Shown here in pieces: positions 1 to 37,412 of a DNA stretch of 37,412 bases. The number at the start of each line of letters is the position of its first letter. Within the stretch, counting starts at the first letter, position 1. This DNA comes from Bacillota bacterium. Its GTDB lineage: Bacteria; Bacillota; Sulfobacillia; JAJZYS01; JAJZLH01. The DNA lies in the NCBI GenBank assembly GCA_021803575.1, contig JAJZLH010000059.1:1-37412 (forward strand), written 5' to 3'. The notes below the pieces were generated by a model. It saw only the letters and a list, made by a program, of their open reading frames with translations, made no database searches and had not been told where the DNA came from. The translations under genes were made by a program, and so were the position numbers.

Positions 1-860
1 GCCTCGACCGCGAGCGCCAGGGACGCCCAGTAGCGCGGGTTGACCTCTGCCAGCCAGAGGCGGCCGCTTCCCGCCTCCTCCAGGAACTCCACCTCCACCG
101 GCCCTCTAAAGCCCACCGCCTCCACCAACTGGCGGGCCAGCGCCACCAGGTCCGGGCGGTCTGAGCTGACCTGGACCGTGCTGGTGCCAAAGGGCTCGGG
201 ATACCAGCGCAGCTCCTTCTGCACAAAGCTGGCCGCCAGGGTGCCGGCCTGATCGTAGAGCAGCCCGACGTCCCACTTGGCAGCGACCGCGATAAACTCC
301 TGGGCCAGCATGCCGCCGCTTGGACCGGCCCAGCGCGCGACCCAGCGCCGGGCCTCGGCCCAGGTGCGGACGACTTCCACGCCGCGGCCGCCGCCGCCCA
401 GGCGGGGCCGCAGGATGAATCCGCCCGGCCAGCGCTGAAGGGCCTCCTTGAGATCAGCTTCGCTCGCCACGGCGTGCCACTGCGGCACTGCCACTCCGGC
501 CCGGGCTGCCGCGTGGGCTGTCCTCTCCTTGTCCCGGAAGGTCCAAAACTGCTCGGCCTCCGGGACCAGGCTCAGGGCACCCAGGGCACTGCCCAGGTGA
601 ATGGTGGCCTCGGTGCTCTCATCGTCCATCGGCATCACCAGATCGATGCCCTGTGTCCTGACCGCCTGCCCCAGCCAGTCGGCCAGCCTGTCCACATCTC
701 CGAGCGGCGGTGAGACGAGCGCGCCGGCGGCCCAGTGCGAAAAGCGGGCCAGGGCGATCGGCGTATCCTCGGCCACCCAGACCTCGTGGCCGGCGGCCCC
801 CAGCGAGCGCACAACGGTCAGTGTCTTTCTGAGCTGGCCGTCGGTGGTGAGAATCCTCAT
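1..860 (-). CDS. ATP-grasp domain protein (partial, C-terminus beyond window edge)
   Basis: About 286 residues are visible, starting MRILTTDGQLRKTL; the gene runs off the left edge. The N-terminal ~100 residues look like a pre-ATP-grasp Rossmann domain ending LVMPMDDEST. The ATP-grasp fold follows, with the nucleotide-binding segment FILRPRLGGGGRGVEVV and the metal-binding segment LAEVNPRYWAS near the edge. ATP-grasp enzymes join a carboxylate to an amine or other nucleophile through an acyl-phosphate; the substrate cannot be read here. The ATG overlaps the stop of the GT2 gene in an ATGA, so it is the last visible gene of the exopolysaccharide operon. It may add an amino acid or other decoration to a sugar or carrier, but that is inference. 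Reading this strand directly gives one uninterrupted frame from 860 to base 1. Confidence 0.8.
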   Translation of the reverse strand, partial: MRILTTDGQLRKTLTVVRSLGAAGHEVWVAEDTPIALARFSHWAAGALVSPPLGDVDRLADWLGQAVRTQGIDLVMPMDDESTEATIHLGSALGALSLVPEAEQFWTFRDKERTAHAAARAGVAVPQWHAVASEADLKEALQRWPGGFILRPRLGGGGRGVEVVRTWAEARRWVARWAGPSGGMLAQEFIAVAAKWDVGLLYDQAGTLAASFVQKELRWYPEPFGTSTVQVSSDRPDLVALARQLVEAVGFRGPVEVEFLEEAGSGRLWLAEVNPRYWASLALAVE

Positions 861-1666
861 CGCTCACCCGGCCCGCCGCCCACCACTGACACCCCTGCCA
901 GGGCCAGGCGAGCCCGCTGCCGGGCGTCCAGGCGCGGTCTGGTCAGAGAGCGCCCGAACGCCACCAGCGCCATCACGGCGTTGGTGATGCCGTCCCGATG
1001 GCGCACCCCCTTGCGGTAAAAGCGGATGGTCACCGGCTGGCTGTTGTCGACCCGTGCCCCCTGCCGGGCGGTCAGCACCGCGATCTCCTGGGCGCAGCCA
1101 TAGGCCAGGGCCGTGAAGTAGGGCAAGAGCCGCTCCACCGTCCAAAGCCGCATCACCCGAAACCCGCTCTCGGCGTCGGTGTAAGGCTGGCCGCCCAGGC
1201 GCGAGGCCCACCAGGACAGGCAGCGGTTGCCGAACCGCTTGCCGAACGGGTAGCGGCTGAGGTCGCGCCGGCCGAGCACCACATCGAAGGGCCCCTCGCT
1301 GAGCCGACGCACCAGGAGCGGGATTTCGGAGGGGAGATGCTGACCGTCGGCATCGAGCATGACCAGAACGTCGTCCCGGGCCAACCTGCCCTCATCCAGC
1401 TGCGTCATCAGGTAGGAGAAGCCGGTGAGCAGGCCCTTGGACATGCCGCGGTTTCGCGGGTGATGCAATACGACGCGGCCGGCACCGGCGGTCGCCCAGG
1501 CGTCCAACAGCCCGGTGGAGCCGTCGGTTGATCCGTCGTCGACCACCACGGTCTGATCCACCCAGGCGCCGATCTCGGCCAGCACCCCGATCACGGTGGT
1601 GCGCTCGTTGTAGACCGGGATCAGCGCCGTGGTGACGGGGTGATTGCCAGACGCTGTCAGGGCCAC
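857..1666 (-). CDS. Family 2 glycosyltransferase (dolichyl-phosphate mannosyltransferase-like)
   Basis: 269 residues. The GT-A fold is clear: TTALIPVYNERTT at the N-terminus, VVVDDGSTDGS (nucleotide binding) and VLVMLDADGQH (the DxD metal/sugar-nucleotide site). ESGFRVMR, a segment typical of polyprenyl-phosphate mannose/glucose synthase relatives, follows. No C-terminal membrane segments are seen, so it is a soluble or peripheral enzyme that would transfer a sugar from a nucleotide donor, probably to a lipid phosphate. I chose the GTG at 1666 because GGTGA lies just upstream and it leaves only 4 bases after the preceding stop; an upstream GTG at 1720 would add 18 residues overlapping the previous gene. 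A polyprenyl-phosphate sugar product would suit the two GT-C-like neighbours, which need such donors (inference). Confidence 0.85.
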   Translation of the reverse strand: MALTASGNHPVTTALIPVYNERTTVIGVLAEIGAWVDQTVVVDDGSTDGSTGLLDAWATAGAGRVVLHHPRNRGMSKGLLTGFSYLMTQLDEGRLARDDVLVMLDADGQHLPSEIPLLVRRLSEGPFDVVLGRRDLSRYPFGKRFGNRCLSWWASRLGGQPYTDAESGFRVMRLWTVERLLPYFTALAYGCAQEIAVLTARQGARVDNSQPVTIRFYRKGVRHRDGITNAVMALVAFGRSLTRPRLDARQRARLALAGVSVVGGGPGER

Positions 1667-1670
1667 TGTC

Positions 1671-2477
1671 TCACCGCCCGCGCACAATATCGCCAGCCGG
1701 TGTGCGGACGCCCTGCGCATAGTCGAAGGGGGCGGCGTAGTGCAAGAAGCCGAACTTGCGGGCCAGAGCCTTCAGGTATTCCAGCTGCCGGTCCGAGTCG
1801 GCTGACGGCGCGACCAAGGACAGGAGCATCGGCACCAGGCCCAGCGTGTTCGAGTACTGGAGCAGGGTGTCGAGCGTCATCTGCGCCCACGGCGCCGCCA
1901 GCTCCTCTTCGGACAGCGTCCCCTCCCAGCAGATGCCATCCAGGTAGCTGGCCACCAGCGGCAAGAGCAGCCACAACCCGTTGTTCATCACCACCAGCTT
2001 GTCCGGGAACACACTCCTCGCCATCCGCACCAGGTCGGCCGCGGCCGAGAGCAGCCAGCCGGTGTCACCAGCCACTGCCGGGTCCTCCACGTCGCCCAGG
2101 CTGTCCAGGAAGACGCCGTCCCACCCGGCGTGGGCCAGGGCTGTCATCTGCTCGAGCAGATGGTGCCTCCAGACGGCCGAGCGGGGATCCACCACGTAGG
2201 TGCCAAACTCCTCCCGAAGCCACGGCTCGCCATTGACGCGCAGGAGATCCCGGCTCTGCAGTCTCAGTTTCTGGACGACGTGCGGGGCGGCTTCCATGGC
2301 GCCCACATAGGCCAGCAGCTTCACCCCGCGCCCCTTCAGGTAGGCGAGGTCAGCTGATCGCCAGCCATTCGGCTCCAGGATGGCCAGCTCGTATTGGTCG
2401 ATGCCCTGGAGCGGGCCGTACCCGTAGTAGACGGTGTAGGAGCGGGCGCGGATGCGCGGCGGTTTGAGGCTGGGCAC
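1671..2477 (-). CDS. GH114/GH166-like glycoside hydrolase (PelA hydrolase-like), no signal peptide
   Basis: 268 residues with a TIM-barrel pattern of the endo-alpha-1,4-polygalactosaminidase group. Visible are YELAILEPNGW, then KLLAYVGAMEA (the strand that usually reads YLSVGE), GWDGVFLDSLGDVED (a hallmark acidic strand), VVMNNG and ICWEGTL. Relatives (Ega3, the PelA hydrolase domain, TM1410) cut galactosamine-rich polymers such as Pel. It starts at a GTG with GGAGG ten bases upstream. The N-terminus MPSLKPPRIRARSYTVYYG shows no signal peptide or membrane anchor, unlike exported PelA, so it may act in the cytoplasm, leave by another route, or be mis-started. It lies 24 bases after the HD-GYP gene in the same operon. 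The family is fairly sure; the actual substrate is inferred from pelF and pelG. Confidence 0.72.
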   Translation of the reverse strand: MPSLKPPRIRARSYTVYYGYGPLQGIDQYELAILEPNGWRSADLAYLKGRGVKLLAYVGAMEAAPHVVQKLRLQSRDLLRVNGEPWLREEFGTYVVDPRSAVWRHHLLEQMTALAHAGWDGVFLDSLGDVEDPAVAGDTGWLLSAAADLVRMARSVFPDKLVVMNNGLWLLLPLVASYLDGICWEGTLSEEELAAPWAQMTLDTLLQYSNTLGLVPMLLSLVAPSADSDRQLEYLKALARKFGFLHYAAPFDYAQGVRTPAGDIVRGR

Positions 2478-2501
2478 CGGGCTGTTTCCTCCCCGCTCGG
2501 A

Positions 2502-4103
2502 CTAGATCTCGGGCTCTCTCGGCACAATGCCCCGGCTGGCCATCGTGCTGAGCAGCAGGTCGACCATGGCCGGGTCCAGCTGCGTCGAGCGCAGTTTATC
2601 CACCTCGAACAGGGCGCGCTCCGGCGGCAGGCCGGCCCGGTAGCTGCGGGCCGAGGTGCGCGCCACGTAGTTCTCCGCGGTGGCAAGCAGGCGGCCAGCC
2701 AGCGGGATGTCCTCGCCGGCCAGACCCTCCGGGTAGCCCAGGCCGTCCCAGCGCTCGTGGTGGTAGCGTACCGCATCGCGGACAGTGTGGGAGGCGACCT
2801 GTTCGGGCAGGCTGGCCAGGAGATCGTACCCGATCTCAGGATGGCGCTGAATCAGGGCCCGGCTGGTCTCGGACAGCGTGCCTTTGGTCATGGGCAGATC
2901 GAGGCTCACCGCCACCATGCCCAGGTCATGGAGGCGTCCCGCCATCTCAATCTGGGCCAGGTCCGAAGCGCTCATGCCGAGCGAGCGGCCCAGGCTCGTC
3001 GCCACCTCGGCGACCTGGCGGGAGTGACCCTGATTGAAGGGGTCGGCGGCGTCCAGCATATCGACGATGGCGTAGAGGGTTTCCACATAGCTGGCCGTGG
3101 TGGCGGCGGAGAGGGCCCGGCCCTGGAAGGTGGCGGCCAGGCTCTGCCCCAGCACGGCGAGGAGGCGGCGCAGGTGGTCGCTGGCGGCGATGGCTTCCTT
3201 GGCGGCATAGACCACCGCTCCCCGCTCTCGCCCGGCCGCCACCGGCACCACCACGAAGCCCTTGTAGCCCAGACGCAAGACGGGCGCCGGTAGCCTCGGT
3301 GCCGACCACACCGCCGCCTGGGCGACCGGCAGGGCGGCTGCCAGCTGGCGGGGGTCGATCGCCTCCACCAGCGCCTGATCTTCTCCCTGCCAGAGCATGT
3401 CCGTCTCACCGGCACCATCTTGCCAGTGTGCAAAGTAGCCGCTGTTCGCAGCCAGCGCCTCGCTGCCCAGCCGGCAGACCAGGCGCAGCACCTCGTCCAC
3501 CTGCAGCACAAGTTCCAGGGCTCGCTGCTGCGTGGTGGCCTCGATGCGGTTCTCCTCGGCGCGCCGGCCGAGGCGGTCGGCGTAGAGCACGACTGCCAAA
3601 AGGGGGCGCAGGCGGTAGGCGTAGGCGAGCAGGGCCTGGCGCAGGGGCTCGTCCAGGTGAAAGCGGGCCGGCACCGCAATCCGGAGCAGCGCCTGCTCTC
3701 CGCAGCTGATACTGACATAGGGCTCCACCTTGGTGCCGTCCACGACCAACTGCAGGGGGTCGGCCGGCATGGGCAGGTCAAGCGGCGCCTGGCGGATCGG
3801 CCCCCCGCCCACCAGTCCCGCATAGTTGGGCCCGATGGTCGGTGTGCCAGTCGCCGTGCGGGTCGCCTTCAGCAACAAGGGGCCCTCCGCGGCGTCGGCG
3901 GCGTAAGCGTAGTAGCCCGGCGCCTCCACCAGCTTGCCCAGGCCGGTGAGGGCGGCGAACAGCGTGGCCTGCAAGTCATAGGGCGGCTTCATGGCATTGA
4001 GCACTTCCCCCCATGCCTCGTCGACCGAACCCTGGCGGGCGGGCCGGCGGCCGAACAGGCCGAGGGCGGAACTCACCAGAAGCGCCCAGACGCCGCTATC
4101 CAT
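2502..4103 (-). CDS. GAF-like/HD-GYP domain protein with altered catalytic motifs
   Basis: 533 residues. Residues ~40-170 and ~195-320 look like two GAF-type sensory domains (tentative). An HD-GYP domain fills ~340-500, with GHS (H360), HDLGM (392-396), RHPEIG (H421) and YHHERWDGLGYP (447-458). HD-GYP proteins hydrolyse or sense cyclic-di-GMP. Two usually conserved positions differ: the Lys of HDxGK is Met, and the VADxFDA segment reads ATAENY (474-479), so Asp is replaced by Glu. Metal binding may persist while catalysis is changed. In Pel systems c-di-GMP controls synthesis through PelD, a GAF/degenerate-GGDEF receptor; no PelD is visible here, so this protein could supply the signal input (inference). 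Only the first ~17 residues are hydrophobic, possibly a membrane anchor. It sits 30 bases after the second large membrane protein. Confidence 0.82.
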   Translation of the reverse strand: MDSGVWALLVSSALGLFGRRPARQGSVDEAWGEVLNAMKPPYDLQATLFAALTGLGKLVEAPGYYAYAADAAEGPLLLKATRTATGTPTIGPNYAGLVGGGPIRQAPLDLPMPADPLQLVVDGTKVEPYVSISCGEQALLRIAVPARFHLDEPLRQALLAYAYRLRPLLAVVLYADRLGRRAEENRIEATTQQRALELVLQVDEVLRLVCRLGSEALAANSGYFAHWQDGAGETDMLWQGEDQALVEAIDPRQLAAALPVAQAAVWSAPRLPAPVLRLGYKGFVVVPVAAGRERGAVVYAAKEAIAASDHLRRLLAVLGQSLAATFQGRALSAATTASYVETLYAIVDMLDAADPFNQGHSRQVAEVATSLGRSLGMSASDLAQIEMAGRLHDLGMVAVSLDLPMTKGTLSETSRALIQRHPEIGYDLLASLPEQVASHTVRDAVRYHHERWDGLGYPEGLAGEDIPLAGRLLATAENYVARTSARSYRAGLPPERALFEVDKLRSTQLDPAMVDLLLSTMASRGIVPREPEI

Positions 4104-4133
4104 GGCCCGCCCCCCTATCCTCGGATGCTTCGC

Positions 4134-6122
4134 TCATGGCTGCTGGATCCAGATGACGAGCAGCTGGCTATTGTGGAAGTATACGCTGGCCGTGTGTGGA
4201 TGGGACTTCAGGTAGGCCAGCCCCCAGACCAGGGCCCGCCCGCTGACGGCGGCTCCTTGCACGCCCGAGTAGACGGCGGTGCCACCGCCGGAGGGCAGGG
4301 GCAGGCGGGCGTCGGCCGTGGTGACGGGATGGCCGAAGCCGGGCGGCTCGAGCGGGATATCCAGGAAGATATCGGGCGTCAGGATGGCCAGGTGCCTGGC
4401 GTCCAGCGGGCGGAAGCTGGGGTTTTCGGCATTGGCCAGCTGGGCCTGGGCCACAAAGGTGATGAGCTCCACGTGCCAGCCCTTGCCCAGCACCTCGCTG
4501 TACTGCTGGGTCGGCGAGATCAGGGTCCAGGTGTAGGCGGGGAAGGCGTTGCTGATCTCGAGGTAGACCCGGCCTGAGCCCACCGGCTCGAAGCGCCTCA
4601 GCGGCGCCGGCCGAAGTGGTGCCAGGTAGAGGCTGGGGCCGAGGGTGACCAGGAGGAGCATGACCGCCACCGCCTGATTGGCGCGCTGGCTGAGCGCTCC
4701 CAGGAAGGCCCAGCCGAAGAAGGCGCTGACCACCAGCACCCCGACCACGTCGGACGCCAGGCCTGCGCCGCCCACGTCGTAGAGACCAAACGGCTGGAGG
4801 TGGGTGAGGCCGAAGCCGGCGGCAATGGTCAGGGCCATGCCCAAGGTCACCGCAGACCACTGGCGGGAGGTGCGGGCAGTCACGGCAGCCTGGATCAAGA
4901 GGCCGAGCACCACCGCTCCCACCAACAGCAGGCTGCGGGGGCCGCTCAGCCAGCCGGTCAGCCCGAGAGGGGTCACGAATGGGATGCGCATGGTCCAGAG
5001 GATGGTGAGCGGCGCCACCTTCAGCAACAGCCCGAAGGCGATGGGGATGAGCCCGATCAGGGCGGCCATGAGCACTGCTGCCAGGGCCATAAGGCTCCTC
5101 CGCCAGGCTTCGGCGAAGAACACCGCCCTGCTCACGCCCAGCAGGAGGACGGCAGCCACGAGATACGGCAGGAGCAAGGGCTCCACCAGTGCTGTGACCA
5201 GGGTGGCCAGGGTCAGCATCAGCCGGTCGCGGCGGTCTCCGTCGCGCAGCCAGCGCAGGCAGAAGGCGATGCCAAACAGCAAGAAGGCCAGGGCCAGCTT
5301 GGGCGCCGCCGGGGCGGTCAGGTGCCAGGGCACGCCGCCGGCGGTGGGCAAGGTGGTGAGAGCGGCCATGACGACGGTTGCAAAGGCCGCCCACAGACTG
5401 CCGCCAGACACCTCCCAGGCCAACGTGCCGGCAGCCAGTGCGATCATCACGGCGGTGAGGGCACCCCAGAAGCGCAGGATCAACAGCGGGTTGTTCAAGA
5501 ACAAGGTGGCCAGGGCAGCCACCAGCACATGCAGGCCCTCCGGGAAGAGGCCCAGCACATAGGGCCCCTGGTTCAGGGCTATCTCCTTGACCGCCAGGAG
5601 ATCCACATACCCCTCGGCGGTGCCGGGGGCAACCTGCTGGAGGGGTCCCAACAGGTGCCAGACGAAGGTGGCGAGAAGCGCCAGGGCGGTGCCGAGCACC
5701 AGCGGCTGACGGAGGCTGGCGAGGGCGTGCCGGATGGCCTGCACCAAGTCGCCGAGATAGGACCAGACGAACCAGATGAAGCCGTGCTGGCTCTCTGGAT
5801 CCATGGTGTCCCAGAACCGGCTGGCCTTCCTGGCACTGACCTGGCGCTCCTCGGTGCTCTGGCGGCGTCGCCCCCTGGTGGCGACCAGGGCCGTGCCGAT
5901 CACGGCCGCGGCGATGCTGGTGGCAAGTTCCACGCTGCGGGCCAGGGTGAGCAGAAAGGTGACGCCCGTCCAAAAGGCCACCCCGGCCACCAGCACCGTG
6001 CTGAGCCGCACCAGGGTGCCCTCGCCCTCCCGCCCGGCCAGAGCGACCGCCGGCAAAAGCAAGATCGCCACCACAAAGCCGAGCAGGGTCTGAATCAGGG
6101 CACCGAGTGAGCCCAGAATCAT
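4134..6122 (-). CDS. Large polytopic membrane protein, GT-C glycosyltransferase-like (paralogue 2)
   Basis: 662 residues with roughly 12-14 hydrophobic segments and a C-terminal soluble tail of ~140 residues. The key region (~residues 190-280) reads EGYVDLLAVKEIA ... GLFPEGLHVLVAAL, the arrangement of an acidic loop followed by a Pro-x-Gly-x-His motif seen in GT-C-fold integral membrane glycosyltransferases. These use lipid-phosphate sugars on the outer face. It parallels the upstream gene in length, in this motif and in the tail (TWTLISPTQQYSEVLGKGW here; TWLAISNNFGYSLALGQGF there), so the two are probably tandem duplicates. The start codon is 3 bases after the previous stop. No named family was recognised, and a polymerase or flippase role is also possible. 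Confidence 0.7.
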   Translation of the reverse strand: MILGSLGALIQTLLGFVVAILLLPAVALAGREGEGTLVRLSTVLVAGVAFWTGVTFLLTLARSVELATSIAAAVIGTALVATRGRRRQSTEERQVSARKASRFWDTMDPESQHGFIWFVWSYLGDLVQAIRHALASLRQPLVLGTALALLATFVWHLLGPLQQVAPGTAEGYVDLLAVKEIALNQGPYVLGLFPEGLHVLVAALATLFLNNPLLILRFWGALTAVMIALAAGTLAWEVSGGSLWAAFATVVMAALTTLPTAGGVPWHLTAPAAPKLALAFLLFGIAFCLRWLRDGDRRDRLMLTLATLVTALVEPLLLPYLVAAVLLLGVSRAVFFAEAWRRSLMALAAVLMAALIGLIPIAFGLLLKVAPLTILWTMRIPFVTPLGLTGWLSGPRSLLLVGAVVLGLLIQAAVTARTSRQWSAVTLGMALTIAAGFGLTHLQPFGLYDVGGAGLASDVVGVLVVSAFFGWAFLGALSQRANQAVAVMLLLVTLGPSLYLAPLRPAPLRRFEPVGSGRVYLEISNAFPAYTWTLISPTQQYSEVLGKGWHVELITFVAQAQLANAENPSFRPLDARHLAILTPDIFLDIPLEPPGFGHPVTTADARLPLPSGGGTAVYSGVQGAAVSGRALVWGLAYLKSHPHTASVYFHNSQLLVIWIQQP

Positions 6123-6125
6123 GAC

Positions 6126-8117
6126 CTAGCCGCCCGAAGGGGCCGGCCGCCCAGCGGCTGCGGCGGTCGGGTGCAAGGAGAGTTCGTACACCGTCAGCTC
6201 CGGGCTGGAGAAGAAGACCGTCGGTGGCGAGTGGGTGGCGTCCCACTTGGCGAGCCAGGCGGTGATGAGGGCGGTGTCATGGCGGTCGATGGCGGCGTAG
6301 AGCGCCCCGGCAACTGCCGCCGGCGCCAGGTGGTAGTGGTGGTTGACGAAGAAGAAGATCTCGCTCTGCGCCAGGGGATACGGCCGCACCCCACCACCAG
6401 GGGCGTAGTGCGGCCACCGGTAGGGCGCGGTCGGCGAGACGTGGCTGACGAAGACCGGCACATCAATCTGAAAGCCCTGGCCCAGCGCCAAGGAATAGCC
6501 GAAGTTGTTGGAGATGGCCAGCCAGGTGCCGGCCGGCTGGGTGGTGGCGATCTGTTCGTAGGCGGCGACATAGGCGTCTGAGGTCATGGAGTAGGGAGTC
6601 AGAGCGGGCGGCGGGTAGGCCATCCAGGCGAAGGCGCTAAGCGCCATCGCAGAGATTAAGGACAGCCAGGCGGCCGCCTTCTCGCGCACCACCCAGCCCA
6701 CCACCTCCTCGATCAGGCACCATGCCATGGCCAGCCCCAGCGCTTCACAGAAGGCGACAAACTCGCCGCTCCTGGTGGTGAGCAGGGCGGAGTTGATGCC
6801 AAAGCGCGGCAGCTGCTGGACCGCCACCGCCCCGGCCAGGCTGAACAGAGCTACCAGCGGCGCGCCGATCTGCGCCCCCTCCTGGCGCCGAATCAGGCGG
6901 AGGAGAAAGAGCAGAACGCAGCCCGCTGCTGCTACCTCAGCGACCCGGCTGATTTTGGGCGCGGGTAGGTTGGTGTGCGCGGTCAGGAAGCCGGCCGAGG
7001 AGGCGTAGAGTGGGATGCCCAAGAGGTGGGGCACGGCCACCGGCAGGACCACCAGCAGGGCAGTCAGCGGCACCCACTTCAGATACCAGCCCAGCGCCTC
7101 CCGGTCGATCCCTGCCGCCATCCAGCCCGCCACCGTACCGGCGACGGCGGCGATGGTGGCATTCAAAAGTGGGATGGGGTGGACCAGCCCGGTGATGGCC
7201 AAGAGGCAGACTGCGGTCCAGCGCCAGCCTCTCTGCCTGGGGTCGACCCAAGACTGGTAGACGAAGTAGGCGACTGGCAGTGCGAAGACGTTGCCGAACT
7301 CCTGGCTGTCGGTGGCGGCCTGGCGATCAGCCACGTAGGGGAAGAGGAAGAACATGGTGCCATAGAGCAGCATGGCCACGATGCCGGGTGCCACCCGGCC
7401 GGTCAGGCGCCAGGCCGAATAACCGACCGCCAGCACCATGGCCAGGCCGACGGCCGGCCCGAAGAACTTCTCAAACACCACCGGGCTGCCCAGGCTCAGC
7501 TTATCCAGCTCGGCCAGCACCAGGTGGAAGCCACGCGGGTAGATGCCGCCCGGGAACAGCTGCTGGGCCAGGATGTCCTTCATCCAGACGATGACCACGT
7601 AGGCGTCCGAATAGGGGAGGGCGGCATGGGTCCAGTTGCCCCAGAAGCGCACCACTGCCGACACACCGACCACCACCAGGGTGGCGATGGTGGCGATCAG
7701 GCCATAGAGGCTGGGCGGGCGGAGCTGGCGCCAGAAGCGCTGCCAGCCACCCTTGAACCCGTGCACAAGGCGGCCGGGGGCGGTTGCCAGCCGGTCCAGC
7801 TCAGCCAGGAAAGAGGCAGCCAGGCGCGAATTGGCCGAGAGTTCATAGCGGCTGCGATAGGCAGGCCGCACCGAGAAGCGCAGCAGGAAGATCAGCACGG
7901 CCAGCGGCACCCACAACAGGAGGTGGGCTGCCGTCAGAATGTACCCGACGACGATCAGGAAGAGGATCATGCGCGCCGCATTGGTGGCCAGGCGGTCCAC
8001 ATAATCCATCTCACCGTACTGCGGCAACGCATAGGCCGGCCACCAGACCAGCACCACCAGCACGGCCACCGCCAGCCGAGCCAGCGTTTCCACGGTCAGC
8101 CAGAGCGGGAGTGCCAT
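6126..8117 (-). CDS. Large polytopic membrane protein, GT-C glycosyltransferase-like (paralogue 1)
   Basis: 663 residues with many membrane segments, a cytoplasmic basic stretch near residues 80-140 and a C-terminal soluble tail. The GT-C-like signature is LPYSDAYVVIVWMKDI followed ~20 residues later by GIYPRGFHLVLAEL: an acidic residue in the first outer loop, then YPxGFH. I chose the ATG at 8117 (MALPLWLTVE), which begins 10 bases after the pelG-like stop with GGCGGG just ahead. A longer frame to 8195 overlaps pelG and has no membrane character. Together with its paralogue it could transfer sugars from polyprenyl-phosphate donors, or polymerise subunits, for the polymer exported by PelG. 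Neither is known in described pel operons. The function is inferred from fold-level similarity only. Confidence 0.72.
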   Translation of the reverse strand: MALPLWLTVETLARLAVAVLVVLVWWPAYALPQYGEMDYVDRLATNAARMILFLIVVGYILTAAHLLLWVPLAVLIFLLRFSVRPAYRSRYELSANSRLAASFLAELDRLATAPGRLVHGFKGGWQRFWRQLRPPSLYGLIATIATLVVVGVSAVVRFWGNWTHAALPYSDAYVVIVWMKDILAQQLFPGGIYPRGFHLVLAELDKLSLGSPVVFEKFFGPAVGLAMVLAVGYSAWRLTGRVAPGIVAMLLYGTMFFLFPYVADRQAATDSQEFGNVFALPVAYFVYQSWVDPRQRGWRWTAVCLLAITGLVHPIPLLNATIAAVAGTVAGWMAAGIDREALGWYLKWVPLTALLVVLPVAVPHLLGIPLYASSAGFLTAHTNLPAPKISRVAEVAAAGCVLLFLLRLIRRQEGAQIGAPLVALFSLAGAVAVQQLPRFGINSALLTTRSGEFVAFCEALGLAMAWCLIEEVVGWVVREKAAAWLSLISAMALSAFAWMAYPPPALTPYSMTSDAYVAAYEQIATTQPAGTWLAISNNFGYSLALGQGFQIDVPVFVSHVSPTAPYRWPHYAPGGGVRPYPLAQSEIFFFVNHHYHLAPAAVAGALYAAIDRHDTALITAWLAKWDATHSPPTVFFSSPELTVYELSLHPTAAAAGRPAPSGG

Positions 8118-8127
8118 CGCCGCCCGC

Positions 8128-9747
8128 CTAGGCGATCCTAAACAGCATGTAGTCGATGCGGCCGAAGGTGCGCCACACCTCCGCCGTGCTGGCAATCAAG
8201 AGATAGGCCACACCGACTGCCAGCCCGAGCACGGCGTACTGGTAGGCGGCGAAGACGCGCGTCGAGACCAGGCCGACCACCAGGTCGATGGCGACAGCCG
8301 TCATCATGCTGCGCAGGGCCGGGATGGGCTGCGACAGGGTGAACAGGAGCAGGATGTTGAACAGGCAGATCGCCAGGAAGACGTAGGCCCAGCTGGCCCA
8401 GGCCAGCACGAACGGTTCGACGCCGCGCACCGGGATGGCGTTTTGCATGCCGGGCAGGTGCAGCACCAGCAACAACATGAGGTGGGCCGCCGCCCAGCCG
8501 ATCACAGCCACGCCCAGAAAGATGGCCACGCCGGTCATGTACACCCGGCGCATCCGTGCGGTCAGCCTCGTCACTTCCTCCTGCCCCACCTCGTGCTCAT
8601 CCGTCTGCATGCGCCGCATCACATAGTTGATCATCGCCTCGGCAGCCGCAAGAGGAATGATCAGTGCGGCCAGGGCCCAGTCCATGCCCAGTTCGTACTG
8701 ACCCCTAAACCAGATGTCATAGGGCAGGAACACGGTGTTGGTCGACCAGGCGATCAGGCGGTCGGCAAAGATGAAGATGAAGTAGAGAATGCCGTACACG
8801 AAGTAGGGCCAGGTCGAGTAGGCCAACTGTGACATCCGGGTCTTGATGATGCGCCCGCTGTCCTTGGTGCCCACCAGGCTCTTACGCAGGATCACCACGC
8901 TGACGATGACCGTGACCACGGTGGCGGCGAAGATGCCCACCACCTGGGCCACCACCACCGGGAAGCCATGCGTCCACATCAGGTAGGCGACCCCAATCGC
9001 CAGCGCCGTGACCAGGGTCAGGATGTACTCCCGGCGCAGCACGTAGAGACCGGAGAAGGACAGCCAGAGCATGGACAGCATCACGGTGTAGACGCCCATG
9101 AAGGCGACCAGAGAGATCGGCATCAGGGGAAAGATGGTGTCGAGGAGCAAGACCCCCAGCGCCACAACCACGGAGAAGACGAATCCCCAGCGCATGATCA
9201 GGTACATGGTGCGCTCCACCATCGAGGTCTCCTGAAGCCCGATCAGGAGGTAGTATGTGTTGGCCATGGCCTGGGAGAAGCCGCCGGTGGCAATGAAGCT
9301 GAGGAAGGTGGCCAAGGCCAGGGCGGTGGCCTGATAGACGCTGAAGTAGAGATACGATGCCACTGAGATGTGCAGCAGGATCATGCTCAGCACCGACACG
9401 GCCATGGGCAGGGCGAAGGTGAAGCCGTGCAGGATCTGGCGCACCGTCTGCATCAGCAATACCGAAAATGGGATCTCCACCTTGGGCGGAATCGGCTGGC
9501 TGCCGACCATCTGCTTGATGTCCAGGTACATCTGCTCGGCCAGCTCAAAGACGCTGGCGTAGCCGAAGCTGCTCTCGATGCGCTGATCGGTCCAGCCGGT
9601 TGACTCGATCACCGCCGCCACGTCCATCGGGTCCTGGACGTCCGGGTTGGCCTCCATCACCTGGCGCAGCAGGCGCTCGTAGGCATCGTCGCGGCCGTTG
9701 GCCGGACGGCGCATGGTCACAGGGCGAAGCGGCAAGGAATGATCCAT
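8128..9747 (-). CDS. pelG: PelG-like polysaccharide flippase (MATE/MOP-type)
   Basis: 539 residues and ~12 membrane helices starting near residue 108. The stretch YFVYGILYFIFIFADRLIAW (~315-334), followed by YELGMDWALAALIIP (~351-365), is characteristic of PelG, the inner-membrane transporter of Pel polysaccharide. An extra ~100-residue soluble N-terminus precedes the first helix and contains AAVIESTGWTDQRIESSFGY; P. aeruginosa PelG enters the membrane almost at once. The ATG at 9747 has an in-frame TGA 18 bases upstream, so no longer start is possible. The Shine-Dalgarno site is weak (GAGG 13 bases upstream). It is the first gene of the operon and faces pelF across 247 bases. PelG works with PelD, PelE and PelF in Pseudomonas; PelD and PelE are not recognisable here. 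Confidence 0.75.
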   Translation of the reverse strand: MDHSLPLRPVTMRRPANGRDDAYERLLRQVMEANPDVQDPMDVAAVIESTGWTDQRIESSFGYASVFELAEQMYLDIKQMVGSQPIPPKVEIPFSVLLMQTVRQILHGFTFALPMAVSVLSMILLHISVASYLYFSVYQATALALATFLSFIATGGFSQAMANTYYLLIGLQETSMVERTMYLIMRWGFVFSVVVALGVLLLDTIFPLMPISLVAFMGVYTVMLSMLWLSFSGLYVLRREYILTLVTALAIGVAYLMWTHGFPVVVAQVVGIFAATVVTVIVSVVILRKSLVGTKDSGRIIKTRMSQLAYSTWPYFVYGILYFIFIFADRLIAWSTNTVFLPYDIWFRGQYELGMDWALAALIIPLAAAEAMINYVMRRMQTDEHEVGQEEVTRLTARMRRVYMTGVAIFLGVAVIGWAAAHLMLLLVLHLPGMQNAIPVRGVEPFVLAWASWAYVFLAICLFNILLLFTLSQPIPALRSMMTAVAIDLVVGLVSTRVFAAYQYAVLGLAVGVAYLLIASTAEVWRTFGRIDYMLFRIA

Positions 9748-9994
9748 CCCGGTGGTTGGTCCTCACACGCAAACATCGGACCGCGGGGGATTCCGTGCCG
9801 CCGCCCGTCCCTCCTGCCGCCCGGGGCCTGGCGCCGGCCCGTGCCGTCCGTCCCCGGCAGTCCAGTTGGGCACAGTCGGCGATAGCAGCTGGACCCGATG
9901 CGAACAGTCTCCCCGCTCCCCTCGCTTCACTCTATAGTGGTAACAGCGTCAGCTGTGCCAACCGGCGGACTGCCAGGGTGAGAGGGGGAGAGAA
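9748..9994. promoter_or_regulatory. Divergent pelG/pelF intergenic region
   Basis: These 247 bases separate the divergent pelG-like and pelF-like genes and hold no gene. A plus-strand -10-like TATAGT lies at 9933-9938, without a convincing -35. On the minus strand TTGGCA (~9957-9962) and TATAGA are 19 bases apart, a poor promoter. A small dyad ACAGC-GTCA-GCTGT occupies 9943-9956 beside these elements and could be an operator. GGGGGAG just before 9995 is the pelF ribosome site. Both operons must start from this region, so shared control is likely, but no regulator-binding site was recognised. Confidence 0.4.
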
Positions 9995-11728
9995 TTGGCC
10001 AGACGGCCGCTCGTGCTTCTGGCGACCGAAGGCACCTACCCCTTTCACCCGGGCGGCGTCAGCACCTGGTGCGACACCCTGATCACGCGCATGCCAGATG
10101 TCGATTTCATCGTATTCGCCATCGCCATGAACCCCTATGTCAACATCCGCTTCGCCATGCCCAGCCACGTCCAATCTGTGGTCACGGTGCCACTGTGGGG
10201 CACTCAGGACCCTTCCGAGCACCGGCAGGACGCCGCTTTCTCTCAGATTTTCCTGCGCAAGCAGCGCACCTCCGCGCAGGAGATCGAGCGCCTATTCATC
10301 CCCCTGTTCGACCAGTTCCTGGCCGAGATGCGGGCGAGCGGCGGGGACCCGGAGGCGGTGGGAGAGGCCCTGGCCGGCCTCTACCGCTACTTCCAGGTCT
10401 ATGACTACCAGATGTCGTTCAAGAACCCGGTGGTCTGGGACCACTATCGGGAGTGGGTGGTCGCCGCCGGAGCCGATGGCCTGTGGGACTCGCCCACCGT
10501 CTTTGAAGCGGTCCAGTCCCTGGGCTGGATCTACCACTTCTTCACGGTGCTGAACACGACGTTGCCCGAAGTCGATCTGGTCCATTCCTCAGCTGCCGCC
10601 TTCTGCGGCATGGCGGGCATCGTCTCCAAGATCCAGTTCGGCTCGCCGTACATCCTGACCGAGCACGGCGTGTACCTGCGCGAACAGTACCTCTCGGTGG
10701 GGCGCAGCAACATGTCCGGCTTCAGCAAGCGCTTTCTGATCGCGCTGATCCAGACCGTGGTCAGGGCCAACCTCCACTACGCCGACGAGCTATCTCCGGT
10801 CTGCTCCTTCAACGCGCGCTGGGAGCGGTTGCTGGGCGCCGACCCCGGCCGCATCCGGGTCATTTACAACGGCGTCGACCCGCAGGTCTTCACACCCGCC
10901 GCTGAGCCTCCAGAGCACGACCGGCTGGAGGTCCTCTGCGTGGCCCGCAGCGACCCCAACAAGGACCTGGAGACCTTACTCCACGCTGCCTCGATCGTGG
11001 AGCAAAAGATCGGCAAGGTGCGCTTTGTGGTGCGCGGTGCCGTGACGGTCCCGGAGTATCACACCAAGCTGCTCGACCTGCGCAGCGAGCTGGCCCTGGC
11101 CGATGTGGTCGACTTCCCGGGCGCCACCGCCAACATCGCAGAGTCCTACCGGGGCGCTGATATCGTGGTCCAGTCCAGCGTCTCTGAGGCCTTCCCCTAT
11201 TCCGTGATCGAGTCGATGATGAGTGGCGTGCCGGTGGTGGCGACCGACGTAGGTGGCACCCGGGAGGCCATCGGCGACACCGGCATCCTGGTGCCGGCCC
11301 GCGACCCAGCCCGCCTCGCCCTGGCGCTGATCGTGCTCGCTCAGGACCAGAAGCTGCGCGAACGGCTGGGTCAGGCAGCCAGAGAGCGAGCCCTCAACTT
11401 TTTCACCGTGGCCCGCACCATCCGGCTCTACCAGGGTACCTATCTGCGTTTGGCTGGATTGAGCCCACGGGCGGCTGATGCTCAGCGCCAGCAGCTCTTG
11501 GCCTTGGATCGGGCCTACGCCCTGATGCGCGTCGGCCTGGCTGCCCCGGCCCTCGACCAGCTACGCGGCGTGATGGCGGCCAACGCCAATAACCCGATGG
11601 CACCCTTCCTGCTGGCGCAGATGGCCCACCTCGAACGCTCTCTGGGCCAGACCGAGCAGGGGATCCGACACATGGTCAGTGCCTGGCTGCTGAACCATCT
11701 GGAAAAAGCACGGAACACTCCCGCCTAG
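9995..11728 (+). CDS. pelF: PelF-like GT4 glycosyltransferase with C-terminal helical-repeat extension
   Basis: 577 residues. The N-terminus LLATEGTYPFHPGGVSTW is the PelF signature, and TEHGVYLRE (222-230) is the second diagnostic segment. The C-terminal Rossmann half carries NGVDPQVF (292-299) and the EX7E motif of retaining GT-B enzymes (E398, E406), followed by GVPVVATDVGGTREAI. PelF is the cytosolic transferase thought to polymerise Pel from UDP-GalNAc/GlcNAc. It starts at TTG with GGGGGAG four bases upstream; no ATG fits. It is about 70 residues longer than P. aeruginosa PelF, the surplus being a helical tail (~500-570) that looks like one or two TPR repeats. It stands alone on the plus strand, divergent from pelG. 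Confidence 0.88.
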   Translation: MARRPLVLLATEGTYPFHPGGVSTWCDTLITRMPDVDFIVFAIAMNPYVNIRFAMPSHVQSVVTVPLWGTQDPSEHRQDAAFSQIFLRKQRTSAQEIERLFIPLFDQFLAEMRASGGDPEAVGEALAGLYRYFQVYDYQMSFKNPVVWDHYREWVVAAGADGLWDSPTVFEAVQSLGWIYHFFTVLNTTLPEVDLVHSSAAAFCGMAGIVSKIQFGSPYILTEHGVYLREQYLSVGRSNMSGFSKRFLIALIQTVVRANLHYADELSPVCSFNARWERLLGADPGRIRVIYNGVDPQVFTPAAEPPEHDRLEVLCVARSDPNKDLETLLHAASIVEQKIGKVRFVVRGAVTVPEYHTKLLDLRSELALADVVDFPGATANIAESYRGADIVVQSSVSEAFPYSVIESMMSGVPVVATDVGGTREAIGDTGILVPARDPARLALALIVLAQDQKLRERLGQAARERALNFFTVARTIRLYQGTYLRLAGLSPRAADAQRQQLLALDRAYALMRVGLAAPALDQLRGVMAANANNPMAPFLLAQMAHLERSLGQTEQGIRHMVSAWLLNHLEKARNTPA

Positions 11729-11781
11729 GTGCTGCACGACTGACATAATCATGTGGCAACCGCAATTTCCCGGCCAACCCC

Positions 11782-11810
11782 TTGCCGCGGCGTTCATGGG
11801 GTGATACTGT
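11782..11810 (+). promoter_or_regulatory. Candidate sigma-A promoter for the coiled-coil gene pair
   Basis: TTGCCG (11782-11787) and TACTGT (11805-11810) are separated by exactly 17 bases, 81 bases before the ATG at 11891. The surrounding stretch is AT-rich compared with the rest of the window. GGAGG at 11879-11883 is the ribosome site, with a 7-base spacer. This is a visual match only. Confidence 0.4.
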
Positions 11811-11890
11811 TTTCACTGGATTTTTGTACCCTAGTTGTTGGTCGGCTCTCACCAGTCTCTGACTTCAGCACCACGATCGGAGGCATCCCC

Positions 11891-12403
11891 ATGGACCGTG
11901 ACTTTCGCCGCAGCCTCTTCGGCTGTCGGGTCGCGGCCACAGATCGTCTTCTGGCCCAAGTCACTGATGAATTGGAGAAGCGCCGGGCAGAGCGGGAGGC
12001 GCAACTTGCCGCATTGCACCAAGAGCTGGAACGTCACCTCCAAGACATTCGGTCCATTGAACAGGCGATCCATCAGCAAGAGCAGGCACAGAGCTCCTTG
12101 CGATCCACGTTGACCATGCTCGCCGAGGGTGTGCGCAGGGTTCAGAACGCACAGGCACGCATGACTCAAGAGGACGCCCAGCGCATGGCAATTCTGGCCC
12201 GGCGTGAGAGCATGCTCTCGCGCACGGAACGGCTGATGGAGGAGTTTCGCTCTGGCGTCCTGGAGTTGATTGAAAAGACAGTGGCGGCCCTGAGCACGCC
12301 TGCGCAGGACCTCTCCGTGAGCTCTGAGTTTAACCGCACCGTCGGCGACCAGCCCGCACCGATCGAACCCTCGGCCCCCGGAGCCGCTGCTCAGGCCGAA
12401 TAA
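11891..12403 (+). CDS. Coiled-coil protein with DivIVA-like N-terminus
   Basis: 170 residues. The N-terminus MDRDFRRSLFGCRVAATDRL resembles the DivIVA/GpsB start (xxFGYxxxxVDxFL), although Gly-Tyr is Gly-Cys here. Residues ~20-135 are heptad-rich (ELEKRRAEREAQLAALHQEL), followed by a short Pro/Ala tail. DivIVA-type proteins bind curved membrane and recruit partners at poles and septa; a structural role is inferred. I chose the ATG at 11891 because GGAGG lies 7 bases upstream; the frame stays open to 11753 but that part is not protein-like. The stop overlaps the next start by one base (TAATG), so the pair is translationally coupled. It is not a classical DivIVA, and similarity to other coiled-coil proteins cannot be excluded. 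Confidence 0.75.
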   Translation: MDRDFRRSLFGCRVAATDRLLAQVTDELEKRRAEREAQLAALHQELERHLQDIRSIEQAIHQQEQAQSSLRSTLTMLAEGVRRVQNAQARMTQEDAQRMAILARRESMLSRTERLMEEFRSGVLELIEKTVAALSTPAQDLSVSSEFNRTVGDQPAPIEPSAPGAAAQAE

Positions 12404-14256
12404 TGTCCGACAACTCATCCCGCCTGGTGCCTTCCCGAAGGTTGCCGCTAGGCCTTTTCGGTTATAATCGCGCCGACGTTCGGGCGTACTTTGTTGAGCT
12501 AGAGATCGCAGAGCGATCTGCGGTCGAGGTTTGGACCCGGGCCATCGAGCTGGAGCGGGAGTCGGTGGCCAGGGCTCAGGAGCGTGCCGTGACGATGCGC
12601 GATCTGCTTCGTCACCTGGAGCAGGAGACGGCCAGCCTGGAGGCGCAGGTGGCCACTGCCAAGGCGTCTTCAGAGTTGATGGATGTCGGCGCGCAGCATG
12701 AGATCTCCCGCCTAGAGCAGATTTATCAGTTGCGGCGCGAGCAGCTGACTCAGCTCGTCCCGGCGATCGATCGAGAGTGGCAAAAGATTGACCATGGGCT
12801 GCGGCAGCTGATGTCGACCATTCGAGAGACGATGTTGCAGACCACGTCCGCCATGCGACCGGGCGTCGACCACGACAGCCAGTTTGTAGCCGTGGCGCCA
12901 CTCCTCTTCGGGTCCGATCTGGATGCTTCGCAAGTGACGGCACATCCACTGGCGGCCGGCAGGACTCGCCTTGACGTCCCGATGGACAGGCTGAGAGTGC
13001 AAAGCCGGGACGGCAAGCTGAGCGGACCAGTGACCGGCATCGTGGTCAGTGGCCTTCCGCCCCGCGTTCTCGGGTATGTCATCGGCTCAACCGCCGAGAC
13101 GGAGCGGGCCATTGCCGCCGAGGATGTGCTGGCGATCGGGCAGCACACGGTGATGGTGCGGCCGGAGGCCCGCCTGATGGATCTCGCCGACCTGCCGGAG
13201 GTCCCTGCTGGTCAGGCTCTGCTCGCCGTGAATCGGGTGAGCGCCCCCGATTTGGAGTCGATTGGCCAGGCCGCAGCCGCACTTAGCGAGGCACCAGCCG
13301 CACCGGCTGAGAGCGTTCTGCCGCCCCGGCCGGAGCCGCTTCTGCCAGCCGAGCCTGCACCACCGCTGCCCCCGGTCGCCGCCGAGGCGGAGGGCCCCAC
13401 CGCGGCTCCTGCAGGTGACGTGACTGACCAGACTTGGCCACCCGTGAACGCTCCAGAGGCCGGCACCCGTCCAGGTAAGGAGGCACCGACCGGACCAGCC
13501 GCTGACTGGTCTGCCCCGCCGGCCGCAGCCCTCGCTGCTCAGCCCGTGGCCAACAACGAGGGGCCAGCCCGCACCGCACCGCCAGCCGAGGCACCGACTC
13601 CCGCCGCCCAGTCGGCCGGGCCACCTCCCGCTGCCACCCCGGTGGCACCACCAGCCCTGGCGTCACCGCTGTCTCCTCCCGAGCAGTCAGCCGCCGCCCC
13701 CCCTCTTCCCCATCCCTCAGTTCCCACTCCGCTCACGCCGCCTAGCCAGCCAAGGCAGGTCGCACAGGCCGGCGGCGCTGGGCTGGGACCGACTGTCTCT
13801 GAACTGGCGGGCCTTCTGCCCCCACCATCCTGGCAGGTCGACGTCCCGGTGCCGGTTGCTGGCAGCGACCTCCTGGCCGACGCTCCGGAACCGCCCGGCT
13901 GGACGCCACAGGTCCCCCCCGAAACCTATGCGGCCGAGGCGCCAGCACCTATTCCAGCAGCTCCCGCCGCTCCGGCGCCGCCGCGGCCCACCCCGCGCCC
14001 TCAGCCGCCGACGCCAGCCGCGCCTCCCCCCCAGCCCGACATGGGCGGGGTCTCGGCGGGGGGCGCAGTGGACGTCCTGGCTTTCCTGGAGGGCAAGCTG
14101 GTCGGGCAGGACATCTACAATTCGGCAGGCGAGCTCTTGGCTGCCAAAGACATGGTGATCGACGCCGCTCTGGTGCAGCGGGTCGATGCGGCCGGGCGTC
14201 TGCCGGAGCTGATCGTGTACATGACCCTGCCGGGGCTCGGTGCGCCGCCGGCCTAG
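12403..14256 (+). CDS. DivIVA-like/PRC-barrel protein with long Pro/Ala-rich linker
   Basis: 617 residues in four parts: a DivIVA-like start (RRLPLGLFGYNRADVRAYF, ~13-31); a coiled coil (~35-145); a PRC-barrel-like beta domain (~185-250: GKLSGPVTGIVVSG...VLGYVIGS...IAAEDVLAIG); and a ~290-residue Pro/Ala-rich, probably disordered linker. It ends in a conserved-looking C-terminal module (VDVLAFLEGKLVGQDIYNSAGELLAAKDMV...LPELIVYM). PRC-barrels are small adaptor domains found in RimM and in Bacillota proteins annotated as photosystem-H-like. No membrane segment is seen. The design suggests a scaffold tethering something at a membrane site. It overlaps the preceding coiled-coil gene by one base. 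Domain assignments are by eye, and the function is unknown. Confidence 0.78.
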   Translation: MSDNSSRLVPSRRLPLGLFGYNRADVRAYFVELEIAERSAVEVWTRAIELERESVARAQERAVTMRDLLRHLEQETASLEAQVATAKASSELMDVGAQHEISRLEQIYQLRREQLTQLVPAIDREWQKIDHGLRQLMSTIRETMLQTTSAMRPGVDHDSQFVAVAPLLFGSDLDASQVTAHPLAAGRTRLDVPMDRLRVQSRDGKLSGPVTGIVVSGLPPRVLGYVIGSTAETERAIAAEDVLAIGQHTVMVRPEARLMDLADLPEVPAGQALLAVNRVSAPDLESIGQAAAALSEAPAAPAESVLPPRPEPLLPAEPAPPLPPVAAEAEGPTAAPAGDVTDQTWPPVNAPEAGTRPGKEAPTGPAADWSAPPAAALAAQPVANNEGPARTAPPAEAPTPAAQSAGPPPAATPVAPPALASPLSPPEQSAAAPPLPHPSVPTPLTPPSQPRQVAQAGGAGLGPTVSELAGLLPPPSWQVDVPVPVAGSDLLADAPEPPGWTPQVPPETYAAEAPAPIPAAPAAPAPPRPTPRPQPPTPAAPPPQPDMGGVSAGGAVDVLAFLEGKLVGQDIYNSAGELLAAKDMVIDAALVQRVDAAGRLPELIVYMTLPGLGAPPA

Positions 14257-14259
14257 TGC

Positions 14260-14808
14260 TCAGCCTGCACGCTTCAGCGACCGCTCGCGAAACGATGCCA
14301 GGACCAGCCGTTCCAGCGGCCGGATCAGGCGGATCGGCAGGAACTCACGCCGATCGATCGGCTCCACCAGAATGCTGTGCAGGCCGCTAAGGTTGGCACC
14401 CCAAACATCCCGGAACACCTGGTCGCCGACGGCGACGGCTTCTGCCCGGGTTTGGCCTAGGCTGGCCAGCACACGCCGGTAGCCGCCCGGCAGGGGCTTT
14501 TGCACACCGACGAAGCAGCGCAGGGAGAGCTCCGCCGCCAGTCTCTTCACACGCTCCGAGCGGTTGTTGGAGAAGATTACCGGTTCGATCCCCAGCTCGC
14601 GGGCACGCTCAAGCCAGCTGATCACGGCGGCAGAGGGCCGCACCTCATGGCGAGCGACCAGGGTGTTGTCAAAATCGATCAGGAGCGTACGGATGCCACG
14701 TCGACCGAGGGCCTCGAGGTCGATGCCGCTGATGTGGCGGACCTGTTGGTCCGGCCTGAGTCCGGCGCTAAGACGGCGCTCATCCCGATGGCTTGACATC
14801 GCTCTCAT
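14260..14808 (-). CDS. yqeG: YqeG family HAD-IIIA phosphatase
   Basis: 182 residues. The HAD motifs are visible: TLLIDFDNTL (motif I, catalytic Asp pair), VIFSNN (motif II), VQKPLPGGYRRVL (the motif III Lys) and AVGDQVFRDVWGANLSG (motif IV). ILVEPIDRREF then matches the YqeG ending. The physiological substrate of YqeG is not established; the family is close to phosphatidylglycerophosphate phosphatases. The ATG at 14808 has GAGGGG five bases upstream; an ATG three codons later is an alternative. It converges on the PRC-barrel gene with only three bases between stops and is divergent from the ferredoxin. Confidence 0.88.
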   Translation of the reverse strand: MRAMSSHRDERRLSAGLRPDQQVRHISGIDLEALGRRGIRTLLIDFDNTLVARHEVRPSAAVISWLERARELGIEPVIFSNNRSERVKRLAAELSLRCFVGVQKPLPGGYRRVLASLGQTRAEAVAVGDQVFRDVWGANLSGLHSILVEPIDRREFLPIRLIRPLERLVLASFRERSLKRAG

Positions 14809-14924
14809 CCTATCCCCTCGCCGGTCCCCTGTCGACTGCCACCGCTGGCCTCAGGCCTTGCCCTTTGCTATCATGAGTGCGGCCCCGCACCGGCTTTCAA
14901 CCTATTCCTTCAGGAGGCAGCCAG
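14809..14924 (+). promoter_or_regulatory. Intergenic region with candidate ferredoxin promoter
   Basis: TGGCCT (14846-14851) and TATCAT (14869-14874) are 17 bases apart and would serve the ferredoxin gene; the -10 box is good, the -35 poor. AGGAGG at 14912-14917 is a strong ribosome site seven bases before the TTG. No clear promoter was seen for the divergent yqeG gene. Confidence 0.35.
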
Positions 14925-15182
14925 TTGGCCTACATCATCGCCGAGCCCTGCATCGGGGTGAAGGACCGCAGTTGCGTGGACGTCTGCCCGGTGGACTGCA
15001 TCCACTCCTCGGACGACGCCAATCAGTACTTCATCAATCCGGACGACTGCATCAACTGCGGCGCCTGCGAGGCGGTGTGCCCGGTCTCGGCCATCTTTGA
15101 GGAGTCGGTCCTGCCCGACAAGTGGCTGAACTTCATCGACGTGAACCGCACCTTCTTCGGCCTGGACGCGCTGAACGGCTGA
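14925..15182 (+). CDS. fdxA: Seven-iron ferredoxin ([3Fe-4S][4Fe-4S])
   Basis: 85 residues, a small electron carrier of the FdxA type. Cysteines are at 9, 17, 21, 25, 42, 45, 48 and 52. C9-x7-C17-x3-C21-Pro and C42-x2-C45-x2-C48-x3-C52-Pro reproduce the Azotobacter ferredoxin I layout: C9, C17 and C52 for the 3Fe cluster, C21, C42, C45 and C48 for the 4Fe cluster, C25 as the free Cys. The start is a TTG seven bases after a perfect AGGAGG; the frame has an ATG at 14877, but it would put the ribosome site inside the gene. The tail WLNFIDVNRTFFGLDALNG is typical. Partners are not evident; it could serve as an electron carrier for oxidative metabolism. Confidence 0.92.
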   Translation: MAYIIAEPCIGVKDRSCVDVCPVDCIHSSDDANQYFINPDDCINCGACEAVCPVSAIFEESVLPDKWLNFIDVNRTFFGLDALNG

Positions 15183-15205
15183 GCCAGGGTCTCGCCTCCA
15201 TCTAC

Positions 15206-15231
15206 CGAGAGACGGCTTGGGCCGTCTCTCG
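15206..15231. terminator. Strong hairpin between convergent transcripts
   Basis: A perfect 11-bp stem (CGAGAGACGGC and its complement) closes a TTGG tetraloop, between the ferredoxin stop (15182) and the rhomboid stop (15249). No U-tract follows on either strand, so factor-independent termination is not certain. The position and symmetry suggest a bidirectional terminator or a 3'-end stabiliser for the fatty-acid operon. Confidence 0.7.
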
Positions 15232-15248
15232 CCGCGTCAGGGCGGCCT

Positions 15249-15932
15249 TCAGGCCACCAGCCAGAGCGCCGCGCCAAGCGCCACCAATAGGACGGCAGCC
15301 AAGCCGTTCAGCCACGACCAGCGCCGGCCAGGCAGACCGAAGGCCACGGTGGCGAGGATGCCGCCAATGAAGCCGCCGACGTGGTCCCAGATGGCGATGA
15401 AGGGCACACTCACATCGAAGACGAGGTTGATGCCGACGATGCCGAGCACCCACCACAAGAGGCTGGGGCCGATGCGGCGGATGGCCACGATGGCAACCAC
15501 CAGGACGGCCCCGAGCAGGGCGAAGATGGCGCCGGAGGCCCCGGCCGAGACCACATTTGGCGGCATCAGGGCCAGCACGGCCAAGCCGCCCAGCACACCG
15601 CCCAGGAAATAGACGCCCAGTGTCCGCCAGCCGCCGTAGACCGGCTCCACCACCGAGCCCACGATGTACAGGCTGAATCCGTTCAATCCGACGTGCAGCC
15701 AGGACCAGTGCACGAACATGGCACTGACCAGCCGCCACCACTGCCCGGCCAGGACCAGGGGCGTGAGCTGGGCGCCCAGCCCAATCGCCGTAGATGCGGC
15801 GATGGTGCCGCCGATGCCGATCGTGAGGCCGCCTTCCACCACCCAGACGGCGGCGATGGCAAGCAGCAATAGCCACGTCACCGGCTGGCGGCGGATCACA
15901 GCCGCCCGGCCGGCGCCCTGGGCAGGGCCCAT
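15249..15932 (-). CDS. Rhomboid family intramembrane serine protease
   Basis: 227 residues and about seven membrane helices. Hallmarks are WWRLVSAMFVHWSWLHVGLNG (membrane loop and helix 2), GASGAIFALLG (GxSG with the catalytic Ser) and WDHVGGFIGGIL (the catalytic His). Rhomboids cut transmembrane helices inside the membrane. The last base of the enoyl-CoA hydratase stop is the first base of this ATG (TGATG), so it is the final gene of the beta-oxidation operon. A functional link is not obvious; it may simply be carried along or may control a membrane transporter (inference). Confidence 0.9.
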   Translation of the reverse strand: MGPAQGAGRAAVIRRQPVTWLLLLAIAAVWVVEGGLTIGIGGTIAASTAIGLGAQLTPLVLAGQWWRLVSAMFVHWSWLHVGLNGFSLYIVGSVVEPVYGGWRTLGVYFLGGVLGGLAVLALMPPNVVSAGASGAIFALLGAVLVVAIVAIRRIGPSLLWWVLGIVGINLVFDVSVPFIAIWDHVGGFIGGILATVAFGLPGRRWSWLNGLAAVLLVALGAALWLVA

Positions 15933-16708
15933 CAGCGACCGTGGAAGCGGGGCCGCCGCTTCTCCAAGAAGGCGAGGAGGCCCTCACGCGCATCGTCTGA
16001 GCCGATCACCCTCAGCATCGCTGCCCGCTCTGCCGCGAGGCCAGCGGCCAGGCCTTCCTTGAGACCATGGTCCAATGCCGCCTTGGCCTCGGCCAGGGCG
16101 ATCGGCGGCTGCCGGCTGAGCCGGCCGGCGAGGTTGCGGGTGTAGGCCACCAGGGCGTCCGCAGGCAGGGTCCGGTTGACCAGGCCAAAGCTCTCCGCCT
16201 GCAGAGCGCTCACCGTCTCTCCGGTCATGATCATCTCGAGGGCGCGGGAGCGACCCACCAGCCGTGCCAGGCGCTGCGTGCCGCCCCAGCCTGGGATGAT
16301 GCCGAGGTTGGTCTCGGGCTGGCCCAGGCTCACACCCTCGGCGGCCAGCCGGATGTCACAGGCCATGGCCAGCTCCAGCCCGCCGCCCAGCGCCGTGCCT
16401 TGGAGCATGGCAATGGTCGGGCGGCTGAAGGCGGCGAGACGGCTCAAGATGTCCTGGCCGGCTGCGAGGTAGGCAGGCAGGTCGAGCGCCAAGGCACCCT
16501 TGAGGTCCGCACCGGCGCTGAAAAACTGGGACCCGGCCCCCGTGATCACCAACACCCGGGCATCCTGATCGTGGGCAAGGGTATCGAGTTCGCTGCCCAG
16601 GGCCTCCAGCACAGCGGCGGACAGGGCGTTGGCCGGAGGGTTGTCGATGGTCAGCCAGGCCACCTGCAGGTCGAGGCGGACCGTCACCAGCGGCGCCGCC
16701 TCAGGCAT
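15932..16708 (-). CDS. Enoyl-CoA hydratase/isomerase family protein
   Basis: 258 residues with the crotonase fold: LTIDNPPANALSAAVL near the start, SAGADLKG (oxyanion-hole strand) and TIAMLQGTALGGGLELAMACD (second oxyanion-hole Gly). The region ETNLGIIPGWGGTQRL has Glu at the position of the first catalytic Glu, while the second catalytic Glu position is less certain. It hydrates trans-2-enoyl-CoA to 3-hydroxyacyl-CoA in beta-oxidation. The ATG at 16708 (MPEAAPLV) overlaps the preceding small dehydrogenase-domain gene by 8 bases and has GGAG eight bases upstream; the longer open frame to 16840 is a shadow. Confidence 0.9.
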   Translation of the reverse strand: MPEAAPLVTVRLDLQVAWLTIDNPPANALSAAVLEALGSELDTLAHDQDARVLVITGAGSQFFSAGADLKGALALDLPAYLAAGQDILSRLAAFSRPTIAMLQGTALGGGLELAMACDIRLAAEGVSLGQPETNLGIIPGWGGTQRLARLVGRSRALEMIMTGETVSALQAESFGLVNRTLPADALVAYTRNLAGRLSRQPPIALAEAKAALDHGLKEGLAAGLAAERAAMLRVIGSDDAREGLLAFLEKRRPRFHGR

Positions 16709-16985
16709 CGGTGAAACTCCGGCCGCTGGCGATGCGCCCGGTGAGCGCCGGCAGCGGCTTGAACCACTCGCCGTGGCGCTCAGCCAGCGCCTCGAGGCGG
16801 CTCGCCAGCTCGGGGAGGCCCTGGCGGTCGGCCCAGGCAAAGATCCCTTCCTTAAACCCGGCGCCGGCCCGCAGCGCCACGTCCACGTCTGAGACCGTGG
16901 CTACCCCTTCGTCCACAATCCGGCAGGCCTCCTGAAAGGCGGCCAGCTGGAAGCGCTCCACACCCTGGTCGAACTCAGCGTCCAT
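16701..16985 (-). CDS. Stand-alone second C-terminal domain of 3-hydroxyacyl-CoA dehydrogenase
   Basis: 94 residues (MDAEFDQGVERFQLAAFQEA...). The core EACRIVDEGVATVSDVDVALRAGAGFKEGIFAWAD is the second 3HCDH C-terminal repeat found at the end of FadB/FadJ-type proteins, which builds the substrate cleft and dimer interface. It overlaps the main dehydrogenase gene by 11 bases in another frame, so here the enzyme is encoded as two coupled polypeptides. It has its own ATG, but no strong ribosome site was seen. The alternative is a frameshift that split one gene, though the overlap with a good start favours two real genes. Confidence 0.75.
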   Translation of the reverse strand: MDAEFDQGVERFQLAAFQEACRIVDEGVATVSDVDVALRAGAGFKEGIFAWADRQGLPELASRLEALAERHGEWFKPLPALTGRIASGRSFTDA

Positions 16986-17847
16986 CGCCTGCACCTCCGC
17001 CGCTGTAGTCGTAAAAGCCGCGCCCGCTCTTGACGCCCAGGGCACCCGTGGCGACTCGCTCCGCCACCGCCTCACCGCCGGCGAAGCGGTCGCCGTAGGC
17101 GGCGGCCAGGGTGGCCTGCACCTCGTGGACGATCTCGAGGCCCAGCTGGTCGGCCAGGCCGAAGGGGCCCATCGGCACCAGGCCGGCGGCCAGGACGGCA
17201 CCGTCGACCTCGGCGAAGCTGGCCCCGCTCTGCTCTTGGTAGCGGAGCACTTCGGCCATCGCCGCCATCAGCACCCGGTTGACCACGAAGCCGGGGCACT
17301 CCTTGACCCGCACCGGGATCTTACGGATATCGGCCACGAAGCTGACCGCCGTCTCCACCGTCTCGGCGCTGGTCGCCTCGCCCCGCACCACCTCGACCAG
17401 CCGCATCACGGAGGCTGGGAAGAAGAAGTGCAGACCGACCACCCGCTCCGGGTGGCGGCTCGCCTGGGCCATGGCCGTGATGGAGAGCGCCGAGGTGTTG
17501 GACCCGAGCACGCAGAGCGGGGAGACGACGCCATCCAGGCGCTCGATCAGCGCCTGCTTCAGCTCCAGTTTCTCGGGCACAGCCTCGATCACCAGGTCGC
17601 AGTCAGCTAAGAGGGCGGGGTCTTGGCCGAACTGGATCAGGCTCACCCGGTCGCCCGCCTGAGACGGGGTCATGCGGCCCTTCTCCACCCGCCTTTGGTA
17701 GATCGCCTCAATCCTGGCCCGCCCCCGGGCCAGCGCCTCCTCTGACACATCGACCAGCACCACCGGCAGTTCGGCGAACGAGATAGCCTGTGCGATCTCG
17801 GCACCCATGGTACCGGCCCCCACCACTCCGGCCTTCATCACAAACAC
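16975..17847 (-). CDS. 3-hydroxyacyl-CoA dehydrogenase (NAD-binding and first C-terminal domain)
   Basis: 290 residues. The Rossmann motif GVVGAGTMGAEIAQ lies at residues ~7-20, and LVDVSEEAL gives the Asp that selects NAD. The catalytic His is in VGLHFFFPA, and CPGFVVNRVL opens the first C-terminal domain. It oxidises 3-hydroxyacyl-CoA to 3-ketoacyl-CoA. The GTG at 17847 lies two bases after the thiolase stop; an ATG three codons later (17838) is an equally good start. The C-terminus GRGFYDYSGGG is the usual end of a one-repeat enzyme, and the next small gene supplies a second repeat. Confidence 0.92.
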   Translation of the reverse strand: MFVMKAGVVGAGTMGAEIAQAISFAELPVVLVDVSEEALARGRARIEAIYQRRVEKGRMTPSQAGDRVSLIQFGQDPALLADCDLVIEAVPEKLELKQALIERLDGVVSPLCVLGSNTSALSITAMAQASRHPERVVGLHFFFPASVMRLVEVVRGEATSAETVETAVSFVADIRKIPVRVKECPGFVVNRVLMAAMAEVLRYQEQSGASFAEVDGAVLAAGLVPMGPFGLADQLGLEIVHEVQATLAAAYGDRFAGGEAVAERVATGALGVKSGRGFYDYSGGGAGDGR

Positions 17848-17849
17848 AC

Positions 17850-19037
17850 TTACGCCCCCCAGCGTTCAAAGATGGCGGCAGCGCCCTGGCCGCCGCCGAT
17901 GCAAAGCGTGACCAGGCCGTAGCGGGCTTCGCTGCGGATCATGGCGTGGACCAGGGTGGCGGTGAGACGCAGCCCGGTGGCACCGATCGGGTGGCCCAGA
18001 GCGATCGCCCCGCCCGTCACATTGGCCTGGCGGGGGTCGTAACCGAGCTCCGCTTGGCAGGCCAGCACCTGCGCCGCAAAGGCTTCGTTGATCTCAATCA
18101 GGTCCATCTGATCGAGCCGGAGCCCGGCCTTGTCCAGCGCCTTCTTGGTGGCTGGTACCGGCCCTAGGCCCATCAGCTCCGGAGCGCATCCGGCGTAAGC
18201 GTAGGCGACGAGCCGGGCCTGGGGCACGATGCCCCGCCGCCTGGCAGCTGCCTCCGAGAGGACCAGGCAGCTGGCCGCCGCATCGTTAAGCGGGCAGGAG
18301 TTGAGGGGCGTGACCGTGCCGCCAGGGCGGAAGATGGTGGGCGCCATCGCCATCCGATCGGGCGACAGAGCCGGGCTGGGGCCTTCGTCCCGCCCGATCT
18401 CAACAGGCGGATCACCCTTGCGGGCGGCGACAGCCACCGTGGCGATCTCGTCCCGAAAGGCACCGCTGCGGCTGGCCTGAAAGGCCAGGCGATGGCTTTC
18501 CAGGGCGTAGGCGTCCTGCGCCTGCCGACTGATCTGGTAGCGCTCGGCCAGGTTCTCCGCCGTCTCGCCCATCAAGAGGCCGGTGTAGCCGTCGGTCAGG
18601 CCCTCCCAGATGGCGTCTCTGAGCTCCTGGTGGCGCAGGCGGAGCCCCCAGCGCGCCCCATAGCTGAGGTAGGGGGCCTGGCTCATGTTCTCGGTGCCGA
18701 TGGCGAGCACCACCTCGGCGTCCTGGGCCGAGACTGCCTGAGCCGCCGAGGTCAGCGCCTGCAGTCCCGAGGCGCAGTTGCGCTGCACCGAGAAGGCGGG
18801 CGTCGCCTGGGGAAGGCCCAGCCTGAGGCCAATCTGGCGTGCGATGTTGGCCTCGGCGATCGGCTGGCCGCCGCTGCCGCACACCACCTCGTCCACCAGG
18901 CTACCCTCGAGCCCGGCTCTGGTCAGGGTGGCGGCGGCGGCCACCTCGCCCAGAGCGGAGGCTGACAGATCCTTGAAGTTGCCGCCAAAGGCGCCCACCG
19001 GGGTGCGGGCCAATCCAGCGATCACCACATCGGTCAC
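17850..19037 (-). CDS. Thiolase (acetyl-CoA acyltransferase)
   Basis: 395 residues, full thiolase length. The nucleophile lies in SVQRNCASGLQAL, with NEAFAAQ, GGAIALGHPIGATGLR (catalytic His) and LCIGGGQGAA (second Cys). It cleaves 3-ketoacyl-CoA with CoA to acetyl-CoA and a shortened acyl-CoA. The start is a GTG that overlaps the FadD stop (GTGA), with AAGGAGGT six bases upstream. The substrate-loop segment TVTPLNSCPLNDAAA differs slightly from the common NSSxxNDGAAA form. In this operon it is the final step of fatty-acid degradation. Confidence 0.94.
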   Translation of the reverse strand: MTDVVIAGLARTPVGAFGGNFKDLSASALGEVAAAATLTRAGLEGSLVDEVVCGSGGQPIAEANIARQIGLRLGLPQATPAFSVQRNCASGLQALTSAAQAVSAQDAEVVLAIGTENMSQAPYLSYGARWGLRLRHQELRDAIWEGLTDGYTGLLMGETAENLAERYQISRQAQDAYALESHRLAFQASRSGAFRDEIATVAVAARKGDPPVEIGRDEGPSPALSPDRMAMAPTIFRPGGTVTPLNSCPLNDAAASCLVLSEAAARRRGIVPQARLVAYAYAGCAPELMGLGPVPATKKALDKAGLRLDQMDLIEINEAFAAQVLACQAELGYDPRQANVTGGAIALGHPIGATGLRLTATLVHAMIRSEARYGLVTLCIGGGQGAAAIFERWGA

Positions 19038-20719
19038 GACTCGACCTCCTTCTGTGAAGCCAGGGCCTCCTGGCTGAGCACGCGGCGCAGCGTCTTGCCC
19101 AGCACCGACTTGGGCAGGCTGTCCCGGATCTCGAAGACCCTCGGCACCTTATACCGGGCCAGCTGGCGGAGGCAGTGCTGACGTATCTCCTCGACGGTCA
19201 ACTCGGCGCCCGGCCGCGGCACCACCGCCGCGCGCACGCTCTGCCCGAGGTAGGCGTCGTCGACACCGAAGACGGACGCCTCGGCCACCTCGGCATGGCC
19301 GAGCAAAACCTCCTCCACCTCGCGGGGGTAGATGTTGTAGCCGCCGGAGATGATCACGTCCTTGATGCGATCCACCACGCGGAGGAACCCGTCCTCGTCC
19401 AGCACCCCCACGTCCCCCGTCTTCAGCCAGCCCTCGCCGGTCAGAACCTGGGCCGTCTCGGCTGGCCGCTGCCAATAGCCCAGCATTACCTGCGGGCCCC
19501 TCACCCAGATCTCGCCCGGCTCCCCAAAGGCGGCCATCCGGCCCTCACCGTTCACCACCACACCCTCGGTGTCTGGGAACGGCACACCGACCGTGCCCAG
19601 CTTGCGCTTCTCGCTAAGCGGATTGCAGTGCGTCACCGGCGAGGCCTCGCTCAGTCCGTAGCCTTCCACCAGATAGCCGTGAGTCAGTGCCTCAAAGGCA
19701 TCCTGGACCGAACGGGGCAGCGGCGCCGATCCGGAGATGCAGGCGGCGATGAAGGACAGGTCCAGATCGCGGCCCTCGGCTTCCCGGGTCACTGCCACGT
19801 ACATGGTGGGGGTGGCTGGGAAGAAGCGGGGGCGGTAGGCGATCAGGGCATCGGTCAGCTCCTTGGCGTCGAAGCGCGGCTCGATCACGATGGCGGCACC
19901 CGACATGAGCGCCATGTTCATGGCCACCGTCATGCCGTAGACGTGGAAGAAGGGCAACACCCCCATCACCCGCGCCCCGGCCTCCCTGGGCCTGCGGGAC
20001 CAGACCATGGTCTGGAGGGCATTGGCCACCAGGTTGCGGTGCGAGAGCATGACGGCCTTCGGCGTGCCGGTGGTGCCACCCGTGTACTGGAGGGCGGCCA
20101 GTTCCTCCGGCTCAACCGGCTGAGCCGGCAGGGCGTCGCGCACCAGCCGAGTTCGAAACGAGCGGGCGGGAGGGATGTCCCCCCATTGCCCCCGCCGCTT
20201 GGCGACCACTTCAGCGAGCTGCCGCTTCGGTGCCGGCAGCATGTCGGTGATGTGGGTAAACATCACCTGCACGCCGGGCCGGTCCTTGAGCACACTGTCC
20301 ACCCGCGGCGCCAGGCGGTCGAGGGCCAGGATGAGGCTGGCGCCGGAGTCGGTCAGGATCTCGGCCAGCTCGCGCTCCACGTACAGGGGGTTGACCATCA
20401 CCGCCACGGCCCGGGCCCACAGGGTACCGTAGAAGGCGGCCACCGCCTGCGGGCAGTTGGGGAGCATGATCACCACCCGCTCTCCACGCCCCACACCCAT
20501 CGCCCTCAGTGTGGCAGCGAAGCGGCCGGCCGTCTCGGTCAGCTGCCGCCAGGTCCACTGGGAGCCGAGGAAGAGCATGGCCTGACGATCGCCCAGATCC
20601 TTGCCGGACTGTCTGAGCAGTGCATCGAGGCCCAGCGCCGGGTAGGTGAGGTGGCGCGGCACCTCCGGCGGATACACAGCCTGCCACAGACGCTCCAGCT
20701 GCTCCAGTTCAAGTTCCAT
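19034..20719 (-). CDS. fadD: Long-chain fatty acid--CoA ligase
   Basis: 561 residues of the AMP-forming (ANL) family. The P-loop motif is LQYTGGTTGTPKAVMLSHRN, VEGYGLSEASPVTH is the adenylate-binding segment, and WLKTGDVGVLDEDGFLRVVDR is the hinge. The C-terminal Lys sits in LPKSVLGKTLRR. It activates fatty acids with ATP and CoA before beta-oxidation. GAGGAGGG precedes the ATG by six bases. The gene follows the acyl-CoA dehydrogenase by 12 bases and overlaps thiolase by four. Confidence 0.94.
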   Translation of the reverse strand: MELELEQLERLWQAVYPPEVPRHLTYPALGLDALLRQSGKDLGDRQAMLFLGSQWTWRQLTETAGRFAATLRAMGVGRGERVVIMLPNCPQAVAAFYGTLWARAVAVMVNPLYVERELAEILTDSGASLILALDRLAPRVDSVLKDRPGVQVMFTHITDMLPAPKRQLAEVVAKRRGQWGDIPPARSFRTRLVRDALPAQPVEPEELAALQYTGGTTGTPKAVMLSHRNLVANALQTMVWSRRPREAGARVMGVLPFFHVYGMTVAMNMALMSGAAIVIEPRFDAKELTDALIAYRPRFFPATPTMYVAVTREAEGRDLDLSFIAACISGSAPLPRSVQDAFEALTHGYLVEGYGLSEASPVTHCNPLSEKRKLGTVGVPFPDTEGVVVNGEGRMAAFGEPGEIWVRGPQVMLGYWQRPAETAQVLTGEGWLKTGDVGVLDEDGFLRVVDRIKDVIISGGYNIYPREVEEVLLGHAEVAEASVFGVDDAYLGQSVRAAVVPRPGAELTVEEIRQHCLRQLARYKVPRVFEIRDSLPKSVLGKTLRRVLSQEALASQKEVES

Positions 20720-20731
20720 GTCCCGCCCTCC

Positions 20732-21943
20732 TCAGGCCCCGGCCTCCTCGAATAGACGCCTGGAGATGACGATGCGCTGGATCTGGCCGGTTCCTTCGAA
20801 AATGTCGAACACCTTGATATCCCGATACCACTTCTCGAGCAGCGAGTCGCCGAGGGCACCGACGCTGCCCACCAGGTCCATGGCCTGGCGGCAGATCGCC
20901 ATCGCCACCTGGCCGGAGAAGGCCTTGGACATGGAGGCCATCTTGGCGTTCGGCTGCTGGGCATCGGCCATGGCGGCCGCCCTCAAGACCAGCGCCCTGG
21001 CCATCGCCAGATCCACCGCCATCTGGCCGAGCCGGGCCCTGGTGGCACCAGCCAGGGGAGTGGCCAAAGAGAGTGCCCCGTTCTGGGTCAGCCGCTCCCG
21101 GGCTTCTTCCAGGGCGGCGCGGGCGATCCCTACCGCCATCGCGGCCACCAGCGGCCTGGTCGAATCGAAGGTGGCCATCGCCACCCGGAATCCCTTGGCC
21201 TGACGCTCCTGGTAGTAGGCTTCGCCGCCGAGCAGGTTGTGCTCGGGCACGAAGGCATCGACCAGGCTGAACTCCGAGGTCTCGGACGCCCTCAGCCCCA
21301 GCTTGTCGAAGATACGCCCAGGCTCCAGGCCAGCCTGGCCGCGTTCCACGATGAAGGCGCGCTGGCCGCTGCGTCCCAGCGTGCGGTCGACGGTGGCGAA
21401 GGTGACGATCCACTCGGCTCTGGCCCCGTTGGTGATGAAGGTTTTGGTCCCGTTCAGGATGTAGCCGCCCTTGGTCTTGGCTGCGGTCATCTGGATGCCG
21501 GCGGCGTCTGATCCCGCCTCCGGCTCGGTCAGCGCATAGGCGCCCCACTTCGGCTCCGGGGCAGTGAACACGGAGAAGAGCCTCTCCTTCTGCTCGGCGG
21601 TGCCGGTAGCCGCCACCGGCGGCCCGCCCAGCCCCGGTCCCGGCAGCGTGATGATGACGGCGGCATCCCCCCACGCCATCTCCTCGGCCGCCACCACGGC
21701 GATGCGGTTGGTCTGGCGCACCCGCTTCCGGTCGACCTCCTCGCCCACACCCTCACCGGCGCCGCCGACGGAGCGCGGGATCGGCTCCATCGAGATGCCG
21801 AGTGCCTTCACCTTGGTCAAAAACGCCATCGGTACCTCGTGCGCCTGGTCGGCCTGGCGGGAAATGGGCCGGATCTCGGTCTTGGCGAAGTGATGGAGAA
21901 AGTCGCGCACCTGGCGCATCTGAGGCGTCCACTCCCAGCTCAC
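20732..21943 (-). CDS. Acyl-CoA dehydrogenase (catalytic subunit)
   Basis: 403 residues. The FAD/substrate segment YALTEPEAGSDAAGIQMTA and NGTKTFITNGA are classic. IFEGTGQIQRIVISRRL near the end carries the catalytic Glu and the FAD-binding end of the family. It oxidises acyl-CoA to trans-2-enoyl-CoA, passing electrons to ETF. The start is a GTG overlapping the preceding gene in GTGA, so it is translationally coupled to the Glu-less relative upstream; the two may form a mixed complex. A longer open frame to 22579 is the shadow of that upstream gene. Confidence 0.93.
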   Translation of the reverse strand: MSWEWTPQMRQVRDFLHHFAKTEIRPISRQADQAHEVPMAFLTKVKALGISMEPIPRSVGGAGEGVGEEVDRKRVRQTNRIAVVAAEEMAWGDAAVIITLPGPGLGGPPVAATGTAEQKERLFSVFTAPEPKWGAYALTEPEAGSDAAGIQMTAAKTKGGYILNGTKTFITNGARAEWIVTFATVDRTLGRSGQRAFIVERGQAGLEPGRIFDKLGLRASETSEFSLVDAFVPEHNLLGGEAYYQERQAKGFRVAMATFDSTRPLVAAMAVGIARAALEEARERLTQNGALSLATPLAGATRARLGQMAVDLAMARALVLRAAAMADAQQPNAKMASMSKAFSGQVAMAICRQAMDLVGSVGALGDSLLEKWYRDIKVFDIFEGTGQIQRIVISRRLFEEAGA

Positions 21944-22911
21944 GAGACCACCCCCCGGCTCAATAACAGTGTGTAGTGATCGGTCTGGCCGGTGAGGGCC
22001 CCAGCGGCCACGGCGTCCCGAAACCACAGCTCGACCGGAAACTCCGACACGAAACCGGCACCGCCCAGCGTCTGGACCGACTCGTCGCCAGCCTTGAAGG
22101 AGGCCTGGCGACTGGCCAGGAGTGCCTGCAGCATGGCCTCGTGGGCGTCTGCATTGCCCGAGCCGTGCAGGAACAGAGCCCGCTCTGTCAGTGCCTCGGC
22201 GGCCTCCAGCCAGGTGGCGGCGTCCGCCAGCGGAAAGCTCACCCCTTGGTAGGCGCTGAGCGGCTGGCCAAAGGCCTTGCGGGTGAGGGCGTAGCCGATG
22301 GCCGCCGCCAAGGCCGCCTGACCGGCGCCGAGCATCAGACTGATCGGCCACAGCACGGCCTCTCGCCACAGTGCCGGGGCGTCCGAAGTGCCGGGTAAGC
22401 TGTCCGTCTCGCCGACCTCCAGGCAGGCGAGGCCCGCCGCCGCCAGTCCCACCGGCTGGGCGGAGCCACCCACCCTGATCGGGCCCAGGGCGGCCCCGTC
22501 TGGCGCCAGATAGAGTGCCCGTCCCGCCTGCGAACGGGCCAGCGCCATCACCTGGGCACCGGCTGAGGGCGCCTGCCACACGGGGTCGAGCACCAGCGCC
22601 GCCACTTCCTGGCCGCCGATAGCGCCCAGGTGGTCGAGCCAGGCCGGTGCCATCAGGGCGGCGGCCAGCCCGGGGTCGCCCTCGGCCAGGGTCTTGGTCA
22701 CGGCGAAGAGGCCAGCCGCACCGAGACCGGCACCGGAGGGCTCCGTCAACGCCACCGTATCCAGGCCGGTCTTGGCGAAGTCCTTCCTCAGCGCCTCAGG
22801 CGGACCCATCTCCCGTTCGGCCTGGCGGTTGACCGGTCGCAGCGTGCCCTCGGCGAAGTCCCTGGCCAGCTCCAACACCGAAGCCAACAGCTCGTCTTGC
22901 CCTTCCTCCAC
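21940..22911 (-). CDS. Acyl-CoA dehydrogenase-like protein lacking the catalytic Glu
   Basis: 323 residues, shorter than the usual ~380-400. The fold is recognisable at the N-terminus (LELARDFAEGTLRPVNRQAE) and in the C-terminal helices (ALTRKAFGQPLSAYQGVSF, ESVQTLGGAGFVSEFPVELWFRDA). The middle beta domain is abbreviated, with no TEPEAGSD-type segment. After WFRDA, where active enzymes read IYEGT, it reads AAGALTGQTDHY. Actinobacterial steroid enzymes such as FadE26-FadE27 are alpha2beta2 complexes of one full and one defective subunit, and this adjacent coupled pair fits that pattern (inference). The start is a GTG after an in-frame TGA. Confidence 0.82.
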   Translation of the reverse strand: MEEGQDELLASVLELARDFAEGTLRPVNRQAEREMGPPEALRKDFAKTGLDTVALTEPSGAGLGAAGLFAVTKTLAEGDPGLAAALMAPAWLDHLGAIGGQEVAALVLDPVWQAPSAGAQVMALARSQAGRALYLAPDGAALGPIRVGGSAQPVGLAAAGLACLEVGETDSLPGTSDAPALWREAVLWPISLMLGAGQAALAAAIGYALTRKAFGQPLSAYQGVSFPLADAATWLEAAEALTERALFLHGSGNADAHEAMLQALLASRQASFKAGDESVQTLGGAGFVSEFPVELWFRDAVAAGALTGQTDHYTLLLSRGVVS

Positions 22912-22954
22912 CGCTCAATGCACCCCTCTCAGATCGGACTCTTCGGGCTCTGGC

Positions 22955-23530
22955 TCACTGGCGCTCCCGCACACCAAGCGCGCCCAGGGCCATGCGCGCC
23001 ATCTGGTCGGCGATGGCGTCGGCGCCGAGCCGGCCACCGGGTCGATACCAGGTGTGCATCCAGTTCAGACTGCCCAGGAGCGCCAAGGCCGCCACCCGGC
23101 AATCAGCGGTGTGGAACACACCCTCGGCCACACCCTGCTCAATCAGCCCTTGCACCTTCCGCACGTAGCTCTCGGCCAGATCCTCTACCCGCTGCCGCTC
23201 GGCACCAGTCAGGTGGCGGCCTTCCCGGAACAGCACGGCGACCGTCTCCCGCTCGGCCGCCATGCGCAGGACATGGACCCTGGCCCAGCGTCCCAGCCGC
23301 TGGTCGGCCGGCATGATGTCGCCTGACAGCCGGTCCAGGTCGTCGTGGAAACCCTGGATCGTTTCCTCGGCGATGCCGTAGAGCAGATTCTGCTTGCCGC
23401 TGATGTAGTGGTAGAGCGCGGGCTTGCTCAGCCCGACAGCGGTGGCGATCTCCTCCACCGAGGTGTTGTGGTAGCCGGCATCTCCGAACAGGCGGCTGGC
23501 TGCCTGGACGATCGCACCCCGCTTATTCAG
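22955..23530 (-). CDS. TetR family regulator of the fatty-acid operon (start probably CTG)
   Basis: The helix-turn-helix begins AIVQAASRLFGDAGYHNTSV, followed by EEIATAVGLSKPALYHYISGKQNLL, a complete TetR DNA-binding domain. The rest is a ligand-binding helical domain resembling regulators that sense acyl-CoA. The first ATG/GTG/TTG in frame is a GTG at 23458, which would remove half the DNA-binding domain. Reading upstream the frame stays open, and CTG at 23528-23530 with AGAAGG nine bases ahead gives LNKRGAIVQAAS. A nearby ATG (ATGCGCTGA) is out of frame. So it uses CTG, or there is a one-base frameshift. It lies immediately downstream of the 24-bp palindrome, which suggests autoregulation and control of the beta-oxidation genes. 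Confidence 0.85.
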   Translation of the reverse strand: MNKRGAIVQAASRLFGDAGYHNTSVEEIATAVGLSKPALYHYISGKQNLLYGIAEETIQGFHDDLDRLSGDIMPADQRLGRWARVHVLRMAAERETVAVLFREGRHLTGAERQRVEDLAESYVRKVQGLIEQGVAEGVFHTADCRVAALALLGSLNWMHTWYRPGGRLGADAIADQMARMALGALGVRERQ

Positions 23531-23550
23531 CGCATTGCACCTTCTTCCGC

Positions 23551-23574
23551 TCCCGACCGACCGGTCGGTCGGGA
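23551..23574. promoter_or_regulatory. 24-bp perfect palindrome, TetR-family operator
   Basis: The half-site TCCCGACCGACC (23551-23562) is followed directly by its exact complement to 23574. The core ACCGACCGGTCGGT is the type of site bound by fatty-acid/phenylacetate TetR regulators such as PaaR and PfmR. It lies ~21 bases upstream of the proposed TetR start, in the 81-base gap after the DUF554 gene, so it would control TetR and the downstream beta-oxidation operon. No clear -35/-10 pair was identified beside it. Confidence 0.85.
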
Positions 23575-23611
23575 TTTCGGGCCGGCCGACCCATCTCCTG
23601 CTGGCATCGGT

Positions 23612-24322
23612 CTAAAGAGGCAGATGAAAGGTGATTTTGAGCCAGCTGATGAACAGCGCGACCAGAAGCGCCGGCAGCAGATTGGCCACCTTCAGGCGGG
23701 CCAGCCCCAGCATGTTGAGCCCGATTGCCAGCACGATCAGGCCGCCGACGGCGGAGATGGACGCGATGTAGATCGCGCTCAGCGCGCCGGCCGCCAGAGA
23801 AGCCAGGAGTGCGATCGTCCCCTCGTACACCAACAGCGCCACCACGCCGACCAGGACGCCGATGCCGAGGGTGGAGGCGAAGAAGATGGCTGAAACACCA
23901 TCCAGGACCGACTTGGCGTCCAGGATCGCATTTTGTCCGCGCAGGCCGCTGTCGATGGCCCCGATGATGGCCAGAGGCCCCACACACCACACCACCGTGG
24001 CCAGCACGGCGCCCTCGCCGAAGCGGCTCTCGTCGGAGTGGAGGAGTCGCTTCAGCCACTCACCGGCCCGGTCGAACCCCTCCTGGATATGGGTGAGCTC
24101 ACCGATCACCATGCCCAGCACGGCGGAGGCGGTGAGCAGCACCGGGTCCAGATGGGCGACGGCCAGAGCAAGCCCGATGGCGATCACGGCCAGGGCCATG
24201 GCCCGGGTCACACCCTCTTGCAGCGCTGGGGGAATCCGTCTCAGGACCAGCCCGATCAGCGTCCCGGCGAGTGCGGCGGCCGTGTTCACCAGCGGGCCCG
24301 TTTCCCTGAGCCACAGCGACAT
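23612..24322 (-). CDS. DUF554 family membrane protein
   Basis: 236 residues with six or seven membrane segments. The N-terminal region GPLVNTAAALAGTLIGLVLRR is the family hallmark; MVIGELTHIQEGFDRAGEWLK and the Gly-rich LRGQNAILDAKSVLDGVSAIFFASTLGIGV follow. The function of DUF554 (YdfK/YqgA) is unknown, though a transporter-like role is often assumed. GGGAGGT precedes the ATG by five bases. It is divergent from the candidate selenoprotein gene and lies upstream of TetR on the same strand. Confidence 0.88.
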   Translation of the reverse strand: MSLWLRETGPLVNTAAALAGTLIGLVLRRIPPALQEGVTRAMALAVIAIGLALAVAHLDPVLLTASAVLGMVIGELTHIQEGFDRAGEWLKRLLHSDESRFGEGAVLATVVWCVGPLAIIGAIDSGLRGQNAILDAKSVLDGVSAIFFASTLGIGVLVGVVALLVYEGTIALLASLAAGALSAIYIASISAVGGLIVLAIGLNMLGLARLKVANLLPALLVALFISWLKITFHLPL

Positions 24323-24378
24323 CGGCTACCTCCCGTCTCGTCTGGCACCGGCCAATCGTCGCCTTGCGGATCGTGGGT

Positions 24379-24398
24379 TACAATGAGCCCTAAGGAGG
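24379..24398 (+). promoter_or_regulatory. Candidate -10 box and strong ribosome site of the glutaredoxin gene
   Basis: TACAAT (24379-24384) is a good -10 box; the -35 position (TCGTCG, 24356-24361) is weak. AAGGAGG (24392-24398) is a near-perfect ribosome-binding site. It ends five bases before the in-frame CTG at 24404, which argues for a start there rather than at the ATG overlapping the -10 box (24383). Confidence 0.35.
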
Positions 24399-24403
24399 TG
24401 GTT

Positions 24404-24652
24404 CTGATCACCCATCCAGCGGTCACCGTCTACCATTCCCCGGGCTGAGGTTCCTGCCATCAGGCCATGGAGTTCCTTGCGGCCAAAGGGGTCCCCTTCG
24501 TCAAGCGCGACGTGGTGAAGGACCCAGGGGCCATCGACGAACTCCTGAAGCTGACCGGAGGCGTCCGGGGGACGCCTGTGATTGTGATCGGAGACAAGGT
24601 CTTGCGCGGCTTCGACCGCGGCAAGGTGAGCGAACTGCTCGGTCTCAGCTAG
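24404..24652 (+). CDS. Glutaredoxin-like protein with in-frame TGA at the first catalytic Cys (candidate selenoprotein)
   Basis: Read through the TGA at 24446-24448, the frame gives 82 residues of a small glutaredoxin: VTVYHSPG-U-GSCHQAMEF, the helix AAKGVPFVKRDVVKDPGAI, GVRGTPVIVIGD (cis-Pro loop) and LRGFDRGKVSELLGLS. The TGA replaces exactly the nucleophilic Cys of CxxC, giving U15-G-S-C18. A SECIS-like hairpin begins 14 bases after it. Such proteins reduce disulfides or pass electrons to reductases. The start is uncertain: CTG at 24404 follows AAGGAGG by five bases, ATG at 24383 is also in frame, and the first ATG after the TGA (24467) would give a protein without an active site. If not Sec, it is a pseudogene or a sequencing error. 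One base separates it from the zinc-ribbon gene. Confidence 0.75.
24463..24484 (+). promoter_or_regulatory. SECIS-like hairpin downstream of the in-frame TGA
   Basis: GGCC (24463-24466) pairs with GGCC (24481-24484). Inside are an A-U pair, a U-U mismatch opposite a two-base bulge, and GG/CC closing the loop AGUU (24471-24474). The loop starts 22 nt after the TGA and has G in its first two positions, both within published limits for bacterial SECIS elements (16-37 nt spacing). The stem is short and was not folded by program. Confidence 0.5.
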
Positions 24653-24653
24653 C

Positions 24654-24965
24654 ATGGCGGACGAGGGCGAGATCCTGATCTGCCCGGACTGCGCCGAGCC
24701 CGTCCCGCTGCCGCCGGTCGCCCAGCCGGGCGAGCTGGTCGAGTGCCCGAACTGCGCCGGTCTCACCTTCCGGCTCCTGGAACGAGGCGGCACCCTCACC
24801 TGGATGCGGGTGCACCGGGTCAGTTGCCCGGGCTCTGACGCTGTCGTGGAAGTCCTGGACGGGACCCGAGAGGGCACTGTCTACCACTGCGGCGGCACAC
24901 CGTACATCCTCACCTATGCGTTCGGCTCCTATGCCCTGGAGCGCCTCGCCCCCCCGCCCCAGTGA
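24654..24965 (+). CDS. Small zinc-ribbon protein with LysW-like N-terminus
   Basis: 103 residues. ILICPDCAEPVPLPPVAQPG then ELVECPNCAGLTFRL form a CxxC...CxxC zinc ribbon very like LysW, the amino-group carrier protein. The LysW C-terminal Glu end is missing; instead a ~60-residue domain follows (TWMRVHRVSCPGSDAVVEVL...VYHCGGTPYILTYAFGSYALERL) with two further Cys. The ATG is one base after the glutaredoxin stop, so the two are co-expressed and the Cys-rich protein may be its redox partner or target (inference). I do not recognise the full-length family. Confidence 0.75.
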   Translation: MADEGEILICPDCAEPVPLPPVAQPGELVECPNCAGLTFRLLERGGTLTWMRVHRVSCPGSDAVVEVLDGTREGTVYHCGGTPYILTYAFGSYALERLAPPPQ

Positions 24966-25023
24966 GTGCCGGCCCTTCCCGGACCCTGCCTGCCGTGGTG
25001 TGCATGGCCTGCCCTAGACAGAG

Positions 25024-25950
25024 GTGAGGTGGGTGCCCAAGCCGCTGGTCGACCGGCAACTGGCCAGACCCCAGACCTTGGTGGGCATGGCTTGTGGCGC
25101 CCTGATCGCCGCGGTCGGCCTCAACTTGTTCCTGATCCCGAACCGCCTGATCGACGGCGGACTGACCGGCGTCGCCATCTTGCTCTACGACCTGTTCCAC
25201 CTGCCGGTGGGGCCGATGCTGCTCGTGCTCAACCTGCCGCTGGTGGTGCTCTCCTGGCGGGCGATCGGCCCCGCCTTCGTGGTGCAGACCGCCATCGGGA
25301 CCGTCGCCTTCTCCCTGGCCCTGGTCGTGCTGCCGGTGTATCCGGCCGTGCACGACCCCCTGCTCGCCGCAGTGTACGGCGGACTGCTCTCCGGGGCCGG
25401 CGTCGGCCTCATCTTCCGCATGGGCGGGTCGACCGGCGGCACCGACTTCGTGGCCCGGCTGCTCCGCCGCTACTTCGACCTGCCGACCGGCGTCGGTCTG
25501 CTCGGCTCAGACGCCGTCGTGATCGCCCTGTTCGCCCTCACGATGGGCCTCGCCCCGGCCATGTACTCCCTGCTCGCCCTGTTCGTGGGCAGCCGCATCA
25601 TCGATTTCCTGATCGACGGCCTGGCCGTGCAGCGGGTCGCACTGGTCGTGTCCAGCCGCTCCCAAGAGATCGCCGCCACGGTGATGGCGGAGTTGGGACG
25701 CGGCGTCACGGCCCTGCACGGTCAGGGCATGTACTCCGGGGAGGAGCGCCCGATCCTCTTGATCGCCGTCTCCCGCCTGGAGACGGTGCGGCTAAAGTCC
25801 ATCGTGGTCAGCATCGACCCCACCGCCTTCGTGATCATCCACCACGCTCACGAGGTGCTGGGCGAGGGCTTCAAGCCGTTTGAGTCGGCGCTGCTCCGCC
25901 GTCAGTCTCAACCCGAAGCGCCGCTCAGCGCACCGACCACGCCACCGTGA
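25024..25950 (+). CDS. YitT family membrane protein (DUF161/DUF2179)
   Basis: 308 residues. About six membrane helices (LVGMACGALIAAVGLNLFLIP, GGLTGVAILLYD, GVGLIFRMGGSTGGTDFVARLL) are followed by a C-terminal cytoplasmic DUF2179 domain (~215-290: QEIAATVMAELGRGVTAL...FVIIHHAHEVLGEGF). The family is common in Bacillota and its transported substrate is unknown. It begins at GTG 25024 or at the next GTG (25033), which has a better placed GAGG. Its 3' end overlaps the convergent SIMPL gene by 26 bases. Confidence 0.92.
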   Translation: MRWVPKPLVDRQLARPQTLVGMACGALIAAVGLNLFLIPNRLIDGGLTGVAILLYDLFHLPVGPMLLVLNLPLVVLSWRAIGPAFVVQTAIGTVAFSLALVVLPVYPAVHDPLLAAVYGGLLSGAGVGLIFRMGGSTGGTDFVARLLRRYFDLPTGVGLLGSDAVVIALFALTMGLAPAMYSLLALFVGSRIIDFLIDGLAVQRVALVVSSRSQEIAATVMAELGRGVTALHGQGMYSGEERPILLIAVSRLETVRLKSIVVSIDPTAFVIIHHAHEVLGEGFKPFESALLRRQSQPEAPLSAPTTPP

Positions 25951-26632
25951 CCGTGACAGAGACTGGCTGAGAACCAGGCGAGACCGGCGACGCCTGAGCG
26001 AAGCTGGTCTGGGCGTTGTAGGGAAAGGGGCCCTGGGCGGACGGGACCTCTTCCTGGATCGAGAGGATGACACCCAGGGACCTGCCCATGGCCGAGGCGG
26101 CCGCCACGGCCTGGGCCTTGGCCTGGGCGATCGCCTCGGCCTCCGCTTGGACCAAGGCCCGGTTCTGATTCAAGGCCTCGTACTGCACGTTCTGGACGCT
26201 GTTGGCACCGCTGCCCACAGCCACCGACAGCACCTGGCCGACCAGCTTCAGATCGGTGATCGTGACCTGCAGGGTATCGGAGGCGTTGTAGCCAGTGATG
26301 GCCGACGGGGACTTGCCATAGCCGTACTGCGGATACAGGTTGTAGCTCATGGTCTCAAGGTCCGATCCGGGCAGGCCCAGCCTTTCGATGGCCTTTTCCA
26401 CCCGCGCCATCAGCGTATCATTGCGCGTGATGGCGCTTTGGGCCGTCGGTCCCGTGCTCATGACGCCGAGCTGCACCAGGGCGGTGTCCGGGGATACCTG
26501 CACGGTGCCCGTCCCCACCTCGGTGATGGCGGCCGCAGGGCCGGGGGCCGGCCCCCGCGCCAGCACCAGCGCACCCACCGCCAGCACCGCCACCGTGCTC
26601 ACCAGCCAGCCCCAGCGCCCGATGCCCCCCAC
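25925..26632 (-). CDS. SIMPL (DUF541) domain protein, membrane-anchored
   Basis: ~235 residues. An N-terminal hydrophobic segment (WLVSTVAVLAVGALVLA) serves as signal peptide or anchor. The SIMPL domain then begins ITEVGTGTVQVSPDTALVQLGV, followed by LETMSYNLYPQYGY, the alanine-rich helix AEAEAIAQAKAQAVAAASAMG and a final SVTVTVAWSVR. The family (YggE, BP26, SIMPL) is extracytoplasmic, with unclear function, sometimes linked to oxidative stress. I chose the GTG at 26632 because TAAGGAG lies eight bases upstream; a GTG at 26641 is also in frame but would abut that site. Confidence 0.9.
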   Translation of the reverse strand: MGGIGRWGWLVSTVAVLAVGALVLARGPAPGPAAAITEVGTGTVQVSPDTALVQLGVMSTGPTAQSAITRNDTLMARVEKAIERLGLPGSDLETMSYNLYPQYGYGKSPSAITGYNASDTLQVTITDLKLVGQVLSVAVGSGANSVQNVQYEALNQNRALVQAEAEAIAQAKAQAVAAASAMGRSLGVILSIQEEVPSAQGPFPYNAQTSFAQASPVSPGSQPVSVTVTVAWSVR

Positions 26633-26641
26633 TGTCCCCAC

Positions 26642-26727
26642 TCCTTAGCCCCGCGGTTCAGCCACCTGCCACCCAGAGTCGTCCCGGCCGCGATTTGGTT
26701 CCCACACAACGCCGAGGAGGGCGAGAC
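26642..26727. other. Short divergent intergenic region
   Basis: These 86 bases between the SIMPL gene and the thioesterase gene carry ribosome sites at both edges (TAAGGAG on the minus strand; GAGGAGG at 26714-26720 on the plus strand). No promoter match worth reporting was seen. Confidence 0.4.
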
Positions 26728-27204
26728 ATGGCTCCGGAAGCCGACGCCAAGACCCGTCTGGCCAGGCTCATCCAGCCCGGCACGAGGACCCTGATGGACG
26801 TGCTCGCCATCACGGTCGAAGAGGCATCGCCCCAGCGCATGGTGCTCAGCATGCCGGTGGACTGGCACGTCCATCAGCCATTCGGCTATCTGCACGGCGG
26901 GGCATCCGCCGTCCTGGCCGAGTCAGCGGCCAGCATCGGCGGCCAGCTGGCCCTGGCCGACCCTGAGACCCAGGCTGTGATGGGCACCGAGCTCAACATC
27001 TCTCACCTCCGCTCCATGCGCGAGGGCACGCTGCGCGCCGAGGCCGTGCCGGTGCGGGTGGGACGAACCAGCATGGTCTGGCAGATCACCCTGACCGACC
27101 AACTGGGCCGGCTGATCGCCACCAGCCGCTGCTCCCTGGCGGTGGTCAACCGCCGCGCCCAGTCCCCGGCCAGATCTCGCGGGGAGGATTCAGGAAACCG
27201 CTGA
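26728..27204 (+). CDS. Hotdog-fold acyl-CoA thioesterase (PaaI/MenI-like)
   Basis: 158 residues. FGYLHGGASAVLAESAASIGG is the hotdog motif with the catalytic acidic residue (Glu) on the central helix, as in MenI/YdiI. VMGTELNISHLRSMREGTLRAEA forms the substrate strand. It hydrolyses an acyl- or aryl-CoA; 1,4-dihydroxy-2-naphthoyl-CoA (menaquinone synthesis) and phenylacetyl-CoA relatives are the usual substrates. GAGGAGG lies seven bases before the ATG. The last 59 bases overlap the convergent phosphoesterase gene. Confidence 0.9.
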   Translation: MAPEADAKTRLARLIQPGTRTLMDVLAITVEEASPQRMVLSMPVDWHVHQPFGYLHGGASAVLAESAASIGGQLALADPETQAVMGTELNISHLRSMREGTLRAEAVPVRVGRTSMVWQITLTDQLGRLIATSRCSLAVVNRRAQSPARSRGEDSGNR

Positions 27205-28156
27205 GATCTGCCAGGTTGGCCGGACGGGTGGCACCCAGCTTGGGCAGGTTGAAGATCTCCTCCACCGTCTTCAATAGCGACAGGTGATTGAGCGGCGTGG
27301 CGATGACCAGGCCCTTCCTCACCAGGGGCGAGATGACCAGGGTCAGGACATGGCCGCCGCCGCCGTTCGGCACCACCTTGCCGGCGGCGTCCACCCCGCG
27401 GCGATCGGCGCCGTTTCCCTCGTCCCAGGTCACCACCAGAAACCCGCCATCCTTCCAGGCTGGACTCGCCGTGATGGCGGCCACCTCGGCGCTGAGCCAG
27501 GCGGCCGCCTGGACAGCTGGACAGTCGTGGCCGTCGTTGCACAGGTTTGGCGTGATCCACACGAAGCGGGGCACGGCAGACAGCGGCCCGGCCAGTCTGG
27601 CGCTGAGCGCCCCCAGCGGCTGGATGTGCTGGCAGAGCGCAGGCGACGTCACGATGTCCGTGTAGTAGCGGAACGGATCGTGCTTGCCGGCGTAATCGCC
27701 GGGCGGCCACCACGGCCCCAGCCAGCAGGAGGCGGGCAGCCCCTGCATGTAGGCGCCCCAGCTGACGCCCTTCGCCGAAAGCTCCTCGCCCAAATTGGGC
27801 ACCGCCAGCTGGCAGTACCAGCAGTCGGTGGTGATGCCGTAGGTGCCGCCGGAGGTGAGGGCGATGTAGTTGGGCAGGCTGGGGTGGGTGGTGGCGTAGT
27901 ACTGGCTGGCGCTGGCGTAGCGCTCGGCCAGGGATCTGAGCGCTGGCACCGCCATCGCCGCCCGGTAACCCAGGTTTTCCATCACGATCACGAACACCCG
28001 GTGCACCTGGTGGAGCGAAGGGACCGGTCGGGCTGGCGCCGGCTGGGGCGCTGCCAGGGGGGCCAGCACCGGTGCGGGCGCCACGCTCACCGTGGCGGCA
28101 GCCAGAATCAGGAAGGCAGCGACAGCGACGGCTCGCCGCATCCCGTCCCGCCTCAC
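27146..28156 (-). CDS. Secreted phosphoesterase (PF04185, acid phosphatase/phospholipase C type)
   Basis: 336 residues. A signal peptide with basic start and hydrophobic core (MRRAVAVAAFLILAAATVSV) is followed by a Pro/Ala-rich linker. The catalytic region has FVIVMENLGYRAA (metal-binding Glu-Asn), YATTHPSLPNYIAL (nucleophile-bearing segment), VTWDEGNGADRR (metal-binding Asp-Glu) and GGGGHVLTLVISP (metal-binding His). Cys residues near WYC and LCNDGHDC may form disulfides outside the cell. The GTG at 28156 overlaps the upstream stop in GTGA; an ATG five codons in (28141) with GAGG upstream is as likely. It probably releases phosphate from organic phosphates. Confidence 0.9.
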   Translation of the reverse strand: MRRDGMRRAVAVAAFLILAAATVSVAPAPVLAPLAAPQPAPARPVPSLHQVHRVFVIVMENLGYRAAMAVPALRSLAERYASASQYYATTHPSLPNYIALTSGGTYGITTDCWYCQLAVPNLGEELSAKGVSWGAYMQGLPASCWLGPWWPPGDYAGKHDPFRYYTDIVTSPALCQHIQPLGALSARLAGPLSAVPRFVWITPNLCNDGHDCPAVQAAAWLSAEVAAITASPAWKDGGFLVVTWDEGNGADRRGVDAAGKVVPNGGGGHVLTLVISPLVRKGLVIATPLNHLSLLKTVEEIFNLPKLGATRPANLADLSGFLNPPREIWPGTGRGG

Positions 28157-28773
28157 CCCATGGCGGCCAGCTGGCGGAGGGCGGCGGCGGCGGCGGAGAC
28201 GATATCGAGGCCGTGGCCGGCCAGCAGTGTCTCAGGTTCGAGCCGGGCCAGCCGTTCCAGGTACGGGCCAAGCAGCCGGCTGGGGACATCGACACCGAAG
28301 GCTTGCCCATAGCAGGCGACGGCTGTCTCAGTCACCACCAGGAGGTCGGAGATCACAAGCAGGCGCCGTCCGGCTGCGAAGAAGGCGGATTCGGCCCCGA
28401 ACCTCCCCACCTCCGGCAGGTCGATCACCTCGAAGCCGAAGGCCTGGTCGCCCTCATCCAGGACCTGATCGACCAGGCAGCCGCCGTCCAGAAGAACCTC
28501 CCGGTCGCGTCTCGGAGCGAAGATCGGCGGCATGCCGATGCGCGCCCTAAGAGCGCCGGCCGCCCGGTCGTGGTGCGCACCGGTGAGGAGGATGGCGGCG
28601 ACCGGCCCCAGCGCCCGGAGCCCTGCCACCACGCCTGGCGCCGCTGGCGGGTCAAACACGACCCAGCCGTCCTCCGTCCGCACCGCGTGCCCGGTCAGAT
28701 CGGGCATGCCTGGCCGGGTACCTGGCACCTGCCATCGCCAGATGTCTGGCGCAAGCGCCTCGATCGTGCCCAC
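28153..28773 (-). CDS. Metallo-beta-lactamase-fold protein with degenerate metal site
   Basis: 206 residues. The MBL pattern is visible: HAVRTEDGWVVFDPP (first strand and Asp), AAILLTGAHHDRAAG where active enzymes read THxHxDHxxG, LPEVGRFGAESAFF in place of the GHTPGS loop, LLVISDLLV with the bridging Asp, and TLLAGHGLDI with the last His. Two of the first metal-site His residues are absent, so hydrolase activity is doubtful and a binding role is possible. The GTG start lies 4 bases after the mltG stop, and its stop is coupled to the phosphoesterase. Confidence 0.75.
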   Translation of the reverse strand: MGTIEALAPDIWRWQVPGTRPGMPDLTGHAVRTEDGWVVFDPPAAPGVVAGLRALGPVAAILLTGAHHDRAAGALRARIGMPPIFAPRRDREVLLDGGCLVDQVLDEGDQAFGFEVIDLPEVGRFGAESAFFAAGRRLLVISDLLVVTETAVACYGQAFGVDVPSRLLGPYLERLARLEPETLLAGHGLDIVSAAAAALRQLAAMG

Positions 28774-28777
28774 CCCC

Positions 28778-29800
28778 TCAATAGCCGGCGGCTCTGAGCG
28801 CCGCTTCCTGTTCAGCGTAGGTGTTGGAGAAGATCTCCTGCCCGTCGGGCAGGCTGAAGAAGTAGAGATAGGATACAGGAGCCGGGTGCAGCACCGCCAG
28901 GATGGCCATCAGGCCCGGGTTGCTGATCGGACCGGGCGGCAGCCCCAGCCGGTGCAGTGTGTTGTAGGGGGAGCTGGAGGCGAGGTCGGTGCGGGTCAGC
29001 TGGTTGCCAGGCACGTTTAGGGCGTAGGAGATGGTGGCGTCCGAGCCCAGTGCCATGTGGGCCTTGAGCCGGTTCAGGAAGACGGCCGCCACCAGCGGCA
29101 CGTCCTTGGCCAGAAAGGCCTCGCGCTGCACCATCGACGCCAGGGTGACGACCTGATTCACGCTCAGCCCCTCGGCCTTCGCCTCGGCCCGCAGCGTGGG
29201 GCTGAACTCCCGGTCGAAGGCTTGGACCAGGGTGGCGAACACCCCTTTGGCGCTGATGCCGTAGGGCAGGTTGTAGGTGGAAGGGAACAGGTAGCCCTCT
29301 GCCGGGTCCAGCACCGGTGCCCCAGGCGGCAAGTAGGGGTTGTGGTAGGCCATCGCCACCGCCATGAAAGCGCTCGCCGGGACGATGCCCATGGCCCCCA
29401 GGCGGGCGGCAATCTGGCGGACGGTGTAGCCCTCCGGCAGGGTGAGGCGATGGACAGCGACCTGGCCCAGGACCAGCATATGGAGGATGCGGTCTGGCCC
29501 CCACCTGGGCGAGATCAGGTAGGTCCCCGCCTTCAGGCGGCCAGCAGCCCCGATCAGCCCGCTCAGGAGGCGGACGTAGAGAGTGCTCCGCACCAGATGG
29601 TGCTGGCCGAGAAGAGAGGCCACCCGACTGGCGGACTCGCCTGGCTGGACGGTGAACAGCTGGGCTGGCCCCTGACCGCCGACCGGCTGGCCGGCCTCTG
29701 ACCACCAGCCCCACCCGCCGGCCAGGAGGACGATGGCCAGAGCAAGCGCCCAGCTGACTCCTGGGCGGCGGCCCCAGAGCCTGGATACTCCGTTCAGCAC
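28778..29800 (-). CDS. mltG: Endolytic transglycosylase MltG (YceG-like)
   Basis: 340 residues. One N-terminal membrane helix (~17-34) is followed by a LysM-like domain (FTVQPGESASRVASLL) and the YceG catalytic domain: PAEGYLFPSTYNLP, VTLASMVQREA, AVFLNRLKAHMALGSDATISYAL and YNTLHRLGLPPGPISNPG. MltG cuts nascent glycan strands and sets their length. The usual ASxVExE segment reads ASMVQRE, with the first Glu replaced by Gln. It sits at the end of the conserved alaS block, as yrrL does in Bacillus. The GTG start has only a weak ribosome site. Confidence 0.93.
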   Translation of the reverse strand: MLNGVSRLWGRRPGVSWALALAIVLLAGGWGWWSEAGQPVGGQGPAQLFTVQPGESASRVASLLGQHHLVRSTLYVRLLSGLIGAAGRLKAGTYLISPRWGPDRILHMLVLGQVAVHRLTLPEGYTVRQIAARLGAMGIVPASAFMAVAMAYHNPYLPPGAPVLDPAEGYLFPSTYNLPYGISAKGVFATLVQAFDREFSPTLRAEAKAEGLSVNQVVTLASMVQREAFLAKDVPLVAAVFLNRLKAHMALGSDATISYALNVPGNQLTRTDLASSSPYNTLHRLGLPPGPISNPGLMAILAVLHPAPVSYLYFFSLPDGQEIFSNTYAEQEAALRAAGY

Positions 29801-29843
29801 GCCTTAAGAGACCCGCCCGCCACCTGCTCGGCCAGATCCCACC

Positions 29844-30266
29844 TCAGTCGTCGTCCTCTTCATCCTCGTCCAGATCGGACAGCTTCTCCCACGCCTCCAC
29901 CACGCGCTCCCACTCGTCCTCATCGTCGATCGGCACCAGCGCCATCTCGCCATTTTCGTCGGTGTCCATGCGCAGGATCAGCGCCTCATCCTCATCGTCG
30001 CTCGTCTCCACCGGTGCCAGGCTGGGCAACAGATCCGCAGCCTCTGGCTCGGAGGCGTCCTCGTCGTCCTGGTTGTCCAGATCTCCGTTGGCGCCGGCCA
30101 GATCGGGTCCGGACTGGACCGGACCGGTCGGCACCAGCACCGCGTAGCGCAAGTCCCCGAGCTGGATGGCATCCAGGAAGATGAAGTCCTGCTCGCTGCC
30201 ATCCTCATCGGTCAGCGTGATGACCTCTTCCTCGTCGTAGGGGACATCGTCGCGCCGGTCTGCCAT
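29844..30266 (-). CDS. yrzB: DUF1292 family protein (YrzB-like)
   Basis: 140 residues and very acidic. The DUF1292 core is at the start (EEVITLTDEDGSEQDFIFLDAIQLGDLRYAVLVP) and resumes near the end (ALILRMDTDENGEMALVPIDDEDEWERVVEAWEKL), interrupted by a ~45-residue acidic, Pro-containing insertion. The Bacillus family is ~90 residues. The function is unknown, but its place between ruvX and mltG is conserved in Bacillota. Confidence 0.9.
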   Translation of the reverse strand: MADRRDDVPYDEEEVITLTDEDGSEQDFIFLDAIQLGDLRYAVLVPTGPVQSGPDLAGANGDLDNQDDEDASEPEAADLLPSLAPVETSDDEDEALILRMDTDENGEMALVPIDDEDEWERVVEAWEKLSDLDEDEEDDD

Positions 30267-30296
30267 AGGAGCGCCGTCCTTTCCGCAAGCCGCCGT

Positions 30297-30716
30297 CTAG
30301 CGCCGGGCTTGCTGCCGAGAGTGATCCAGATAGGCCTGCAGCATGACGGTGGCCGCCAGGGAGTCGATGCTTCCCTTTCTGCCAGCCCTGGGCCTTCCCT
30401 GCTCCCGGAGCAGGCTTTTCGCCTGCACCGTGGTCCACCGCTCGTCCCACATCACCACCGGGCAGGTGAGCGCCTCGGCCAGTCGAGCGGCGAAGCGGCG
30501 GGCTGCCATGGCCTCCGGCCCTTCCACGCCGCTGGTCCTGACTGGTAGTCCCACCACCACCTGGCCCACGCCTTCCTGGCGCACCAAGGCTGCCACTTCG
30601 CCCGCCACCTGGGCTCCGGCCTTGAGCGCCGGTCTGGGGTGCGCCAGGAGGCCCAGCTCGTCGGTCAGTGCCAGGCCCAGCCGCTTCTCGCCCGGGTCGA
30701 TGCCGAGCAGGCGCAT
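30297..30716 (-). CDS. ruvX: Holliday junction resolvase-like RuvX/YqgF
   Basis: 139 residues. The RNase-H fold motifs are LLGIDPGEKRLGLALTDE (first catalytic Asp), VVVGLPVRTSGVEGPEA, WDERWTTVQA (catalytic Glu) and GSIDSLAATVMLQAYLD (final Asp). YqgF proteins process rRNA 5' ends and resolve junctions in vitro. It begins two bases after the ireB stop. Order and length match Bacillus yrrK. Confidence 0.95.
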   Translation of the reverse strand: MRLLGIDPGEKRLGLALTDELGLLAHPRPALKAGAQVAGEVAALVRQEGVGQVVVGLPVRTSGVEGPEAMAARRFAARLAEALTCPVVMWDERWTTVQAKSLLREQGRPRAGRKGSIDSLAATVMLQAYLDHSRQQARR

Positions 30717-30718
30717 GC

Positions 30719-30967
30719 CTAGTCCTCGAGGAAGCGGCGCACCAGCTCCTCGATGATCTCGTCGCGGGGCAGGGTGCGGATCGCCTCCCGGGCGTTCTTA
30801 TGCCCGGTGATGTACGCCGGGTCGCCGGACAGGAGGTAGCCGGCGATCTGCACCACAGGCTGGTAGCCCTTCTCCTCGAGCGCCTGCCGCACCTGGGCCA
30901 GCACCTCCGCCACCTGGTGCGGCCGGTTCGGTTCGGGCGGGATCACCCTGGTCCGATCGTCACTCAC
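30719..30967 (-). CDS. ireB: IreB family regulatory phosphoprotein (UPF0297)
   Basis: 82 residues with the family core [62 protein letters not shown]. IreB is a target of the PASTA kinase IreK in Enterococcus and influences cell-wall stress responses. I chose the GTG at 30967 ([11 protein letters not shown]) because AGGAGG lies nine bases upstream; a GTG at 30985 is in frame but would cover that site. It overlaps the end of alaS by eight bases. Confidence 0.93.
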
Positions 30968-33623
30968 CGCTTCCTGCCTCCTCACCCGGCCGTCTGGATG
31001 CCACCTGCTCGCCGAGAGCCCTGCTCAGGGCCTCCACCGCCGCCCCGATGCCGTCGGTCCGCTGGCCAGAGCCTTGGGCCCAGTCCAGCCTTCCACCTCC
31101 GCGACCCTCCACCTGCCGACCCAGGATTCGGATCAGCTCTCTGGCGTCCAGTCCATGAGCCAGGGCGTCCTTGGCCAGGGCGACCACCATCGGCACCGTG
31201 TCCCGCTGGGAAGAGACGAGCGCCAGCACGCCCCCGGGGCCCGACTCCTGCCAGCGCCCGGCCAGCCACCGCAGTTCGTCCAGCGTCGCCTCCGGCACCA
31301 CGGCGATGAGGCTGTTCAGTGCGCCGATCGGGCGCACCAGGGAGCTCAGTCGGGCGTATTCCCGCTCCAGCGCCTCCCGCCTTTGGCTGGCCAGGCGCTC
31401 CTGGTCGGCCTGGGCCTGGTCAATCAGCGCCTCGACCCGCTCCAGAACCTCCGATTCATGCGCTTTGAGTCGCCCGGCCAGGGCGGTCAGGAGCCGGTCG
31501 CGCTCCACCAGCCGGCCAAGCACGCTCCAGCCGGTGACGGCGGTAATGCGGCGCACGCCGGAGGCCACCGACCCCTCCGCCACCAGCCGAAAAAGGCCGA
31601 TCTGGCCGGTGCGGGCGACGTGGGTACCGCCACAGAGCTCCCGTGAGCAGTCCTCCACCTCGACCATCCGCACCTCATCGCCGTACTTCTCCTCAAAGAG
31701 GGCCATCGCCCCCAGCGCCTGCGCCTCGCTGCGCGGCACGATCCGCCAGCTGACCGGCCGGTCGTCCAGGATCCAGCCGTTGACCAGCCGCTCCACCTCA
31801 GCCATCTCCTGCTCGGTGGGAGCCGAGAAGTGGGTGAAGTCAAAACGCAGCCGCTCCGGCTCCACCACCGACCCGGCCTGATGGACGTGGTCCCCCAGCA
31901 CCTGCCGGAGGGCGCGATGCACCAGGTGGGTGGCGGTGTGGTTGCGCATGGTGGCCAGGCGCACCGCGCTGTCGACGGTCAGTTCGACCAGGTCGCCCAC
32001 GCTAAGCTCGCCCGCCTCCACCGAGAGGAGGTGGACGATGCGATCGCCGGCCAGCCGCCGCGTGCCCGTCACCCGGGCCCGCCCGCTCGGCGAGCGGATC
32101 CAGCCGATATCCCCGACCTGGCCGCCGCCGTCCGGGTAGAATGGTGTCTCGGCCGCCACCAGAGCCGCCTCCTGGCCCTCCTCGACCAGCGACACAGACT
32201 CGGCGCCCACCAAGAGGGCCTGAATGGTGCTCTCTGTCTCCAGCCGCTCATAGCCGACGAAGGCGCTGGCCGGGAGCGCCTCGGTGGCCGCTGCCCAGGC
32301 CGCCTCCTGGCCACTGGCCACCGTGCGGCTGGCCCTGGCCCGCTGGCGCTGACCGGCCATGCGCTGGTCGAAGCCGCTCCTGTCGACCACGGCCCCCGCC
32401 TGGCGGGCCAGCTCCTCAGTCAGTTCGATCGGAAAGCCGTAGCTGTCGTAGAGCAAGAAGGCCTGGTCACCGGAGAGGGTGCCGTCCTTGACCTGGGCCA
32501 GCTCACGGCCCAGAAGACGGTTGCCGTCGGCCAGCGTGCGGGCGAAGCGCTCCTCCTCGGCCGTGAGCACGCCCTCGATCAGGCTCTTCCGCTCTTCCAA
32601 TTCGGGACGGGCTCCCTCCATGGTCTGGGTCACAACTGGCAAGAGAAGCGGCAGGAACGGCGAGGCGAGTCCCAGGCCCGTGCCCATCTGCACCGCCCGC
32701 CGGATCAGGCGCCTGAGCACATAGCCCCTGCCGCCGTTGGCGGGCAAGACACCATCGGCGATCAGGAACATGCTGGATCTGGCGTGATCGGCCACCACCC
32801 GCATCGGAAAGCCCTCCGGTCCCTCCGCATAGGGCCGCTTGGACAGGCTGGCGATGGCCTCCAGGATGGGCTGGAACAGGTCCGTCTGCCAGGTGGACGT
32901 GACGCCGTCCAGCACCGAGGCCATGCGCTCGAGGCCCATGCCGGTATCGACTGAGGGCCTGGGCAGGGGCCTCAGTTCACCGTCCTGGCCGCGGTCGTAC
33001 TGCATGAAGACCAGATTCCAGACCTCGAGGTAGCGGCCGCACTCGCATGGGAAGCGGCAGTCCGGGCCGCATGCCTGGTCTGGACCGAGATCGACCCAGA
33101 TCTCGCTGTTCGGGCCGCAGGGCCCGGTCTCTGCCATCTCCCAGAAGTTGTCCTTGGCCCCGAAGCGGGCTACCCGCTCCGGGCCGAGACCCGCCACCTT
33201 GTGCCACAGCTCGGCCGCCGCCTCGTCGGTTTCAAACACCGAGGCGAACAGACGGTCTTTGGCAATGCCCAGCTCCCGGGTCAGGAAGGTCCAGGCGAAG
33301 TCGATCGCTTCCTCTTTGAAGTAGTCGCCGAAGCTGAAGTTGCCAAGCATCTCGAAGTAGACCTGGTGGCGGGAGGTGCGGCCCACTTCGTCCAGGTCGT
33401 TGTGCTTGCCACCGGCCCGCACGCACTTCTGGGCGCTGACGGCGCGGCTGTACGGGCGGCGCTCCAGGCCGAGGAAGACGTTCTTGAACTGGACCATGCC
33501 GGAGTTGGTGAAGAGCAGGGTGGGGTCGCCCTGAGGCACCAGCGGCGCACTGGCCACCTCCTGGTGGCCGAGTCCTCGAAAGTAGGACAGATACGCCCTT
33601 CTCAGGTCACTCGATGTGCTCAT
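30960..33623 (-). CDS. alaS: Alanine--tRNA ligase
   Basis: 887 residues, full length. The class II core has [15 protein letters not shown] (motif 1), [23 protein letters not shown] (motif 2) and [14 protein letters not shown] (motif 3). The editing domain carries the zinc site [11 protein letters not shown] and [15 protein letters not shown], and the C-terminal DHHA1 region includes [12 protein letters not shown]. It charges tRNA-Ala and clears mischarged Ser/Gly. GGGGGGAG precedes the ATG by two bases. Only 37 bases separate it from mnmA, so there is no room for a T-box leader. Confidence 0.98.
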
Positions 33624-33660
33624 GACTCCCCCCGCCGCTCATCCCTCTTGGGGCATGATA

Positions 33661-34779
33661 TCAGGTCGCCCGGCCCGCCGCGAGGCCAGCCATGCCGGAA
33701 GGGGGCTCTTCGGCCAGCACCTGGGTGATGGTGCCGCCGCCCTGGCACTCCTCACCCCGGTAGAAGACGCAGGCCTGCCCAGGGGTGACGGCCCGGGCTC
33801 CGGCCTCCATCACCACCTCAGCCCTCCCGTCCGGCAAGGGGGTGACCAGGCCTGGCTGGGGCAGGGCATGCGAGCGCACCATCACGTCGGCCACGAAGGG
33901 CTCGGCGGGTGGTGGGCCGGCCACATAGCTGGCCCGTTCCAGGAGGAAGCGGTGGCGCAGGAGCTCATGCTCAGGACCCACCACCACCTCACCCGCCTTG
34001 GGCCTCAGCTCGAGCACGTACAGGCGCTCCTGGTGGGGGATGGAGATGCCGCGGCGCTGTCCGACGGTGAAGTGCGAGATGGGCGGCGCCTCGCCGAGAT
34101 CCTGGCCGGAGGCTGTGACGAAGCGGGCCGGCGGCTCAGGGCTCCCCTCCAGAAGGCGCCGGTAGTCGTCGGGGACAAAGCAGATGTCCTGCGAGTCCGG
34201 CTTGTCTGCCGTGATGAGGCCCAGGGCCCTGGCCCTGGACCGGATCTCCTGCTTGTCGAAGTCACCGCAGGGGAAGGCCACGCTTTCCAGCTCCCGCTGG
34301 CCCAGCTGGTAGAGCACATAGCTCTGGTCCTTCTCGGGGCGTCTTGCCCGCAGCAGGTGGTGGCCCAGCTCATCGTGCACCACCCGGGCGTAGTGGCCGG
34401 TGGCCAGCTTCTCGGCACCCAGTTCGCGGGCCCGCCTCAGCAGCACATCGAACTTGACGCCGTGATTGCAACTGATGCAGGGGTTCGGTGTACGGCCCAC
34501 CCGGTAGCTGGCCAAAAACGGGTCGATCACCTGCTCCTGAAAGCGCTGGCGGAGGTTCAGCACGTAGTGGCGGATGCCCAGGCGCTCGGCCACCTCTTTG
34601 GCGTCTTCCACCGCGGCTAGTGAGCAGCAGCCGGCATGCCGGGACTGGGCCAGGGGTGCCATCTCCGGCCAGATCTCCATGGTCACGCCGATCACCTCGT
34701 AGCCGGCCTCCACCATCAGGGCGGCGGCCACCGAGGAGTCGACACCGCCGGACATGGCCACCACGGCCCGGCCCTTCAC
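33661..34779 (-). CDS. mnmA: tRNA-specific 2-thiouridylase MnmA
   Basis: 372 residues. The PP-loop VAMSGGVDSSVAAAL binds ATP, the first catalytic Cys is in GRTPNPCISCN, and the second is in SQDICFVPDDYR. FTVGQRRGISIPHQERLYVLEL and the C-terminal beta domain (TPGQACVFYRGEECQGGG) complete it. It makes 2-thiouridine at position 34 of Lys, Glu and Gln tRNAs with sulfur from the adjacent cysteine desulfurase. Its start overlaps that gene by four bases. Confidence 0.97.
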   Translation of the reverse strand: MKGRAVVAMSGGVDSSVAAALMVEAGYEVIGVTMEIWPEMAPLAQSRHAGCCSLAAVEDAKEVAERLGIRHYVLNLRQRFQEQVIDPFLASYRVGRTPNPCISCNHGVKFDVLLRRARELGAEKLATGHYARVVHDELGHHLLRARRPEKDQSYVLYQLGQRELESVAFPCGDFDKQEIRSRARALGLITADKPDSQDICFVPDDYRRLLEGSPEPPARFVTASGQDLGEAPPISHFTVGQRRGISIPHQERLYVLELRPKAGEVVVGPEHELLRHRFLLERASYVAGPPPAEPFVADVMVRSHALPQPGLVTPLPDGRAEVVMEAGARAVTPGQACVFYRGEECQGGGTITQVLAEEPPSGMAGLAAGRAT

Positions 34780-35936
34780 CGCCGTGCCTCCCCCGTTCGC
34801 TCGGTCAGCCGGCGCAGGCGATCCACCACCTCCCGGGTGGCGGCGACGGCCGCCTCCACGTCGGCGTCGGTGGAGGCGATGCCCAGGGAGAAGCGGACGG
34901 CGCCCGCAGCCTCCTCACGGCTGAGTCCCATGGCCATCAGCACGTGGGAAGGGTCGAGCGAGCCTGAGCTGCAGGCAGACCCAGAGGAGGCGGCCACGTC
35001 GGCCAGGTCGAGGTTGAGGAGCAGCGCCTCCCCGTCCACCTCGGCAAAGCGCACGTTGACGATGTGGCCGACACTGGGCCCGCCCAGGCCGTGCCGGCTG
35101 ACGCCGGGAATGGCGGAGAGTCCCTGCCACAGCCGCTCACCCAGCGCCTCCAGCCGCGCCTGGCGCTCCGCCTGCTCAGTCCGCCATAGCTCGGCTGCCT
35201 CGCCGAAGCCGACGATGCCGGCCACGTTCTCGGTGCCGGCCCGCCTGGATCGCTCCTGCGCCCCCCCCACCAAGAGGGGGTCGATGGGCACGCCGCTCCG
35301 CACCACCAGGGCGCCGACGCCTTTTGGTCCGGACAGCTTGTGGGCGGACAGGCTCATCGCATCGATGGCCAGGCCTCCAAAGTCGAGGCTGAGATGACCA
35401 GCGGCCTGCACGGCGTCGGTGTGGAAGAGTACCTTCCGCTCCCTGAGCGCCTGGCCAAGTGCGGCGATCGGCTGCACGGCGCCCGTCTCGTTGTTGACCC
35501 ACATCACCGACACCAGCCGGGTCGTGGGTCTCACCTGGGCGAGGACGGCGTCCACCGTCACCCGGCCGTCCGGCTCCGGGTCGACCCGGCTGACGCTGAC
35601 GCCCAGGCGCTCGAGGCGGTCGGCAGCGTGCAGCACGGCGTGGTGCTCGATGGAGGAGATGACCAGGTGGGCGTCCTTGAGGCCGGCCGCTTCGACCAGA
35701 CCGAACAGCGCCATGTTGTCCGCCTCGGTACCGGAGCCGGTGAAGATCACCTCCTGCGCCCTGGCGCCGGCCAGCTCCGCCACCTGTCTGCGCGCCGCCT
35801 CCACGGCCCGCTTCGCCTCCTGGCCCAGGCGGTGGATGCTGGACGGATTGCCGTATGCACCATTCAGGTAAGGTGCCATCACCTCCAGGACTCTCGGCTC
35901 AAGAGGTGTGGTGGCGGCGTGGTCGAGGTAGTGCAT
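34776..35936 (-). CDS. iscS: Cysteine desulfurase (IscS/NifS type, YrvO position)
   Basis: 386 residues, a PLP enzyme. MHYLDHAATTPLEPRVL is the usual start, ISSIEHHAVL carries the stacking His, and SLSAHKLSGPKGVGALVVR the PLP Lys. ASSGSACSSGSLDPSHVL contains the mobile-loop Cys that carries the persulfide. It draws sulfur from cysteine and most likely feeds MnmA, as YrvO does in Bacillus, and possibly Fe-S clusters. It starts 12 bases after the Rrf2 gene. Confidence 0.96.
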   Translation of the reverse strand: MHYLDHAATTPLEPRVLEVMAPYLNGAYGNPSSIHRLGQEAKRAVEAARRQVAELAGARAQEVIFTGSGTEADNMALFGLVEAAGLKDAHLVISSIEHHAVLHAADRLERLGVSVSRVDPEPDGRVTVDAVLAQVRPTTRLVSVMWVNNETGAVQPIAALGQALRERKVLFHTDAVQAAGHLSLDFGGLAIDAMSLSAHKLSGPKGVGALVVRSGVPIDPLLVGGAQERSRRAGTENVAGIVGFGEAAELWRTEQAERQARLEALGERLWQGLSAIPGVSRHGLGGPSVGHIVNVRFAEVDGEALLLNLDLADVAASSGSACSSGSLDPSHVLMAMGLSREEAAGAVRFSLGIASTDADVEAAVAATREVVDRLRRLTERTGEARR

Positions 35937-35948
35937 GCCCAGTCCCCC

Positions 35949-36362
35949 TCAGATCCGATAGACGGCTTGGCCGGCTGTCTGATGCGCCAGGTCCGCCACC
36001 GACACAGCGGCCAAGGTGGCTTCCATCGCCTCTTCCAGACGCGACCATAGGCTGTGCTCCAGGCAGTCCGGGTCCACTCCGCCGCAGGTGCAAGCGGCGA
36101 TGTGCAACGGGCCCTCCAGGGCGCGCACGATCTCGAGGGCGCTCACCGCCTCGGCCGGTCTGGCCAGCACGTAGCCGCCCTGACTGCCCCGCACCGAGCG
36201 TAGGATGCCAGCCCGGCGCAACGGCGCCACCAGCTGCTCCAGGTACGCCTCTGGCAGCTGCTGGCGGTCGGCGATGGCGCGGATCGAAACGGGACGGCCC
36301 GCCCCGTGGCGGGCGACGTCCACCACCGCCCTCACACCGTATCGGCTCTTGGTGGAAATCAT
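35949..36362 (-). CDS. Rrf2 family regulator with three Cys (IscR/CymR-like)
   Basis: 137 residues. The winged helix starts MISTKSRYGVRAVVDVA, followed by LPEAYLEQLVAPLRRAGILRSVRGSQGGYVLARP, the standard Rrf2 wing. Cys91, Cys93 and Cys100 (ACTCGGVDPDCLEH) occupy the region where IscR binds its Fe-S cluster; Bacillus CymR, which has this genomic position, lacks such a cluster. The regulator may therefore sense Fe-S status and control the sulfur-transfer genes downstream. GGAGG lies six bases before the ATG. Confidence 0.93.
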   Translation of the reverse strand: MISTKSRYGVRAVVDVARHGAGRPVSIRAIADRQQLPEAYLEQLVAPLRRAGILRSVRGSQGGYVLARPAEAVSALEIVRALEGPLHIAACTCGGVDPDCLEHSLWSRLEEAMEATLAAVSVADLAHQTAGQAVYRI

Positions 36363-36383
36363 CGGCTGCCTCCATATCCGATC

Positions 36384-36399
36384 TTAACGGTCAGGTTAA
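36384..36399. promoter_or_regulatory. Dyad upstream of the Rrf2 gene (candidate operator)
   Basis: TTAAC (36384-36388) and GTTAA (36395-36399) form an inverted repeat with a 6-base GGTCAG centre. An overlapping 8-bp palindrome GGTTAACC spans 36394-36401. It is AT-rich in a GC-rich region and lies 22 bases upstream of the Rrf2 start, so autoregulation is plausible. Promoter boxes could not be placed with confidence. Confidence 0.45.
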
Positions 36400-36423
36400 C
36401 CGCAGCGGGCAGGCTGGAGTGGG

Positions 36424-36912
36424 TCATCTGCCTCGCCCGAGGTCCAGGTCATTCTCTGGTTTGTGCTTGCGCACGACCTCCTGCTTCTGATCGGCGTCCG
36501 TTTCCCTCTGCGACTCTAGGCGGAGAGCTCTGGCAACGTTGACGATGGACTCGGCCTGCTGGATAGCCTCTCGAGCATCCTCGGTGGTGAAGTATTGGGC
36601 GGGGATGGCATCCGGCAATACGTCCGGGTAGCGCGTCTCGGTGTACATCCGCTCCAGATTCCGGATGGCCTGGCGGCTCACCTCGTCCAGAGACAAGCCG
36701 AGGTCCCTGAGCATGGTGTTGAGTTGGGACAGCGAGTGAGTTCTCGATGTGCCTCCGGAGTGCCGCAGTTGGGCACCCTTCAACGCCGCTTTGGCAGCCT
36801 GTTGGGCCAGGAAACAGGCGACATGGGGGTGGTCTTCGGCATTGTCCCGAGCCGCCGCCAGGCCTGCGCTGGGCTTCTGGAACCAGCGGTCAGCTTCGTC
36901 CGCTGCGCTCAA
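36424..36912 (-). CDS. HEPN domain protein
   Basis: 162 residues. FQKPSAGLAAARDNAEDHPHVACFLAQQAAKAALKG is the HEPN helix pair, SRTHSLSQLNTML follows, and ERMYTETRYPDVLPDAIPAQYFTTEDAREAIQQAE is the conserved C-terminal half. A canonical Rx4-6H RNase motif is not evident, so it probably belongs to the HEPN subgroup paired with nucleotidyltransferases. The TTG at 36912 has AAGGAGAGG just upstream; a GTG at 36942 is possible. It overlaps the MNT gene by 23 bases. The C-terminus is charged. Confidence 0.85.
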   Translation of the reverse strand: MSAADEADRWFQKPSAGLAAARDNAEDHPHVACFLAQQAAKAALKGAQLRHSGGTSRTHSLSQLNTMLRDLGLSLDEVSRQAIRNLERMYTETRYPDVLPDAIPAQYFTTEDAREAIQQAESIVNVARALRLESQRETDADQKQEVVRKHKPENDLDLGRGR

Positions 36913-37219
36913 AGAGCACCTCTCCTTTCCCGAGAACCTCACTGCGGAAGAAACTCCGAGCTGAAACTGATTCCCACTCGCCTGGAGAATAGACTAGGAG
37001 GTCGACGGGATGAGGGAAGTCGGTGACGGCCGGGATGTCTTCGAGCCGTTTGTGGAAGCGTTGGCCTTCCACTCCGGGCATCACGACCACTAGGTCCACG
37101 TCGCTGTCAGGGCCAGTCTCCCGAGACTTCAGGGCCAGCGAACCGAAGAGGATGACTCTTTCGGCCCCCAGCATTCCCAGGCGCCTGGCCAGGAGAACGG
37201 CATCCTCGTGCAGTGACAT
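36890..37219 (-). CDS. MNT-type minimal nucleotidyltransferase
   Basis: 109 residues. VILFGSLALKSRETGPDSDVDLVVVM is the nucleotidyltransferase signature (GS at 26-27, catalytic Asp40 and Asp42). FPHPVDLLVYSPGEW supplies the third acidic residue. In HEPN/MNT modules the MNT acts as antitoxin, in some cases by adding AMP to the HEPN toxin. GGAGG is six bases before the ATG. Confidence 0.88.
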   Translation of the reverse strand: MSLHEDAVLLARRLGMLGAERVILFGSLALKSRETGPDSDVDLVVVMPGVEGQRFHKRLEDIPAVTDFPHPVDLLVYSPGEWESVSARSFFRSEVLGKGEVLFERSGRS

Positions 37220-37412
37220 CTGTGACCTCCGGCTTTCTCGCGTTCAGTTGTGACAGCGGTCCTGGATCGTATCGTTGCCTGCTCTCCCCTGATAGCGTAC
37301 CACGCACCAGCGGTGACGAGGGCCGTCCACAGCTGGCAGCTGGAACCGGTCCGCCGGCCCCGGCCTGCCAGGCAGGACCCAGACCGAGTCACGGCGCAAT
37401 ATTGCACCTAGT
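37220..37412. other. Non-coding right edge
   Basis: These 193 bases upstream of the MNT gene hold no convincing gene. The minus-strand open frame here (to 37407) is rich in Cys, Trp and Arg and overlaps MNT in another frame. A TACGAT-like -10 may lie near 37265-37270 on the minus strand, without a clear -35. Confidence 0.35.

Follow-up and report, generated by a model that had tools for sequence, protein, structure and literature searches.

A UGSC glutaredoxin gene with an in-frame TGA codon and a linked zinc-ribbon gene in a genome of a Bacillota-type lineage

Glutaredoxins with selenocysteine (Sec) in a UxxC motif have been catalogued earlier (PMC1794560, PMC1088965, PMC13188914), and examples have been predicted in Geobacter, Moorella and Alkaliphilus, among others (PMC1794560, PMC13188914). 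The glutaredoxin cGrx1, which has been studied as its Cys form, is natively a selenoprotein and carries a U(or C)PXC motif (PMC7642778). The gene described here is located in a stretch of 37,412 nucleotides (the window, meaning the whole of the DNA that was analysed). It resembles the catalogued genes in combining the Pfam Glutaredoxin domain (PF00462) with a UxxC motif and in having Cys homologues in relatives, but it belongs to another lineage. As a kind, the Sec-glutaredoxin is already known; the zinc-ribbon gene linked to it is the less expected part. The features of the locus are as follows.

24394..24398, + strand: Shine-Dalgarno-like GGAGG, kept in both congeners (congener comparison)
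24404..24652, + strand: predicted UxxC glutaredoxin gene of 82 codons with an internal UGA read as Sec and the stop codon TAG (translation, Pfam, congeners, homologues)
24404..24409, + strand: probable start, CTG 24404 or ATC 24407 (aligned with the GTG and ATG starts of the congeners)
24446..24448, + strand: predicted Sec codon, TGA, in place of the nucleophilic Cys of CxxC (translation, codon-position check, homologue alignment)
24455..24457, + strand: resolving Cys (TGC) of the UGSC motif (codon-position check, alignment)
24463..24484, + strand: possible bSECIS stem-loop, GGCC-AU-GG-AGUU-CC-UUGC-GGCC, with its loop 22 nt after the UGA (no better than shuffled sequence)
24654..24965, + strand: LysW-like zinc-ribbon protein of 103 aa, 1 nt past the glutaredoxin stop (gene order in six other genomes)

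The initial annotation had claimed that a single frame encodes a complete small glutaredoxin in which TGA stands at the nucleophilic Cys, with conserved sequence on both sides, including the cis-Pro loop. This description holds. With TGA as U, the frame at 24404-24652 gives the product LITHPAVTVYHSPGUGSCHQAMEFL...GGVRGTPVIVIGDKVLRGFDRGKVSELLGLS-stop and terminates in TAG (24650-24652). The Pfam domain spans residues 7-66, on both sides of the UGA, with 55.4 bits (cut-off 22.9), and the codon positions were checked. The resolving Cys18 and P58 of the cis-Pro loop are invariant among 20 aligned sequences, and in the congeners the codons on either side of the TGA evolve as coding sequence. An AlphaFold2 model (mean pLDDT 95) has the glutaredoxin topology; BC3987, NrdH proteins and the cGrx1 of Clostridium oremlandii are among the PDB entries that match it best. 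The window protein is a dithiol-type glutaredoxin with a UGSC motif and belongs to the Sec-Grx or Uxx-star-like group. The frame is very probably (roughly nine chances in ten) a functional selenoprotein gene, in which UGA would be decoded as Sec by the SelA, SelB, SelD and tRNA-Sec of the same genome.

Two congeneric MAGs (G054 and G055) carry the TGA at the identical codon of the same syntenic locus; both are collinear with the window for kilobases, with a DNA identity of about 74%. The extent of the frame given in the initial annotation stands, whereas its start was revised from the congener alignment. The congener genes start right after the conserved GGAGG, with GTG in one (L051) and ATG in the other (L052), followed by AYPAVTVYH. 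Since these starts align with ATC 24407 and the frame opens with CTG 24404, one or the other of these two non-canonical codons is the probable start in the window. In-frame ATG 24383 and GTG 24398 are also open in the window but receive no support from L051, where a TAA lies upstream.

A mechanical ORF finder reports only 24467-24652, an ATG-initiated frame of 61 aa in which the active site is lost, as had been foreseen for a standard gene call. The gene might be read from this ATG as a fragment, or the UGA might serve mainly as a selenium-dependent attenuator and not for making an enzyme, which the tight junction to the ribbon gene would permit. Such a fragment, however, would have neither the active site nor strand beta1. 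Three positions that are invariant in the alignment (Tyr10, column 15 with U or C, and Cys18) are encoded upstream of 24467, and the codons of this upstream part are conserved in the congeners. Both versions of this explanation are considered very unlikely.

The congeners also bear on the possibility that the TGA is a sequencing or assembly error for TGC or TGT, or that the gene is a decayed pseudogene. The window comes from a single MAG contig and the start codon is odd, both of which would suit such an explanation. A read error is nevertheless unlikely, since the codon is TGA in two independently assembled MAGs of the genus and in many homologues as well. Divergence after the TGA is mostly synonymous: G054 and G055 differ at 3, 5 and 23 sites at the first, second and third codon positions, respectively. 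This pattern indicates purifying selection downstream of the TGA. With the sel machinery also encoded, error or decay is hardly credible.

A protein search of 154 genomes of the class returned 127 rows from 99 genomes; 67 of the rows contain an in-frame TGA and the other 60 do not. The counts are those reported by the search, and the TGA column itself was inspected in the 53 extracted loci. The column of the active site is TGA or Cys in all 53 of these homologues, which, like the TGA shared by the two congeners, goes beyond coincidence. By motif, these loci comprise 35 UxxC, 17 CxxC and one with U and no second Cys. The ten sequences closest to the window glutaredoxin (L021-L030) are all Sec forms, and one TGA homologue was found outside the class, in a Candidatus Tectomicrobia MAG (L053). 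On a tree of 52 rows, which has few columns and uncertain deep branches, a minimum of six changes between Sec and Cys is required (bootstrap range 5-7); hence the residue has switched repeatedly. Two loci depart from the general pattern. In the single locus with no second Cys (L080, genome G087), the resolving Cys is replaced (URGR) and other conserved residues are changed, so that it is possibly decaying or monothiol. A glutaredoxin of the clade in G046 (L037 1501-1680) aligns from residue 21 only; its active-site segment is apparently missing, as in a pseudogene or through an assembly fault, and this locus was set aside.

The genes selA, selB and selD and a tRNA-Sec gene, for which the initial annotation had proposed a search, are all present in the window's own genome (97.2% complete, 79 contigs). 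The tRNA-Sec gene lies at C1:8831-8922 (72.7 bits, cut-off 47), selB was found with its neighbours (351.5 bits, cut-off 242), and selA (477.9 bits) is directly followed by selD (347 bits). Together with the TGA of the congeners and the U/C column of the homologues, this machinery supports the selenoprotein reading. Within the class, 51 of the 53 genomes that carry a TGA-glutaredoxin have selA, compared with 22 of the 46 in which all forms are Cys forms (Fisher p=2.4e-8, a value that overstates independence as the genomes are related). One of the two selA-less genomes, G092, has two above-cut-off tRNA-Sec matches; in the other, the draft G088 (2.9 Mb, 97% complete), neither selA nor an above-cut-off tRNA-Sec match was found, a point against the selenoprotein reading. 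G088 contains two TGA-glutaredoxins and a TGA-containing ribbon gene all the same, and its sister G089 has selA.

Two further genes of the window's genome contain an in-frame TGA. The SelD protein is itself a TGA-containing selenoprotein with the motif SGUGCK (L018, C21:8019-8942). A second TGA-glutaredoxin, with the motif UPWC, is encoded at L064 2001-2228 on C52 and is kept in the congener G055 (L065). Neither this second glutaredoxin nor the coupling to the zinc-ribbon gene had been picked up in the initial annotation.

Five of the six Pfam-supported window genes that were checked end in TGA, and in both congeners the glutaredoxin gene itself terminates in TGA, so that a single gene contains the codon in both of its readings. 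Because UGA is an ordinary stop in window genes and at the congener gene end, its decoding depends on context. A genome-wide reassignment of TGA to a sense codon such as Trp or Gly would also account for an in-frame TGA, but it can be dismissed as next to impossible, given that most Pfam-supported window genes terminate in TGA, that the in-frame TGAs fall at redox Cys/Sec positions (both glutaredoxins and SelD) and that the Sec machinery is complete.

A published bSECIS description (PMC13188914) was used as a scan model. Hairpins that conform to it occur in the window glutaredoxin, and 87 of 100 shuffles conform too; in single-sequence folds and in the model scan, the predicted element was indistinguishable from dinucleotide shuffles. 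RNAalifold over the clade gave no consensus structure behind the glutaredoxin UGA, and an Rfam scan found nothing in the window. The SECIS element of this gene is thus neither supported nor excluded; together with the non-canonical start codon, it counts among the weaker points of the selenoprotein reading.

The ribbon gene lies directly behind this glutaredoxin gene in seven genomes (the window genome, G054, G055, G066, G088, G089 and G114), which span four families (f1, f31, f35 and f37). In an eighth genome (G064), the ribbon gene is present and no glutaredoxin was seen just upstream. The two genes overlap in G088 and G089, where the ribbon start codon shares bases with the stop codon of the glutaredoxin (GTGA, ATGA). 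At the fourth Cys position of the ribbon, the window genome, G054, G055, G066 and G064 have Cys, and an in-frame TGA is found in G088, G089 and G114 (FECPLU, FECPVU and FECPRU, that is, CPxU). These TGA codons are located at L096 1702-1704 (minus strand), L098 1579-1581 and L100 907-909, and the frames run on to the conserved GSYALE or GSWALE end. A hairpin of 6 bp with a 5-nt loop (CGGGA or CGGUG, with G second) is found 20 nt behind each of the three TGAs, and one of its pair positions varies between A-U, G-U and G-C. As a common SECIS it is suggestive only, three sequences being too few and the individual folds unexceptional.

In a sample of 398 genomes of the phylum, the ribbon protein was found only in the three members of the window genus, apart from two weak partial matches. 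No plasmid matches to it were found, and a phage search gave only distant glutaredoxin-like matches. The nearest catalogued selenoprotein type is the UxxU form of the FmdB family. No description of a CPxU-type zinc-ribbon selenoprotein was found in the open-licence literature, which is weak evidence of absence, and the linkage of a glutaredoxin with a zinc ribbon was likewise not found described there. Judged from its sequence, the CPxU ribbon is apparently a second, undescribed candidate selenoprotein of the glutaredoxin-ribbon unit.

In the mechanism proposed as most likely, the Sec selenolate of the glutaredoxin would attack a target protein at a disulfide or selenenylsulfide bond, and C18 would resolve the mixed bond. 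Re-reduction might be carried out by thioredoxin reductase or by a low-molecular-weight thiol. A thioredoxin reductase with CATC is encoded in the genome, and a GCS2-type glutathione ligase (PF04107) was not found there in a search confined to the GCS2 type. The pairing of cGrx1 with MsrA(Sec) was not adopted for the window glutaredoxin, as the MsrA of this genome is a Cys form; for the same reason, the coupled ribbon protein, encoded 1 nt downstream, is preferred as the first candidate client. Translation of the ribbon gene may plausibly be coupled to UGA read-through because of the tight gene junction. Tentatively, and with the odds somewhat against it, the two proteins may form a selenium-dependent unit for redox chemistry or metal handling. 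The ribbon would then represent a new selenoprotein family (CPxU, with Sec and Cys interchangeable) and its (seleno)cysteine ribbon would be reduced or reloaded by the Sec-glutaredoxin, with translation coupled to read-through.

With this locus, the selenoproteome of a little-studied Bacillota-type lineage gains a clear UxxC glutaredoxin that an ordinary gene call would cut short. A ribbon partner that switches between Cys and Sec is a concrete candidate client that can be tested for a Sec-glutaredoxin, and may itself be a new family of selenoproteins.

Among known proteins, cGrx1 of Clostridium (Alkaliphilus) oremlandii (PDB 7c10/7c12, Cys variants) shares with the window glutaredoxin the fold, Sec as the first residue of (U/C)xxC and the absence of N- or C-terminal extensions; the window model and 7c10 give a TMt of 0.93 with 41% identity over the fold alignment. 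Unlike cGrx1, which is of the UPxC type and pairs with MsrA(Sec), the window protein has the motif UGSC, two extra residues ahead of the cis-Pro loop (TGGVRGTP) and a Cys-form MsrA in its genome. The NCBIfam Uxx-star model NF041212 matches the window protein at 66.1 bits against a cut-off of 66, with the congeners and other clade members just below (56.7-64.5). The window protein does not reach the cut-offs set for Uxx-star families 1, 2 and 3 (NF041114, 44.2/72; NF041211, 56.6/100; NF047338, 51.4/97, respectively) and misses that of NrdH-redoxin (TIGR02194, 35.3 against 85.75).

The ribbon protein resembles the LysW/ArgW amino-group carrier in its N-terminal zinc ribbon (CPDC..ECPxCAG), and its best fold match is LysW (3vpb_E), over 49 columns. 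The LysW family NF041070 is its best family match, at 30.6, far below the cut-off of 75. The tail of LysW differs from GSYALE, the C-terminal end of the ribbon protein. Unlike LysW, the ribbon protein is about twice as long, with a second Cys-bearing half, and in three genomes it has a predicted Sec at the fourth ribbon Cys.
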